Assembly: GCF_001180185.1 (NCBI RefSeq)
Contig: NZ_CVSS01000044.1
Span: 18,540-82,539, forward strand
Length of the DNA: 64,000 bases
Direction of reading: 5' to 3'
From: Candidatus Pelagibacter communis
Lineage (GTDB): Bacteria; Pseudomonadota; Alphaproteobacteria; Pelagibacterales; Pelagibacteraceae
Within the stretch, counting starts at the first letter, position 1; each line of letters begins with the position of its first letter. This document shows positions 1-64,000 of this stretch, piece after piece. Both the position numbers and the translations under genes were made by a program. The notes under the pieces were generated by a model. That model did not search any database and was not told the DNA's origin. It was given only the letters and a program-made list of their open reading frames with translations.

Positions 1-144
1 TTGACAGTAATATTGATATCACACAGGTTTTCGGTTTTAAAAAAATGTGATGAAATATTGTTGATTGAAAATGGTAAAATTAAATTTAAAGGGGAATTTA
101 AAAATTTACAAAAAAAGATGAAAGTAACTAACTTAAAAATATAA
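1..144 (+). CDS. ABC exporter ATP-binding domain, C-terminal fragment
   Basis: Frame 1 is open from the window edge and ends in TAA at 142-144. The 47 visible residues begin LTVILISHRFSVLKKCDEIL and continue with LIENGKIKFKG. This is the end of an ABC nucleotide-binding domain: the switch histidine lies in SHRFS, followed by the usual LIENGKI..G strand. The HR(L/F)S form is typical of exporters with fused membrane and ATPase domains, such as the MsbA and PglK families. Next to glycosyltransferases it is probably a lipid-linked glycan flippase, but only the tail is visible, so the substrate is inferred. Confidence 0.6.
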   Translation: MTVILISHRFSVLKKCDEILLIENGKIKFKGEFKNLQKKMKVTNLKI

Positions 145-174
145 AAAGGTAAATAAATTATTCTTTAATACTCT

Positions 175-825
175 ATGATTATTGAATTTATCGGATTACC
201 AGGATCAGGTAAAAGTTATATTTCAAAAAAACTTATTTATTCATTAAAAAAAAATAAGAAGGAAATTATTTTTGAAAATAAACTGAAAATTAATAAAATT
301 ATTAAGATTTACCTCTTTTTAAAATTTTGTTTAAAGAATCTAGGTTTATGTTTAGTTTTTACTATTATTCATTTAAGCAACAAAACATTAGATAAAAATA
401 AAAAAAATTTACATTTTTATTGGATTGTAAGAGAAATTATTGCATTTGAGTATTGTAATAAGTTTGGAAAAGTTCTGATAAGATCAGAGGGATTTCACCA
501 AAGATTTTTGTTTTATTTAATAAATATTGGTAAAACTAAAATTAGTAACTCAGAAATGATTCTACTTAAACTTATACCTATACCTGACAAGATTGTAATG
601 ATTTCTATTTCAAAAAATAAAAGTATATTTTTAACAAAAAAAAGGAAAAAAGGTTTTAAATATGACGCTAACTCATTAAATAAGATTAATCATACTATAA
701 AAATTTTAAAACAAATTAAAAAATTTTTTTTAGAAAATCATAAATTTAAGTTGATATATCTAAAAGATCTAAAAAATGAAAAGTTATTAATTAAAAATTT
801 GAGGAGCTATATTTTTAATTTTTAA
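175..825 (+). CDS. P-loop kinase-like protein of unknown function in the polysaccharide island
   Basis: The 216-residue protein opens with a clear Walker A motif, GLPGSGKS, at residues 7-14. This resembles nucleotide, shikimate or adenylylsulfate kinase folds. I see no strong second motif that fixes a substrate. The rest is lysine- and isoleucine-rich, with hydrophobic stretches near residues 45-65. It lies just after the ABC exporter tail and overlaps the convergent WecA-like gene by 11 bases at its end. A role in modifying or activating a sugar or lipid precursor is a guess from position. Existence is likely; function is unassigned. Confidence 0.6.
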   Translation: MIIEFIGLPGSGKSYISKKLIYSLKKNKKEIIFENKLKINKIIKIYLFLKFCLKNLGLCLVFTIIHLSNKTLDKNKKNLHFYWIVREIIAFEYCNKFGKVLIRSEGFHQRFLFYLINIGKTKISNSEMILLKLIPIPDKIVMISISKNKSIFLTKKRKKGFKYDANSLNKINHTIKILKQIKKFFLENHKFKLIYLKDLKNEKLLIKNLRSYIFNF

Positions 826-1762
826 TTGTATAATTCAGGGAAAAGTAAGTCTTTACATAAACAATTATATTTAAAATTATTATCATAAGTAAAATTTGAG
901 TGTTGTTTATAAAATTTAATGAAAATAAAAAGATTAATGCATTATACATTAGTATAATTAATCCAGCTACGTTATTAGACAAAGATTCACTTTTAATTAA
1001 CTTAATTTTTATTTTCTCATAAATTAGCTGATGAAGATGTTTAAAGTCAGGTTTTAAGGGAGAGATATTTATTTGTTTTTTTCTTAATATCGAAAAAAGA
1101 TTTTCAAAGACCGGATACCACAGTAAAACTGCAAAAAATAAGGGAGAAATAAATTTATTTTCATTAGAAAATTGAATTATAAATATTCCAATAACAAAAC
1201 TATAGATATAAGCACCAGAGTCTCCAGAAACAATTTTACCAGTAAAATTTAATATAAAAATAATTGTCAGAGTAGAGATCATAAAATATAAAAAATAAAA
1301 ATTAATTTTCAAATCAAGATTTAGACTTAAAATAAGCAATACCAACAACACTAAAAGGTAATATCCAATTAAATTTAAATTTACACCGTCAATAAAATTT
1401 GAACCATTAATTAAAACAATCAAACAAAAACTTGAGAAAAAAATATTAATATTATTATATCTTAATAATTCATCTAAAATAATAATTTTAGTTGAATTAA
1501 TATAAATTTCACATGATATCACTGTAAGAATAATTATAAACAATTGGATTAAAAATCTTATTATTGGTGATGAAAGCTTATTTTTATCTGATAGCAAACC
1601 TAAGCTATACATTAAAAAACCAAATAAAGTAATTTTTGATAAATTGTAAAAAATAAGAATTCCAATAAAAAAAATTGTTCCACCTAGAAAATAAATTTTT
1701 TTGGATCTAGTAATCTGTTTATGTTCTTGATAGTTTTCTTTTTCTAAAAAAAAATTAATCAA
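815..1762 (-). CDS. Polyprenyl-phosphate glycosyl-1-phosphate transferase (WecA/MraY family)
   Basis: This 315-residue protein has many membrane segments. It carries recognisable family signatures: NFIDGVN near residues 122-128, SGDSGAY near 179-185 (the GDSG loop) and HLHQL near 242-246 (the HxH motif). Family members start polysaccharide assembly by moving a sugar phosphate onto undecaprenyl phosphate at the inner membrane. Oddly, the first metal-binding site, normally DD, reads SD at residues 58-59 (LGLLSDKNKLS). It is the last gene of a minus-strand run with fcl, gmd and two glycosyltransferases. The sugar donor cannot be told from sequence. Confidence 0.8.
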   Translation of the reverse strand: MINFFLEKENYQEHKQITRSKKIYFLGGTIFFIGILIFYNLSKITLFGFLMYSLGLLSDKNKLSSPIIRFLIQLFIIILTVISCEIYINSTKIIILDELLRYNNINIFFSSFCLIVLINGSNFIDGVNLNLIGYYLLVLLVLLILSLNLDLKINFYFLYFMISTLTIIFILNFTGKIVSGDSGAYIYSFVIGIFIIQFSNENKFISPLFFAVLLWYPVFENLFSILRKKQINISPLKPDFKHLHQLIYEKIKIKLIKSESLSNNVAGLIILMYNALIFLFSLNFINNTQILLMIIILNIIVYVKTYFSLNYTIKN

Positions 1763-1772
1763 TTTATTACAT

Positions 1773-2741
1773 CTATCTGTTGGCTCTTTTTACTTTTTGA
1801 TATCTCTTAGAAATAACTTTTTCAAGACCCTCTTTCAATTTAATTTTTGGAGACCAACCTAATTTTCTCATCAATCTAGAATCTAGGTTTTTTTTATATG
1901 TACCATCAGGAAATTGCTTGTTAAACAAAATTTTTCCCTTAAAATTAATTATTTTTGAGATTAGATTTGCCAAATTTTTAATTGAAATATTTTGACCTGT
2001 CCCCACATTTAATAGTGGTAATTCACTATCAAATATTTTCTTTAATTTTTTTTTTGAAATTTTTAAACTTACATAAATCGCATTGGACAAATCATCCACG
2101 TGTAAAAATTCTCTTAATGGTTTTCCAGTTCCTAAAACCTCAACATCTTTTCTATTTCGTTTAGCTTTAAGAAATTTGGTTATCAGTCCTGGTATCACAT
2201 GACCAGTCTTCTCTTGAAAATTATCATTTGTCCCATAAATATTTGTTGGCATTAAACAAATAATATCTTTACCGTATTGAGAGTAAATAAATTGCGAAAG
2301 CTTAATTCCTGCAATCTTAGCTAATGCATAAGCTTCATTTGTTTTTTCAAGTTTTCCATTAAGTAAATTATTTTCTTTAATAGGAGTCTTGGAATATTTT
2401 GGATAAATGCAGGATGATCCCAAAAATATTGTTCTTTTCAAATTATATTTATTTGCACAAGTTAAAAGATTATTTTGTATCTGTAAATTCTCTAATAAAA
2501 ATTCAGTAGGGTATTTTGAATTTGCCATAATTCCTCCTACACGAGCAGCACAAATAATTAAAAATTCTATCTTTTTTTTTTTAAAAAACTTGTCTACATT
2601 ATGATAATTTCTCAAATCAAGATTTCTTTTATTCTCTATTATTAAATTAGAGTAATTTTTCTTTTTTAATAATCCTAGTACAGAGGAACCAACTAATCCA
2701 TTATGTCCAGCAATAAAAATTCTAGATTTTTTTTTAATCAT
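1773..2741 (-). CDS. fcl: GDP-L-fucose synthase
   Basis: The 322-residue protein is an extended short-chain dehydrogenase. It has a Rossmann motif, GHNGLVG, at residues 12-18, an SSCIYP segment near 109-114 and the catalytic pair Y138/K142 in YALAK. In this family the enzyme epimerises and reduces GDP-4-keto-6-deoxymannose to GDP-L-fucose using NADPH. It follows gmd, which makes that substrate, and their reading frames overlap by 8 bases, which strongly supports the pairing. Length is normal. An alternative is a closely related GDP-sugar reductase giving another 6-deoxyhexose. Confidence 0.9.
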   Translation of the reverse strand: MIKKKSRIFIAGHNGLVGSSVLGLLKKKNYSNLIIENKRNLDLRNYHNVDKFFKKKKIEFLIICAARVGGIMANSKYPTEFLLENLQIQNNLLTCANKYNLKRTIFLGSSCIYPKYSKTPIKENNLLNGKLEKTNEAYALAKIAGIKLSQFIYSQYGKDIICLMPTNIYGTNDNFQEKTGHVIPGLITKFLKAKRNRKDVEVLGTGKPLREFLHVDDLSNAIYVSLKISKKKLKKIFDSELPLLNVGTGQNISIKNLANLISKIINFKGKILFNKQFPDGTYKKNLDSRLMRKLGWSPKIKLKEGLEKVISKRYQKVKRANR

Positions 2742-3801
2742 TATTTAATAATAGCGAATCTTTTTTTGCTAAACTCATATCATGATTAAGCATGTCTCTT
2801 ATTAATGATTTGAAATTATATTTAGGTTTAAATTTTAATTCTTTAAAAGCTTTCTTACTGTCACCTATAAGATAATCTACCTCTGAAGGTCTAAAATATC
2901 TTTTATCAATCTTTATTAAAGTTGATCTTTTATTTTTATTAATTAATATCGCTCTTTCATTTAAGCCTTTACCTACCCAAATTATTTTAAAACCAATTTG
3001 CTTACACGCCTCGTTAACAAAATCTTTTACAGAATAAGATTTTCCACTTGATATTACGTAATCATCAGGCTTTCTTTGTTGTAAAATTTTCCACTGCATC
3101 TCAACATAATCAATTGCGTGACCCCAATCTCTTTTTGCATATAGATTTCCCAAAAAAAGTGTTTTTTCTAAACCATAGAATTTTCTTGCTAAGAACCTCG
3201 TTATTTTTTTTGTTACAAAAGTTTCACCTCTTCTTGGACTCTCGTGATTAAATAATATACCGGTTGATGCAAATATATCGTAACTTTCTCTATAAATCTT
3301 AGTTATCCAATGAGAAAATAATTTTGAGGCACCATAAGGAGATTTTGGATAAAAATTGGAATTTTCATTAAATGATTTATCAAATTTTTTACCAAATAAT
3401 TCAGATGTACTAGCTTGATAAAACTTAATGTTTTTTAATTTAAGGAATCTTATAGCTTCAAGAATTCTTAAAGTTCCTAGCCCAGTTACCTCAGCAGTAT
3501 ACTCGGGGTTTTCAAAAGATACACCAACATGACTTTGAGCACCCAAGTTATATATTTCATTAGGTTTTATCTGAGATATCAAATTATAAATTGTATTAGA
3601 GTCTGTTAAGTCTCCATAATGTAAAAAAAAATTAGTTTTATAATGAGGATCAATATACAGATGATCTATTCTGCCAGTGTTAAATGATGAGGACTTACGA
3701 ATAATTCCGTGAACTATATATTTTTTTTTTAGCAAAAGTTCAGCTAAGTAAGATCCATCTTGACCAGTTACTCCTGTAATTAACGCTATTTTTTTTTTCA
3801 T
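2734..3801 (-). CDS. gmd: GDP-mannose 4,6-dehydratase
   Basis: The 355-residue protein matches the family closely. It has a GVTGQDGSYLAELL cofactor loop from residue 10, an STSELFG active-site segment near 131-137 and Y156/K160 in YGASK. A conserved RRGETFVTKKI region also fits. It converts GDP-mannose to GDP-4-keto-6-deoxymannose in the cytoplasm, the first step to GDP-fucose, GDP-rhamnose or GDP-perosamine. The overlapping downstream fcl points to fucose. Its start overlaps the upstream glycosyltransferase stop by 4 bases, so translation is probably coupled. Confidence 0.95.
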   Translation of the reverse strand: MKKKIALITGVTGQDGSYLAELLLKKKYIVHGIIRKSSSFNTGRIDHLYIDPHYKTNFFLHYGDLTDSNTIYNLISQIKPNEIYNLGAQSHVGVSFENPEYTAEVTGLGTLRILEAIRFLKLKNIKFYQASTSELFGKKFDKSFNENSNFYPKSPYGASKLFSHWITKIYRESYDIFASTGILFNHESPRRGETFVTKKITRFLARKFYGLEKTLFLGNLYAKRDWGHAIDYVEMQWKILQQRKPDDYVISSGKSYSVKDFVNEACKQIGFKIIWVGKGLNERAILINKNKRSTLIKIDKRYFRPSEVDYLIGDSKKAFKELKFKPKYNFKSLIRDMLNHDMSLAKKDSLLLNND

Positions 3802-4553
3802 TTATAAATTTTCACTTTTTTTCTTATAGCATTAAATGAAAGATTCAATAAACAAATCAATGAAGTTATAATTTTTTTTCTTTCAGATAGATAATAAACA
3901 TTAAACCCATCTAAAATTTTTTGAAAAAACGAACTCGATAAAGAATTATTTAATTGTCTCCACTTTGTTAGTTTTTGATTGAATCCTTTAATGATAACAC
4001 CTTTTTTTGACAACTTAAGCCATAAAGAATAATCCTCTTTAGTCTTAAAATTATTAAACTTATTTTTCAATATCAATGATCTTTTTATTATTACGGTTGA
4101 GAGACCAATATCACAAGAATTTAACAAATCAGAGTATGTTAAATTCTCTTTAACCCTGAACTCTCCAATTAATTTATCATTTTTATTGATTATAGAGTAG
4201 GAAGTATGTGAAAATTCTAAATTATTTTTTTTCATAAAATTTATTTGTTTTTCTAATTTTTTTTTATTCCAGAGATCATCAGCATCAATAAATGCAATAT
4301 ATTTACCTTTAGATTTTTTAATACCCTTATTTCTTGAGAGACCCGCACCTAAATTTTTTCTATTTAATATAATTTTAATATTTTTAAAGATTGATAATTT
4401 TTTTTTTAACTTTTTTAGTTCTGTTAGATCTTCATCATCATAAACTATAATGATCTCTTTTTTTTTATAAGTCTGTTTTAAAACAGAATTAATTGTTTTA
4501 TCAAAATATTTTTGTTTTTTAAAATATGGAATAATAATTGAAACAGATCTCAT
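3798..4553 (-). CDS. Glycosyltransferase family 2
   Basis: The 251-residue protein has a GT-A fold. It shows the N-terminal SIIIPYFKK strand, then a YDDEDLTE nucleotide-binding segment and the metal-binding FIDADDLW motif at residues 89-95. It lacks long C-terminal membrane helices. It should transfer a nucleotide-activated sugar to a growing lipid-linked glycan on the cytoplasmic side. It is coupled by short overlaps to gmd downstream and a GT-B glycosyltransferase upstream. Donor and acceptor are not predictable. Confidence 0.88.
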   Translation of the reverse strand: MRSVSIIIPYFKKQKYFDKTINSVLKQTYKKKEIIIVYDDEDLTELKKLKKKLSIFKNIKIILNRKNLGAGLSRNKGIKKSKGKYIAFIDADDLWNKKKLEKQINFMKKNNLEFSHTSYSIINKNDKLIGEFRVKENLTYSDLLNSCDIGLSTVIIKRSLILKNKFNNFKTKEDYSLWLKLSKKGVIIKGFNQKLTKWRQLNNSLSSSFFQKILDGFNVYYLSERKKIITSLICLLNLSFNAIRKKVKIYK

Positions 4554-5707
4554 TTGTAATCGTAATAAAGTATTTCTTTTAATCTTAAATAGTGAGAAAA
4601 AATCGTAAAATTTTTGGCCTTTTTTTTGGCAAATAAAATTTTTTTTTTAATTTCCTCTTGTTTACTCTGATTAAATTCTATTAACTTATCTAAAAATTCT
4701 TTTTCTGAATTATTATTAAATAAAAAACCACCTTTTCCATAATCTAGAATTTCAGTTGGTCCATTTTTGCAATTACTAGAAATAATTGGAATATTACAAT
4801 AGGCATTTTCTATCAATACAAATCCAGGATCTTCCCAAAGAGAAGGTAATAAAAAACATTTTGATTTATTTATAAATGGAAAAATATTTTTTTGATAATT
4901 GATGATTGAGATATTGTTATTTAATTTTTTTTGAAAAATAAAATCTTTTAATTCACTTTCTTTTTCTCCCTCACCGATTAAAACCAATTTAGATTTATTT
5001 TCAATTTCCAATAATTTTGAAAAAACTTTTAATAAAAACAGAAAATTTTTTTGTTTTGTAAATCTACCAATTGCTAAAAAATAATTTTTTTCATTTTTTA
5101 TGACGATATTTTCTTTTTTATATTTATTTATTAACTTTACATTTATTATTGGATCAAACAAAACTACAATTTTATCAGGTTTGCAAAAATTATATTTTAG
5201 GAGGTCATTTCTAGTTTCTTCAGTCGGGCATGTAATAAGAAAAACTTTTTTTAAAACAATTTTCCAGAATAATTTTCTTAAAAAATTCATTTTTGGAAGC
5301 CCTGAAACTCTTAAAATCATTTTTGTTTTAAGATTTAAAATATAATTTAAAACAAGAGGCAAAGATGTGATTAAATGAATTATTACGTAGTCAGGTTTTT
5401 CAATTTGTATGAGTTTTTTTAAAGGAAAAAAACATTTAATGAATATTTTTATGAAATTTAATCTTGTATTAAAGTATCCAGTTTTTTGTTCAAAAAATTG
5501 ATGATTGTTTAATTTTATATAGCCGATATTTGATTTTTTTATCTCATCAAAATATTCTGACCACTCCCCAGAAGCATCGATTATTTTTGTCTTTATTTTA
5601 TTTTTTGAATATTTTTCCAAACTAAAAGCTGAATTTATAACTGCTCTTATTGTTGCAACTTTGCTTGTAAATGGCGCCCAATAGTAGACTTTCAAATTTT
5701 TGTTCAT
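4550..5707 (-). CDS. Glycosyltransferase family 4 (GT-B fold)
   Basis: This 385-residue protein shows the C-terminal GT4 signature: FLAIGRFTKQKN near the start of the second domain, then LLPSLWEDPGFVLIENAYCNIPIISSNCKNGP with the donor-binding E-x7-E type region. It is the first gene of the minus-strand run leading to gmd and fcl. A divergent sugar-dehydrogenase-like gene starts about 105 bases upstream, so that gap should hold promoters for both directions. Specific donor unknown. Confidence 0.88.
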   Translation of the reverse strand: MNKNLKVYYWAPFTSKVATIRAVINSAFSLEKYSKNKIKTKIIDASGEWSEYFDEIKKSNIGYIKLNNHQFFEQKTGYFNTRLNFIKIFIKCFFPLKKLIQIEKPDYVIIHLITSLPLVLNYILNLKTKMILRVSGLPKMNFLRKLFWKIVLKKVFLITCPTEETRNDLLKYNFCKPDKIVVLFDPIINVKLINKYKKENIVIKNEKNYFLAIGRFTKQKNFLFLLKVFSKLLEIENKSKLVLIGEGEKESELKDFIFQKKLNNNISIINYQKNIFPFINKSKCFLLPSLWEDPGFVLIENAYCNIPIISSNCKNGPTEILDYGKGGFLFNNNSEKEFLDKLIEFNQSKQEEIKKKILFAKKKAKNFTIFSHYLRLKEILYYDYK

Positions 5708-5812
5708 TTTTTATGAGTATCAATAATTTAAAATTTATACACTTAATTTAAAAAATTGTAATTAAACAATTTCTGATTTAATTAATTTATGTTAATTCTT
5801 TAATCTAATTAA

Positions 5813-7183
5813 ATGAAAAAAATTATAACAATATTAATTTTATTTTTTATCTTATTTTTTGGTTCAATATATTTCATAAAATATAACGTCGAGAATAATA
5901 CAAGCCTTTTCTATAAGTATAAAAGAATGATGCCTAAAAGTCTTAAAACAGATATAAGAAATTTTTTAACAAAATTAAATAATATCTATATTTATAATAT
6001 AGAAGAGTTTGAATTTGAAAAAAGAACCTCTAATAATTTGTCTAATATAGATTTTGAGCAAAAGGAGATAATTTTATATACAAATTCTAAACTAATTTTC
6101 ACTGGACCTAGAGCCTATCTATCCTCAAATGAGAAAAACTTTTTTTTAATCACAGGCACAGGAATTATGATGCACTTACCGATTGTCGATTTATTGAGTA
6201 AAAATGATAAGTTGGGTTTTGAAAAAATTGAAACCAATATAGAAGAGTTTACCTCTAACTATAAGACAGGACTTTCGACTTACTCGCAAACTTCATTTAT
6301 AAAAAATTTGTTTATAAAAGATAATCAAATGTTTGTTTCTCTAGTTATTAAAGAGAATGATGCTTGCTTTAAACACTCAATATTAAGTGGAGAAATTAAT
6401 TTAGATAAAATTAATTTTGAAGAATTTCTTACGATTAATGAATGTAGAATTTTTTATAGTAATTATGTTGGAGGAAATTTAATAGATTATAAGGATAATA
6501 AGTTACTTTATACAATTGGAGATTGGTCAATTTGTGAAGATTTAAGGTGGTTGGCGAATGGAAAAGAATTTTGTAGGAAAAATAATGCCCAAAATATGAA
6601 CAGTTTTCTGGGTAAGATTTATGAAATAGACTTAAAAACAAAAGAACTCAAAATTATCTCAATTGGACACGATAATCCCCAAGGAATTTTATATGATAAA
6701 GATAATGACATAATTTTTTCAACAGAACACGGCCCTATGGGAGGTGATGAACTTAATATGAATGTTAATCCAACAACAAGCGATATAAAAAATTATGGTT
6801 ATCCAATATCTTCTTATGGAGAACATTATGGATATCCCAACGAGGAGGTAATGTTTAAATATGAAGAAGCGCCATTTTATAAATCTCACGAAGATTATGG
6901 TTTTGTTGAACCTATAGATTATTTTGTTCCTTCAATAGGTATTTCAGATTTAACTTTAGTAAAAGATAAACTTTATGTAACAAGTTTAGGTGCTAACATT
7001 GATGAAGGTGACTTATCATTATATGAGTATGAACTAAGTTCAGATCATAAAAAAATAAATTCAAAAAAAAGATATAAGATTTATGAAAGGATTAGAGATA
7101 TTCATCAAATAGATGAGTACTTGGTTTTATTTCTTGAAACTACAGGCACGATTGCAATATATAAGCCTAGTATGACAGAATAA
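5813..7183 (+). CDS. Membrane-anchored PQQ-type sugar dehydrogenase-like beta-propeller (GSDH family)
   Basis: The 456-residue protein starts with one hydrophobic helix (residues 4-22), a signal or anchor that places it in the periplasm. It then carries the glucose/sorbosone dehydrogenase signatures GHDNPQG at 285-291 and TEHGPMGGDELN at 304-315, a NYGYP segment, and RIRDIHQ near the end. Family members such as YliI are soluble aldose dehydrogenases binding PQQ and calcium. The N-terminal half is highly divergent, so activity is uncertain. A paralogue with the same layout lies at 57481-58737. Its place between glycosyltransferases suggests a surface-sugar role, but this is inference. Confidence 0.75.
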   Translation: MKKIITILILFFILFFGSIYFIKYNVENNTSLFYKYKRMMPKSLKTDIRNFLTKLNNIYIYNIEEFEFEKRTSNNLSNIDFEQKEIILYTNSKLIFTGPRAYLSSNEKNFFLITGTGIMMHLPIVDLLSKNDKLGFEKIETNIEEFTSNYKTGLSTYSQTSFIKNLFIKDNQMFVSLVIKENDACFKHSILSGEINLDKINFEEFLTINECRIFYSNYVGGNLIDYKDNKLLYTIGDWSICEDLRWLANGKEFCRKNNAQNMNSFLGKIYEIDLKTKELKIISIGHDNPQGILYDKDNDIIFSTEHGPMGGDELNMNVNPTTSDIKNYGYPISSYGEHYGYPNEEVMFKYEEAPFYKSHEDYGFVEPIDYFVPSIGISDLTLVKDKLYVTSLGANIDEGDLSLYEYELSSDHKKINSKKRYKIYERIRDIHQIDEYLVLFLETTGTIAIYKPSMTE

Positions 7184-7232
7184 TTAAATAAAGATTCATG
7201 TTATTAAAAGTGTGGTTATCAATTAGTTTTAA

Positions 7233-8120
7233 ATGAATAAAAAAATTAAACTTTTAGTTTGTATTTGTACTCAAAATAGAAAAAAAAAATTAGGTAGATT
7301 ACTAAAAAGTTTAAACAATCTTTTAAAAATAAATGATATATATTTAAACATTATAGTTGTCGAAAATGAACTTAAGTCTAGGCTTAATAAAAGTAAATTT
7401 TTCTATAGAAATGTTAGATCAATAAAATTTTTTTTAGAAGAAAATATAGGAATTTCTTTTGCAAGAAACAGATGTCTTCATGAAGCTAGCAAAATTAATT
7501 TCGATTATATGGTCTTTTTTGATGATGATTGTATTGTTGATAAACGTTGGTTGATTGAAAATTTGAATTTTATCAAAGAATATAATTGCGATATAATTAC
7601 CGGACCTCATCAATCTAAAAATAATCTTTATATTAACCTTATAGAAAGAAAGTTTGAAAGAGGAAAAAGCCTAAATTGGGCATCGACAAATAATGTTATT
7701 TTTAAAAAAAATCTATTAAATAAAGAAAAACCAAAGTTTGATTTAAATATTCAAAAAATTGGAGGGGAAGATCAACTATTTTTTATGGAATTGAAAAAAA
7801 AGGGATATAAAATATTATGGAACAATCTATCAATAGTTTATGAAGAAAGTTCAAAAAAAAGAAATAATTTTATTTGGTTTATAAAAAGATCTTTTGGTTA
7901 TGGGTGCTCATCATTTTATATTTATAAAAATTTGTTTAAAAAGACTTATTTTTTTATCCTGATAATTTCCATATTTTATAATTTTTTAAAAATGATAATT
8001 AATTGTTTACGATTACCTTTCAGCCCTAAAAGTTCAATTTTAAAAATTTTTCATTTGATCTTTAAAATATTTGGTATTTTGTCAGTTACATTTTTTTCAT
8101 ATGAGATAAAGAGGTATTAA
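7233..8120 (+). CDS. Glycosyltransferase family 2 with C-terminal membrane segment
   Basis: The 295-residue protein has a GT-A domain: a CICTQNRKKKL start, ENIGISFARN near 70-79, a DDD metal triad at residues 97-99 and a GGEDQLFF motif near 178-185. The family's catalytic base often lies in the last of these. The final 70 residues contain hydrophobic stretches likely to hold it at the inner membrane. It follows the sugar-dehydrogenase-like gene by 49 bases on the same strand. Donor and acceptor unknown. Confidence 0.85.
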   Translation: MNKKIKLLVCICTQNRKKKLGRLLKSLNNLLKINDIYLNIIVVENELKSRLNKSKFFYRNVRSIKFFLEENIGISFARNRCLHEASKINFDYMVFFDDDCIVDKRWLIENLNFIKEYNCDIITGPHQSKNNLYINLIERKFERGKSLNWASTNNVIFKKNLLNKEKPKFDLNIQKIGGEDQLFFMELKKKGYKILWNNLSIVYEESSKKRNNFIWFIKRSFGYGCSSFYIYKNLFKKTYFFILIISIFYNFLKMIINCLRLPFSPKSSILKIFHLIFKIFGILSVTFFSYEIKRY

Positions 8121-8134
8121 AATAAAAATGAATT

Positions 8135-9376
8135 TCATTTATTTTTAGAAATCATAATTCCATAATTTAACCAAAAAAAAGTTGCACCATATGTTGTAAA
8201 AAAACTTCCACTTGGAATTAGGGGGGCAATTGACATAAGAATAAATAACATGCTTGCTAGAGAATAAAAATTTCCTTTTTGAAAATAATTTTTTATGCTG
8301 TAGTAAAAACTAAATAAGATAAAGATAATAAAACTAGAATATCCAAAAATTCCTGTCTCAGATAAAAATTCTAAATGAACTTGGTGAGGATGTGTAGTAT
8401 TGAGATATTTACTTACTGACAAATTTTCGTTAGTATATTTTTGTTTTTGTGACTCTATTCTGAAATTTTTTAATCCAACTCCAAATAATTTATTTTCTTT
8501 AAAAACACTATAACCTTTATCATAAATGTTAAAATATATGTTGTTTTTGGTAATGTAATCAATATCAAGTTTTATAAATGGCTCTAAAAATTGATTATAA
8601 AATCTATATTTAAGATTGATATTAAAACTCATTATACCAAATATGATTATTATGAATGAGAATAAAAATATTAATTTTTTATACCATAAATTTTTATTAA
8701 CAATGAATACAAACAAAATAATCATACTTAAAACTCTTAAAAAATTACCTCTTTCTCCTATGAGTAATGAGATAATTAGAAAAAAAGTTAAAGTTAATAA
8801 TAATATTTTTTGAGATTTGTATTTTTGATAGATATAAACTGCAACTATTAAAAAAAATGCACTGAAATAATGTCCTATAATTAATTCTTGATTTAGAAAT
8901 CCCGCCAATCTTCCTGGCATATATGATTTATACCCTAAAGTATTAAAACCAGTGATGTATTCAAAAATTAAATCAATTATAACAACTGCTAATATGAGAG
9001 ACCAAGTTTTTATTATTATATTTTTGTAAAACTCATTTTTAAGTTCAAAGCAATATTTAAAAGCTAGAGCTAAAATTAAAAATCTTATAAATCCAACAGC
9101 TCTAGAAATGCTATTTTCAAAATTTAAACTAAATATTAGATTTAGTAGAAGTGAAAACCAAAATAACAATAATAAGATAAAATATTTATCACTAAATAAA
9201 TTTATCACTTTTTTTTTTAGGAGTATTAATAAGTATAACAAGGAAATTATCAATAAATTTAGATTTACTATGGCACTTCCAGTAAGTAATGAAATTGGTA
9301 AAATTGATAAAAAAAATGTCAGATAGGCCGATAATTTATCATCTTGATAAAATTTTAAATTTGATATGAAATTCAT
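8135..9376 (-). CDS. O-antigen ligase / polymerase family membrane protein (Wzy_C)
   Basis: The 413-residue protein is hydrophobic throughout, with about ten or more membrane helices. It has a large soluble loop after residue 250 that contains GVGLKNF and then HPHQVHLEFLSETGIFG. The latter is the signature of the WaaL/Wzy superfamily, which ligates or polymerises lipid-linked glycans on the periplasmic face. It converges with the upstream glycosyltransferase (14-base gap) and diverges from the epimerase gene. Ligase and polymerase cannot be separated on sequence alone. Confidence 0.82.
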   Translation of the reverse strand: MNFISNLKFYQDDKLSAYLTFFLSILPISLLTGSAIVNLNLLIISLLYLLILLKKKVINLFSDKYFILLLLFWFSLLLNLIFSLNFENSISRAVGFIRFLILALAFKYCFELKNEFYKNIIIKTWSLILAVVIIDLIFEYITGFNTLGYKSYMPGRLAGFLNQELIIGHYFSAFFLIVAVYIYQKYKSQKILLLTLTFFLIISLLIGERGNFLRVLSMIILFVFIVNKNLWYKKLIFLFSFIIIIFGIMSFNINLKYRFYNQFLEPFIKLDIDYITKNNIYFNIYDKGYSVFKENKLFGVGLKNFRIESQKQKYTNENLSVSKYLNTTHPHQVHLEFLSETGIFGYSSFIIFILFSFYYSIKNYFQKGNFYSLASMLFILMSIAPLIPSGSFFTTYGATFFWLNYGIMISKNK

Positions 9377-9438
9377 AAAAAATATTGTTATCTTTTATAA
9401 ATGATGTAATCAACATCAAATTAAAGATAATCAATTAA

Positions 9439-10323
9439 ATGAAAAAATATATTATTATTACTGGTGGAGCAGGATTTGTTGGCTCAAATCTTATTAAAGG
9501 ATTATTAAAACAAACAAATAAAAATTTAATAAGTATTGATAATTATTCATCGGGATCAAAAAAAAACCATGTTTCGAGTAAAAGAGTTAAATATCTTAAA
9601 AATGAAACTAAGAATATTAATTTAACCCTTCATAAGCTGAGAAAAAAAATTCACACAGTTTTTCATTTTGGGGAATTTGCAAGAATTTATCAAAGTTTTA
9701 AAAATTTTGATCAATGTTTAAATTCAAATCTTATTGGAACAAAAGCAGTTTTTAACTTTTGCTTGGAAAACAAAATAAAATTGGTTTATTCTGCTACATC
9801 CGCAAGTTTAGGTAATCATGGAAAAGACAAAGATTTATCTCCATATGCTTTTACAAAGTCAAAAAATTTAGAATTATTAGAAAATTTGAAAAATTGGTTT
9901 AATTTTAAATTTGAAGTTATTTATTTTTATAATGTTTACGGTTCTGGTCAAATTTGCAAAGGCAAGATGGCTACTGTGATTGGAATTTTTGAAAATTTAT
10001 ATAAACAAAAAAAACCTCTTACCGTTGTTAATCCTGGTACACAATCCAGAAGATTTACACATATAGATGATACAATCAAAGTTTGTTTGTTAGCATGGAA
10101 AAAAAACAAGAATAAACACTATAGCATTTCACATAAAAAAAAATATTCAATAATGGAAGTTGCAAAATTATTTAATAGTAAAATTATTAGATTACCTGCC
10201 AGAAAAGGCGAAAGATATGCATCTGCATTAGCATCTATGAATTTGTCAAATAAAATAATTAAAATGTATGGCTCTGTGGACTTAAAATCCTACATAAAAT
10301 CAATAATAAAAAGTAATTTATAG
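9439..10323 (+). CDS. NAD-dependent nucleotide-sugar epimerase/dehydratase
   Basis: The 294-residue protein is an extended SDR enzyme. It has GGAGFVGSN at residues 9-17, an aspartate after the second strand (SIDNYSSG) typical of NAD binding, and Y136/K140 in YAFTK. The serine/threonine partner sits in YSATSASLG. It resembles UDP-glucose 4-epimerase-like proteins of polysaccharide islands, though it is slightly short (310-340 is common). It is the last protein gene of the island before 5S rRNA. Substrate is inferred only to family level. Confidence 0.82.
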   Translation: MKKYIIITGGAGFVGSNLIKGLLKQTNKNLISIDNYSSGSKKNHVSSKRVKYLKNETKNINLTLHKLRKKIHTVFHFGEFARIYQSFKNFDQCLNSNLIGTKAVFNFCLENKIKLVYSATSASLGNHGKDKDLSPYAFTKSKNLELLENLKNWFNFKFEVIYFYNVYGSGQICKGKMATVIGIFENLYKQKKPLTVVNPGTQSRRFTHIDDTIKVCLLAWKKNKNKHYSISHKKKYSIMEVAKLFNSKIIRLPARKGERYASALASMNLSNKIIKMYGSVDLKSYIKSIIKSNL

Positions 10324-10411
10324 AAAATTATTCTCCAAAAGATTGAGATTAATGTTTAGATTTGTAGTTTTTTAACAGTTTACATGAAGGCTATTTTAAT
10401 TTATACGACGC
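10324..10411. other. Intergenic boundary between the polysaccharide island and 5S rRNA
   Basis: These 88 AT-rich bases contain no ORF that I trust and no tRNA or repeat. A TTAACA at 10372-10377, followed by TATTTTAAT-like sequence, could be part of a 5S promoter, but spacing to a -10 element is ambiguous. No 23S sequence is present, so the 5S gene must have its own promoter or be read from the epimerase transcript. Confidence 0.4.
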
Positions 10412-10529
10412 TTGCCGGTGATTATTGCAAAAGTGTTATACCCGATCCCATTCCGAACTCGGAAGTCAAGCCTTTTAGCGCCGATGGTACTTTGTCTTAA
10501 GGCATGGGAGAGTAGGACGTTGCCGGCAT
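10412..10529 (+). rRNA. rrf: 5S ribosomal RNA, stand-alone
   Basis: The conserved 5S core is evident: CCCGATCCCATTCCGAACTC, then GGAAGTCAAG, GCGCCGATGGTA and GGGAGAGTAGGACG. Terminal helix I is formed by TGCCGG (10413-10418) pairing with CCGGCA (10523-10528), giving about 118 nucleotides. No 16S, 23S or rRNA-associated tRNA lies beside it. The upstream neighbour is a polysaccharide gene and the downstream neighbour is rpmJ. A 5S gene separated from 23S by a variable island matches published Pelagibacter HVR2 organisation. Confidence 0.95.
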
Positions 10530-10541
10530 TTAATAAAATTT

Positions 10542-10667
10542 ATGAAAATAAAAAGCTCGTTAAAATCAATTAAAAAAAGAGATCTAAATTCTAAGCTAGT
10601 TAGAAGAAGAGGCCGAGTTTATATTATAAATAAAAATAATCCTAAATTTAAAGCAAGACAAAAATAA
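10542..10667 (+). CDS. rpmJ: 50S ribosomal protein L36, cysteine-free type
   Basis: A 41-residue ORF begins [16 protein letters not shown] and continues with [22 protein letters not shown], the typical C-minus (YkgO-like) L36. It contains no cysteine, so it lacks the zinc ribbon of standard L36. L36 binds 23S rRNA in the large subunit. It starts 12 bases after the 5S gene and probably shares its transcript region. The match in length and in the RRRGRVYxINK core makes the call firm. Confidence 0.93.
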
Positions 10668-10671
10668 TTTT

Positions 10672-10782
10672 ATGGATGATAAAAGCCATAAAGAAACTTG
10701 GAATAATTTTACAAAATTTGTTTTGTGGGGATCCATCGCAGTGGTTATAATACTCATTTCGATGGCAATTTTTCTGTTGTGA
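10672..10782 (+). CDS. Small single-pass membrane protein, aa3 cytochrome oxidase subunit IV-like
   Basis: A 36-residue ORF starts MDDKSHKETWNNFTKF, followed by one membrane helix of about 18 residues ending FLL. The pattern of an H..TW..F.k amphipathic start and a single helix matches the alphaproteobacterial aa3-type oxidase subunit IV family (PF07835-like). It sits 4 bases after rpmJ and 7 bases before pntAA. It may be an oxidase accessory subunit or simply a small membrane partner of the transhydrogenase. The identification rests on a short pattern. Confidence 0.6.
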   Translation: MDDKSHKETWNNFTKFVLWGSIAVVIILISMAIFLL

Positions 10783-10789
10783 TAATAAA

Positions 10790-11878
10790 ATGAATTTAGC
10801 CTCAATTTCAGAAAACATAACTATTGAAAAAAGAGTTGCTATAACACCAGAAATAGCAAAAAAATATTTAGGACTTGGATTTAATTTATTTATACAAAGA
10901 GGTTATGGATCTCATTTAGGTTTTGAAGATAATGATTTTAAAGATTTAGGAGTAAATATTTTAGATGATGATAAAAAAGTATTAGATAATGCAGACATAG
11001 TTGTCCAAGTAGCATTACCAGAGGATGATAAGTTAAATAATTTAAAAGAAAATAAAAGTCTTATCGGTACATTAAATTCTTTTTCAAATAAAGAAAAATT
11101 AGAAAGCTTAAAATCAAAAAAAGTAAATTGTTTTTCTTTGGAATTGCTACCAAGAATAACAAGAGCTCAATCAATGGATATTTTGTCTTCCCAAGCAAAC
11201 CTCGCTGGATACAAAGCTGTAATTGAAGCATTTAAGATTTATGAAAAAGCAATTCCAATGATGATGACAGCAGCAGGGACCATACCCGCAGCTAAAGTTT
11301 TGGTAGTTGGAGCTGGAGTTGCTGGTTTACAGGCAATTGCTACTGCAAAAAGAATGGGAGCCATAGTATTTGCAACAGACGTTAGAATGGCGTCAAAAGA
11401 ACAAGTTGAAAGTTTAGGAGGGAAATTCTTAACTGTTGAAGGTGCTGAAAATTTAGAGACAGAGGGCGGATATGCTAAAGAAGCCTCTGCAGATTTCAAA
11501 TTAAAACAAGAAGAGCTTTTATCAGAAACTCTAAAAAAAATAGATATCGTAATATGCACAGCTTTAATTCCAGGTAGAGAGGCTCCTAAGATTATTAAAC
11601 AGGAAATGTTTAAAAATTTTCAACCAGGTTCAGTAATATACGATTTAGCTGCAATACAAGGAGGAAATACTGTTTTTACAGAAGTTGACAAAATTGTCGA
11701 AAAAAATGGCGTAAAAATATTGGGTGAGGGCAATATATTAAATAAATTACCTGTATCTGCTTCCAATTTATATGCAAAGAATGTATTTAATTTTGTTTCT
11801 AATTTATATGATAAAGAAAACAAAAAATTAAATCTAAATTTAGAGGATGAGATTATAGAAAAAACATTAATTAAATAG
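10790..11878 (+). CDS. pntAA: NAD(P) transhydrogenase subunit alpha part 1 (domain I)
   Basis: The 362-residue soluble domain has the alanine dehydrogenase/PNT fold. ERRVAITPE-like sequence lies near the start (EKRVAITPEIAK). A Rossmann motif, VGAGVAGLQAIATAKRMGA, is central, followed by FATDVR. It binds NAD(H). Together with the next two genes it forms the proton-driven transhydrogenase that makes NADPH from NADH at the inner membrane. The alpha subunit is split into two genes, as is usual in alphaproteobacteria. Confidence 0.95.
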   Translation: MNLASISENITIEKRVAITPEIAKKYLGLGFNLFIQRGYGSHLGFEDNDFKDLGVNILDDDKKVLDNADIVVQVALPEDDKLNNLKENKSLIGTLNSFSNKEKLESLKSKKVNCFSLELLPRITRAQSMDILSSQANLAGYKAVIEAFKIYEKAIPMMMTAAGTIPAAKVLVVGAGVAGLQAIATAKRMGAIVFATDVRMASKEQVESLGGKFLTVEGAENLETEGGYAKEASADFKLKQEELLSETLKKIDIVICTALIPGREAPKIIKQEMFKNFQPGSVIYDLAAIQGGNTVFTEVDKIVEKNGVKILGEGNILNKLPVSASNLYAKNVFNFVSNLYDKENKKLNLNLEDEIIEKTLIK

Positions 11879-11882
11879 TATT

Positions 11883-12191
11883 ATGGAAATAGACCCTTTT
11901 ATATTCAGATTAAGTATATTTATATTGTCAATTTTTGTTGGATACTATGTGGTATGGAGCGTTACTCCATCCTTACATACTCCTTTGATGTCAGTTACTA
12001 ATGCAATATCATCTGTGATTATAGTTGGTGCGATTATAGCTGCTTTATCGGGTAGTGACGGAGTAGTCTTTTCTACATCTAGTATATTTGGTTTTTTAGC
12101 GATTATTCTAGCTGCTGTAAATATTTTTGGTGGATTTCTTGTTACCCAAAGAATGTTAGCAATGTATAAAAAAAAGAAAAAGGACAAGTAA
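11883..12191 (+). CDS. pntAB: NAD(P) transhydrogenase subunit alpha part 2 (membrane domain)
   Basis: The 102-residue protein has three to four membrane helices and the family sequence YYVVWSVTPSLHTPLMSVTNAISSVIIVGA near residues 21-50. It is the membrane part of the alpha subunit and contributes to the proton channel with PntB. It starts 4 bases after pntAA and ends directly against the pntB start codon. The basic KKKKKDK tail is presumably cytoplasmic. Confidence 0.95.
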   Translation: MEIDPFIFRLSIFILSIFVGYYVVWSVTPSLHTPLMSVTNAISSVIIVGAIIAALSGSDGVVFSTSSIFGFLAIILAAVNIFGGFLVTQRMLAMYKKKKKDK

Positions 12192-13589
12192 ATGTCAGCA
12201 AACCTCTCTGCAATTTTATATCTAATATCAGGTGTATTGTTCATTTTAGCCTTAAGAGGGTTATCTTCTCCTGAAACATCAAGGCAAGGTAATTTATTTG
12301 GAATAATTGGGATGGTGATAGCTATTTCAGTAACATTTCTATCTATAAACAATTTTACGGAGGGATTTGTTTACGTGCTCATATTTTTAGCAATTGGAGG
12401 TGGTATTGGAGCTTTCATAGCATATAGAATTCCTATGACCGCAATGCCAGAGTTAGTAGCTGGTTTTCATAGCTTAGTTGGTTTAGCGGCAGTTTTCGTG
12501 GCAATTTCAGCTTTCATAAATCCAGAAGCTTTTAACCTCGGAACTCCAGGAAATATAAAGCTTGCTAGTTTGATAGAAATGTCAATTGGAGCGGCTGTTG
12601 GAGCGATAACATTTTCTGGTTCGGTAATTGCCTTTCTTAAGCTTCAAGGAATAATGTCAGGTGCACCAATAACTTTTAAAGGTCAACATTTATTAAATGC
12701 ATTAATATTAACATCTATTGTAATTCTAACTTTTTATTTATGTTTAACTCAATCATCTTCACTATTTTGGGTTTTGATCGCAATTTCATTTTTAATCGGC
12801 TTTCTAATAATTATTCCTATTGGTGGTGCAGATATGCCTGTTGTAATTTCTATGCTTAATTCATACTCAGGATGGGCTGCAGCTGGAATCGGATTTACTT
12901 TAGAAAATTCAGCTTTAATTATTACAGGAGCTCTAGTTGGTTCATCTGGTGCAATATTATCGTATATTATGTGTAAGGGGATGAACAGGTCATTTTTTAA
13001 TGTCATTCTAGGAGGATTTGGATCTACTGATCAAATTTCAAAAGACCAAGATAAAGAACAAAGACCAGTTAAAAGTGGAAATGCTGACGACGCTGCTTTC
13101 TTAATGAAAAATGCTTCGTCTGTTATTATTGTACCCGGATATGGAATGGCAGTCGCGCAAGCACAACATGCACTTAGAGAGATGGTAGATACTTTGAAAA
13201 AAAACGGAATAAAAGTTTCATATGCAATTCACCCTGTTGCAGGAAGAATGCCAGGCCACATGAATGTTTTGTTAGCAGAAGCAAATGTTCCATATGATGA
13301 GGTTTTTGAATTAGAGGAAATTAACAACGATTTTGCTCATGCAGATGTGGCATACGTAATTGGAGCAAATGATGTAACTAATCCTGTTGCAAAAACAGAT
13401 CCACAAAGTCCAATTTATGGTATGCCAGTTTTAGATGTTGAAAAATGTAAATCCGTTTTATTTGTAAAAAGAAGTCTTTCACCAGGATATGCAGGTATAG
13501 ATAATGATTTATTCTATAAAGAAAATACATTAATGTTGTTTGCTGATGCAAAAAAAATGACAGAGGAAATAACAAAGAGTTTGAATTAA
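12192..13589 (+). CDS. pntB: NAD(P) transhydrogenase subunit beta
   Basis: The 465-residue protein has an N-terminal block of eight or nine membrane helices (to about residue 260). Its C-terminal NADP-binding domain includes VPGYGMAVAQAQHALREM, HPVAGRMPGHMNVLLAEA and GANDVTNPVA. It completes the proton-translocating transhydrogenase. The start codon follows the pntAB stop with no gap. Length is normal and no active-site change is visible. Confidence 0.96.
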   Translation: MSANLSAILYLISGVLFILALRGLSSPETSRQGNLFGIIGMVIAISVTFLSINNFTEGFVYVLIFLAIGGGIGAFIAYRIPMTAMPELVAGFHSLVGLAAVFVAISAFINPEAFNLGTPGNIKLASLIEMSIGAAVGAITFSGSVIAFLKLQGIMSGAPITFKGQHLLNALILTSIVILTFYLCLTQSSSLFWVLIAISFLIGFLIIIPIGGADMPVVISMLNSYSGWAAAGIGFTLENSALIITGALVGSSGAILSYIMCKGMNRSFFNVILGGFGSTDQISKDQDKEQRPVKSGNADDAAFLMKNASSVIIVPGYGMAVAQAQHALREMVDTLKKNGIKVSYAIHPVAGRMPGHMNVLLAEANVPYDEVFELEEINNDFAHADVAYVIGANDVTNPVAKTDPQSPIYGMPVLDVEKCKSVLFVKRSLSPGYAGIDNDLFYKENTLMLFADAKKMTEEITKSLN

Positions 13590-13632
13590 TATCTTGTTCA
13601 TTAAAATAATTTTAATAAATTAAAATAATATA

Positions 13633-14742
13633 ATGAACAATGAATTAATATTATTTTATCCCTCTTTTGAGAGAGGTGGAGTAGAAAAAATACTTCAAAA
13701 TTTAATTGAGAATAACAATTCCTTTAAAATAAATTTAATAAGTACAAAGAATGCTTTAAAGGTAATAGATCAAAAAAAATTTAAATTTAATTTTTTTGAG
13801 GTAAAAAAAAAATTCATTATTCCATTTTTCCCAGAAAGATTTTCTACAGCAATAAATGCAATGATAATTTTATTCAACATTGTAAACCAAAAAAAAAAAA
13901 AATTTGTTATTCATTCAATGCAAAGTAACGTTGCAGCTATTATTATTGGAATCATAAAAAATCAAAAAGTTATAATAAGAAACTCTGAAAATGCTATTTT
14001 TTCTATTCTCCATGCAGAAAATAGACTATTTGCATTTATAACAACTTTGTTAAAGATTTGTTTTTATAATTTCGCAGATGGAATAGTTACTAATTCTGTT
14101 GGATCAGGAAAAAGTTTAAAATATTTTGTAATTAATAGAAAAAAGATTAAACCCATCTATAATCCTTATCTTAAAAGTAAAAATAATAAAAAGCATTTAA
14201 AAAAAAATATCATAATTAATATTGGTAGATTGAGAAAACAAAAAGATCATTCAACCTTGATAAAAGCTTTTCAGATATTTTCTAAAACAAATAAAAAATA
14301 TAAATTATTAATATTGGGTAAGGGAAATTTAGAAAATAAACTTAAACAATTATCCATTGACCTCAAAATTAATGATAAAGTTATTTTTAAAGGTTGGAAA
14401 CAGAACACATCCTTTTATTTAAAAAATTCAAAATTATTTGTATTTAGCTCAAAGTATGAGGGTTTAGGCAATGTTCTAATTGATGCTATTAATTATAACA
14501 TTCCATGTATTTCAACAAACTGCCCTAGTGGACCTAGTGAAATATTATTGAACGGAAAAGGTGGTTACTTAGTTAAATCAGGTTCACCTCAAATACTTGC
14601 ACAAAAAATGTCGTTTGCAATTCAAAATTATTCTCTTTCTTTAAAAAAAAATGCTTATGCGAAAAGAAAATTAAATCGTTTTTTAATTTCAAATCAAGTT
14701 AAAAAATATTATGATTATTTAAACAGTTTTTATAAAAATTAA
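13633..14742 (+). CDS. Glycosyltransferase family 4 (GT-B fold)
   Basis: The 369-residue protein begins with ELILFYPSFERGGVEKIL (the FxxGGxE loop). It has a C-terminal donor-binding region, INIGRLRKQKDHSTLIKA, then FSSKYEGLGNVLIDAI and the NCPSGPSEIL loop. It transfers an activated sugar to a glycan or lipid. Unlike the other transferases it lies outside the island, between pntB and a transaldolase-family gene on the same strand. Very lysine- and asparagine-rich composition resembles the island genes. Substrates unknown. Confidence 0.85.
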   Translation: MNNELILFYPSFERGGVEKILQNLIENNNSFKINLISTKNALKVIDQKKFKFNFFEVKKKFIIPFFPERFSTAINAMIILFNIVNQKKKKFVIHSMQSNVAAIIIGIIKNQKVIIRNSENAIFSILHAENRLFAFITTLLKICFYNFADGIVTNSVGSGKSLKYFVINRKKIKPIYNPYLKSKNNKKHLKKNIIINIGRLRKQKDHSTLIKAFQIFSKTNKKYKLLILGKGNLENKLKQLSIDLKINDKVIFKGWKQNTSFYLKNSKLFVFSSKYEGLGNVLIDAINYNIPCISTNCPSGPSEILLNGKGGYLVKSGSPQILAQKMSFAIQNYSLSLKKNAYAKRKLNRFLISNQVKKYYDYLNSFYKN

Positions 14743-14758
14743 AATTTTGATTTAATTT

Positions 14759-15457
14759 ATGCCAACTAAAATCTTCTGTGACATTGCTGATATAAGCTTA
14801 ATTAAAAAATTTAGTAAAAAAAAGATAGTTAAAGGTTTTACAACAAATCCAAGTTTAATGAGGAAGGCGGGTGCGAAAAACTACGAAACTTACTCAAAAA
14901 AATTAGTTCAAGCCTCTAAAAATAAGCCTATCTCTTTAGAGGTTTTTGCTGATGATCAAGACTCTATGATAAGTCAAGGCATTAAAATGAATAGCTGGGG
15001 TAAAAATATTTATGTGAAAGTTCCAGTGATAAATACTAAAAAAAAATTCACCGGCAAAGTTATTAAAGAACTTAACCAAAGAAACATAAAGTTGAATATT
15101 ACAGCAGTTTACACCGCAAATCAGACAAAAAAAATTCTTAAGATGATAAATAAAAAATCTAAGGTGATAATTTCTATATTTGCTGGAAGAGCAGCAGATG
15201 TTGGCAAAGATCCAATACCTGAATTTATTAAAAGTATTAAATATGCAAAAAATTTTAAAAACGTAGAAATTTTATGGGCGAGTGTAAGGGAACCTTATAA
15301 TTATGTTCAATCAAAACAAATTGGTTGTCATATAATTACTATCCCTCCCCAAATTATTGAGAAAATAGAAAATTTTGGAAAAACATTTGATAGGCTTACT
15401 TTAGAAACAGTAAAAGCATTTCTTGTAGATAGCAAAAAATCTAAATTTAAAATTTAA
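14759..15457 (+). CDS. Transaldolase / fructose-6-phosphate aldolase family protein
   Basis: The 232-residue protein fits the small (TalC/FSA) transaldolase class: FCDIADISLIKKF at the start, GFTTNPSLMRKAG at 26-38 and the Schiff-base lysine K87 in YVKVPV. A later segment, SIFAGRAADVGKDP, is also typical. It would transfer dihydroxyacetone units in the non-oxidative pentose-phosphate pathway, complementing the transketolase at 21760-23718. Transaldolase versus fructose-6-phosphate aldolase activity cannot be decided from sequence. Confidence 0.85.
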   Translation: MPTKIFCDIADISLIKKFSKKKIVKGFTTNPSLMRKAGAKNYETYSKKLVQASKNKPISLEVFADDQDSMISQGIKMNSWGKNIYVKVPVINTKKKFTGKVIKELNQRNIKLNITAVYTANQTKKILKMINKKSKVIISIFAGRAADVGKDPIPEFIKSIKYAKNFKNVEILWASVREPYNYVQSKQIGCHIITIPPQIIEKIENFGKTFDRLTLETVKAFLVDSKKSKFKI

Positions 15458-15464
15458 AGATAAT

Positions 15465-15541
<77 letters not shown>

Positions 15542-15546
15542 GTAAA

Positions 15547-15753
15547 TTAAATTCTATTTTTAAGTTTATTAAGTTTTTTTACTCTTTTAATGTTTTCTTG
15601 CAATATTCTCTTTTTTTTTTCTGATGGTTTTTCGTATGTATTTTTCAGCTTTATTACTTTAAAAAAACCATCTCTTTGAAGTTTTCTTTTTAAAACTCTT
15701 AGAGCTTGTTCAACATTATTATCTTTTACTTCTATTTTAATAACTACCTCCAA
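15547..15753 (-). CDS. rpsU: 30S ribosomal protein S21
   Basis: The 68-residue basic protein has the S21 pattern: a short beta start (VVIKIEVKDN), then EQALRVLKRKLQRDGFFKVIK and a lysine/arginine-rich helical tail. S21 sits near the 3' end of 16S rRNA and helps initiation. It precedes the initiator tRNA gene by 5 bases on the same strand. Length is typical of alphaproteobacteria. Confidence 0.93.
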   Translation of the reverse strand: MEVVIKIEVKDNNVEQALRVLKRKLQRDGFFKVIKLKNTYEKPSEKKKRILQENIKRVKKLNKLKNRI

Positions 15754-15804
15754 AAAAGTGAGTAATTAACACTTTTATTTTTTTATGTCTATAAATTTTA
15801 TTCA

Positions 15805-16386
15805 TTAATTTTCAGTAAGTTGAGATAGTTTTTCTTTTTCTTTTTGTTTTTTCTCTCTTTTAATTCTTCGCTCTGCTTTCTCTATAGCATTAATTAAATC
15901 TTTTTGAGAAAATAAATTCAATGCTACAGGATCTTTAGGATTTAAATTATTATAATTCCAATAACTTTTGTTTCTAATTGATGTTACAGAATTTTTTGTA
16001 ATACCAACTAATTTTGCAATTTGTGAATCTTTAAGAATATTATATTGTTTTAATAACCACAGAGCAGAGTCAGGTTTGTCTTGTCTTTTTGAAAGTGGAA
16101 TATATTTTTTAGTTTTTTTTTCTGAGTTGGAAATTTCTATATCTGTGCTTTTAATTTTTAATTCTCTATTTTCATCTTTTGACGAAAGCTCAATCTCTTC
16201 TCTTGTCAATTGTCCAGATATGATTGGATTATAAGCTTTAATCCCTTTAGCAACCTCTCCGTCTGCTATTCCCTGTATTTCTACTTCATGCATTTTGCAA
16301 AAATCAGCAATTTGTTTAAATGTCAGGGTAGTATTTTCAACTAACCAAACAGCAGTAGCCATTGGCATTAAAGGTGCATTTGACAT
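15805..16386 (-). CDS. trcR: DUF1013 cell-cycle transcriptional regulator TrcR-like
   Basis: The 193-residue protein starts PLMPMATAVWLVENTTLTFKQIADFC, followed by HEVEIQGIADGEV, a near-diagnostic DUF1013 pattern restricted to alphaproteobacteria. Two helix-turn-helix-like segments are seen, one near residues 20-45 and one near 115-145 (DSQIAKLVGITKNSVTSIRN). In Caulobacter the family is implicated in cell-cycle transcription with RNA polymerase. The C-terminus is a charged lysine/glutamate helix. Its stop abuts the rpmE region with no gap, so the two are probably co-transcribed. Confidence 0.85.
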   Translation of the reverse strand: MSNAPLMPMATAVWLVENTTLTFKQIADFCKMHEVEIQGIADGEVAKGIKAYNPIISGQLTREEIELSSKDENRELKIKSTDIEISNSEKKTKKYIPLSKRQDKPDSALWLLKQYNILKDSQIAKLVGITKNSVTSIRNKSYWNYNNLNPKDPVALNLFSQKDLINAIEKAERRIKREKKQKEKEKLSQLTEN

Positions 16387-16617
16387 TTAACTTTTATTTT
16401 CTGATTTAAAATTTTGAAATTTTTTATTAAATTTACTTATTCTTCCCTTGTCCATTAGTTTTTGCTTACCACCTGTCCATGCTGAGTGTGATTTTGGGTC
16501 AATCTCTAACTTTAAAACCTCACCCTCTTTTCCCCAGGTAGATTTTGTTTCAAATTGTGTTCCGTCAGTCATCTCAACTTTTATTGAATGATAATTAGGA
16601 TGAATATTTTTTTTCAT
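16387..16617 (-). CDS. rpmE: 50S ribosomal protein L31, cysteine-free type
   Basis: The 76-residue protein starts [19 protein letters not shown] and contains [24 protein letters not shown], the L31 signature. It has no cysteines, so it lacks the CxxC zinc site of classical L31. It sits at the large-subunit bridge to 30S. It lies directly upstream of trcR on the minus strand. With the cysteine-free L36 it indicates a zinc-sparing ribosome. Confidence 0.93.
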
Positions 16618-16652
16618 GACGAGACTTATAACAAAAGAATTTTCTAAAACAA

Positions 16653-17393
16653 TTAAAAGTTATTCAATTTTTCTAACAATTTTATATTAATATCAGCACT
16701 AGAGGCAATAATTTTAATATTTTTATTGACTGACATATCAATTTCATTAATTATTCCACCAGCTTCTTTTACTAATATAATTCCTCCGGCAATGTCCCAG
16801 AGATTTAAATCGTTCTGGAAATATCCATCATATCTACCTGCTGCAACATAGGCCAAATCAAGAGCTGCACATCCTGATTTTCTATATAATAAATCAAACT
16901 CTGCTTTAATCTTTCCTCCAGTGACAAACAAACAATCATTAATCTGATTTTTTTTTGAAACTCTTACTCTGTGATTATTAAAATATGCACCGTTATTTTT
17001 TTCAGCAAAAAACATTTCGTTTTTAATTGGATCAAAAACTAGACCTGAAATTATTTCGTTATCTGATTTAAGAGCGATTGAAATTGCAAAATGTGGTATG
17101 CCATGTAAAAAATTTATAGTTCCATCAATTGGATCAATTATCCATGTATTGTTTTTATCTTTGTTAGTCTCTATTCCATGCTCCTCACTAATAATTGAAT
17201 AATTTGGTCTAGCTTTTTTAAGCTCATCAATTATTATTTTTTCTGCTTTTAGATCTGAATTGGTAACAAAATCTAATGGACCTTTTTTAGAAACTTGTAA
17301 TTTTTCGATTTCACCAAAATCTCTAATAAGAATTTTTGAAGCTTTCTCACTTGCTTTTATCATTATATTTAAGTTTGCAGATATTGATTTCAC
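16653..17393 (-). CDS. suhB: Inositol monophosphatase family protein
   Basis: The 246-residue protein has the metal sites of the family: SEEHG near residues 68-72, [24 protein letters not shown] near 84-107 and a [15 protein letters not shown] segment near 199-213. It hydrolyses inositol-1-phosphate or a related sugar phosphate. In enterobacteria SuhB also binds antitermination complexes. It follows efp after 4 bases in the minus-strand cluster. The in vivo substrate is unknown. Confidence 0.88.
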
Positions 17394-17397
17394 AGAA

Positions 17398-17958
17398 TTA
17401 AACTTTTTTAATATATTCTAAATTTCTTGTATCAATAATAACATTATCTTCTGCCTCAATAAATGGAGGTACATTTATACTTAGGCCGTTTTCTAATATC
17501 GCAGGCTTATATGAAGATGAAACTGTTTGTCCTTTTAAAGCAACATCTGTTGATTTAATTTTACAATTGACTTGATTTGGTAAGGATACAGAAATTGGAT
17601 TATCGTTATAAAAACTTATAGAAACTTCTAAATTTTCTGTAAGTAATTTACCTTTATCACCTATTATATCTTTTTTAACCTCAATTTGTTCAAATGATTT
17701 TGGATCAATGAAAAAATAATTATTTTCATCTTCATAAATATAATTAAAATTGGTTTCTTCTACAGACGCTTTCTCTACAGTTTCACTAGATCTAAATCTT
17801 TCATTAAGTTTTGTATTTTTGTTTACACTTTTCATTTCAACTTGAGCAAACGCACCACCTTTTCCAGGTTTAACGTGTTGCGTTTTTAAAACTTGCCATA
17901 AGTCATTTTTGTATTCCAAAAGCATTCCAACTCTTATTTCATTCGCATTTATTTTCAT
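17398..17958 (-). CDS. efp: Elongation factor P
   Basis: The 186-residue protein shows the three-domain EF-P layout. It opens INANEIRVGMLLEYKNDLWQVLKTQHVKPGKGGAFAQ. The modifiable lysine sits in KPGKGGA (about residue 32). The C-terminal OB domain ends in the NVPPFIEAEDNVIIDTR signature. EF-P rescues ribosomes stalled at polyproline. Its start overlaps the thiE stop by 4 bases (ATGA type). Confidence 0.95.
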   Translation of the reverse strand: MKINANEIRVGMLLEYKNDLWQVLKTQHVKPGKGGAFAQVEMKSVNKNTKLNERFRSSETVEKASVEETNFNYIYEDENNYFFIDPKSFEQIEVKKDIIGDKGKLLTENLEVSISFYNDNPISVSLPNQVNCKIKSTDVALKGQTVSSSYKPAILENGLSINVPPFIEAEDNVIIDTRNLEYIKKV

Positions 17959-18569
17959 TTTAAATATTCAATTGTATCTACTGGTTTAAGTTTCTTATTA
18001 TTCCAAATGTAACCTGAGATAGCCAAAAAGTCTGCTTTGTTCAACAAAAGTTTTTTGTAGTTTAGATTATTTATCCCGCCTATAGCAACAACATGAATAT
18101 TAGCTGAGATTTTGAGTTTTTTTAATAATTGTAAATTCGCTTTATATTTTACTTTTTTTGTTTTTGAGGGGAAAAATGCTCCAAAGGCGATATAATCAGC
18201 ACCATCATTTATCGCGTTTCTAGCAAATTTTAATGAATTGTGACAGGTTATTCCAATAATTTTATTGTTAATTAATTCTCGAGCTTCTTTAACACTTTTA
18301 TCTTTCTGGCCCAAATGACATCCGTCAGCATTAATTTCTTTTGCTAGCCAAGGGCTATCATTTACTAAAAATTTCACATTTGTTTGTTTACAAATTTTTT
18401 TTATTTTTTTTCCAATTTCTATTTTTTTTTTTAAGGAGTAATTTTTAAATCTCATCTGAAAAAAGCTTATTTTTTTTGTTTTAAGAACTTCTTTTAGATC
18501 TCTATAAAAGTTTTTATAAACTTTATTGGGTGAGATAAGATATATAAATTTTTTCTTATTTATTCTCAA
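17955..18569 (-). CDS. thiE: Thiamine-phosphate synthase-like protein
   Basis: The 204-residue TIM-barrel protein retains FFQMRFKN (substrate strand), FLVNDSPWLAKEINADGCHLGQKD, an IGITCHN segment, DYIAFGAFFPSKTKK and VVAIGGINNLN. This is the order expected for ThiE, which joins the HMP pyrimidine and thiazole phosphate. The canonical DRxxLA reads DSPWLA here. No TPP riboswitch space exists because its start overlaps fba by 14 bases. A TenI-like role is the main alternative. Confidence 0.75.
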   Translation of the reverse strand: MRINKKKFIYLISPNKVYKNFYRDLKEVLKTKKISFFQMRFKNYSLKKKIEIGKKIKKICKQTNVKFLVNDSPWLAKEINADGCHLGQKDKSVKEARELINNKIIGITCHNSLKFARNAINDGADYIAFGAFFPSKTKKVKYKANLQLLKKLKISANIHVVAIGGINNLNYKKLLLNKADFLAISGYIWNNKKLKPVDTIEYLK

Positions 18570-19566
18570 GTTCGCTCGACCATTTTCCTTGAGCAGCTAA
18601 ACTACACATTTTAGCTCTGTGATCAAACACTGCTTGAGTGCCCTTAATATCTTGAGTATCTTTTGCCCAATGTTTTAATGCACTTTGCTGTAGAGCTCTT
18701 CCATATGAATAGGACATAATAAAATTTGTATTATTAAATTTATTTATTAGATTTAAATTTTTGGTTGCTTGAATTTCTGTTTGACCTCCAGAAAGAAAAG
18801 CTATACCAGGCACTTCTTTTGGAACCGATTCCCTTAAACACTTTACAGTAAGTTTAGCTGTGTCCTCATTTGATATTTGGTTTTTTGACTCTAATCCGGC
18901 AAGTATCATATTTGGCTTCAAAATTACTCCAGATAAATCAATTTTATGTAAAACTAACTCTTCAAAGCATTTTTTTATTACTTCTGATGTTTTATTGAAA
19001 CAATCATCTGCAGAATGATTACCATCCATTAGAACTTCAGGCTCTACTATTGGAACCATTCCACACTCTTGAACTAATGCTGCGTATCTAGCTAGCGCGT
19101 GCGCATTAGATTTAATTGAAAGTTTGCTAGGATATTTTTTTGAAATATTGTATACCCCTCTCCATTTGGTAAATTTTGCTCCAAGTTTTGAATATTCTTT
19201 TAATCTTTCTCTTAAACCGTCTAAACCTTCAGTTATTTTTTCATCTGGACTTCCTGCCATTTGTTTAGCCCCTGTGTCAACTTTTATGCCAGCTATAGAG
19301 CCTACTTCAGAAAGAAGATTTGGAATACTTTTGCCATCACTTGAATTTTGTCTAATCGTCTCGTCGTATAAAATTACTCCTCCAATAAAATCACTAGTCC
19401 CTTTTGAAGAAAATAAAGTTTCTCTAAACAAGATTCTGTTTTTAGCACTTGACTCTACATTTACACTTTGTAATCTTTTAGTCATAGTTCCGGTGCTTTC
19501 ATCAGCAGCAAGAATACCCTTACCTTTTTCTAAAATTTTGTGGGCTATTTTGTTTAACTCAGTCAT
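18556..19566 (-). CDS. fba: Fructose-bisphosphate aldolase, class I
   Basis: The 336-residue protein is a class I (Schiff base) aldolase. It has ILAADESTGTMTKRL near residues 18-32, a KWRGVYNI strand, VPIVEPEVLMDG and the lysine motif GVILKPNMILAGL, then FLSGGQTE. It interconverts fructose-1,6-bisphosphate with the two triose phosphates and needs no metal. It lies between pgk and thiE with overlapping ends, so it belongs to the tkt-gap-pgk-fba operon. Confidence 0.93.
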   Translation of the reverse strand: MTELNKIAHKILEKGKGILAADESTGTMTKRLQSVNVESSAKNRILFRETLFSSKGTSDFIGGVILYDETIRQNSSDGKSIPNLLSEVGSIAGIKVDTGAKQMAGSPDEKITEGLDGLRERLKEYSKLGAKFTKWRGVYNISKKYPSKLSIKSNAHALARYAALVQECGMVPIVEPEVLMDGNHSADDCFNKTSEVIKKCFEELVLHKIDLSGVILKPNMILAGLESKNQISNEDTAKLTVKCLRESVPKEVPGIAFLSGGQTEIQATKNLNLINKFNNTNFIMSYSYGRALQQSALKHWAKDTQDIKGTQAVFDHRAKMCSLAAQGKWSSELENK

Positions 19567-20738
19567 AAATTGAGGGCTTTTATACCAGGAATTTCTTTAC
19601 CTTCAAGATACTCTAAAAAAGCACCACCAGCAGTTGAAACAAAATTAAGTTTTTCTATCGCTTTGGTTTTATTTAACACCGCGATTGTATCTCCACCACC
19701 AGCAACAGAATAAATTTTATTTTTTAAATCACTAATTTTTTTTGCTATTGCTTTACTCCCAACTGCAAAATTAGGATTTTCAAAGTATCCTGCAGGCCCA
19801 TTCCATAATACTGTTTTGCTTTTATCCAATATTGAATAAATTAAATCGATAGTTTTTGGTCCAATATCTAAAATAATGTCATCATTTTGTATGTCGGATA
19901 ACTCTTTAATCATTGCTTTATCTTCTACCTTTTTACCAACTGCAACATCTATTGGAGATATAATTTTGCACTCATATTTTTTTGCTAAAGAGAAAATTTC
20001 GTCAATAATTAAATGATATTCTGTTTCATATATTGATTTACCAATATTGAAACCTTTATGTTTTAAAATATTATTGGCCATGCCTCCAACAAATATAAGA
20101 TTTTCGAATTTAGGAATTAAATTTTTAATCACGGTTAATTTTGTTGAAATTTTTGAACCTCCTATAATACAAGTGATTGGTCTATCAATGTTTGATGTTA
20201 CTTTACTTAATGCAGATATCTCTGTATCCATTTGTATTCCACAGTATGAAGGTAAAAATTTTGTGATTTTATCCACTGAGGCATGAGCTCTATGTGAACA
20301 AGAAAATGCATCATTAACGTATATTTCTCCTAAATTAGACAGAGTTTTGGCAAACTCTTCATCGTTTTTTTCCTCTTGCTCATAAAATCTAATATTTTCT
20401 AAAAAAATAATTTTGTCATTTTCTTTTTTGAAAATAAAATTTGAACCAAAATTAAAAATTCTTTCATCAACTAGTTCAATTTCTTTATTAAGTTTCTTTT
20501 TAAGATAATGACAAACAGGTAACATAGATAAAGATTTGTCAATTTTACCTTTAGGTCTTCCTATGTGAGAAATAATAATTATTTTTGCTTTTTTTTTTAT
20601 TAGATAATTTAAAGTAAGCAAAATCTTATCTATTCTAGTTGTATCAAGAATTTTGCCATCTTTTAATGGAACATTTAAATCAAGTCTTAACAAAACTTTT
20701 TTATTATTTAAATCATCTAAATCTTCAATTTTTTTCAT
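19563..20738 (-). CDS. pgk: Phosphoglycerate kinase
   Basis: The 391-residue protein has the conserved VLLRLDLNVPLKDGKI start, IISHIGRPKGK near residue 56, LENIRFYEQEEKND, NDAFSCSHRAHAS, IIGGSKISTKL and the C-terminal GGGDTIAVL. It interconverts 1,3-bisphosphoglycerate and 3-phosphoglycerate with ATP. Its stop overlaps the fba start by 4 bases and it follows gap after 9 bases. Confidence 0.96.
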   Translation of the reverse strand: MKKIEDLDDLNNKKVLLRLDLNVPLKDGKILDTTRIDKILLTLNYLIKKKAKIIIISHIGRPKGKIDKSLSMLPVCHYLKKKLNKEIELVDERIFNFGSNFIFKKENDKIIFLENIRFYEQEEKNDEEFAKTLSNLGEIYVNDAFSCSHRAHASVDKITKFLPSYCGIQMDTEISALSKVTSNIDRPITCIIGGSKISTKLTVIKNLIPKFENLIFVGGMANNILKHKGFNIGKSIYETEYHLIIDEIFSLAKKYECKIISPIDVAVGKKVEDKAMIKELSDIQNDDIILDIGPKTIDLIYSILDKSKTVLWNGPAGYFENPNFAVGSKAIAKKISDLKNKIYSVAGGGDTIAVLNKTKAIEKLNFVSTAGGAFLEYLEGKEIPGIKALNL

Positions 20739-20747
20739 AAGTTATCT

Positions 20748-21758
20748 TTAATTGAAGTTTTTAGATAAATAGAGTGCTATATCACACATTCGATTTGAAA
20801 AACCCCATTCATTATCATACCAGGCCGAGATTTTTCCCATATGTTTTTCTACAACATTTGTTAAAGAAGTATCGACTATCGCTGATGCCGAATTGTGATT
20901 AAAGTCAATTGAAACTAATTTTTCATGAGAAACATCTAAAATTTTTTTAAGATTCTTTTTTGAAGCAAGTTCAAAAGCTTTATTAATTTTATCTTTAGTT
21001 ATCTCTTTTTTTGTGCAAAAAACTAATTCAATCAGTGAAACATTAGGTGTGGGAACTCTCATAGCCACACCTTCCAGTTTACCTTTTAAACTTGGAATTA
21101 TTTCTCCTATAGCTTTAGAGGCACCGGTAGATGTTGGAACTATTGATTGACTCGCTGATCTTGCTCTTCTAGGATCTTTATGTGAATTATCTAAAATTCT
21201 TTGGTCACTTGTAAAAGCATGTATCGTAGTCATAAAACCTTTTTCAATTTCAAAATTTTTGTTTAAAACATTTACGACTGGAGCCAAACAATTTGTTGTA
21301 CAAGATGCTGCTGAAATAACTTGATCATCTTTAGATAAAATTTTTTCGTTTACACCATACACTATTGTTTTATCTGCATTCTTACATGGAGCTGAAACAA
21401 TTACTTTTTTGGCACCATTATTTATGTGAGCTAAGATTTTTTCTTTTGAGTTAAATTTACCAGTGCATTCAAATACATAGTCTACACCAAATTTATTCCA
21501 GTTGATTTTATCGATTGATATTTCTTGAGAAAAAGTTATTTTTTTTTTATTAATTATTAAATGTTTTTCATCAAAATTTAGATCTGCATTAAGCTTGCCG
21601 TGTATAGAGTCATACTTAATTAGTGCGCAGGTAGTTGCTGAATTTGATCTATTATTTATGTGCTGAATTTTAAGGTTTTTATTTTTACTTTCTATAATTG
21701 ATCTTATAACCATCCTGCCAATTCTGCCCATTCCATTAATACCAATTTTAATTGTCAT
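20748..21758 (-). CDS. gap: Glyceraldehyde-3-phosphate dehydrogenase, possibly NADP-preferring
   Basis: The 336-residue protein has GINGMGRIGRMVIRS at the start and the catalytic cysteine C153 in SAASCTTNCLAP. WYDNEWGFSNRM lies near the end. At the end of the second strand, where NAD-specific enzymes have aspartate (IND), this one reads INNRSN (N35, N36, R37). Loss of that acidic residue next to an arginine suggests NADP use, as in anabolic GAPDHs; this is inference. It sits between tkt and pgk. Confidence 0.94.
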   Translation of the reverse strand: MTIKIGINGMGRIGRMVIRSIIESKNKNLKIQHINNRSNSATTCALIKYDSIHGKLNADLNFDEKHLIINKKKITFSQEISIDKINWNKFGVDYVFECTGKFNSKEKILAHINNGAKKVIVSAPCKNADKTIVYGVNEKILSKDDQVISAASCTTNCLAPVVNVLNKNFEIEKGFMTTIHAFTSDQRILDNSHKDPRRARSASQSIVPTSTGASKAIGEIIPSLKGKLEGVAMRVPTPNVSLIELVFCTKKEITKDKINKAFELASKKNLKKILDVSHEKLVSIDFNHNSASAIVDTSLTNVVEKHMGKISAWYDNEWGFSNRMCDIALYLSKNFN

Positions 21759-21759
21759 T

Positions 21760-23718
21760 TTATTTTTTCATTATTTTTTTTGATTTATTCGCTATATTTG
21801 CATTTATTAAACCAAAATATTTAAAAATATCTTTATATGGAGCACTCTTTCCAAAATTATTGACCCCGAATGCAGCACCGTTTGCTCCAATATATTTTTT
21901 CCAACAATCGGTAGATCCAGCTTCTATAGATATTTTAAATTTAGTTTCATTTAAAATTTTATTTCGATATGAATTTGATTGTAAATCGAATAGCTCCATA
22001 CAAGGCATTGATATTACTTTTGAATATATTTTTTCTTTGGCCAATTTATGACTTGTTTCAATTGCCAAATTCACCTCAGAGCCACTAGCAATTATTGTTA
22101 ATCCTATTTTTTTATTTGTTCTCATTAGTTCATAAGCTCCCAAAGAACATTTATTAGTTTTTGAGTAGGTTTTTCTTACTGGTTTAAGATTTTGCCTCGT
22201 TAAAGATAAAATACTTGGAGTTTTAGAACTTTTTAAAGCATGTTCCCAACATTCAATTGTTTCAGTTCTATCAGCTGGTCTAAAAACATTTAAATTTGGT
22301 ATCGAACGTAAACCAGATAACTGTTCTATTGGTTGGTGTGTTGGGCCATCTTCTCCTAAACCGATTGAGTCATGAGTCATGACATAAATTACCCTCTTTT
22401 GCATTAATGCTGATAATCTTATTGAAGGTTTGCAATAATCAGAAAAAATTAAGAATGTGCCTCCATACGGAATTATATTACTATGGAGCGCTAGACCGTT
22501 CATCACTCCACTCATTGCATGCTCCCTTACTCCATAATGGATATAATTTCCACTGAAGTCGCCTGGTTTAATTATTTTATGATTTTTTGTTTTTGTATTA
22601 TTTGATCCCGCTAAGTCAGCAGAACCGCCAATTAATAAATTATTTTTTTTTGTTAATGCATTTAAAGTAAATTCTGAACATTTCCGCGTAGCTAGATCTT
22701 TTTTATCACTTAAAGCAATTTTTTTTTCAGTTTTTAAAATACTAGTAAAATTATTTTTTAAAAATTTATTATATTTTTTAGTGTTTTTTTTAAATTTTCT
22801 ATTCCATCTTTTTTCTTTAATTTCACCTTTTCTACCTATCTCCCTCCATTTATTAAGTAATTTTTTGGGAACTTCAAAAGGCTTATAATTCCAATTTAGT
22901 TTTTCTCTTACAAGTTTTATTTCATCAAATCCCAATGGGCTACCATGAACAGAAGCTTTACCTGATTTATTTGGTGATCCATAACCAATTTTTGTTTTAC
23001 ATGATATAATAGATGGTTTTTTTGAGTATTGAGCTTTTTTTAATGCTTGAAATATTTTTTTTTCATTATGTCCGTCTATATCAAAATAATTCCAACCATA
23101 AGATTCAAATCTTTTTTTATAATCATCTGAAACTGCAAGATTTGTTGGTCCATCTATTGAAATAGAATTATTGTCAAAAAGCATAATTAAGTTTTTAAGT
23201 TTTAAATGACCTGCGAGACTCATGGCTTCATGACTAATTCCCTCCATTAAGCACCCATCACCTGCCAGGACATACGTTTTATGATTAAGTAAATTTTTTC
23301 CTAATTTTTTTTTCAATACTTCCTCAGCTATCGCAAAACCAACAGCATTAGCTATACCCTGACCAAGAGGACCTGTTGTAGTTTCAATTCCAGTTTTTGG
23401 GTGGTACTCAGGGTGTCCAGCACAGATAGAATTCATTTGTCTAAATTTTTTAATACTGTTAATTGAAACACTTTTATATCCAGTTAAATAAAGCAAAGAA
23501 TATAAAAGCATTGATCCATGACCAGCAGATAAAATAAACCTATCTCTATTTAACCAGTCTGGATTTTTAGGATTAAAATTAAGAAAATTTTTAAATAAAA
23601 CCGTAACCACGTCAGCCATACCCATGGGCATTCCTGGGTGGCCAGAATTTGCTTTTTGAACTGCATCTATCGATAGAAATCTGATGCAATTGGCTAAATC
23701 GTAGTTTTGTTTATTCAA
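21760..23718 (-). CDS. tkt: Transketolase
   Basis: The 652-residue thiamine-diphosphate enzyme has ANSGHPGMPMGMADV near residue 19, TTGPLGQGIANAVG near 113, the TPP motif GDGCLMEGISHEA near 153-165 and, in the second domain, DSIGLGEDGPTHQPIEQL. It moves two-carbon units in the non-oxidative pentose-phosphate pathway. It is the first gene of the minus-strand carbon block. The divergent coiled-coil gene begins 54 bases away, so both promoters should lie in 23719-23771. Confidence 0.95.
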   Translation of the reverse strand: MNKQNYDLANCIRFLSIDAVQKANSGHPGMPMGMADVVTVLFKNFLNFNPKNPDWLNRDRFILSAGHGSMLLYSLLYLTGYKSVSINSIKKFRQMNSICAGHPEYHPKTGIETTTGPLGQGIANAVGFAIAEEVLKKKLGKNLLNHKTYVLAGDGCLMEGISHEAMSLAGHLKLKNLIMLFDNNSISIDGPTNLAVSDDYKKRFESYGWNYFDIDGHNEKKIFQALKKAQYSKKPSIISCKTKIGYGSPNKSGKASVHGSPLGFDEIKLVREKLNWNYKPFEVPKKLLNKWREIGRKGEIKEKRWNRKFKKNTKKYNKFLKNNFTSILKTEKKIALSDKKDLATRKCSEFTLNALTKKNNLLIGGSADLAGSNNTKTKNHKIIKPGDFSGNYIHYGVREHAMSGVMNGLALHSNIIPYGGTFLIFSDYCKPSIRLSALMQKRVIYVMTHDSIGLGEDGPTHQPIEQLSGLRSIPNLNVFRPADRTETIECWEHALKSSKTPSILSLTRQNLKPVRKTYSKTNKCSLGAYELMRTNKKIGLTIIASGSEVNLAIETSHKLAKEKIYSKVISMPCMELFDLQSNSYRNKILNETKFKISIEAGSTDCWKKYIGANGAAFGVNNFGKSAPYKDIFKYFGLINANIANKSKKIMKK

Positions 23719-23771
23719 AATTATCCTGTGTAGACTTAGAAGAATCTATTTAATATTATAAATATATATAT

Positions 23772-24095
23772 ATGAATTCTCTTATCGAAAAAGAAAAAAA
23801 ATTAAGTTTAGTTTTGTCAAAATTAAAAAACTTAAATCTTAGCAATAAAGACATAGAAAGCAGTATCGAAGATTTAAACAATAAAAAAAATCAATTAGAA
23901 ATTGAAAAAAAAGACTTAGAGGATAAATACAGAAATTTAAAAGAGGATCATGATAATTTATCAAAAAAATTAATAGAGATAAAAAACAAAGAAAAATCAG
24001 ACCAAAAAAAACAAATAGAGTTTTCTGAAAAAATTGATGAATTAAATCAAGAAACAGATACTCTATTGGAAGAGATAGATAAATGGCAAACGTAA
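23772..24095 (+). CDS. Small coiled-coil protein upstream of zapA
   Basis: The 107-residue protein is almost entirely predicted coiled coil: heptad-like leucine/isoleucine spacing with many lysines and glutamates, and no cysteine or membrane segment. It overlaps zapA by 13 bases, so translation is coupled. Alphaproteobacteria often carry a short coiled-coil ORF here (DUF4164-like), but I cannot confirm the family. A role with ZapA and the Z-ring is an inference from position. Confidence 0.65.
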   Translation: MNSLIEKEKKLSLVLSKLKNLNLSNKDIESSIEDLNNKKNQLEIEKKDLEDKYRNLKEDHDNLSKKLIEIKNKEKSDQKKQIEFSEKIDELNQETDTLLEEIDKWQT

Positions 24096-24526
24096 GTATT
24101 AAATTTAATGGCAAAGAATTTTTATTGTCCTGTGATGATGGTCAAGAGGAACACCTAGAGGAGCTTTTGATACAGTTGAACCAAAAATTTAATCAACTTA
24201 AAAATGATTTAGGAAATTTAGGTGAAAACAAATTACTTTTGATAACAGCAGTTAAGATAATGGACGAGTATTATGAGACTAAAAAAAATATTGAACAGAA
24301 GAGAGATGAACTGAAAGAACTCTCAAATAAATTTAGAGAGTTAAAGAGTTTAGTTTATGATTATAGAGATAAAAAAGAAGATGAAATAAAAAATTTGAAT
24401 GAGAAACATTATAATTTAAAATTAGAGATAGAAAACAATCAAAAAAGTTACGAAAAATTATTAGATCAAACAGCAGATGAAATATCAACTTTTCTAGAAA
24501 AAGTGAATTTAGAAAAATTATCTTAA
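24083..24526 (+). CDS. zapA: Cell division protein ZapA
   Basis: The 147-residue protein has the ZapA N-terminal domain: VSIKFNGKEFLLSCDDGQEEHLEELLIQLNQKF, then LLLITAVKIMDEYYE. A long C-terminal coiled coil follows. ZapA bundles FtsZ filaments. The coiled coil is longer than the roughly 110-residue standard form. It lies 8 bases before the 5-formyl-THF cyclo-ligase gene, the conserved neighbour. The 6S RNA gene that lies between these two in many bacteria does not fit in the gap. Confidence 0.82.
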   Translation: MANVSIKFNGKEFLLSCDDGQEEHLEELLIQLNQKFNQLKNDLGNLGENKLLLITAVKIMDEYYETKKNIEQKRDELKELSNKFRELKSLVYDYRDKKEDEIKNLNEKHYNLKLEIENNQKSYEKLLDQTADEISTFLEKVNLEKLS

Positions 24527-24534
24527 GTATATTA

Positions 24535-25080
24535 GTGAAAAAATTAGAACTCAGAAAACAATTTCTTAATTTAAGAAAAAAAAACTATAGAGCAAATTTA
24601 TCTATTAGTCCAAATAGATTTGTTAGATTTTTAAAAAAAAAAAATATAAAATCAAAAAAAGTAGGCGGTTATTTCCCTTATAATAATGAAATGAGTGTTC
24701 TAAATATTTTGGAATTTTTAGAGAAAAAAAAATATCATATTTCGTTACCAGTTATTGGTAAAAAAAATTCAATGAATTTTATTAGATGGTCTCATATTGA
24801 ACCATTAAAGATAAATAAATATGGCATACCAGAACCGTTATCTCTAAATAAAATTAAACCAGATATATTACTTATACCTTTAGTAGCCTTTGATAATAGA
24901 TTAAATAGACTTGGTTATGGAGGAGGTTTTTATGATAGGTATTTATCAAAGCTACAGAAAAATTCTAAAATTATAAAAATAGGTATAGGATTTTCTTTTC
25001 AAAAAGTTAAACATTTACCAATTAATAAGCATGATCAAAAACTTGATTATATAATTACAGAAAAAAATTTTTTTGAATGA
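24535..25080 (+). CDS. 5-formyltetrahydrofolate cyclo-ligase
   Basis: The 181-residue protein starts at GTG. It has the family pattern: an RKQFLNLRKKN start, VGGYFPYNNEMSVLNIL, then LLIPLVAFDNRLNRLGYGGGFYDRYLSKL. The GYGGGFYDR loop is diagnostic. It converts 5-formyl-THF to methenyl-THF with ATP, recycling folate. It overlaps the following ymdB gene by 4 bases. Confidence 0.92.
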   Translation: MKKLELRKQFLNLRKKNYRANLSISPNRFVRFLKKKNIKSKKVGGYFPYNNEMSVLNILEFLEKKKYHISLPVIGKKNSMNFIRWSHIEPLKINKYGIPEPLSLNKIKPDILLIPLVAFDNRLNRLGYGGGFYDRYLSKLQKNSKIIKIGIGFSFQKVKHLPINKHDQKLDYIITEKNFFE

Positions 25081-25880
25081 AAATTTTATTTTTAGGTGAT
25101 GTAGTTGGTGCTTCTGGTTGTTCAAAAATAATAGATAACTTGAAATCAGAAATAAGAAAAAACAATATTGATTTTGTAATAGTCAATGGCGAAAACTCTG
25201 CACAACAGGGTGTGGGTCTAACAAAAAAAACTTGTAATGATTTTTTTGATAGTGGAGTAAATGTTATTACATCTGGCAATCATGTTTGGGATCAAAAGGA
25301 AATAATGAGTTATATTGATAATGAGAGAAGATTGCTAAGACCTTATAATCTTTTTGAACCTTCGCCCGGGAAGGGTTTTGAAATTTTTATATCAAATAAT
25401 GGAATCAAGATTGGGGTACTGAACTTGATGGGGAATGTGTTTATGAAAAAATGTGAGGATGTATTTGAGGCTGCAAAAAATTTTTTAAAAAAACATAAAT
25501 TAAAAGAGGATTATGATTTTTTAATTGTCGATTTTCATGGAGAAATTACTAGTGAAAAAAATGCCATGGGTCATTTTTTTGATGGTAAAGCTACTCTATT
25601 GGTAGGAACTCACACCCACATCCCAACTAATGATGCTCGAATTTTGAAAAGTGGGACAGCTTATCAGACTGATGCAGGAATGTGTGGTGATTATGATTCT
25701 GTTATAGGAATGAATAAAGAAAACTCAATAAATAGATTTTTGAAAGAAAATTCATCAAAACATTTTCCAGCAGAAGGAGAAGCCACTTTAAGTGGAGTTA
25801 TTGTTGATTGTAATATAGAAACTGGATTAGCAAAGGATATAAAAAGTTATATTTTTGGAGGACAACTAAAAAATACATAA
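25077..25880 (+). CDS. ymdB: YmdB-family metallophosphoesterase
   Basis: The 267-residue protein has the metal-binding series of the TIGR00282 family: FLGDVVGASG near residues 4-13, VNGENSAQQGVGLT, SGNHVWDQKE near 71-80, VDFHGEITSEK and GTHTHIPTNDA with an AYQTDAGMCGDY segment. Homologues are phosphodiesterases acting on cyclic nucleotides. It sits between the cyclo-ligase and yebC on one transcript, with a 6-base gap to yebC. Physiological substrate unknown. Confidence 0.88.
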   Translation: MKILFLGDVVGASGCSKIIDNLKSEIRKNNIDFVIVNGENSAQQGVGLTKKTCNDFFDSGVNVITSGNHVWDQKEIMSYIDNERRLLRPYNLFEPSPGKGFEIFISNNGIKIGVLNLMGNVFMKKCEDVFEAAKNFLKKHKLKEDYDFLIVDFHGEITSEKNAMGHFFDGKATLLVGTHTHIPTNDARILKSGTAYQTDAGMCGDYDSVIGMNKENSINRFLKENSSKHFPAEGEATLSGVIVDCNIETGLAKDIKSYIFGGQLKNT

Positions 25881-25886
25881 TCTATT

Positions 25887-26612
25887 ATGGCAGGACATTC
25901 ACATTGGGCAGGCATAAAACATAAAAAAGGAAAAGCAGATAAGCAAAGATCAAAATTATTTTCTAAGCTTTCAAAAGAGATTACTGTAGCTGCAAAATTA
26001 GGAGATAAAGATCCATCAATGAATCCTCGTCTCAGATCTGCAATACAAGCAGCAAGGTCCGCTAATATGCCAAAAGATAACATAGAAAGAGCAATTGACA
26101 AATCTAATGTTAGCTCTGGTATAAATTTTGAAAATTTAAGATATGAAGGATTTGGACCTGAGAAAGTTGCTGTTATAGTGGAAGCTTTAACTGATAATAA
26201 AAATAGAACTGCATCAAATATTAGAACAATTTTTCAAAAATCAGGAGGTAGTTTAGGTACTCAGGGCTCAGCATCTCATAATTTCAATCAAATTGGCGTA
26301 ATAAAGATTAGCAAAGATGAAATTTCAGATGATGAAATTTTTGAATTAGCAACGGAGTCTGGCGCAGAGGAATGTTTAGCTAAGGATGAATTTCACGAGA
26401 TACAATGTTCAGTCAATGAAATATACAATGTAAAAAAAAATTTAGAAAAAAAAATAAACAATTTTATTTCTACTAATATTGAATGGCTGCCATTGAATAG
26501 TGTTAAAGTTTCAAAAGAAAATGAGGAAAATTTGATAAATTTTTTTGAAACACTAGAAGATGATGATGATGTACAAAATATTTTTTCTAATGCAGAATTA
26601 AAGATAAGTTAA
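25887..26612 (+). CDS. yebC: YebC/PmpR family transcriptional or translational regulator
   Basis: The 241-residue protein begins MAGHSHWAGIKHKKGKADKQR, the family signature (usually HSKWANIKH). NMPKDNIERAI and RYEGFGPEKVAVIVEALTDN follow. Family members bind DNA or act on the ribosome at difficult sequences. It overlaps the RuvC-like gene by one base (TAATG). Length is normal. Confidence 0.94.
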   Translation: MAGHSHWAGIKHKKGKADKQRSKLFSKLSKEITVAAKLGDKDPSMNPRLRSAIQAARSANMPKDNIERAIDKSNVSSGINFENLRYEGFGPEKVAVIVEALTDNKNRTASNIRTIFQKSGGSLGTQGSASHNFNQIGVIKISKDEISDDEIFELATESGAEECLAKDEFHEIQCSVNEIYNVKKNLEKKINNFISTNIEWLPLNSVKVSKENEENLINFFETLEDDDDVQNIFSNAELKIS

Positions 26613-27106
26613 TGCTAATAATTGCTATAGACCCTGGAATATCTGGATCAATATGTTTTTTTGAGGATGGCGAAATTTTAGATGTAATTGAGATGCCTAC
26701 TATGACAGAAGGCAAGAAAAATAAGAAACAAGTAAATGGATCTCAAATTTACAATGAGATTTTAAAGAAGATAAAATTGACAGATAAAAAAAATGTTAGA
26801 GTAATTATAGAACAAGTTTCAGCAATGCCAGGTCAAGGTGTAACTAGTATGTTTAACTTTGGTCAATCTTTTGGTATTTTAAAGGGTATTTGCTCAGCAA
26901 TGCAGCTTCCAATGTTTTTTGTTAGACCAGCTAAATGGAAGAAATATTTTAATTTGATAAACTCTGAAAAAGACGCAAGTAGAACAAAAGCTATAGAAAT
27001 ATTTCCTTATTTCTCCTCAAATTTAGCAAAAAAAAAGGATACAAATAAAGCGGATGCTATTTTAATCGCTAGTTATTATTATGAAACATTCAGTCTCGAT
27101 AAATAG
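26612..27106 (+). CDS. RuvC-like Holliday-junction nuclease, phage-type variant
   Basis: The 164-residue protein has an RNase H-like fold. Apparent acidic residues are D7 in AIDPGISGS, E67 in VIIEQVSAM and D148 in NKADAILIA. It sits where ruvC follows yebC in many proteobacteria. The text after DPG (ISGSICFFEDGEILDV) resembles phage and phage-like resolvases rather than standard RuvC. The ruvA and ruvB genes that usually follow are absent; tolQ comes next. It is probably the cell's resolvase, but partner helicases are not seen here. Confidence 0.75.
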   Translation: MLIIAIDPGISGSICFFEDGEILDVIEMPTMTEGKKNKKQVNGSQIYNEILKKIKLTDKKNVRVIIEQVSAMPGQGVTSMFNFGQSFGILKGICSAMQLPMFFVRPAKWKKYFNLINSEKDASRTKAIEIFPYFSSNLAKKKDTNKADAILIASYYYETFSLDK

Positions 27107-27157
27107 GATGATTTCTTAGTCAAATTGATGACACAATTGAGTGTGAGAAGATAATTT

Positions 27158-27832
27158 ATGGAAGCAGATATTTCATCTCAAGCAGTAGGTTTAGCATCTA
27201 GTGCAGATTTTTCATTAATGAACCTTTTTATCAGAGCCGACATTATAGTAAAATCCGTAATAGTTATATTAATTGTCTGTTCAGTTTATTCTTGGGCTAT
27301 AATTATTGAAAAAATAAGGTTATTTAAAAAAATTAATATCTCGTCAGAAGAATTTGAGGAAAAATTTTGGAGATCAAAGTCTGCCGAGACTTTTTATAAT
27401 AATTTATCAGTAAATGTTGAAGATCCAATGGCCTTATTATTCAGAGAGTCCATGCAAGGATTGCTTAAGTCAAAATCAAAAACAAATTTAGCTGAAAAGA
27501 TGGGAGGTATTCTTGAAGTTGGAATAGAAAAACAAATGTCAAAAATTGAGAAAGGATTTACTTTTTTAGCTACTGTTGGGTCAACTGCACCATTTATAGG
27601 TTTATTCGGAACGGTTTGGGGGATAATGAATTCTTTTCAATCAATTGCTATTTCAAGAAACACAAGTCTTGCTATTGTGGCACCAGGAATAGCCGAAGCA
27701 TTATTTGCAACTGCTCTTGGATTATTAGCAGCAATACCAGCAGTTGTAGCTTACAATCGGTTCAATAATGACTCAAAAAAATATTTTCAAAAACTTGAAA
27801 GTTTTTCAAAAAGGTTTCTATCAATAATTTAA
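27158..27832 (+). CDS. tolQ: Tol-Pal system protein TolQ
   Basis: The 224-residue protein has three membrane helices (about residues 30-50, 125-150 and 165-190) and the family run FTFLATVGSTAPFIGLFGTVWGIMNSFQ, with APGIAEALFATALGLLAAIPAVVAYN. It forms the proton channel with TolR at the inner membrane and powers TolA. It starts the tolQRAB-pal-cpoB operon, 51 bases after the RuvC-like gene. Confidence 0.95.
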   Translation: MEADISSQAVGLASSADFSLMNLFIRADIIVKSVIVILIVCSVYSWAIIIEKIRLFKKINISSEEFEEKFWRSKSAETFYNNLSVNVEDPMALLFRESMQGLLKSKSKTNLAEKMGGILEVGIEKQMSKIEKGFTFLATVGSTAPFIGLFGTVWGIMNSFQSIAISRNTSLAIVAPGIAEALFATALGLLAAIPAVVAYNRFNNDSKKYFQKLESFSKRFLSII

Positions 27833-27839
27833 TTACAAA

Positions 27840-28256
27840 ATGGCATTTAAATTAAATCGTTCAGGAAAGGAGCCAATGAGTGAAATCAACGTAACACCGT
27901 TTGTAGATGTTATGTTAGTATTGCTAATTATTTTTATGGTTACTGCACCACTATTAACTGTGGGTGTACAAGTTGATTTACCAGAAAGTTCAGCAGACTC
28001 TCTCCCTGAGGAACAAGAGCCATTAACTTTAACTATAAATTCAAAAGGAGAAATTTATATACAAGAGTCAAAAGTTGAATATGATAAAATAATTGCAAAA
28101 GTTTTAGCAGTATCAAAAAACAGAACAGACACTCGTATATATGTAAGAGGTGATAAAACAATTAATTATGGCAGAGTTTTAGAAATTATGGGACTTCTCT
28201 CAGGATCAGGTTTTACAAAAGTAGCTTTAATTTCAGAGCCTTACAAAGAAAGGTAA
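27840..28256 (+). CDS. tolR: Tol-Pal system protein TolR (ExbD family)
   Basis: The 138-residue protein has a short cytoplasmic start with SEINVTPFVDVMLVLLIIFMVTAP. It has one membrane helix carrying the proton-accepting aspartate (D24 in FVDVML) and a periplasmic ExbD domain. It pairs with TolQ to convert proton motive force into work on TolA. It starts 7 bases after tolQ. Confidence 0.95.
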   Translation: MAFKLNRSGKEPMSEINVTPFVDVMLVLLIIFMVTAPLLTVGVQVDLPESSADSLPEEQEPLTLTINSKGEIYIQESKVEYDKIIAKVLAVSKNRTDTRIYVRGDKTINYGRVLEIMGLLSGSGFTKVALISEPYKER

Positions 28257-28263
28257 ATTTGAA

Positions 28264-29073
28264 GTGAATAGAAGTATTATAATATCTTCTGTTTTACACA
28301 TAATTATAATAATTTTGACAGCTATGAGCCTTCCTTTTTTATCAAAAAAAGCAATTGATTTACCTCCGATTGTATCAATTGAACTAATTCAAATAACTGA
28401 AAAAACAAACATACCATTTGCTCCTAAAGCTAAAAAGATTATTGAGGAAGTTAAAAAGAAAGAAAAAAAATTAGTTTCTGAGCAAGCTCCACCCAAAAAA
28501 GTAAAAAAGAAAAAACCAGACTCTGTCCCTATGCCTGAGGATTTATTAAAGAAAGTTGAAAAAGAGCAAGACGATACCCAAAATCCTGAAAAAATAGACA
28601 CTGAAGTAAAGCAAGTTTCAGAATTTGAAAAAGATGAATTATTTGATCCAAATAATATAGCTGCGCTGATTGATAAGTCTAAAGAGGAGACAGCTAGTGT
28701 TGTTAAGAAAACAGATCAAGTTACTCAAGACCAAGAAAAAAATTTCGAAAATACTGGACTTTCTTTAAGTGAAGAAGATGCTCTTAAGGCTCAAATTTTT
28801 GGTTGCTGGAGTATTCCATTAGGCTTGCCGTACAATGAAAATTTATTAGTAAGAATAAAACTTGAATTAAAACCCGATGGATCTGTTCTTAAATCTGAAA
28901 TACTAGACCATGCTAGAATGAATAGACCTGGGCAAGGATTTTATAAGGTTTTAGCAGAAAGTGCCTTGAGAGCAATTAAATTATGTCAACCATTAAGAGT
29001 GCCTAGCACTGGATATGAAAGATGGAAAGAGTTACAATTAAATTTTGATGCGAGAGAAATGTTAGAAGGTTAG
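28264..29073 (+). CDS. tolA: TolA-like periplasm-spanning protein
   Basis: The 269-residue protein starts at GTG. It has an N-terminal membrane anchor (about residues 5-25) and a lysine/glutamate/proline-rich linker to about residue 170. Its C-terminal domain contains [28 protein letters not shown] and [17 protein letters not shown], typical of TolA domain III with two cysteines. It links TolQR to TolB and Pal. The linker is short compared with enteric TolA. Position between tolR and tolB confirms the call. Confidence 0.88.
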
Positions 29074-29074
29074 A

Positions 29075-30427
29075 ATGAAAAGTATTTTGAAAAAATTTTT
29101 AATATCAACATTTATATTATATTTTCCAATTAATTCTTTTGCATTAATAGAAGTTGATATAACAAGGGGAAATTTAAATCCTCTACCAGTAGCTATTTCA
29201 CCTTTATCAGTTGATGAAAAATCAAGAAAAAGTTTTGAAAAAATAATTGATAAAAAAAATATAGGAGAAGAAATTTCATCTATTGTAGAAAATAATTTGA
29301 AAATTTCAGGTCTATTTAATCCATTAAATAAAGATGCTTTTCTTCAAGCTCCAGATATTGCAAACTTAAAACCTCGATTCGAGGATTGGAATTTAATAAA
29401 AGCTCAAGCCTTAATAACGGGAAAAGTAAGTAATGTTGAAAATAAGTTAAGAGTAGAATTTAGGTTATGGGATGTCCTTGCAGGAAAAGAAATGATGGCT
29501 CTTGCTTTTACCACAGTTCCAACAAATTGGAGAAGAGTAGGGCATATTATTTCAGATAAAGTATATGAAAGATTGACTGGTGAAAAAGGATATTTCGACA
29601 CAAGAATTATCTATGTTGCAGAAGAGGGACCAAAAACGAAACGAATAAAGAAATTAGCGATAATGGATCAAGATGGCGCAAACAATAAGTTTTTAACTTT
29701 AGGTAATGAATTAGTTTTAACTCCAAGATTTAATCCAACAAGTCAAATGGTAACTTATCTTTCTTATTTTAGAAATTTACCGAGAGTTTATTTGCTTGAT
29801 ATTGAAACTGGCATGCAAGAAGTAGTTGGAGATTTTCCTGGAATGACCTTTGCACCAAGATTTTCTCCAGACGGAAAAAAGATTATTATGAGTTTTGCAA
29901 AAGATGGTAATTCTGACATTTATACAATGGACCTAGAGAATAGAATCGTTGAAAAAATTACTAATCATCCTTCAATTGATACATCACCTTCTTACTCTCC
30001 AAATGGAAAATATATTTGCTTCAATTCTGATAGAAGTGGTTATCAACAAATTTATGTAATGAAAAGTGATGGAACTAATGTAAAAAGAATTTCTTTTGGC
30101 AATGGAATTTATGGAACTCCAGTTTGGTCACCAAGAGGAGACTTAATAGCTTTTACAAAATTACATAAAGGAAAATTTTATATAGGTGTAATGAGGACTG
30201 ATGGAAGTGGTGAAAGATTGTTGACGGAAAATTTTTATCAAGAAGCCCCCTCTTGGTCACCTAATGGGAGAGTTTTAATTTTTTATAGAGAAACAAAAAC
30301 AGATGAAAAAGGTGAAGGTTTTTCAGCAAAATTATGGTCAATAGACCTTACTGGGTATAATGAAAGAATGGTTAAAACTCCTACTGATGGTTCAGACCCA
30401 TCATGGTCATCATTATTAAGTAATTAG
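29075..30427 (+). CDS. tolB: Tol-Pal system beta-propeller protein TolB
   Basis: The 450-residue protein has a signal peptide (residues 1-23). The N-terminal TolB domain begins [17 protein letters not shown] six-bladed propeller has repeated W40-like motifs such as [29 protein letters not shown] and [13 protein letters not shown]. It works in the periplasm between TolA and Pal. It begins one base after the tolA stop. Confidence 0.96.
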
Positions 30428-30502
30428 TGTTAAATCGCTTGATTTTTTAACTTGAAACCTCTAATTAGGTGTGAAAATATCTAAGTATTAGAAATATTGA
30501 TC

Positions 30503-30508
30503 AAGGAG
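30503..30508 (+). promoter_or_regulatory. Strong Shine-Dalgarno site of pal
   Basis: AAGGAG lies five bases before the pal ATG at 30514. Most genes in this window lack so good a match, so pal is probably translated at high rate, as expected for an abundant lipoprotein. Confidence 0.7.
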
Positions 30509-30513
30509 TAATA

Positions 30514-30993
30514 ATGAAATTAAACAAAATTCTAAAAAATTTACTTTTGGTTGTTGCAACGTGTTTAGCATTAAGTGCATGTGCAACGAAAAAAGTTTCA
30601 ACAGGTCAAATGCAAGGTGACGTTTATACAGGTACAGATACTGTAGAGTATTTAGCTTCAGGTGTTCCTGATAGAGTTTTCTTTGCAACAAATGAGTCAG
30701 TTTTAACTACGGCATCAAGAGAGACATTAAGAAAACAAGCTGCTTGGTTAAGAAAGAATTCTGACGTTACAATTGTATTAGAAGGTCATGCTGATGAAAG
30801 AGGTACTAGGGAATATAACTTAGCTTTAGGCGAGAGAAGAGCTAACGCAGCTAAAGATTATTTAATGACATATGGTATTTCATCTGACAGAATATCTGTT
30901 TTAAGTTATGGAAAAGAAAGACCAGTAGACTCTGGATCTAACCCACTAGCTTGGTCAAAAAACAGAAGATCAGTTACAGTCAAAGCTAACTAA
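30514..30993 (+). CDS. pal: Peptidoglycan-associated lipoprotein Pal
   Basis: The 159-residue protein has a lipoprotein signal with lipobox LSAC (lipidated cysteine C23). Its OmpA-like domain includes VFFATNESVLTT, then VTIVLEGHADERGTREYNLALGERRANAAKDYL and ISVLSYGKERP. It anchors the outer membrane to peptidoglycan and engages TolB. An 86-base gap separates it from tolB, and a strong terminator follows. Confidence 0.97.
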   Translation: MKLNKILKNLLLVVATCLALSACATKKVSTGQMQGDVYTGTDTVEYLASGVPDRVFFATNESVLTTASRETLRKQAAWLRKNSDVTIVLEGHADERGTREYNLALGERRANAAKDYLMTYGISSDRISVLSYGKERPVDSGSNPLAWSKNRRSVTVKAN

Positions 30994-31008
30994 TCAATAT
31001 TTTTATTT

Positions 31009-31049
31009 AAAGACCCCTTAATTTATCTAGTTAGGGGGTCTTTTTTTTG
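31009..31049 (+). terminator. Rho-independent terminator after pal
   Basis: AAAGACCCC (from 31009) pairs with GGGGTCTTT after a loop of about 15 bases rich in A and T. A run of eight T follows. It ends the tol-pal message just downstream of pal, upstream of cpoB. It is the clearest intrinsic terminator in the window. Confidence 0.85.
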
Positions 31050-31076
31050 CCATTATTATAATCATAAATAATTTTA

Positions 31077-32060
31077 ATGAATTTAAAAAAGCTAATATTT
31101 GCAAAAATAATTTTCTTATTAAGTTTTCTTGTTAACCTAAATTCTCTAGCAGATAATCACAATATTTATGAAACTCTAGAATTAATCCAAAAAGACATCA
31201 AAACTCTTGAAAGAGCAGTTTACTCAGGATCTATAGAGACAACAAATGATAATCAAAGTTTATCAGATTTGAATAATAATTCTGAGGATGTTTTAACAAG
31301 ACACTTATTAAAATTGTCAGAGATAGAAAACCAATTTCAGGAGCTTACTAATAGATTTGAGGAGATAAATTTTAAATTAGATAAATTATCAAATAGATTA
31401 TCTAAAGTTCAAGCTGATAATCAAATAAGGTTTCAAGATATTGAAGTTGTTTTAAGTTCAGATGATGTTAACAAAAAAATTTCGAAAAAAGTAATTTCAG
31501 ATGAAAACAAAGAATTGCCTGGATCATCTGAACCACAAGATTTAGGTTCTGTATCATACAAAGATACTGAGACTAATGAAACAACTCAACAAATACAATC
31601 AGTCGAAACAACAGCGTCTATAGTTACTGAAGCTTTTCAAGCAGAAGAAAAAATTTTGCCAGATGAAAGTCCAAATAAACAGTACGAATTTGCTACAAGT
31701 TTTTTAAAAGTTGGAGATTATCCAACAGCAGAGAGGGCTTTTAGAGAATTTGTTTTATCTAATCCAGATCATGAGCTCGCCGGAAATGCACAATATTGGT
31801 ACGCAGAAACTTTTAGAATAAGACAACTCTATACTGATGCTGCATCAGCATATTTGGAGGGATATCAAAAGTATCCTAAAGGGGAAAAAGCTCCAATAAA
31901 TTTATTGAAATTAGGTGTATCGATGGTTCAAATTGGAGAAAAAGATCAAGGATGCAAAATGATAAATGGTGTTGAAAAACAATATCCAAAAGCTAATCAA
32001 TCTGTTATCCAAAAAGCTAAATATGAGTCTCAAAAATTTGAATGTAATCAAAACTCCTAA
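31077..32060 (+). CDS. cpoB: Tol-Pal coordinator CpoB (YbgF) with TPR domain
   Basis: The 327-residue protein has a signal peptide ending near LADNH (about residue 28). A coiled coil follows near residues 65-115, then a low-complexity linker. The C-terminal TPR region includes QYEFATSFLKVGDYPTAERAFREFV, NAQYWYAETFRIRQLYTDAASAY and PKGEKAPINLLKLGVSM. It follows pal, as usual, and coordinates Tol with septal peptidoglycan synthesis in enterobacteria. Its 3' end overlaps the tilS start. Confidence 0.9.
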   Translation: MNLKKLIFAKIIFLLSFLVNLNSLADNHNIYETLELIQKDIKTLERAVYSGSIETTNDNQSLSDLNNNSEDVLTRHLLKLSEIENQFQELTNRFEEINFKLDKLSNRLSKVQADNQIRFQDIEVVLSSDDVNKKISKKVISDENKELPGSSEPQDLGSVSYKDTETNETTQQIQSVETTASIVTEAFQAEEKILPDESPNKQYEFATSFLKVGDYPTAERAFREFVLSNPDHELAGNAQYWYAETFRIRQLYTDAASAYLEGYQKYPKGEKAPINLLKLGVSMVQIGEKDQGCKMINGVEKQYPKANQSVIQKAKYESQKFECNQNS

Positions 32061-33048
32061 ACAATTAAAATTTAAATTATCTAATAAGAAAATTAAAAAA
32101 TTATATAACTTTTTTGAGGAAAATTTTAATATTAAAGAAGATTTCGTTGTCGCTATATCTGGAGGTCCTGATAGTCTTGCTTTGGCTTTTTTGACTAAAA
32201 TTTACTCTATTAAAAATAAATTAAATCCTAGATATTTCATAGTGGACCATAAATTAAGAAAGGATTCAACTAAAGAGGCAAATAAAGTAGTGAAAGTTCT
32301 AAAGAGTTACAATATTAAAGCTGATATATTAACTTGGAGTGGAAAAAAACCCTTACAAAATATTCAATCAGTAGCCAGAAATAAAAGATATGACCTATTA
32401 TTATCAAGTTGTAAAAAATTAAGAATCAATAATTTAATTGTCGGTCATCATTTAGATGATTTATTTGAAAATTTTTTCATACGAATGATAAGAGGCAGTG
32501 GATTAAAAGGTTTAGTTTCATTAGAGAAAGAAACAAAGTTAAACTCAATTAATTTGATACGACCTTTGTTGAGATTCAGTAAAAAAGATCTAGAATTTAT
32601 TTCAAATTATGTTTTTAATTTTTTTGTGAATGACCCCTCTAATGAGAATAAAGCTTTCAAGAGGATCAAAATAAGATCAATTTTGAATCAATTCAAAAAA
32701 AGTGGCTTAGATAAAGACAAATTATTTTTAACATTAAAAAATTTAAAAAGCTCAGATCAAGCCTTAAAATTCTATATTGAAAAAAATAAAAAAAAAAATT
32801 CTTTTTTCAATGTAGGTAAAAAGTGTCTTATTCTAAATGAAAGTTTTTTCAATAATCCTTATGAGGTAGTATTTAGGTCCTTTTCTGATTCGTTAAAAAA
32901 AATTGGAGGCAGGTATCATTCTCCAAGGGGAAAAAAAATTGACTATATTTTAAATAAAATTAAAAAAAACACCTTAAACAAAGAAACATTGGCTGGTTGT
33001 GTGATAAAAAGGGTCAATCAGACAGTATTAATTAATAAAGAGAACTAA
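32023..33048 (+). CDS. tilS: tRNA(Ile)-lysidine synthase
   Basis: The protein has the PP-loop motif SGGPDSLALAF and NNLIVGHHLDDLFENFFIRMIRGSG, both diagnostic of TilS. TilS converts C34 of tRNA-Ile(CAT) to lysidine. The chosen ATG at 32023 gives 341 residues. A longer in-frame start at 31966 adds 19 residues that only re-read cpoB coding sequence, and a TTG at 32038 is also possible. Even the short form overlaps cpoB by 38 bases. Confidence 0.9.
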   Translation: MSLKNLNVIKTPKQLKFKLSNKKIKKLYNFFEENFNIKEDFVVAISGGPDSLALAFLTKIYSIKNKLNPRYFIVDHKLRKDSTKEANKVVKVLKSYNIKADILTWSGKKPLQNIQSVARNKRYDLLLSSCKKLRINNLIVGHHLDDLFENFFIRMIRGSGLKGLVSLEKETKLNSINLIRPLLRFSKKDLEFISNYVFNFFVNDPSNENKAFKRIKIRSILNQFKKSGLDKDKLFLTLKNLKSSDQALKFYIEKNKKKNSFFNVGKKCLILNESFFNNPYEVVFRSFSDSLKKIGGRYHSPRGKKIDYILNKIKKNTLNKETLAGCVIKRVNQTVLINKEN

Positions 33049-33092
33049 TTTTGACACTTGTTTAATTTAGAATAATTCTTATCTTATACCAC

Positions 33093-34984
33093 ATGAATTT
33101 TAAAAACTTAGCGATGTGGGCAATTATAGTTTTTCTAACTATTGGTCTCTATAATATGTTTAAAAACCCTCAAGCAAACGTCAGAGGCGGAAATCAAATA
33201 ATTTTTTCAGATTTCTTAACATCTGTTGATAATGGTGAGATATTAAAAGTTGAAATTCAAGGAAATAATATTAAAGGAGTTTATTCAAACGGAAATAGTT
33301 TTTCTACTTATGCTCCAAATGATCCAAACTTAATTGAAAAACTTTCTGATAAGGGAGTAAGTATATCTGCTGCACCTTTGGACGAAAAAATGCCTTCCTT
33401 GTTTGGTGTCCTTTTGTCTTGGTTCCCAATGCTATTGTTGATAGCTGTTTGGATTTTTTTCATGCGCCAAATGCAAGGAGGACGAGGTGGGGCAATGGGT
33501 TTTGGTAGATCAAAAGCCAAGATGATGAACGAATTGAAAGGTAAAGTAACTTTTAATGATGTTGCTGGTGTTGAAGAGGCAAAAGAAGAAGTAGAGGAGA
33601 TTGTTGAATTCTTAAAAGATCCAAAAAAATTTAGTAGACTTGGAGGAAAAATTCCAAGAGGAGCATTATTAGTTGGTCCCCAGGAACAGGTAAAACTTTA
33701 TTAGCGAGAGCAATAGCTGGTGAGGCACAAGTTCCATTTTTTACAATTTCAGGTTCAGATTTTGTAGAGATGTTTGTAGGTGTTGGAGCCTCAAGAGTTA
33801 GAGATATGTTTGAACAAGGTAAAAAAAATGCGCCATGTATAATTTTCATTGATGAGATAGATGCTGTTGGTAGAAGTAGAGGAGCTGGTTTAGGTGGTGG
33901 GAATGATGAGAGAGAACAAACTTTAAACCAATTGTTAGTAGAGATGGATGGTTTTGATACAAATGAGGGAGTAATAATTATTGCAGCAACAAACAGACCA
34001 GATGTTCTTGATCCAGCTTTGTTAAGACCAGGTAGATTTGATAGACAGGTAGTGGTTGCAAACCCTGATATTATTGGAAGAGAAAAAATTTTAAAAGTTC
34101 ATGTAAAAAAAATTAAAATGGCTCCAGATGTTAATTTGAGAACTATTGCAAGAGGGACGCCTGGATTTTCAGGCGCAGATTTGGCTAACTTAGTTAATGA
34201 GGCAGCATTGTTAGCAGCAAGAAAAAATAAAAGAATAGTCACTTTAATTGAATTTGAAGAGGCCAAAGATAAAGTTATGATGGGCTCAGAGAGAAGGTCA
34301 ATGGTAATGACAGAAGAGGAAAAAACACTTACTGCCTATCATGAGGCGGGCCATGCGATTGTCACTATCAATGAAAGCGCAGCATATCCAATTCACAAAG
34401 CTACAATTATTCCTAGAGGCAGAGCGTTAGGAATGGTAATGCAACTACCCGAGAGAGATGAGCTTTCTCAAACTAGAGAGCAACTTCATGCGCAATTAGC
34501 TATAGCTATGGGCGGTAGAGTAGCTGAAGAAATAATTTTTGGGGAAGATAAGGTAACGACAGGAGCTGCTAGTGATATTGAGCAAGCAACAAAAAGAGCT
34601 AGAGCAATGGTGATGAAAGCAGGTTTAAGCAAAGAATTGGGTCCAGTAGCTTATGGGGAAAACGAGGAGGAGGTTTTTCTTGGAAGATCTGTAGCTAAAC
34701 AACAAAACATGTCTGAAGAGACTGCAAGAAAAGTAGACTCAGAAATAAGAAAAATAGTTGATAAAGGTTATGAAAGAGCTAGAAAAATATTGACTGAAAA
34801 AATTGATGACCTTCATAAACTTGCAAAAGCTTTATTAACTTATGAAACATTATCCGGTGATGAGATTGAAAATTTGATTAATAAAAACGTTTATCCAACT
34901 GATAAACAAGGTCTTAAAGTTGATGATGAAGATAAAGGTTCAGCTTTGAGCTCGATGGGTTTAAAGCCTAAAATAGTCCATTAA
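33093..34984 (+). pseudogene. ftsH: ATP-dependent zinc metalloprotease FtsH, frameshifted as sequenced
   Basis: The first frame encodes the two membrane helices and the start of the AAA domain, then fails at [14 protein letters not shown]-stop. A second frame resumes with the Walker B region ([12 protein letters not shown]), SRH ([17 protein letters not shown]) and the zinc site HEAGH. The four-C run at 33678-33681 should be five: one added C restores GPPGTGKT and an unbroken protein of about 630 residues, the normal length. FtsH is generally essential, so a sequencing or assembly error is likeliest. It degrades membrane and regulatory proteins and sits between tilS and folP. Confidence 0.92.
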
Positions 34985-34990
34985 AGTTTT

Positions 34991-36043
34991 ATGGAAAGAT
35001 ATTACACAAGAGTGTGTAATTTCTATTATGGCAATCAATCTAAAAATCTTGTAGCAAGAAAAAAAGCTATTCCACTGCATCAACTTAAAGAAGTTTCTTT
35101 TGATCAAATAGAAATAATAACTAGAAAGTCAAAAAAAATAATTCATATTGATCAGATAAAAAACTTGTCTAAATTATTAAAAAAAAAGATTATTTTAGAT
35201 TTAAAAAAAATAAGATCAAAAAAAAAAAATTTCTCAAATTTTAATTTTCAAAAAATTCCAAATATTCTAGGTATATTAAATTTAACACCAGATAGTTTTT
35301 CAGATGGTGGAAAATTTAATTCAAAAAAAAAAAGTTTGAAACATGCAATCTATCTTTTAAGTAGTGGTGCGAACCTGATAGATGTTGGAGGCGAGTCAAC
35401 AAGGCCTGGATCAAAAACAGTAAATGAAAGTTTAGAATGGAGTAGAATTAATCATATTTTAAAGTCATTAAGTAAAAAGATTCCATTATCTCTTGATACT
35501 AGAAAATCTAAAATAATGAAAAAAGGTATTGATATAGGGGTTGAGTTGATTAATGACGTGTCAGGTTTAAGTTTCGACATAGAAACTATCAATGTACTAA
35601 AAAAATCTAAGATTCCATTTGTGATACATCATTCCCAAGGAACACCTGAAGATATGCAAATAAAACCTAAATATAAAAATGAGATATTAGATATATACGA
35701 TTTTTTTGAAGAAAAAATAAAATTTTTAAGATCAATAGGCATAAAACATAACAATATTATTTTAGACCCTGGGATAGGTTTTGGAAAAAATTTGAAACAT
35801 AATATGAGTCTAATAAACAATATTTCTATTTTTCATGCACTTGGTTTTCCTATACTTGTTGGTAATTCAAGAAAAAAATTTATTAAGGAATTAGTTGAGA
35901 AAAATGATAGTAAATTTCGTATTGGAGGAACGATAGCTTCCTCTATCTATCTTATGATGCAAGGGGTTCAAGTACTAAGAGTTCACGATGTTAATGAGAT
36001 AATACAAAGTTTAAAAGTTTTTAAAAAATTAATTAATAATTAA
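34991..36043 (+). CDS. folP: Dihydropteroate synthase with N-terminal extension
   Basis: The catalytic part begins near residue 88 with ILGILNLTPDSFSDGGKF. It contains LIDVGGESTRPGS, LSLDTRKSKI, LINDVSGL, the FVIHHSQGTPEDMQ segment and DPGIGFGKN. It joins p-aminobenzoate to the pterin in folate synthesis. At 350 residues it is about 70 longer than standard DHPS. The first 85 residues (starting MERYYTRVCNFYYG) are an extension of unknown role. It overlaps glmM by one base. Confidence 0.92.
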   Translation: MERYYTRVCNFYYGNQSKNLVARKKAIPLHQLKEVSFDQIEIITRKSKKIIHIDQIKNLSKLLKKKIILDLKKIRSKKKNFSNFNFQKIPNILGILNLTPDSFSDGGKFNSKKKSLKHAIYLLSSGANLIDVGGESTRPGSKTVNESLEWSRINHILKSLSKKIPLSLDTRKSKIMKKGIDIGVELINDVSGLSFDIETINVLKKSKIPFVIHHSQGTPEDMQIKPKYKNEILDIYDFFEEKIKFLRSIGIKHNNIILDPGIGFGKNLKHNMSLINNISIFHALGFPILVGNSRKKFIKELVEKNDSKFRIGGTIASSIYLMMQGVQVLRVHDVNEIIQSLKVFKKLINN

Positions 36044-37374
36044 TGACAAAAAAATATTTTGGTACCGACGGTATTAGGGGGGCTATCAATAGTAAAAATA
36101 TAAATGGAGACATGTTTTTTAAATTTGGATTAGCAAGTGGAACATATTTTAAATCTCAAAAAAAAAGAAAACAAACAGCAATAATTGCTAAAGATACAAG
36201 ATTATCAGGCTATAGCTTAGAACCTGCGTTAGTATCTGGTTTGGCCTCAGCTGGAATGCACGTTTATACGTTAGGGCCTCTTCCCACTAATGGTTTGGCT
36301 ATGTTAACAAAAGTTATGAATGCAAATATGGGTATAATGATTACTGCATCTCATAATCCACATTACGACAATGGTTTAAAACTTTTCGGTCCTGATGGAA
36401 TGAAATTATCAGATAAAATTGAGAAGAAAATTGAAGGCCTTATAGATAAAAAAATTACAAAAAATCTTTCACAACCAGAAAAACTAGGAAGAGTAAAAAG
36501 ATTAGAAACTGGAACCAAAGATTATATTAAAATATTAAAAAGAAATTTTACAAAAGAATTTAATCTTAGGGGGCTTAGAATTGTAATTGATTGTGCAAAT
36601 GGAGCAGGCTATAAAGCAGGACCTGCGTTATTGAAGTCATTGGGGGCAAAAGTTATATCAATCGGTGTAAAACCTAATGGTCTAAATATTAATAAAAATT
36701 GTGGTTCAACTTTTCCAGAAAAAATTAGATCTGCAGTAAGAAAACACAAAGCAGATATTGGCATCTCATTAGATGGTGATGCTGACAGAATTATAATGTG
36801 TGATGAAAAAAGCAATATTATTGATGGAGATCAAATAATTGCGGCTTTGGCGACAAGATGGAAAAGTAAAAAAATGCTTAAAGGAGGTGTAGTAGGAACA
36901 CTCATGTCTAATTATGGTCTTGAAAAATTTTTTAAAAAAGAAAATATAAAATTTATACGTGCAGACGTTGGTGATAGGTATGTTAAAGAAAAAATGCAAA
37001 AAAATAAATTTAATTTGGGTGGCGAACAGTCGGGTCATATCATATTAGGGAAATTTGCAACAACAGGGGATGGTTTATTAGTTGCTCTAGAATCATTATT
37101 TGCATTAAGAAAAGGAAAAAAAGCTAGTGAATTTTTTAATAAATTTAAAAAAATACCTCAACTGTTAAAAAATATCGAAGTGAAAGATAAAAATATAATT
37201 AAAAAACCTAGTATTAAACGTGCCATAAAGCTAGCTGAAAAAACAATAAAAGGTAAAGGGAGAATTTTAGTTAGAAAGTCTGGGACAGAAGCAAAAATTA
37301 GAGTAATGGGAGAAAGTAATAATATATCTCTTCTTTCTAAATGTTTAAATATTATTATAAAAAAAATAAAATAA
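36043..37374 (+). CDS. glmM: Phosphoglucosamine mutase
   Basis: The 443-residue protein has the family start KYFGTDGIRG and the phosphoserine loop MITASHNPHYDNG with S103. The metal loop is SLDGDADRIIM, the sugar loop is GGEQSGH, and RKSGTEAKIRVMGE binds phosphate at the end. It makes glucosamine-1-phosphate for cell wall and surface sugars. The ftsH-folP-glmM order is conserved in many proteobacteria. Confidence 0.96.
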   Translation: MTKKYFGTDGIRGAINSKNINGDMFFKFGLASGTYFKSQKKRKQTAIIAKDTRLSGYSLEPALVSGLASAGMHVYTLGPLPTNGLAMLTKVMNANMGIMITASHNPHYDNGLKLFGPDGMKLSDKIEKKIEGLIDKKITKNLSQPEKLGRVKRLETGTKDYIKILKRNFTKEFNLRGLRIVIDCANGAGYKAGPALLKSLGAKVISIGVKPNGLNINKNCGSTFPEKIRSAVRKHKADIGISLDGDADRIIMCDEKSNIIDGDQIIAALATRWKSKKMLKGGVVGTLMSNYGLEKFFKKENIKFIRADVGDRYVKEKMQKNKFNLGGEQSGHIILGKFATTGDGLLVALESLFALRKGKKASEFFNKFKKIPQLLKNIEVKDKNIIKKPSIKRAIKLAEKTIKGKGRILVRKSGTEAKIRVMGESNNISLLSKCLNIIIKKIK

Positions 37375-37375
37375 T

Positions 37376-38188
37376 TTGAAACCGAGGTCAAAAATATTAA
37401 TTATTGCTGGATCTGATTCATCAGGTGGCGCAGGTATTCAGGCAGATGTAAAAACAGCTACTTGCTTAGGAATTTATGCTATGACATCAGTGACAGCTGT
37501 AACTATTCAAAATACAAAAGGTGTTAAATCTATTGTGCCAATTCCGCCTGATCAAATTTATAAGCAAATAGTTTATACAGCCAAAGACATTAAACCAGAC
37601 TCGATCAAAATTGGAATGTTACATTCAACAAAAGTGATAAACAATGTAATGAAATCTTTACAAAAAATTAGAACTAAAAAAGTTATTTTAGATCCTGTAA
37701 TGGTAGCAAAAGGAGGATCAAAACTTATAAATGAAAAAGCTATTAAATTGATGAAAAAAAAATTACTTAAAAAAGTTTTATTAATAACACCAAATGTCCC
37801 AGAGGCTGAAATTTTAACTGGCCTAAAAATATCAACTAAAGAGGAAATGATCATTGCATCAAAGAAATTAATAAAGTCTGGTGCTAAAAATGTTTTGATT
37901 AAGGGAGGACATTTAAACTCTAAAAAAGTTTATGATATTTTTGTTAATAAAAATGAAATTAAAATATTTTCTAGTAATAGATTTAAAACTAAAAACACTC
38001 ATGGTACAGGTTGTACATTATCAACGGCAATTACTTCTTTTTTATCATGTGGAAAAACTCTAAAGAAGTCTTGTGAGCTAGGAATTAAATATGTAAATTC
38101 AGCAATATTAACTAACCCTAAAATTGGAAAAGGACATGGTCCAATCAATCATCTTAATTCGATTAAATTAAAAAAAATATTTAAATAA
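37376..38188 (+). CDS. thiD: Hydroxymethylpyrimidine/phosphomethylpyrimidine kinase
   Basis: The 270-residue ribokinase-like protein starts at TTG, right after glmM. It has [18 protein letters not shown], the HMP-binding segment [24 protein letters not shown] and the anion-hole motif [13 protein letters not shown]. It phosphorylates HMP to HMP-PP for thiamine synthesis. Cultured SAR11 strains are known to need external HMP, for which ThiD would be the entry point. It shares its last base with the purA start. Confidence 0.93.
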
Positions 38189-39480
38189 TGAAAAATGTTG
38201 CTGTAGTAGGTTCACAATGGGGAGATGAAGGAAAAGGTAAGATTGTAGACTGGTTATCGGAACAAGCAGATATAGTAGTTAGATTTCAAGGAGGTCATAA
38301 TGCTGGACATACTCTTGTGATAGACGGCATTACATATAAGCTTAGATTATTGCCTTCAGGCATTGTTAGAAAAAATAAAATTTCTATTATTGGTAATGGA
38401 GTAGTTGTTGACCCTTGGGCTTTATTAGATGAAATAAAAGAGATTAAAGAAAAAGGTGTGGAGGTTAACTCTAAGAATTTTATGATTTCTGAGGCGGCTA
38501 ATTTAATTTTACCATTTCACCGTGAAATGGATGAAATTAGAGAGGATGCAGCTGGAAAAAGTAAAATAGGTACCACTAGAAGGGGCATTGGGCCAGCATA
38601 TGAAGATAAAGTTGGAAGAAGATCAATTCGAGTAATGGATTTAAGGTCTGAAACGAATTTGGATCAAAGACTTGAAACAGTTTTAATGCATCATAATGCA
38701 ATTAGAAAAGGTCTTGGAAAAAAAATCTTTGAAAAAGATCAACTTAAAATAGATCTTTTAAAAATTGCCCCAGAAATACTGCAGTTTTCAGAGCCAGTAT
38801 GGTTAAAAATAGATCAGTATAAAAAACAAAAAAAAAAAATATTGTTTGAAGGCGCTCAAGGTATTTTATTAGATGTAGACCACGGAACTTATCCTTTCGT
38901 AACATCTTCAAATACAGTTGCCTCTAGTGCAGCAACGGGGACTGGGTGTGGACCAAATTCTATAAATTATGTGCTTGGTATCACAAAAGCTTACACTACT
39001 AGAGTTGGCGAAGGACCCTTTCCAACTGAATTAAACAACTCAATTGGTGAATTAATTGGAACCAGAGGAAAAGAATTTGGAACTGTAACTAGCAGAAAAA
39101 GAAGATGTGGTTGGTTTGATGGTGTGTTAGTAAGACAAACAATTAAAGTTTCAGGAATTGATGGAATTGCATTAACAAAACTAGATGTTTTAGATGAGTT
39201 AGATGAGCTAAAAATGTGTACTGAATATGAATTAAATGGAAAAAAACTAGACTATCTTCCAGCAGCTGTAGAGGACCAATTAAAGATAAAACCTATTTAC
39301 AAAATTTTTCCTGGTTGGAAATCTTCAACTAATGGAATTAAAAATATTAATGAATTACCTGAAAATGCAAAAAATTATATATATGCTATTGAAGATTTTA
39401 TTGGAGCTAAGATATCTAGTATATCAACTAGTCCAGAAAGAGATGATACAATTTTAATTGAAAATCCTTTTGAAATTTAA
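38188..39480 (+). CDS. purA: Adenylosuccinate synthetase
   Basis: The 430-residue protein has the GTP loop [16 protein letters not shown] at the N-terminus and [13 protein letters not shown]. Also present are [38 protein letters not shown] and [11 protein letters not shown]. It joins IMP and aspartate with GTP in AMP synthesis. It is the end of the plus-strand cluster and overlaps the convergent rpoH by 4 bases. Confidence 0.97.
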
Positions 39481-40370
39481 TTAACAGGTAAAAGATTTTT
39501 AGATTTAGCTTGCAATAACATATGTTTTTGAAGTTTTTCAAACGCTTTGTTCTCAATCTGTCTTACTCTTTCCCTACTGATTTTGTATTTTTTACTTAGG
39601 TCTTCTAAAGTCATTGGATCATCTGTTAATCTTCTTGAATGAAGTATTTCTTTTTCACGCTCATTTAAAATATTAATTGAATCTTTTAGTAAACCTTTTC
39701 TATTTTCCATCTCTTCTTGATGAGCAAATTTCAGATCATGGTCTAGTTCTTTATCAACCAACCAATCTTGCCATTCATCACCATCCTCACCCACTTGCGC
39801 ATTTAGGGAGAATTCTTTTCCAGACAATCTTCTGTTCATTGAAACCACTTCATCTTTACTTACGTCTAGTTTATTTGCGATTTCATTAACATGTTCATCT
39901 TTCAAATCACCTTCTGATTCTGGCGCTATTTGATTCTTAATTTTTTTTAAATTGAAAAATAATTTTTTTTGAGCTGTAGTTGTTCCAATTTTTACCAAGC
40001 TCCAAGATCTTAGGATATATTCTTGAATAGAAGCTTTTATCCACCACATAGCATATGTTGCAAGTCTGAAACCCTTTTCTGGTTCAAATTTTTTAACAGC
40101 TTGCATAAGTCCTAGATTGCCTTCTGAAATCATTTCATTTACTGGTAAACCGTAACCTTTATATCCCATTGCTATTTTAGCTACTAATCTTAGATGGCTT
40201 GTGACAAGTTTTTCTGCAGATTTGATATTACCGGTTGTTTTCCAATTTTTTGCTAACATATATTCCTCTTCAGCATCAAGCATAGGAAATTTTTTTATTT
40301 GGTCTAGGTATGCAGACAAACCCCCTTCATTGCTGAGGGCAGGTAGATTGTTATTTATAGCCACAGTCAT
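39477..40370 (-). CDS. rpoH: RNA polymerase heat-shock sigma factor RpoH
   Basis: The 297-residue sigma-70-family protein has region 2 ([61 protein letters not shown]) and region 4 ([17 protein letters not shown]). After region 2 it carries the RpoH-box-like segment [15 protein letters not shown], which separates it from the housekeeping sigma. It directs chaperone and protease genes. It lies downstream of rluD on the same strand and converges on purA. Confidence 0.94.
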
Positions 40371-40410
40371 AGATAGCTTATCTAATTCAATATTTTAATT
40401 TTTCAATGAC

Positions 40411-41391
40411 TTATTTTTTAGTATTTCTTAGGATTTTTAAAATTTTTTCAAGATCATCTGGCAAATTTGCAGTGAAAATCATTTTTTTGTTTGTTTTTGG
40501 ATGAGTAAATCCTAAAGTTTTAGCATGTAAAAATTGTCTCTTCAAATTATTAAGAAGTGTTTTTAAGTTTTCATCAATAATCTTAATTTTTTTGAATTTT
40601 TTTTTATACGTATCATCTCCAACTATGCTATTTCCTAAATAGTTCATATGAACTCTAATTTGATGAGTTCTACCTGTTTCCAATTTACATTCTAAGAAAC
40701 TTAAAGTGGGAGTATTATCATTCTCAAAAACCTCTAAAGTTTTATAGTTTGTAATAGCTTTTTTACCTTTAATATTACTTACCTCCATCATCTGGCGATT
40801 TTTTGTGCTTCTTTTTATCAAAGTTTCAATTTTTCCATTTGAAGGTCTTAATTTACCCCAAGTGAGTAATTGGTAAGTTCTTAAAATTGTATGTTTATTA
40901 AATTGTTTAGATAAGTGTTCATGTGTAAAATTATTTTTAGCTATAACAACCAAGCCTGAAGTATTTTTGTCGATTCTGTGCACTATACCTGGACGAAGTT
41001 CATCACCAATGTTTGATAATGATTCTTTATCATAATTGACTAAAGCATTAACAATTGTGTTATCATAATTTCCAGCACCAGGATGCATTATTATTCCTGG
41101 TGGTTTATTAATTATTAATAAATCATTATCTTCATAGATGATATTAAGTTCATATTTAAAAGGTTTTAACGATGCCTTTTTTGGTTCTGGAATTATTAAT
41201 TCAACAAGATCATTTTTATTAATCTTTTTTGATGGATTAATGTTTTTGACGTTATTTATTTTTAATTTTTCACTTAAAATTAGGTTTTTAATTCTAGTTC
41301 GGCTAATTTCTTGATGAAATTTATTTATAAAAGCATCTACTCTTTTATTATGATCCTCTTGATTTACCACTAAACTTATTTTCTTTTCCAT
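40411..41391 (-). CDS. rluD: RluD-family 23S rRNA pseudouridine synthase
   Basis: The 326-residue protein has an N-terminal S4 RNA-binding domain (KRVDAFINKFHQEISRTRIKNLI). The catalytic domain has LLIINKPPGIIMHPG and the active-site loop GIVHRIDKNTSGLVVIAK with the aspartate of HRID. ETGRTHQIRVHMNYLG follows. It modifies helix 69 of 23S rRNA in homologues. The last 63 bases of this window repeat its 3' coding end in inverted orientation. Confidence 0.93.
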   Translation of the reverse strand: MEKKISLVVNQEDHNKRVDAFINKFHQEISRTRIKNLILSEKLKINNVKNINPSKKINKNDLVELIIPEPKKASLKPFKYELNIIYEDNDLLIINKPPGIIMHPGAGNYDNTIVNALVNYDKESLSNIGDELRPGIVHRIDKNTSGLVVIAKNNFTHEHLSKQFNKHTILRTYQLLTWGKLRPSNGKIETLIKRSTKNRQMMEVSNIKGKKAITNYKTLEVFENDNTPTLSFLECKLETGRTHQIRVHMNYLGNSIVGDDTYKKKFKKIKIIDENLKTLLNNLKRQFLHAKTLGFTHPKTNKKMIFTANLPDDLEKILKILRNTKK

Positions 41392-41414
41392 AAAATGCTA
41401 TATTAATATCATAT

Positions 41415-41491
41415 GCGCTTGTAGCTCAACTGGATAGAGCGCCTGACTTCGGATCAGGAGGTTCTGGGTTCGACTCCTAGCAGGCGCACCA
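41415..41491 (+). tRNA. tRNA-Arg (TCG anticodon)
   Basis: A 77-nucleotide cloverleaf runs from GCGCTTGTAGCTCAAC to CAGGCGCACCA, with CCA encoded. The anticodon stem CCTGA/TCAGG encloses the loop CTTCGGA, so the anticodon is TCG (arginine CGN codons). The T arm has GGTTCGACTCC. It is a plus-strand gene in the gap between rluD and the ABC permease, both minus-strand, and it ends one base before the permease stop. Confidence 0.95.
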
Positions 41492-41492
41492 T

Positions 41493-42284
41493 TTATTCTC
41501 CCATATTTATTAATGTACCTTTTTCTCGTGCTTTGGAAAAGGAAACATAAAATAAAATTATGCTTAAACACAAGTAAATTATATTCAGAAAATATGCATA
41601 AAAAATATTGCTATAATTTACAGAGCCATTGATAAGAATATTTCGTGCCTCATCAAAAATATATACCAATGGTAAAACTTTTGCCAATATTTGAAAAAAA
41701 TTAGGCAGAATATCAATCGGATAATAAATACAGCCAAGAGGAGCAAGTAAGAATAAAGATGACCAGGCTATATTTTCAAATGAAGGACCGTATCTTAGTA
41801 AACCTGAGCTCACCATAATCCCAAGGGTAATTCCAAAAATATATAAACTTAAAAAAAGAAATAACAATGGGATTCCAAGCTTTAAAATTGAAACCCCAAA
41901 TAAGGGCGATGTTAGTATTATTGCTGGAACTAATCCAATTAATGTTCTTATTAAAGCAGTAAAAATTAAAGATGTGATAATTTCTTTTGTCGTTAAAGGA
42001 GCAATAAAAAGGTTTGTAAAATTCCTACTCCAAATCTCCTCTAAAAAAAGCATATTAAAACTTATACTGGATCTAAATAAAAAATCGTAAAGAATAGCAC
42101 ATGTCAATATCACTCCTATAGTGTTGTTATAATAATCACTATAATTTGTAAAAAACTTTGAAATAAAACCCCATAAAATTATTTGTATAGACGGCCAATA
42201 AATTAAATCTAAGACTCTGGGTAAAGATCCCTTAATTAAGTAAAAGTGTCTCAAGAATAGACCGTACATTCTAATCAAATTCAT
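41493..42284 (-). CDS. ABC-2 type transporter permease
   Basis: The 263-residue protein has about six membrane helices. It shows the ABC-2 permease layout: an amphipathic start (LIRMYGLFLRHFYLIKGSL), WSRNFTNLFIAPLTTKEII and ...AWSSLFLLAPLGCIYYPIDILPNFFQILAKVLPLVYIFD. The last segment is the typical PLSxxPxxxxxxxxxNP region variant. It overlaps the start of its gene order partner, the ATPase, by 14 bases. Probably an exporter; substrate unknown. Confidence 0.88.
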   Translation of the reverse strand: MNLIRMYGLFLRHFYLIKGSLPRVLDLIYWPSIQIILWGFISKFFTNYSDYYNNTIGVILTCAILYDFLFRSSISFNMLFLEEIWSRNFTNLFIAPLTTKEIITSLIFTALIRTLIGLVPAIILTSPLFGVSILKLGIPLLFLFLSLYIFGITLGIMVSSGLLRYGPSFENIAWSSLFLLAPLGCIYYPIDILPNFFQILAKVLPLVYIFDEARNILINGSVNYSNIFYAYFLNIIYLCLSIILFYVSFSKAREKGTLINMGE

Positions 42285-43005
42285 TTTTTCTCGTCAGTTT
42301 TAAAAAGACTTCTTCAAGGTTTTTTCTACCATGTTTTGAAATAAGTTCCTTTGGTTTTCCAGAGTCAATTATTGATCCAGCTTTCATCAAAAATATTGAG
42401 GAGCACAATCTTTCTACTTCATTCATATTATGAGAAGCCAATAAGATAGAATTTGCTTTTTCTTTTTGATAATTTTCTAAAAAACTTCTAACATAGTCTC
42501 CAGTTTCAGGATCTAAAGAGGCAGTTGGCTCATCTAAAAGCAAGAGAATTGGGTCATTTATTACTGCTTTAGCTAGACTCACTCTATTTTTTTGTCCAGA
42601 TGAAAGTTCTCCTGTAATTTTGTAAATAATTTCATTTAACCTGAGTTTTTCGCAGAGATATTCTATTTTTTTTTTTATATTTTTAATTCCATAAAGTTTT
42701 CCATAAATATTTAAATTTTGTTGAACTGTAAGTTTTTTCGGAAGCTCAATGTATGGAGATATAAAATTAATTTTTTTAAGAATTTCTATTTTATTTTTTT
42801 CAATTTCTTTATTGTTTATGAATATAGTGCCACTCGTAGGTTTTAATAATCCCAAAATCATTCCCATTGTAGTTGTTTTTCCACAACCATTTGGACCTAG
42901 TAAACCAATAATTTCATTTTTTTTAATTCTGAAAGATATATTTTTAACAGCTTCAACATTATTAAAAATTTTATTTAAAGAGTTTATTTCAAGACAATTA
43001 TCCAT
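42271..43005 (-). CDS. ABC transporter ATP-binding protein
   Basis: The 244-residue ATPase has Walker A GPNGCGKTTT near residues 35-44, the Q-loop region, the signature LSSGQKNRVSLAKA, Walker B LLLLDEP and the switch histidine in LLASHNMNEVERLC. It is of the daunorubicin-resistance/ABC-2 partner class and works with the downstream permease. It overlaps the upstream Sua5 gene by 8 bases. Substrate unknown. Confidence 0.93.
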   Translation of the reverse strand: MDNCLEINSLNKIFNNVEAVKNISFRIKKNEIIGLLGPNGCGKTTTMGMILGLLKPTSGTIFINNKEIEKNKIEILKKINFISPYIELPKKLTVQQNLNIYGKLYGIKNIKKKIEYLCEKLRLNEIIYKITGELSSGQKNRVSLAKAVINDPILLLLDEPTASLDPETGDYVRSFLENYQKEKANSILLASHNMNEVERLCSSIFLMKAGSIIDSGKPKELISKHGRKNLEEVFLKLTRKNEFD

Positions 43006-43936
43006 TGAATTTTGATGCTCTTAGTAATCGGTCATTAATTGTTTTTCCTAAACCAGAATTTTGAATTTTTCTAACTGCAATCGATTTAAATTTATCCTTT
43101 CTTATTTTCCTCAAGGTTTTATATAAATTCTTTGCAGCTTCTTTAAGATCGCCATTTTTTGAGAGAATATAAACATTTTTAATGAATTTCTTATTTTTTT
43201 TTAATAAGAGGTAAGCCTCATATTTTTTTGGTTTTTTTGCATTTAACCTAATAGGTATACCAGGTGAATAATGTACTCTCATTTGACCTGGAGAAGAAAT
43301 TTTAGAAGAGCTTAATTTTGTTAATATATTCTTTTTTAGTATTCTTTTAATTTTAGAGACTTCCAAGCCCCCAAGTCTTAATATTCTTGGATTATCAAAT
43401 AAGGATATTATTGTAGACTCTAGTCCTACTAAGCATCTACCTCCGTCTAAAATCAATTTCAATTTATTTCCAAAATTATCTCTGACATCTTGAAAACATA
43501 CTGGGCTTAATTTAGATGAGATGTTAGCACTTGGTGCTGCTAAAGGATAATTTAGTGATTTTAAAAGTTTTCTAGCAATGTAGTGTTTCGGAAACCTTAC
43601 TGCTAAATTTTTTTTATTGTTAGTGACAATTTTTGAAATTTTTGAGTTCTTTTTTAATTTTAAAATATAAGTTATTGGTCCTGGGCTAAATTTTTTATAA
43701 AGTTTAAGAAAATCATTATTTAATATGCAGTCTCTTTTTAAATCATTTAAATTGAAATAATGAACTATCAATGGATTATTGCTAGGTCTTTTTTTTAGTT
43801 TATAAATTTTGTTAACTGCTCTATCCGAATAAGCATTGGCTGCTAATCCGTAAACAGTTTCAGTAGGAATTGCAACACATTCATGTCTATCAAGTAAAAA
43901 TTTTGCTTTTTTAATATTTGCAAGATTATATTTCAT
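42998..43936 (-). CDS. L-threonylcarbamoyladenylate synthase (Sua5/YwlC/YrdC)
   Basis: The 312-residue protein has the YrdC domain with IPTETVYGLAANAYSDRAVNKIYKLKKRPSNNPLIVH near residues 23-59, FSPGPITYILK, LAAPSANISSKLSP and GLESTIISLFD. It also has the C-terminal Sua5 domain joined by the linker SPGQMRVHYSPGIPI. It makes threonylcarbamoyl-AMP for the t6A37 modification of ANN-decoding tRNAs. Domain content is that of long Sua5 rather than short YrdC. Confidence 0.92.
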   Translation of the reverse strand: MKYNLANIKKAKFLLDRHECVAIPTETVYGLAANAYSDRAVNKIYKLKKRPSNNPLIVHYFNLNDLKRDCILNNDFLKLYKKFSPGPITYILKLKKNSKISKIVTNNKKNLAVRFPKHYIARKLLKSLNYPLAAPSANISSKLSPVCFQDVRDNFGNKLKLILDGGRCLVGLESTIISLFDNPRILRLGGLEVSKIKRILKKNILTKLSSSKISSPGQMRVHYSPGIPIRLNAKKPKKYEAYLLLKKNKKFIKNVYILSKNGDLKEAAKNLYKTLRKIRKDKFKSIAVRKIQNSGLGKTINDRLLRASKFNG

Positions 43937-43956
43937 GTATTATCAGAAATTAATAT

Positions 43957-44202
43957 ATGAAAGATAAAAATAAACAAATCCATTATGAGAGTATGAGCCT
44001 TGAAGAATTGACAAGTCAAGCTGATCAGATTGTTAAATATTTAGAAAATCTCGAAAATATTGAACCTGAGATAGAAAAATACCATGATTTACTTCGATTA
44101 AATAATTTAATTGAAAAAAAATTCCAAAAAAATGCAAAAGAGATTAACTTTAAAACTAAAGAAAAGATAAAGTATATATCTGTAAAAAAAAATGCAACTT
44201 GA
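43957..44202 (+). CDS. xseB: Exodeoxyribonuclease VII small subunit-like protein
   Basis: The 81-residue protein has the XseB-like pattern of a short all-helical domain (SLEELTSQADQIVKYLENLENIEPEIEKYHDLLRL). It lies immediately before ispA and dxs, the conserved xseB-ispA-dxs order. XseB forms a complex with XseA to degrade single-stranded DNA. The match is weak in sequence and rests largely on position. It overlaps ispA by 11 bases. Confidence 0.65.
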   Translation: MKDKNKQIHYESMSLEELTSQADQIVKYLENLENIEPEIEKYHDLLRLNNLIEKKFQKNAKEINFKTKEKIKYISVKKNAT

Positions 44203-45064
44203 ACTGAATAAAATTGCAAAAGATACAAATATTTTTTTAAAGAGTTTTTTAAAGAAACAAAATAAATCTCCATTGATACATCCTATGAGTTATGGACTTT
44301 TCTCAGGAGGAAAAAAAATAAGATCTAAAGTTTTAGTTGATGTTGGAAAAATCTTTAATGTGGATTATAAAAAATTAATTATTGTTGGTGCTGCTATAGA
44401 GTGTATTCATTCTTATTCTTTAATTCATGATGATTTACCATGTATGGATAATGATATGTTAAGAAGAGGGAAGCCTTCTACACATATAAAATTTGGGGAG
44501 TCTACAGCTGTTCTGGCAGGAAATTCGCTTTTAACAATGGCTTATGAAATTTTATCTAACGACTCACTCAAAATAAGTGATGAGGTTAAGATTAATCTCA
44601 TAAAAAAGATTTCTGAATGTTCTGGTCATTTAGGTATAGCAGGGGGGCAATATTTAGATTTAAGTTATGAACATAAAAAAGTTTCCAAAAAAAAAATTAT
44701 AGAAATGGAGATTAAAAAAACAGGAAAATTATTTAGTTTTTGTTGTACAGCGCCTCTTATAATCAAAAAAAGGAGTGACAAAGAGATAAAATTTTTTGAT
44801 AATGTGGGTTCAGAGTTAGGTCTTTTATTTCAAATTGCAGATGATTTGATAGATCACAGTGGAAAATCATCAACTGCTGGAAAAAAAACTAAAAAAGACA
44901 AAAAACAAGGAAAAGCTACATTAATTAGTTTACTTGGTCACAAAAACTCTATTAAATATAGTAATAATTTAATTAAAAGATTAAAAAACAAAATTAATAA
45001 ATATGGTCCAAAATCAAATGATTTGATCAATACACTTAACTTTATTTTAAATCGTAAAAGATAA
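44192..45064 (+). CDS. ispA: Geranyl/farnesyl diphosphate synthase
   Basis: The 290-residue prenyltransferase has the first aspartate-rich motif DDLPCMDND (near residues 88-96) and the second, DDLIDHSG (near 226-233). GGKKIRS binds diphosphate near the N-terminus, and GGQYLDL is conserved. It condenses isopentenyl diphosphate to farnesyl diphosphate for undecaprenyl and ubiquinone chains. The stop overlaps the dxs start by one base. Confidence 0.94.
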
Positions 45065-46974
45065 TGGGTAATTACAAATATTTAGATAAAATAAATTTTC
45101 CAACAGATCTCAAAAAAATTTCTGAATTAGAATTACAAAAAGTTTCTGATGAATTAAGAGAAGAAACAATTAATGCAGTTTCAGAAACAGGAGGACATTT
45201 AGGAGCTAGCTTAGGAGTAGTTGAACTTACTGTTGCACTTCATTATGTATTTAATACCCCAAAGGATAAATTAATTTGGGATGTTGGTCATCAGAGTTAT
45301 CCACATAAAATATTAACTGGTAGAAAAGATAAGATTAGAACCTTACGTCAAGGTGGAGGAATTTCTGGTTTTACAAAAAGATCAGAAAGTGAGTATGATC
45401 CTTTTGGAGCTGCTCATAGCTCTACATCAATTTCATCAGCTCTTGGTATTGCTCAGGCAAATAAACTATCTAACAAAAAAGATAATGTAATTGCAGTTAT
45501 TGGCGATGGAGCAATAAGTGGCGGAATGGCATATGAAGCCATGAATAACGCAGGTGTCTCCAAAACAAAGATGATAGTAATTTTAAATGACAATGATATG
45601 TCAATCGCAAGACCAGCTGGAGCTATGGGCACTTACCTAGCAAAAATTTTTTCTGGTAAAATATATTTTAGTTTAAGAGAAACTATTAAATTAATTATCT
45701 CATCCTTTTCAAAAAGATTTAGTGCAAAGGCAGGCAAGGCTGAAGATTTATTCAGATCTGCTATTTCAGGAGGAACTTTGTTCAATTCATTGGGTTTTTA
45801 TTATATAGGACCTATAGATGGTCACGATTTAACAAGTTTGATCCCTATTTTAAAAAACGTAAAAGATTCAAAGCATGAAGGACCCATCTTGATTCATATA
45901 AAAACAAAAAAAGGAAAAGGCTATTCTTATGCTGAAAAAGCAAGTGATCATTATCATGGTGTTTCTAAATTTAATATAAGTACAGGAATTCAGTATAAAT
46001 CTAGTAGTAAGATGCCAACTTATACTAAAGTTTTCTCTAATACGTTAATTCAGCATGCTAAAAATGACAGCAAAATAGTAGCTATCACAGCTGCAATGCC
46101 AGATGGAACTGGTTTGACTGATTTTGGTAAAGAATTTCCAGATAGAACTTTTGATGTAGGTATTGCTGAACAACATGCGGTTACTTTTGCAGCTGGGTTG
46201 GCTACAGAAAATTATAAACCTTACGCAGCAATTTATTCAACATTTTTACAAAGAGCATATGATCAGGTTGTGCATGATGTAGCAATTCAAAGTTTACCAG
46301 TTCGTTTTGCAATAGATCGAGCTGGCTTAGTTGGAGCAGATGGGCCAACACATGCAGGATCATTTGATACAACTTATCTATCAACATTACCAAATTTTGT
46401 TGTAATGGCAGCTAGTGATGAGGCAGAGTTGGTTAGAATGATTAATACCTCAGTTAATATTAATGATAAACCTTCCGCCTTTAGGTTTCCAAGAGGATCA
46501 GGCGTAGGAGCTACTTTACCACCAATAAATGAAACAATCGAAATAGGTAAAGGAAAGGTAATCCAAGAAGGAAAAAAATTAGCAATATTAAATTTTGGTG
46601 CAAGACTTAAGGAAACAATTAATGCATCAAATAATTTAAAGAAAAAAGGAATAAATATAACTATTGTTGACGCTCGTTTTGCTAAACCTTTAGATGAAAG
46701 TTTGATTTGGCAATTAGCAACTAATCACGAGTCAATTTTAACTATCGAAGAAGGCTCTATAGGAGGTTTTGGATCTCACGTTGTAGATTTTTTATCTAAA
46801 AAAAGTTTATTAGATACAAATTTAAAATTTCGATCTATGACACTTCCAGATATGTTTATAGATCAAGATATGCCAGAAAAAATGTATAAATTTGCTGGAC
46901 TAGATGCAAAATCCATAGAGGATAAAATTTTAGATTTAATAAATTCTAATATTGTTTTACAAAAACAAAAATAG
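45064..46974 (+). CDS. dxs: 1-deoxy-D-xylulose-5-phosphate synthase
   Basis: The 636-residue TPP enzyme has [21 protein letters not shown] near residue 40, [16 protein letters not shown], the TPP motif [18 protein letters not shown], and [15 protein letters not shown] with [15 protein letters not shown] in the second half. It joins pyruvate and glyceraldehyde-3-phosphate at the start of the MEP isoprenoid route. It follows ispA directly. It converges on aroC with a 3-base gap. Confidence 0.97.
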
Positions 46975-46977
46975 TTT

Positions 46978-48060
46978 TTATTTACATTGAGCCTTATGCA
47001 TTAAATAGTGGTCTAGTAAAACACAAGCCAGCATCGCTTCACCAACTGGCACAGCTCTTATTCCAACACAAGGATCATGGCGCCCCCTTACTGATATAGA
47101 CGTATTTTTTCCAAATTTGTCTATAGTCTTTCTTTTTTTTAAAATTGATGATGTTGGTTTTACAGCAAAAGAAACTACAATTTCTTGTCCAGAAGAAATT
47201 CCTCCTAAAATTCCTCCTGCATTATTTGATTGGAAATTTATTTTTTTATTTTTTTTAAATATTTGGTCAGAATTATCCTCACCACTTAGCATCGCTACAT
47301 TCATGCCAGAACCAATATTTACTCCTTTAACCGCATTTATACTCATCATTGCTGAGGCAATATCAGAGTCTAATTTTGAATATATTGGTGCACCTAAACC
47401 TGGAGGAACACCATTAGCTCTTACTTCGATAATTGCGCCACACGAAGATCCAGATTTCCTGATGCTTAATAAATATTTTTCCCATAATTTTATCATAGAT
47501 TTATCAGGACAAAAAAATGGATTTTTATTTATTATATTTTCATTCCAATTATTTGTGTCACATTTTAAAATACCTAGCTGTGTAACTGCTCCAACTATCT
47601 TAAACATTTTTCCAATTTTTTTATTTAATACTTTTTTTGCTATTGAACCTGCTGCAACTCTTGCAGCAGTTTCTCTAGCAGATGATCTTCCACCTCCCCT
47701 ATAATCTCTAATTCCATATTTTTTAAAATAAGTGAAGTCTGCATGTCCTGGTCTAAATTTGTTTTTTATGTCACTATAATCTTTTGATCTCATGTCTTCA
47801 TTATAGATAATTAATGAAATAGGCGTACCTGTAGTTTTTCCCTCGAATACACCAGATAAAATTTGAACTTTATCACTTTCTTTTCTTTGAGTTGTAAATT
47901 TTGATTGACCAGGTTTTCTTCTATTGAGATCTCTTTGAATATCTTGCTCTGTGAGATCAATTAGAGGTGGACAACCGTCAATTACGCATCCAATTGCAGT
48001 ACCGTGAGACTCACCCCAAGTAGTGAAACGAAATAGCTTTCCAAAAGTGTTAAATGACAT
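46978..48060 (-). CDS. aroC: Chorismate synthase
   Basis: The 360-residue protein has the family signatures [17 protein letters not shown] near residues 16-32, [37 protein letters not shown] and [27 protein letters not shown]. It makes chorismate from EPSP using reduced flavin. A long antiparallel ORF across it is a shadow. It diverges from pdxH. Confidence 0.97.
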
Positions 48061-48093
48061 TATTTATAGTGTATAGATTATTTTGTTAAAATT

Positions 48094-48720
48094 ATGAATC
48101 AAAAAAATTCTTTAGGCCTAGATAGTTGTTTTATTGACACAGATGAACCATTTGAACTTTTTGATAAATGGTATGGGGAAGCAAAGAAAAAAGAAATAAA
48201 CGACCCTAATGCACTTTCTCTTGCAACCTCATCAAAAAATGGAATACCTTCAGTAAGAATGGTACTTTTAAAAGGGTATAGTAAAAATGGATTTGTGTTT
48301 TATACTAATTTTAATAGTCAAAAAGGAAATGAGATTATAGATAATCCTAATGTGGCAATGTGTTTTCATTGGAAAAGTTTATTGAGACAAGTAAGAATAA
48401 ATGGAGATGTTTCTCAGGTTTCAGATCAGGTAGCAGATGAATATTATGATACAAGATCATATGAAAGTAGAATTGGCGCGTGGGCTTCCAATCAAAGTTC
48501 TGTGCTAAATAATAGAGATGAACTTTTTAATGCTATTGAAAAGTTCAAAAAGAAATTTGATGACAAAAATAAAGTACCTAGACCAAATCATTGGTCGGGA
48601 TGGAGTTTAAAACCCCATAGTATCGAATTTTGGTTAGATGGTAAAAATAGAATTCACGAGAGATTGAAATATTTTAAAACTTCAGACGGCAACTGGAAAA
48701 AAATCTTATTAAGCCCTTAA
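48094..48720 (+). CDS. pdxH: Pyridoxamine 5'-phosphate oxidase
   Basis: The 208-residue flavoprotein has NALSLATSSKNGIPSVRMVLLKG near residues 37-59, FYTNFNSQKGNEI, VRINGDVSQV, SRIGAWASNQS and the end RPNHWSGWSLKPHSIEFWLDGKNRIHERL. It oxidises pyridoxine or pyridoxamine phosphate to PLP. The stop overlaps the convergent polyprenyl synthase gene by 4 bases. Confidence 0.95.
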   Translation: MNQKNSLGLDSCFIDTDEPFELFDKWYGEAKKKEINDPNALSLATSSKNGIPSVRMVLLKGYSKNGFVFYTNFNSQKGNEIIDNPNVAMCFHWKSLLRQVRINGDVSQVSDQVADEYYDTRSYESRIGAWASNQSSVLNNRDELFNAIEKFKKKFDDKNKVPRPNHWSGWSLKPHSIEFWLDGKNRIHERLKYFKTSDGNWKKILLSP

Positions 48721-49736
48721 AAATTTCTTGATATACTAAATGAGGTGAGATTATTTAATATATCTTTCTCTTTACAATCTTTAAAAATTGAGAGTGAACT
48801 TGATGCTAAGTCGATATAATGTTGAGCTTTTTTATAACATTCAGCTATAATTTTATATTTCTTTATAAGTTTCAAAATATAATCTAAATCATTATTTTTT
48901 CTGTCTTCACTTGAGAATATATCTTTAATTAATTTTTTTTCATCATCATTAATTTTTTGAAAAAGTAATATTATAGGTAGAGTTATTTTTCCTTCATAAA
49001 AGTCTTGACCAATTTTTTTTCCAAATATTTTTAAATCAGAATTATAATCAAGTGTATCATCTGCAATTTGAAATGTGAGACCTAAGTTTCTTCCATAAAA
49101 TTCTAGTGCTTCTTTTTTCTTTGTATCAACCTCTGCCAAAATTGCTCCAACTTTAGTTGAGGCAGAAAAAAGTGCTGCAGTTTTATCAGTAATTATTTTA
49201 AGATATGTTTCTTCAAGCATATCAATTTCTCCTTTATGTTGAAGCTGTAGTATTTCACCTTGGGCAATTCTTGAAGATGTAGCAGAAAGTAATTTTAAAA
49301 TTTCGATATTTCCGTCATCAACAATCATTTCAAAACATCTACTTAATAAATAGTCACCCAATAATATTGAGGATTGATTATTCCAAATTTTGTTTAAAGT
49401 TTTTTTACCCCTACGAATTTGACCATCATCAATTACATCGTCATGCATCAAAGTTGCAGCGTGTATCAGTTCTACACATGCAGCCAAATTGATATCTCTT
49501 GATCCTTTTTTATACCCACACAATCTTGCAGCACCGAGTGTTAATAAAGCTCTTAATCTTTTTCCTCCAGTATCAATATGATAAGCTGTCATTTTATTTG
49601 CTAATTCCACTTCACTAGAAAGTTTAGATTTAATCTTTTCCTCAACTAACAATAATTTTTCTTCTACAGAATTCTTTAATTGAAAGTAAGAGTTATTAAT
49701 TTGATTTTTAAGCTTAACTACAGTTCCCATAGTCAT
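48717..49736 (-). CDS. ispB: Long-chain polyprenyl diphosphate synthase (octaprenyl/decaprenyl type)
   Basis: The 339-residue protein has TGGKRLRALLTLGAARL, the aspartate-rich DDVIDDGQIRRGK (near residues 99-111) and the second motif DDTLDYNSD (near 225). Length and the extra N-terminal helix fit the class that makes ubiquinone side chains, distinct from IspA at 44192-45064. Chain length is not decided by sequence alone. About 105 bases separate it from the divergent S49 peptidase gene. Confidence 0.88.
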   Translation of the reverse strand: MTMGTVVKLKNQINNSYFQLKNSVEEKLLLVEEKIKSKLSSEVELANKMTAYHIDTGGKRLRALLTLGAARLCGYKKGSRDINLAACVELIHAATLMHDDVIDDGQIRRGKKTLNKIWNNQSSILLGDYLLSRCFEMIVDDGNIEILKLLSATSSRIAQGEILQLQHKGEIDMLEETYLKIITDKTAALFSASTKVGAILAEVDTKKKEALEFYGRNLGLTFQIADDTLDYNSDLKIFGKKIGQDFYEGKITLPIILLFQKINDDEKKLIKDIFSSEDRKNNDLDYILKLIKKYKIIAECYKKAQHYIDLASSSLSIFKDCKEKDILNNLTSFSISRNF

Positions 49737-49841
49737 TAAATTAGTACATAAAATTTAATTTATTACTTATCAATTGACGCACCCAAAACTTCAATTATAA
49801 GTAGTCTTTATTATCAATAAAAACTTCTATAAAAGTTAAAA

Positions 49842-50648
49842 ATGTTATCTATTTTCAAAAAAAAAAAACTAGTTTCTCATATTAAGCTAAATGGGATCAT
49901 AGGAAATGTAGGTAAGTTTCGACAAGGCATTGATTTCTCAGGACAAGAGGAAATGATACAAAAGGCTTTTTCACTTAAAAAAGCTACATGTGTTGCGATC
50001 TCAATAAATTCACCAGGTGGATCTCCTGTGCAATCGCATATGATTTACAATTATATTAGGTATCAAGCAAAAAAAAGTAAAAAAAAGGTAATAGTTTTTG
50101 CCGAGGATGTTGCTGCCTCAGGTGGTTACTTAATAGCTTGTGCTGGGGATGAGATTTATGCAAACTCAAGCTCAATTATAGGCTCGATTGGAGTTATTTA
50201 TTCCTCTTTTGGTTTTACTGAACTTATTAAAAAAGTAGGTATAGAGAGACGAGTTCATACTGCTGGAAAAAATAAGAGTACACTTGATCCATTTTTAGAT
50301 GAAAAAAAAGAAGATATTGAAAGACTTAAAAATATTCAATTAGACTTGCATCAAGACTTTATTAAAGTTGTTGAAAATAGTAGAGGCTCAAAACTTAAAA
50401 AAGATGGAATTGAACTATTTTCAGGTGAATTTTGGACTGGTCATAAAGCTAAACAACTTGGTTTGATAGATGAAATAGGTGATATAAACCAAATTTTAAA
50501 AAATAAGTATGGAGATGATGTAGTTATAAAAAAATTTGAGAAATCTAAAAGCTGGTTAAGTAAGAAACTATCAGCTTCAAACGATCAACTTGATAAAATA
50601 ACTAATATTTTAGATGAAAGATCAATTTGGCAAAGATATGGTTTCTAA
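49842..50648 (+). CDS. S49 family serine peptidase (SppA/SohB-like)
   Basis: The 268-residue protein has the S49 core: [12 protein letters not shown] near residues 54-65, then [33 protein letters not shown] with candidate nucleophile S93, and [11 protein letters not shown] with candidate lysines K143/K145. No N-terminal membrane helix is obvious, unlike SppA. Related enzymes clear signal peptides. It overlaps glyQ slightly at its end. Confidence 0.85.
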
Positions 50649-51528
50649 AAAAAAAAAGACAAAAACAAAACCACTAAGCTTTCAAGATACAATTTTTAAT
50701 TTACAAAAATTTTGGAGTAAACAAGGTTGCGTAATTTTACAACCTTATGATCTTGAAGTAGGTGCTGGTACTTTTCATCCAGCAACAACTTTGAGATCTT
50801 TAGGATCAAAACCGTGGAAAGCCGCATATGTTCAACCTTCCAGGAGACCAACAGACGGCAGGTATGGTGAAAATCCAAACCGTCTTCAACATTATTATCA
50901 ATTTCAAGTAATAATTAAACCTTCTTTGAGTAATATCAAAAAACTTTATTTAAATAGTTTATCTGTAATTGGTATAGACTACTTAAATCACGATATAAGA
51001 TTTGTTGAGGATGACTGGGAAAGTCCCACTTTAGGAGCGGCTGGTTTAGGTTGGGAAGTTTGGTGTGACGGTATGGAGATTACTCAATTCACTTATTTTC
51101 AACAAATGGCAGGATTTGAGTGTAAGCCTGTGTCAGTTGAAATTACTTATGGTCTAGAAAGAATCTGCATGTTTACACAGCAAAAAAAAAATGTTTATGA
51201 ATTGGAGTGGAATAATAATGGAGTGAAATATCGTGAAGTATATCACCAGTCTGAAAAAGAATTTTCAAAGTATAATTTTGAATATGCAAATACAGAAGTT
51301 TTATTTAAAATATTTGATATGTATGAAGCAGAGGCGATATCTTTAATTAAACATAAAATCTCACTTCCAGCCTATGATCAATGTCTAAAAGCAAGTCACG
51401 TTTTCAATGTCTTAGATGCTAGAGGCTCAATAAGTGTAGCAGAGAGAGCTGATTACATAGGCAGGATCAGGAATATAGTAAAATCAGTAGCAGAGGTCTG
51501 GATCGAAACTCAACAAGCTGTGTTGTGA
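50638..51528 (+). CDS. glyQ: Glycyl-tRNA synthetase alpha subunit
   Basis: The protein starts [42 protein letters not shown] and includes [29 protein letters not shown] and [33 protein letters not shown], all invariant in GlyQ. It charges tRNA-Gly with GlyS as a heterotetramer. The ATG at 50638 gives 296 residues; an upstream in-frame ATG at 50614 adds eight residues that re-read the peptidase gene. The stop overlaps the glyS start. Confidence 0.97.
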
Positions 51529-53600
51529 TGTCAGAATTTTTTTTAGAATTGTTTAGCGAAGAAATTCCAGTTTCACTTCAAAAGGATTTGAGGATTAAAT
51601 TATTTGAAAATATTTGTAAGATTTTTGATGATAAATTTATAAAATCAAAAAAAAAGTTTTCCATATCAACTCCTAATAGATTAATTATTGTTTTTCAAGG
51701 AATAGATAAAGAAATAAAAAGTAAATCTACTGAAATTAAGGGTCCAAGTACCTCGTCTCCACCCCAAGCATTAGAGGGATTTTTAAAATCACAGAACTCA
51801 AATAAAAAAAATATATACATAAAAAAAATTGAAAAAGGTGAATTTTATTTTTTAAGAACTAAAGAAACTAAGTTACAAACTTCAGAATTATTAAAAGATG
51901 TTCTTCCAAAAATAATCAATGATTTCAAATGGAAAAAATCAATGAAATGGGGTGATTTTGACCTTAATTGGGGAAGGCCATTAAAATCAATCTTGTGTAT
52001 TTTTGATAAAAAAGTAATCGATTTTAATTTGAAACATCTTAAATCGTCTAATTTAACTTTTATTGATAAAGATTTTGAAGATCAAACAAAAAAATTCATT
52101 AGTTTTAATGATTATAAAAATTTCTTTGAAAAAAAAGGCATTATATTAGATCAAGAAAAAAGAAAAAAAAAAATTTTAATTGAAATAAAAAAGATACTAG
52201 ACAAGAAAAACTTAAAAATAAATAACAATGAAAAGTTATTAGATGAAGTAATTAATTTAGTGGAAAGACCTAGTGTTTTGTCATGTTCATTCGATAAAAA
52301 ATTTTTATCAATACCTAGAGAAATTTTAATTTTAACAATGCAATCTCATCAAAAGTATCTTCCGCTCTTTACAAAAAAAGATGAGATAACAAATGAATTT
52401 ATAGTTATTTCAAACAATGTTGATAAAAAAGGATTAATTAAAATTGGAAATGAGAGAGTTATTGAAGCAAGATTAAGTGATGCAGAATTTTTTTGGAATA
52501 AAGATAAATCACAGAACCTTGTAAAAAAAGTTTCTGAACTTAAGTCTATGAATTTTTTCAAAGGGCTTGGTACTTATTATGACAAAGTCCAAAGAATGAG
52601 AAAACTTGGAGCATTAATTTCTGATGAATTATTGATAAGTAAAGAAAAAGTAGAGCTTTCAGCATCAATATGTAAAACAGATCTAATTTCTGAAAGTGTA
52701 AGTGAGTTTCCTGAGCTTCAAGGAATAATGGGTAGTCATTTATCAAGTGCTCAAGGTTTTGATAAAGATGTTGTTGAAGCGATTAGAGATCAATATTTAC
52801 CTATTGGTCTTCACTCAAATGTCCCAAAAAAACTTTATAGTATTGCTTTATCATTAACAGACAAAATTGATACTTTAAGTGGTTTTTTTGGTATTAATGA
52901 AAAACCATCAAGCTCAAAAGACCCGTATGCTCTTAGAAGAGTTGCGTTAAGTATAATTAGATTAATTATTGAAAATAAGATTGACCTGAAACTAACTGAT
53001 TTATTAACTTATTCAACTAATTACTATTTAGATCAAAATTTTATATTTTCAAATAAACAATTACAAAAAGATTTGGTAAATTTTTTGAAAGAGAGGTTTA
53101 AATATTATCTTAAAGAAAAGGGTATAAGACATGACATTATTGATGCATCATCAAAAGATTTGAATTTAAATAAGATCTCAAATATTTTTGAAAAGTCTAA
53201 TTGTTTAAATAAAGTTATTAATAAGCCTATTGGTGAGGATATAATATCTACATACAAAAGAGCCTCTAATATTTTAAACTCAGAGGTCAAGAATATTGAA
53301 AATGCCTTAGCAAATACAACTGATCCTGGTATCTTCAAGAGTGATTTTGAAAAAAACTTATATAAAAAGATTGAAGAATTAAGAAGACATTTCTCTGATA
53401 TTTCAAAAAAACATAATTTTAATGAAACATTAGTTTTAATGTCTACTGCAAAGAAAGAGGTTTTTGCATTCTTTGACAATGTGAAAGTAAATGATGACAG
53501 TGAAAATGTTAAAAAAAATAGATTGGAACTGATTAATTTCTTCTGTAAAACCTGTGAAACTTTTATAAATTTTCAATTAATCAGAGATATTAATGAATAA
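51528..53600 (+). CDS. glyS: Glycyl-tRNA synthetase beta subunit
   Basis: The roughly 690-residue protein starts SEFFLELFSEEIPVSLQ, the usual GlyS opening (LLxEIGTEELP type). It includes the HD-type region and a C-terminal anticodon-binding part. PREILILTMQSHQKYLPLF and KDPYALRRVALSIIRLI are family segments. The ATG at 51528 overlaps the glyQ stop (TGATG), the classic coupled form; a GTG one codon earlier is also in frame. It overlaps ppdK by 8 bases. Confidence 0.95.
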   Translation: MSEFFLELFSEEIPVSLQKDLRIKLFENICKIFDDKFIKSKKKFSISTPNRLIIVFQGIDKEIKSKSTEIKGPSTSSPPQALEGFLKSQNSNKKNIYIKKIEKGEFYFLRTKETKLQTSELLKDVLPKIINDFKWKKSMKWGDFDLNWGRPLKSILCIFDKKVIDFNLKHLKSSNLTFIDKDFEDQTKKFISFNDYKNFFEKKGIILDQEKRKKKILIEIKKILDKKNLKINNNEKLLDEVINLVERPSVLSCSFDKKFLSIPREILILTMQSHQKYLPLFTKKDEITNEFIVISNNVDKKGLIKIGNERVIEARLSDAEFFWNKDKSQNLVKKVSELKSMNFFKGLGTYYDKVQRMRKLGALISDELLISKEKVELSASICKTDLISESVSEFPELQGIMGSHLSSAQGFDKDVVEAIRDQYLPIGLHSNVPKKLYSIALSLTDKIDTLSGFFGINEKPSSSKDPYALRRVALSIIRLIIENKIDLKLTDLLTYSTNYYLDQNFIFSNKQLQKDLVNFLKERFKYYLKEKGIRHDIIDASSKDLNLNKISNIFEKSNCLNKVINKPIGEDIISTYKRASNILNSEVKNIENALANTTDPGIFKSDFEKNLYKKIEELRRHFSDISKKHNFNETLVLMSTAKKEVFAFFDNVKVNDDSENVKKNRLELINFFCKTCETFINFQLIRDINE

Positions 53601-56253
53601 GCTGATTTTTAATTTTAATTCAAAAGATACCAAGGGAATAAAGTATCCAAAAAATGTTTTAGGTGGCAAAGGTGCAAATTTATCTGAAATGGGACGAATG
53701 GGACTTCCTGTACCTCCAGGATTTACTATATCAACAAATGTCTGTGAATTATTCTTTAAAAATAAAAAAAAACTTAACTCAAACATAATTCAAAAAATTA
53801 AAGCTGAAATTAAAGTTATAGAGAAAAATGTTAAAAAAAAATTTGGAGATTTAAAAAATCCACTTTTATTATCTGTTAGATCTGGAGCTAGAGTTTCTAT
53901 GCCAGGAATGATGGATACCATTCTCAATCTTGGTTTAAATGACAAAACTGTAAAGGCATTATCAAATAAAACTTTAAATGGAAGATTTGCTAAAGATAGT
54001 TACAGAAGATTTATCCAAATGTATGGAAATGTAGTTATGGGTGTTGAAAGCCATTTATTTGAGGAATTAATCGAAAATTACAAGTTAACTAAAGGTGTGC
54101 TGCTTGATACTGAGCTTGATGAAAGTGATTGGGATGGCTTGATAGGAGATTTCAAAAATATTGTAAAAGACAAGACAAAAAAAGAATTTCCACAAGACGT
54201 TAATGATCAGTTATTTGGTGCAATAAGTGCAGTTTTTTTGTCTTGGGACAGTAATAGAGCAAAAATTTACAGAAAATTAAATCATATTCCTTCAGAATGG
54301 GGTACGGCTGTAAATGTACAGTCAATGGTTTTTGGAAACATGGGAAACGATTGTGCTACTGGTGTAGTTTTTACCAGAAACCCCTCTGACGGATCTAATG
54401 ATATATATGGTGAATATTTGATAAATGCTCAAGGTGAGGATGTTGTAGCAGGAACTAGAACACCTCAATACATTACTAAAAAAGCAAGAACAAAAGCTAA
54501 AGCAAAAAATGCCTCAATGGAGGAGTCAATGCCAAAAACTTTTGAACAATTAGAAAAAATTTTAAAAAAATTAGAAAAGCATTATAGAGATATGCAAGAC
54601 GTTGAGTTTACTGTAGAAAATAATAATTTGTGGATATTGCAAACTAGATCAGGAAAGAGAACATCTAAATCTGCAGTTAAAATTGCTGTGGACATGGTCA
54701 AAGAAAAACTTATAACAAAAAAAGATGCTATTTTAAGAATTGACCCAAATTCTTTAGACTCTTTACTTCATCCAACTTTAGATGAAAAAAGTAAAATAAA
54801 TGTTATTGCTAAAGGTCTACCCGCCTCACCTGGAGCAGCAAGTGGAAAGGTTGTTTTTACATCTGAAGAGGCTGAAAGATTAAATGGCATGATGCAAGAG
54901 GCTATTTTAGTTAGGATAGAAACTTCTCCCGAGGACATCCAGGGAATGCATGCCGCAAAAGGGATATTAACTGCTAGGGGTGGTATGACAAGTCATGCTG
55001 CTGTAGTAGCAAGAGGAATGGGAAGACCCTGTGTATCAGGATCGAGTGAAATAGATATAAATTATGATAAAAAGATTTTCAAAACTGCAGGTACTATAGT
55101 TAAAGAGGGTGATCTTATTACCATTGATGGATCAACTGGAAGAATAATTTTAGGGGACGTACCAACTGTCAAACCAGAAATTTCTGGAGATTTTTCAAAA
55201 TTAATGAGTTGGGCGGATAAGGTACGAAAACTAAAGGTTAGAACAAATTCAGAAACTCCGGCAGATACTAAAATAGCAAGAGATTTTGGTGCCGAAGGTA
55301 TTGGTCTCTGTAGAACAGAACATATGTTTTTCGATGAGGAGAGAATTTTATCTGTAAGAGAAATGATTTTATCAAAAACTAAAGAGGACAGAGCTAAAGC
55401 CCTTGAAAAGTTACTTCCACATCAAAAGAGAGATTTCATAGAAATTTTTAAGATTATGAGCAATTTACCTGTAACAGTGCGTTTACTCGATCCACCTCTA
55501 CATGAGTTTTTACCAAATTCTGATAAGGAAATTTCAGAAATTGCAAATATCGTAGGTGCAGATATCAAAGAGGTGAGATCTAGAATATCAGAACTGCATG
55601 AACAAAATCCTATGCTTGGACACAGAGGTTGTAGGTTAGGAATTTCTTATCCAGAAATATATGAAATGCAAAGTAGGGCAATATTCGAGTCGCTTGTAGA
55701 ATTGAAAAAAAGAAATATAAAAGCAGCAATACCCGAAATTATGATACCTTTGGTATCAACTGAAGCAGAAATAAAAATTATGAAAGGCCTAGTCCAAAAT
55801 ATTGCAAAAAGAGTTCAAGATGAAAATAAAATTAAGATTAATTTTACAGTTGGGACGATGATTGAGCTTCCTAGAGCAGCAATTAAAGCTAGGGATATCG
55901 CAAAACATGCTGAATTTTTCAGTTTTGGTACCAATGATTTAACCCAGACAACATTTGGTATAAGTAGAGATGATAGTGGAAAATTTCTTAATGATTATAT
56001 AGATAATAAAATTTTTTCAATAGATCCCTTTATCTCGATCGATGAGGGTGTTAAAGATTTAATTTCGATTGCTGTTTCAGAAGGAAAAAAACAAAATAAG
56101 AAAATTAAACTTGGGATCTGTGGAGAGCATGGTGGAGATCCAAAAAGTATATCATTTTGTAGTAAAGCAGGTTTAAATTATGTTTCTTGCTCACCTTACA
56201 GAGTTCCGATAGCAAGACTTGCATCTGCACAGGCAGAATTATTAAATAAATAA
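53593..56253 (+). CDS. ppdK: Pyruvate, phosphate dikinase
   Basis: The 886-residue protein has the N-terminal ATP-grasp domain (GGKGANLSEMGRMGLPVPPGFTIST, SVRSGARVSMPGMMDTILNLG). The phosphohistidine domain has GGMTSHAAVVARGMGRPCVSG, and the C-terminal PEP barrel includes GRTEHMFF-like LCRTEHMFFDEER and KLGICGEHGGDP. It interconverts pyruvate and PEP with ATP and phosphate, a reversible entry into gluconeogenesis. It converges with the formyltransferase gene. Confidence 0.97.
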   Translation: MNKLIFNFNSKDTKGIKYPKNVLGGKGANLSEMGRMGLPVPPGFTISTNVCELFFKNKKKLNSNIIQKIKAEIKVIEKNVKKKFGDLKNPLLLSVRSGARVSMPGMMDTILNLGLNDKTVKALSNKTLNGRFAKDSYRRFIQMYGNVVMGVESHLFEELIENYKLTKGVLLDTELDESDWDGLIGDFKNIVKDKTKKEFPQDVNDQLFGAISAVFLSWDSNRAKIYRKLNHIPSEWGTAVNVQSMVFGNMGNDCATGVVFTRNPSDGSNDIYGEYLINAQGEDVVAGTRTPQYITKKARTKAKAKNASMEESMPKTFEQLEKILKKLEKHYRDMQDVEFTVENNNLWILQTRSGKRTSKSAVKIAVDMVKEKLITKKDAILRIDPNSLDSLLHPTLDEKSKINVIAKGLPASPGAASGKVVFTSEEAERLNGMMQEAILVRIETSPEDIQGMHAAKGILTARGGMTSHAAVVARGMGRPCVSGSSEIDINYDKKIFKTAGTIVKEGDLITIDGSTGRIILGDVPTVKPEISGDFSKLMSWADKVRKLKVRTNSETPADTKIARDFGAEGIGLCRTEHMFFDEERILSVREMILSKTKEDRAKALEKLLPHQKRDFIEIFKIMSNLPVTVRLLDPPLHEFLPNSDKEISEIANIVGADIKEVRSRISELHEQNPMLGHRGCRLGISYPEIYEMQSRAIFESLVELKKRNIKAAIPEIMIPLVSTEAEIKIMKGLVQNIAKRVQDENKIKINFTVGTMIELPRAAIKARDIAKHAEFFSFGTNDLTQTTFGISRDDSGKFLNDYIDNKIFSIDPFISIDEGVKDLISIAVSEGKKQNKKIKLGICGEHGGDPKSISFCSKAGLNYVSCSPYRVPIARLASAQAELLNK

Positions 56254-56279
56254 TGATCTTTGGGAGCTGTGGATTTTTA

Positions 56280-57002
56280 CTAAATTAAATTTTTTAAATG
56301 AAATTTATATACTTTTCTTTTTATATCAATTTTGATTTTATTAAATTTTTTCTTAGTTATCACGTTGTAGTATTTACTATTTTCTGTATTTTGTTCTCGA
56401 AATTTAATAACTTTTTTATTAGCAATATTTGACAGAATTTTTTTAGCTAAATTTATTATAGATTGATAAATTCTTATTCTTAAATCTTTATAATCTTTAA
56501 TTTGATTTTTTTTAAATTTTATATATTGAGATCTAATAATTTGCCCACTATCATAATTTTCATCCATAAAGTGCGCTGTAATTCCCAAAGCATCATTATT
56601 AAATAATGTCCATTCAGGACAAGTGCATCCCCTATACTTTGGTAATATCCCAGGATGAATATTTATTACTCCTTTAACTTTACTTAAAGTTGAAAAATTA
56701 ATTTTATTAGGTGTTCCTGAATTATAAAGATATTTTATTTTATTATCTTTAATTATTTTGTAAAATTTTCTAGAGTTATGTGAAGGCACAAAATAAATTG
56801 GAATTTTAAAATCTGAGAGCTTAATTCTCTTATCAGCAAAATGATTACCTGTTCGCTCTTTGAATATTTCTAAAGTTTTACCATTTTTATTTGATTTAGC
56901 AAAAATAATGTAAAGGTTTATTCTTGAAATTGATTTTATTTCTTTAATCAAGAATGGTAATATTTGATCTGCTGTATTTGTAATAATACCAATATTAATC
57001 AT
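56280..57002 (-). CDS. Formyltransferase-family protein (Fmt/PurN/ArnA-like fold)
   Basis: The 240-residue protein has the formyltransferase core: VINIHPGILPKYRGCTCPEWTLFN with catalytic N114 and H116, and ITAHFMDENYDSGQIIRSQ with D151, the usual N-H-D triad. The N-terminus lacks a strong signature, and the C-terminal 60 residues are lysine-rich. Methionyl-tRNA formyltransferase would be longer, and PurN differs at the start, so a sugar N-formyltransferase or similar accessory enzyme is plausible. It sits just downstream of the tmRNA gene. Confidence 0.72.
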   Translation of the reverse strand: MINIGIITNTADQILPFLIKEIKSISRINLYIIFAKSNKNGKTLEIFKERTGNHFADKRIKLSDFKIPIYFVPSHNSRKFYKIIKDNKIKYLYNSGTPNKINFSTLSKVKGVINIHPGILPKYRGCTCPEWTLFNNDALGITAHFMDENYDSGQIIRSQYIKFKKNQIKDYKDLRIRIYQSIINLAKKILSNIANKKVIKFREQNTENSKYYNVITKKKFNKIKIDIKRKVYKFHLKNLI

Positions 57003-57029
57003 TTTTTAGATAATATACATCATTAGTAA

Positions 57030-57062
57030 CAAAAATAAGTGGCGCTCTGTAGAACGACCACT
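57030..57062 (-). terminator. Hairpin terminator downstream of the tmRNA locus
   Basis: On the minus strand AGTGG/CCACT and then CGTTC/GAGCG form a ten-pair stem with one bulged T and a four-base loop. TTATTTTTG follows. It would end a transcript coming from the tmRNA promoter, and it lies before the formyltransferase gene on the same strand. Confidence 0.65.
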
Positions 57063-57071
57063 AAATCATTA

Positions 57072-57137
57072 TTAACAGAAAATAAAGACTTTTGGAAACT
57101 TCTTCGTATAAACTTCGTAGTAATCTTCGTTGAACAT
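57072..57137 (-). other. Possible 21-codon ORF or structured RNA downstream of tmRNA
   Basis: An ATG at 57137 (minus strand) opens 21 codons to TAA at 57072. The segment contains three ACGAAG copies spaced 11-12 bases apart. Its codons favour C- or G-ending forms (TTC, AAC, TAC, AAG), unlike neighbouring genes, and no ribosome site is evident. It lies between the tmRNA body and a hairpin terminator, so it may be trailer RNA rather than a peptide gene. I do not recognise it. Confidence 0.3.
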
Positions 57138-57164
57138 TTTAGATAAGGTTTGTCGATATACAAA

Positions 57165-57440
57165 AATTCTAAATTGAAAGAGGGGCGTTCTGTTGCCAGG
57201 TGCCCCGAACCCCGTCTACTTAATTAACAAAGTTAATTATGCAGCAAGTGCGTAACTTTCGTTAGCAATTATAAGTAGCCCTTTTCGGAGGTACAATTCC
57301 GAACGAAAGAATAGCTTTTAGACACCCGTCGAATCTAGTTCACCCCCCTTAATTCATAATGGTGGAGGTGGTGGGTACTGCCCCCACGTCCGCAATGGTT
57401 ATTACGAAATTCGTTTATCGTTATAGTTGGAAACCCAACA
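57165..57440 (-). ncRNA. ssrA: tmRNA, circularly permuted (two-piece) type
   Basis: On the minus strand the acceptor piece comes first and ends CACCTCCACCA (3' CCA at 57360-57362). After a spacer of about 12 bases the coding piece begins GGGGGTGAACTAG (5' end near 57347). GGGGGTG pairs with CACCTCC to close the acceptor stem. The tag frame (57266 to 57237) reads ANESYALAA-stop. A pseudoknot-like GGGG/CCCC and GTTC/GAAC set follows. The order 3' piece then 5' piece is the alphaproteobacterial permuted form. The exact low-coordinate end is uncertain. It rescues stalled ribosomes. Confidence 0.9.
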
Positions 57441-57445
57441 TATAT

Positions 57446-57474
57446 AATATAAAAATAAATGCTTAATTATACAA
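57446..57474 (-). promoter_or_regulatory. Putative promoter of the tmRNA gene
   Basis: On the minus strand TTGTAT (57474-57469) and TATATT (57451-57446) are separated by 17 bases. The predicted start, about seven bases on, falls near 57440, where the acceptor piece begins. The -10 matches consensus in five of six bases, the -35 in three. Background AT content makes this moderate evidence only. Confidence 0.45.
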
Positions 57475-57480
57475 GTAATA

Positions 57481-58737
57481 ATGTTTAAAAAAAAATTTAT
57501 TTTAACAATAATAATTGCCATTCTACTTGTTGGTGTAACAATTGTAATATTCGATAAAGCTGCGAACACCCCAAAATATCAAACAAAGATTAATTCAATA
57601 ATATTAAATAAATTTTTTCTCTTACCAGATCTTATTAAATCTACTGTGATGATTTTAAGTGGCAGAAGATCGTTTTCGAATTTATTTAATGATTATAATG
57701 TTAAATTTTTACCAGAAACTCAATATATAAACCTCAACTTAGAGAGAAAAAAAATCAATTACAAAAAGACAAATAGAAACTCTTTTTATGTTGATGTTTA
57801 TGAAGATAACTTAATTGTAACAAGAAAAAATAATGAGTTTTATAGTATTAATTTTTCAGAATTAAATACAAAAGATAAAAAAATTAAATCTGAAAAATAT
57901 GAAATAAATAAAAATTTTAACAGTGGTAGAGATATTTTTGACTCCTTAGTTTTGGGGAATAAAATTTTTGTTACAACAAATACTCAATATGACGATTGTA
58001 AAAAACTTGAAATATATTCTGCTAAAATAGAAAAAAAATTAGTTTTTGAGATTTTTAAATCTTTTGATGAATGTATAACTATTGGAATGGGTACAAGCCG
58101 ACTTGAACATTTTATTTTTAATGATCAAGAAGGTCTTTTAATCAGTACTCAAGATGCAGATAATGATAAGCCAGGAAAAAAACCTCAAGATGATAATTCA
58201 ATATTCGGTAAAATTTTATTTATGGATATTAAAACAAAAGAATTTCAAATTTTTTCCAAAGGACATAGAAATGCACAGGGACTTTTTGCAAAGGATAATG
58301 TTATATTATCTACAGAACATGGCCCCAAAGGTGGAGACGAATTAAACAAAATTGAATTTAAGAAAAATTACGGCTGGCCAATAGCTTCCTATGGAAAATC
58401 ATACAGAAAAAAAAATTTAAAATATTTAAAAAGCCACAAGGATAATGGGTTCGAAGAACCGCTTTACGCATTTGTTCCGTCTATTGGAATATCACAATTA
58501 ATAATATTACCGGATACATTCAACTCAGAGTGGCAATCTAGTGCCTTAGTAACATCTTTGAACGGAAGAAGTATTTATAGAGTTAAATTTGAGGATAAAA
58601 GTTTTAATAAAATAACTTATATGGAAAAAATATATATTGGTGAGAGAATCAGAGATATTAAATATGTTGATAAATTAAATTTTATTGTTGTAGCTTTGGA
58701 AAGAACTGGCGATATAGGGATTCTAAAAAACTATTAA
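57481..58737 (+). CDS. Membrane-anchored PQQ-type sugar dehydrogenase-like beta-propeller, second paralogue
   Basis: The 418-residue protein has an N-terminal hydrophobic helix (residues 6-24) and the GSDH motifs GHRNAQG at 261-267 and [12 protein letters not shown] at 278-289. [20 protein letters not shown] and [10 protein letters not shown] follow. It has the same order of motifs as the protein at 5813-7183 but differs through the N-terminal half. It should act in the periplasm on a sugar or glycan if catalytic. It diverges from the tmRNA gene and is followed by thyX after 14 bases. Confidence 0.75.
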
Positions 58738-58751
58738 CAATAGGATTTTTT

Positions 58752-59699
58752 TTGAAACTTACAAAAGAACAATCAGAGGAAATTAAAAACCAACAGCTTC
58801 AAACTAGTGAGACAAAAAGAGTTACTTCAATAGAATTAGAGAAAATTTTATATGATGCAATTCCAGCATTGGACCATGGTTTTGTAAGGGTCGTTGATTA
58901 TATGGGTGATGATACATCCATAGTTCAGTCAGCAAGAGTTTCATATGGAAAAGGCACAAAACAAGTTTCTACAGATAAGGGTTTAATAAAATATTTAATG
59001 AGACATTGGCATAGTACTCCATTTGAAATGTGTGAAATTAAATATCATATTAAGTTACCAATATTTATAGCTAGACAATGGATTAGACATAGGACAGCAA
59101 ATGTTAATGAATATTCTGCTAGATATTCAATTCTAGATAAAGAATTTTATTTACCATCAAAAAATAATTTGGCTGCTCAATCAACTAGTAACAGACAAGG
59201 AAGAGGTGAGGTTCTTGAGGGTGAGCAAGCCGAAGAAGTATTAGATCTTTTGAAAAAAGATGCTGAAAGAACTTATAATAACTATGAAACTATGTTGAAT
59301 GAAAGATATGATGGTTCAAGAATAGATGAAAAAAAAAAGGGGTTAGCTAGAGAACTTGCAAGAATGAATTTAACTTTAAATACCTATACACAGTGGTACT
59401 GGAAAACAGATTTGTTGAATTTAATGAATTTTTTAAGATTAAGAGCAGATAGTCATGCTCAATATGAAATTAGAGTTTATGCAGATATAATGTTAGATAC
59501 TTTAAAAAAATGGGTTCCAATAACCTATGAGGCATTCATGGATTATAGAGTTGGAGGAACTGAAGTGTCTAATAAAGGAAAAGATATTATAATAAAATTA
59601 ATTAAAGGTGAGAATGTTACCTTAGAAAATTCAGATTTATCGAAAAGAGAGTGGAATGAATTAATGGAAGCTTTTGGTCTTAAAGATAAATTGATTTAA
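58752..59699 (+). CDS. thyX: Flavin-dependent thymidylate synthase
   Basis: The 315-residue protein starts at TTG after an AGGA-like site and carries the ThyX motif [11 protein letters not shown] (R112 to S122), fitting RHRx7S, followed by [22 protein letters not shown] near the end is also conserved. It methylates dUMP using FAD and methylene-THF. It is longer than the roughly 230-residue minimal form, mainly at the N-terminus, as seen in other alphaproteobacteria. It overlaps convergent mrp by 20 bases. Confidence 0.95.
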
Positions 59700-60504
59700 T
59701 CTTTTTTGCTAAATTAATATATATTGTTGAAATTTCATGATCTGGATCTGCCTCTACAATTGGTTTCCCCCTATCTCCTGACTTACCAACCTCCGGGTTT
59801 ATTGGAATTTCACCTAAAAATTCTTTACTAAATTCTTCAGCTGTTTTTTTAACTCCTCCATCACCAAAAATTTTGTAATTTTTTCCGTCATCACCTTTGA
59901 AGAAACTCATATTATCAATGAGACCTAAAATTTTCACACCAAGTTTATCAAACATCTTTATACCCCTTTTAACATCAAGAAGAGCCACTTCCTGAGGGGT
60001 TGAAATAATTATCGCACCATCCATTTTTATTTCCTGTGAAAATGTCAACTGAGTATCTCCAGTACCTGGAGGCATATCGACAATGATAAAATCTAAATCT
60101 CTCCAATTTACTTTTTGAGTAAAAGTTTTGATAGCGCTAGTAACCATAGGACCTCTCCAAATCATAGGTGTTTGTTGGTCAGCTAAAAAACCAATAGACA
60201 TACATTGAATCTCATATTTGATAATAGGCTCAAGTTTTTGACCATCACTTTTAGGTTTTTCGTTAATATCGAACATCTTTGGTATCGAAGGACCATAAAT
60301 GTCTGCATCTAGTAATCCAACTTTGCAACCAGTTTTTTTTAATGCTAATGCAAGATTAGTGGCAAATGTAGATTTTCCAACACCGCCTTTTGCACTTGAA
60401 ATAGCTATTGTAAATTTTGTTCCATTTATTGGATTCTTTTTAAAAATCTTTGGTTCCGCCTTACTTTTCATTGCGGCACTAAGTTCGGGCTTTTTATCTG
60501 ACAT
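59680..60504 (-). CDS. mrp: Mrp/NBP35-family ATPase (iron-sulfur carrier-like) lacking CxxC
   Basis: The 274-residue P-loop ATPase has [20 protein letters not shown] with K44, then [27 protein letters not shown] and [17 protein letters not shown]. Homologues carry Fe-S clusters on a CxxC motif near ENMSYFxCPxC. Here the segment reads [18 protein letters not shown] with no cysteine. The N-terminal MIP18-like domain is also missing. The call to family is firm; Fe-S carrier function is doubtful. Confidence 0.9.
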
Positions 60505-60554
60505 ATTCTGATCTTAACTTGTTTTTAGTAAATAACACACTATATAGATAATGT

Positions 60555-61661
60555 ATGTCTGATGATTTTCAACAACGAGGTGGTAGCCCATGGGGGACAC
60601 CTCCAGGAGGTGGAGGTGGAGGTAACGGTTCTGGAAGAGGACCCACGCCACCTGATATAGATAAAATAATAAGAGAATTACAAGATAAAATTAAAAAATT
60701 TTTACCAGGGAGTGCATCTTCTGGTGGTAAGCCAATAATTTTAGCTATTATAATTTTAGGCTTTATTTGGTTAGCAAGTGGTCTTTACAGAGTATTGCCT
60801 GATGAACAAGGTGTAGTATTACGATTTGGCAAATTTGTTAAAACTACTCAACCAGGATTAAACTACCATATACCGTTTCCAGTAGAAACAGTTCAAACAC
60901 CAAAGGTAACAAAAGTAAATAGGATTGATATTGGATTTAGATCGGAGAGAGATAGTGGTTTTTCTTCTGGCGGTGGAGTTGCTGATGTTCCACAAGAAAG
61001 CTTAATGTTAACCGGAGATGAAAATATTGTTAACATTGATTTTTCAGTTTTTTGGGTAATAAAAGATGCCGGAAATTTTTTATTTAAAATTCAAGATCCT
61101 GAAGGAACAGTAAAGGCAGCGGCAGAGACTGCTATGAGAGAAGTAATTGCTAAAAGTGATATTCAACCAATATTAACAGAAGGTAGATCAAAGATTGAAG
61201 TTGAAACTCAAGACATTATTCAAACAATTTTGGACGATTATGAAAGTGGAATACAAATTACTCAAGTACAAACACAAAAAGCAGACCCACCTGATCAAGT
61301 AATTGATGCTTTTAGAGATGTGCAAGCTGCTAGAGCTGACATGGAGCGGTCAAAAAATGAAGCAGAGGCATATGCTAATGACGTAATTCCACGGGCTCGT
61401 GGTGAAGCTGCGAAAATTTTACAAGCTGCTGAAGCTTATAAAAAAGAAGTAGTTGCCAAGGCCGAAGGTGAGGCGAGTAGGTTTGTATCTATATATGATG
61501 AATACAAAAATGCTAAAGCAGTTACTCAGGAGAGAATGTATTTAGAAACAATGGAGAAAGTTTTAGCAGACATAGAAAAAGTGATAATAGAAAAAAATGC
61601 AGGATCTGGTGTAGTACCATACTTACCTCTTCCAGAGTTAAAAAAGAAAGTGACAAATTAA
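60555..61661 (+). CDS. hflK: FtsH protease modulator HflK
   Basis: The 368-residue protein has a glycine-rich start (GGSPWGTPPGGGGGG), one membrane helix near residues 62-80 and a band-7/SPFH domain beginning LPDEQGVVLRFGKF. A long charged coiled coil follows (RADMERSKNEAEAYANDVIPRARGEA). With HflC it forms a ring around FtsH. It is followed by hflC after one base. Confidence 0.95.
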   Translation: MSDDFQQRGGSPWGTPPGGGGGGNGSGRGPTPPDIDKIIRELQDKIKKFLPGSASSGGKPIILAIIILGFIWLASGLYRVLPDEQGVVLRFGKFVKTTQPGLNYHIPFPVETVQTPKVTKVNRIDIGFRSERDSGFSSGGGVADVPQESLMLTGDENIVNIDFSVFWVIKDAGNFLFKIQDPEGTVKAAAETAMREVIAKSDIQPILTEGRSKIEVETQDIIQTILDDYESGIQITQVQTQKADPPDQVIDAFRDVQAARADMERSKNEAEAYANDVIPRARGEAAKILQAAEAYKKEVVAKAEGEASRFVSIYDEYKNAKAVTQERMYLETMEKVLADIEKVIIEKNAGSGVVPYLPLPELKKKVTN

Positions 61662-61662
61662 A

Positions 61663-62535
61663 ATGAAAGCTGGAAAAATATTAGTTGGCTTATTAGTCGC
61701 GATTGGTGTCGTAGCCTATCTATCTGTAATTATCGTTAAAGAGGTAAACCAAGCAATTATTTTACAATTTGGTGATCCTAAGAGAATTATTATGAAACCA
61801 GGTTTAAATTTTAAGATCCCATTTATTCAAAACGTAGTTTATTTAGACAAAAGAATTTTAAATTTAGATGCTCCACCTGAGGAAGTTATTGCATCTGATC
61901 AAAAACGTTTGATAGTCGATGCATTTGCAAGATTTCAGATAATAGATCCATTGAAATTTTATATATCAGTTGGAAATGAGAGAGTAGCTAGATCAAGACT
62001 ATCTACAATTATAAACTCAAGAATAAGAAATGTATTAGGTCAAGAGGAACTTCAAACATTACTTTCAAAGGACAGATCAAAACAAATGGCTTTGATTAAA
62101 GAGGGTGTAAATAATGAAGCGCAGAATTTTGGAATTAGAATTGTAGATGTAAGAATTAAAAGAGCAGATCTTCCTCAAGCAAACAGTGATGCAATTTACA
62201 GAAGAATGCAAACTGAGAGGGAAAGAGAAGCAAAAGAGTTTAGAGCTAAAGGAGCAGAAATGGCAGTAACAATTACTTCAACTGCCGATAAAGAAGTTAC
62301 GGTAATTCTTGCTGATGCCCAAAAGCAATCTGAAATTATGAAAGGTGAAGGTGACGGAATGCGAAATAAAATCTTCGCTGATGCTTTTGGAAGGGATCCA
62401 GAATTTTTTGCATTTTATAGGGCAATGCAGGCATATGAAAAAGCATTGATAGGTGGAGAAACTTCTCTTATTTTATCACCAGACTCAGAGTTCTTTAAAT
62501 TTTTTGGGAACATAAAACCTGAAATTCAGCAGTAG
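61663..62535 (+). CDS. hflC: FtsH protease modulator HflC
   Basis: The 290-residue protein has an N-terminal membrane helix and the SPFH domain (VNQAIILQFGDPKRIIMKPGLNFKIPFIQNV). The coiled-coil part includes TEREREAKEFRAKGAEMA and EGDGMRNKIFADAFGRDPEFFAFYRAM, typical of HflC. It partners HflK to control FtsH. It directly follows hflK and precedes DUF2065. Confidence 0.95.
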   Translation: MKAGKILVGLLVAIGVVAYLSVIIVKEVNQAIILQFGDPKRIIMKPGLNFKIPFIQNVVYLDKRILNLDAPPEEVIASDQKRLIVDAFARFQIIDPLKFYISVGNERVARSRLSTIINSRIRNVLGQEELQTLLSKDRSKQMALIKEGVNNEAQNFGIRIVDVRIKRADLPQANSDAIYRRMQTEREREAKEFRAKGAEMAVTITSTADKEVTVILADAQKQSEIMKGEGDGMRNKIFADAFGRDPEFFAFYRAMQAYEKALIGGETSLILSPDSEFFKFFGNIKPEIQQ

Positions 62536-62540
62536 TTTTA

Positions 62541-62726
62541 ATGAGAGAGCTAGCTATAGCTTTAGGTTTATTATTATTCATTGAGGGAATGTTGTATGCC
62601 TTATTTCCTTCAAAAATGAGAGTTATATTAAAAAAATTAGAATTAGTAAAAGACAGTCAATTAAGGGCTTACGGCTTAACTTTTGCTATTATAGGATTTG
62701 TGATTATTTATTATTTAAAAAGTTAG
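62541..62726 (+). CDS. DUF2065 small membrane protein
   Basis: The 61-residue protein has two membrane helices (about residues 3-20 and 45-58) and the DUF2065 pattern LALGLLLFIEGMLYALFPSKMR. This family commonly follows hflC in proteobacteria; its role is not known. It begins five bases after hflC and ends one base before the protease gene, so it is part of the same operon. Confidence 0.85.
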   Translation: MRELAIALGLLLFIEGMLYALFPSKMRVILKKLELVKDSQLRAYGLTFAIIGFVIIYYLKS

Positions 62727-62727
62727 T

Positions 62728-63969
62728 ATGATAAAATTAAAATCTTACTTAATATCAATTTTAATCTTTTTAAGTATCTCTGTCAGCTCGTATTCAAAAG
62801 GTGTTCCAGAGTCCTTTGCAGATTTAGCAGAAAAATTGATGCCGTCTGTAGTAAATATTTCTACTACTCAGACAGTAGTTACAAATTCAAATCCATTTCC
62901 TTTTCAATTTCCACCTGGTTCGCCTTTTGGAGATATGTTTAAAGAATTTGGAACACCACAAGAGAGAAAATCATCGGCATTAGGATCTGGATTTATAATC
63001 GATGAAAAAGGCATAGTTGTAACAAATAATCATGTTATCCAGGATGCAGAAGATATAATTGTTAAAGTGAATGGGGATAAGGAATATAAAGCAACAGTAG
63101 TTGGGTCTGACCCATTGTCAGATATTGCTGTCCTGCAACTAGACACTAAAGAAAAATTTATACCAGTTAAATTTGGGGACTCAGATGAAGCTAGAATAGG
63201 TGACTGGGTAATTGCAATTGGAAATCCTTTTGGATTAGGAGGAACAGTCACTTCAGGAATAATTTCCGCAAGAAATAGATCTATTGGTCTCTCTAGATAT
63301 GAAGATTACATACAAACTGATGCATCAATAAATTCTGGAAACTCTGGAGGACCATTGTTTGACATGAGAGGTGATGTGATTGGAATAAATACTGCAATTC
63401 TTGGAAGAAGCGGTTCTATAGGAATTGGATTCTCTATTCCTTCTAATAGCGCTAAAATTGTTATTGATCAATTAATCGAATTTGGAGAAACTAAAAGAGG
63501 ATGGTTAGGTGTAAGAATTCAAGATGTCACCAAAGAAATTGCGGATATAGAAAATTTAGATGAACCGAGGGGAGCACTAGTTGCCAGCGTTGCTGAAAAC
63601 AGCCCATCAGATAAAGCTGGAGTTAAAGCTGGAGACATTATTCTAGAATTTAATGGAGAAAAAATAAACCAAATGAAAGAATTACCAATTATAGTTGCCC
63701 GAACTGAAGTTGGTAAGAAAGTTGATGTAAAAATTTGGAGAAACAAAAAAGAGATTATAAAAAAGATTACATTAGGCAGATTAGAAACTTCAGAAGATTT
63801 TAAAGTTTCAGAAAAAAGTCAAACAGATGAAAATAGAATTGATAAATTAAAAATAACAGTTAGAAAATTAAATAATGAGGATATAAGACAAAGAAATTTG
63901 CCTAATCAAACTAGAGGATTAGTAATTACAAATATTGAAAATGATTTTCACTGCAAATTTGCCAGATGA
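62728..63969 (+). CDS. degP: Do-type (DegP/HtrA) periplasmic serine protease, 3' end replaced by a chimeric join
   Basis: The protein has a signal peptide (1-24) and the catalytic triad H102 (NNHVIQ), D132 (SDIAVLQ) and S206 (GNSGGPL). A first PDZ domain has WLGVRIQDVTKE and AGVKAGDIILEFNG. The second PDZ starts near 372 and stops after about residue 406. From 63938 on, the DNA is an exact inverted copy of rluD, so the last seven residues and the stop are artefactual or fused. True Do proteases are longer (about 460-500). It degrades misfolded envelope proteins. Confidence 0.9.
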   Translation: MIKLKSYLISILIFLSISVSSYSKGVPESFADLAEKLMPSVVNISTTQTVVTNSNPFPFQFPPGSPFGDMFKEFGTPQERKSSALGSGFIIDEKGIVVTNNHVIQDAEDIIVKVNGDKEYKATVVGSDPLSDIAVLQLDTKEKFIPVKFGDSDEARIGDWVIAIGNPFGLGGTVTSGIISARNRSIGLSRYEDYIQTDASINSGNSGGPLFDMRGDVIGINTAILGRSGSIGIGFSIPSNSAKIVIDQLIEFGETKRGWLGVRIQDVTKEIADIENLDEPRGALVASVAENSPSDKAGVKAGDIILEFNGEKINQMKELPIIVARTEVGKKVDVKIWRNKKEIIKKITLGRLETSEDFKVSEKSQTDENRIDKLKITVRKLNNEDIRQRNLPNQTRGLVITNIENDFHCKFAR

Positions 63970-64000
63970 TCTTGAAAAAATTTTAAAAATCCTAAGAAAT
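63938..64000. repeat. 63-base exact inverted copy of the rluD 3' end
   Basis: These bases are the reverse complement of 40423-40485. In the frame starting at 63941 they encode MIFTANLPDDLEKILKILRN, identical to the RluD C-terminus. The copy runs to the window edge. The join to the protease gene falls in a shared AAAATGATT-like stretch. Confidence 0.95.

Follow-up and report, generated by a model that had tools for sequence, protein, structure and literature searches.

The 63-bp tail that closes the window (the whole 64,000-nucleotide stretch of DNA analysed, contig C44 positions 18540-82539) is very probably an artefact rather than a real feature. There is strong reason to regard the tail as a chimera of multiple-displacement amplification (MDA) that the assembler kept at a contig end, which would make its origin technical and not biological. 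The final base of the window is also the final base of C44 (82539). Gene calls at contig ends in such assemblies can be chimeric, and this warning is the main value of the case. Annotation here would give a housekeeping protease as a truncated protein of 413 residues carrying a false tail.

The chimeric stub at the C44 terminus (63938-64000, plus strand) reproduces 40423-40485 (minus strand) in inverted orientation, identical at 63/63 positions, and a search of the window finds one other copy only. The opposite-orientation match claimed in the preliminary description is thus confirmed. Suffixes of 65, 70 and 80 bases taken from the window end have no second copy within the window. All 39 inverted 25-mer pairs in the window lie inside this one match, and the window contains neither direct repeats nor other inverted repeats of at least 25 bp. 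The source of the copy is the 3' end of a pseudouridine synthase gene of the rluD type (40411-41391, minus strand), which is intact in the window as an open frame of 326 residues. Its product scores 277.6 bits against the NCBIfam RluA family model TIGR00005 (cut-off 192.7) and falls below the cut-off of the specific RluD equivalog model. The same description spoke of an inverted copy of rluD; the inverted copying stands, but the copied part is only the last ~63 bp of an rluD-type gene.

On the other side of the join lies a Do-family (DegP/DegQ-type) serine protease, the true part of which spans residues 1-406 (62728-63945, plus strand), with residues 29-406 scoring 445.6 bits against NCBIfam TIGR02037 (cut-off 416.2). 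As had been proposed from the sequence, the protease is cut and a false tail is added: the join sits after codon 406, and the tail (63946-63969, plus strand) contributes seven residues, FHCKFAR, and a stop codon at 63967-63969. The short AAAATG-type stretch said to be common to both sides proves to be the 8-bp microhomology AAAATGAT (63938-63945), which the two genes have in common where they meet. Two distant segments of one genome are joined in inverted orientation across an 8-bp complementary overlap, a short overlap being common, though not universal, in MDA chimeras. The joined segments are 23.5 kb apart, beyond the ~10 kb that is typical, though not defining, of an MDA chimera.

The missing part of the protease is present elsewhere in the same assembly. 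Contig C16 closes with 63 bases (C16:22150-22212, minus strand) that overlap window positions 63883-63945 (plus strand) exactly, in inverted orientation. C16 extends the protease frame by 61 residues, to 467 in total, and then encodes miaA (Pfam IPPT), followed by genes that we take to be ilvB, ilvN and ilvC. The C16-encoded part supplies the rest of a PDZ domain, with a PDZ_2 score of 22.0 bits that falls below the gathering score of 27; the complete protease of one relative carries two PDZ_2 stretches. Because the protease has this normal continuation on C16, there is no sign of anything biological being broken. This organism most likely has a complete protease, and the best explanation is a chromosome in which the protease gene is ordinary and miaA comes next.

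The geometry of the overlaps describes the join more closely. The 118 bp of the false piece (63883-64000) equal 2 x 63 - 8, or two 63-base overlaps that share 8 bp. Exact 63-bp overlaps also occur between the starts of C16 and C51 and between the ends of C39 and C51, so that one fixed overlap length is found on both sides of the piece and between other contigs. Such geometry is what an edge of a de Bruijn graph with k of ~63 would leave, suggesting that the assembler's k was about 63. A limited literature search found no paper naming the assembler used for this genome. The assembly (62 contigs, 1.009 Mb, 76.73% completeness) looks untrimmed, since exact 63-bp end overlaps are kept and contigs go down to 503 bp. 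Fixed-length overlaps of this kind reveal neighbouring contigs; exact 63-bp end overlaps chain the end of C44, C16 (reversed), C51 and C39 (reversed) over ~290 kb. Contig C8 is exactly 100000 bases long, for which either chance or a processing cut may apply.

The C44 end is one of many. There are 56 readable contig ends, on 28 contigs, the other 34 of the 62 contigs having been excluded for N at both sampled ends. Whole-genome searches covered 51 of these ends (the C44 end, 49 further ends and the C62 end), with 40 of 107-156 first-look candidates scored in each search for the C44 end and the 49 ends. The remaining five (the starts of C1, C6 and C16 and the ends of C16 and C51) were compared with a limited sequence set, and each overlaps the end region of another contig by at least 63 bp. 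At 17 of the 56 ends, 16 besides that of C44, the terminus duplicates a stretch from the interior of a contig: the ends of C1, C7, C13, C19, C44, C54, C56 and C62 and the starts of C13, C21, C22, C37, C39, C40 (from its third base), C46, C52 and C59. The copied stretch lies on the same contig for nine of them (C13 end, C37 start, C39 start, C44 end, C46 start, C52 start, C56 end, C59 start and C62 end), at distances of 0.3 to 23.5 kb (under 10 kb in 7/9), and all nine copies are inverted. Three more (the ends of C1 and C54 and the start of C21), oriented through contig overlaps, are inverted too, bringing the total to 12/12 orientable copies.

The lengths of these copies vary. The exact run measures 63 bp at the C1 end, C13 start, C39 start and C44 end, and 42-61 bp at twelve other ends, the latter being read as tips that failed to reconnect. 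The C62 end copy was seen only as 94% identity over 62 bp. The C13 start is unusual in that its copy extends to base 156 with a one-base shift. The end of C19 copies C22:1763-1822 and the start of C22 copies C19:4606-4682, where mismatches follow the exact run; the two contigs look like neighbours with a chimera on either side of a single unassembled gap. Among the relatives described below, a terminal repeat of at least 20 bp within the locus was found at 0 of 41 contig ends (36 loci), a weak control in that the loci are at most ~11 kb long and the pipelines behind some of them may trim ends; the counterpart here is 7/56 ends whose copied stretch lies on the same contig less than 10 kb away. 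An amplified assembly left untrimmed can be recognised simply by its terminal inverted copies of ~42-63 bp.

The uniform orientation bears on a rival origin of the chimera, in library preparation or in assembly alone (a wrong graph edge) instead of in MDA. This alternative is consistent with the k = 63 graph-edge geometry of the stub, and it gains from the scarcity of clean microhomology at joins whose true continuation is identified. It is nevertheless improbable: ligation or random graph errors should yield both orientations, whereas inversion is seen in all 12 terminal copies that can be oriented, in line with the preference reported for MDA (PMC1855051). In MDA of a single E. coli cell, 406/475 chimeras were inverted, and 337 of those 406 spanned under 10 kb (PMC1855051). 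Five of the 17 terminal copies (C7 end, C13 start, C19 end, C22 start and C40 start) have no assignable orientation, which counts against the MDA reading, as does the fact that the copies are not all 63 bp long.

Microhomology is less uniform than orientation. Among 200,000 random inverted joins in the window, at least 8 bp were shared in 125 (0.06%, P = 0.0006) and at least 5 bp in 1.3%. The 8-bp overlap at the protease join is near the peak at 7 nt reported for MDA chimeras in a human data set, where over 95% of overlaps measured 3-13 nt and most chimera segments lay within 5 kb of each other (PMC5372508). A clean overlap of exact runs was found in 2 of the 6 joins with an identified true continuation (8 bp at the C44 end, 5 bp at the C1 end); the exact runs at the C54 end show no overlap, and 2, 6 and 9 bases separate the runs at the C37 start, C13 end and C21 start, respectively. 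This low share is a further point against the fit to MDA, together with the 23.5-kb span, since 69 of the 406 inverted E. coli chimeras exceeded 10 kb (PMC1855051). Above that distance inverted and direct chimeras were nearly equal in number (69 versus 58), and complementary bases accompanied only 34.8% of the inverted ones (PMC1855051).

The favoured sequence of events begins with MDA, the probable source of the join, most likely acting on the DNA of one SAR11 cell. Having just copied the protease as far as AAAATGAT, a displaced 3' end would re-prime on the 8 complementary bases of the rluD-type gene and copy that gene in the opposite direction. Only a minority of reads would then contain the join. 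An assembler working on a de Bruijn graph at k of ~63 would retain the link as a 118-bp edge between a protease 63-mer and an rluD-type 63-mer; at the resulting fork, C44 would be closed with the chimeric edge and the true continuation placed in C16. The overlap geometry of this edge is directly visible in the contigs, while the assembler and the amplification behind it are inferred.

Comparison with other SAR11 genomes at this locus, the check put forward in the preliminary description, agrees with an ordinary protease gene. The relatives were the best 80 of 453 loci, with record titles that name Pelagibacteraceae, Pelagibacterales or Candidatus Pelagibacter; identity across the best-matching protease segment is 79-89%. 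Many bear AG-, AH- or SAG-MED names, taken as those of single-cell genomes, although a good part of these are titled MAG. In all 80 the protease alignment passes residue 406 by at least 9 residues, and miaA directly follows the protease in 74. The contig stops in the remaining six, inside the protease in five (residues 415-457) and 61 bp past it in one. The join between the protease and the rluD-type gene was found in 0 of these 80 fetched loci. The missing 82-residue protease end is present in 48 of 61 genomes, own included, within open frames of 465-531 residues in 47 relatives; the other 13 gave no match at E 0.001, and several of these are incomplete assemblies. In one relative (G033) the protease and the rluD-type gene are both whole on one contig, ~24 kb apart and oriented to each other as they are in the window.

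The 118-bp piece was also compared with 300 genomes of the genus, own included. Some match was found in 161, and most of those listed either reach no further than the join or start no earlier. The join is absent from all checked matches among those listed for the 300 genomes, with two candidates scored per genome; this absence holds for the matches covered and not for the genus in full. Stretches crossing the join position were fetched from G069, G014, G087, G056, G228, G277 and G269, along with one from G284 that ends at the join. In tblastn searches (E 1e-3), those of G277 and G284 proved to be the ordinary protease and that of G069 the ordinary rluD-type gene; neither protein was detected in the stretches of G014, G056, G228, G087 and G269, which are taken as A+T-rich background. 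Nineteen listed matches have the form 42-78, of which only that of G014 was fetched. The G014 stretch matches 19/19 of these genomes at their match sites, indicating one conserved, unrelated site.

Contig ends in the relatives are themselves unevenly placed. Across the 80 loci (L130-L209), 12 contigs end within 1030 bp after the join site versus 9 in the next 3970 bp, an excess with a post hoc binomial probability of 0.0007. The ~1 kb from protease codon 406 into miaA is also the lowest run of G+C, at 0.25-0.27 in three 400-bp bins, with 0.267-0.372 elsewhere (39 full-length loci). Low coverage is a plausible cause of contig ends in this ~1-kb low-G+C stretch.

A real chromosomal inverted duplication or inversion breakpoint that truncates the protease is extremely unlikely; the preliminary description had allowed for a real inverted duplication. 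The join is present in the assembled sequence, and its clean 8-bp microhomology could also arise by template switching in vivo. A real rearrangement should leave the assembly lacking the unrearranged junction, yet C16 carries it, together with the protease remainder and the conserved miaA neighbour. The intact open frame of the rluD-type gene, the terminal copies at 16 other contig ends and the failure to find the join in the relatives checked all argue in the same direction. Equally hard to credit is a cell, or one replicating chromosome arm, that carried a real 8-bp template-switch product beside the unrearranged copy. A biological inverted repeat or mobile element was rejected, as the window has no other repeat of at least 25 bp and none of the relatives checked showed the join. 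The artefact of MDA or assembly favoured in the preliminary description draws its support from the 63-bp overlap with C16, the 17/56 terminal copies, the 12/12 inverted orientations and the relatives without the join.

Two known systems offer a comparison for the MDA chimera proposed here. A published single-cell pipeline trimmed 100 bp off every contig end and kept only contigs >2000 bp, its methods passage giving no reason for the end trimming (PMC5519541). The tail resembles the contig-end artefacts of short-read single-cell assemblies in that extra bases occur at contig ends only, here as a 118-bp edge; unlike the output of that pipeline, the present assembly is apparently untrimmed, with contigs as short as 503 bp. 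The closer parallel is with the inverted MDA chimeras of Lasken and Stockwell (2007, PMC1855051). The protease join differs from these in that its 23.5 kb exceeds the typical distance and in being known from an assembly, not from reads. It shares with them an inverted segment, a short complementary overlap and the loss of the intervening segment from the joined product.
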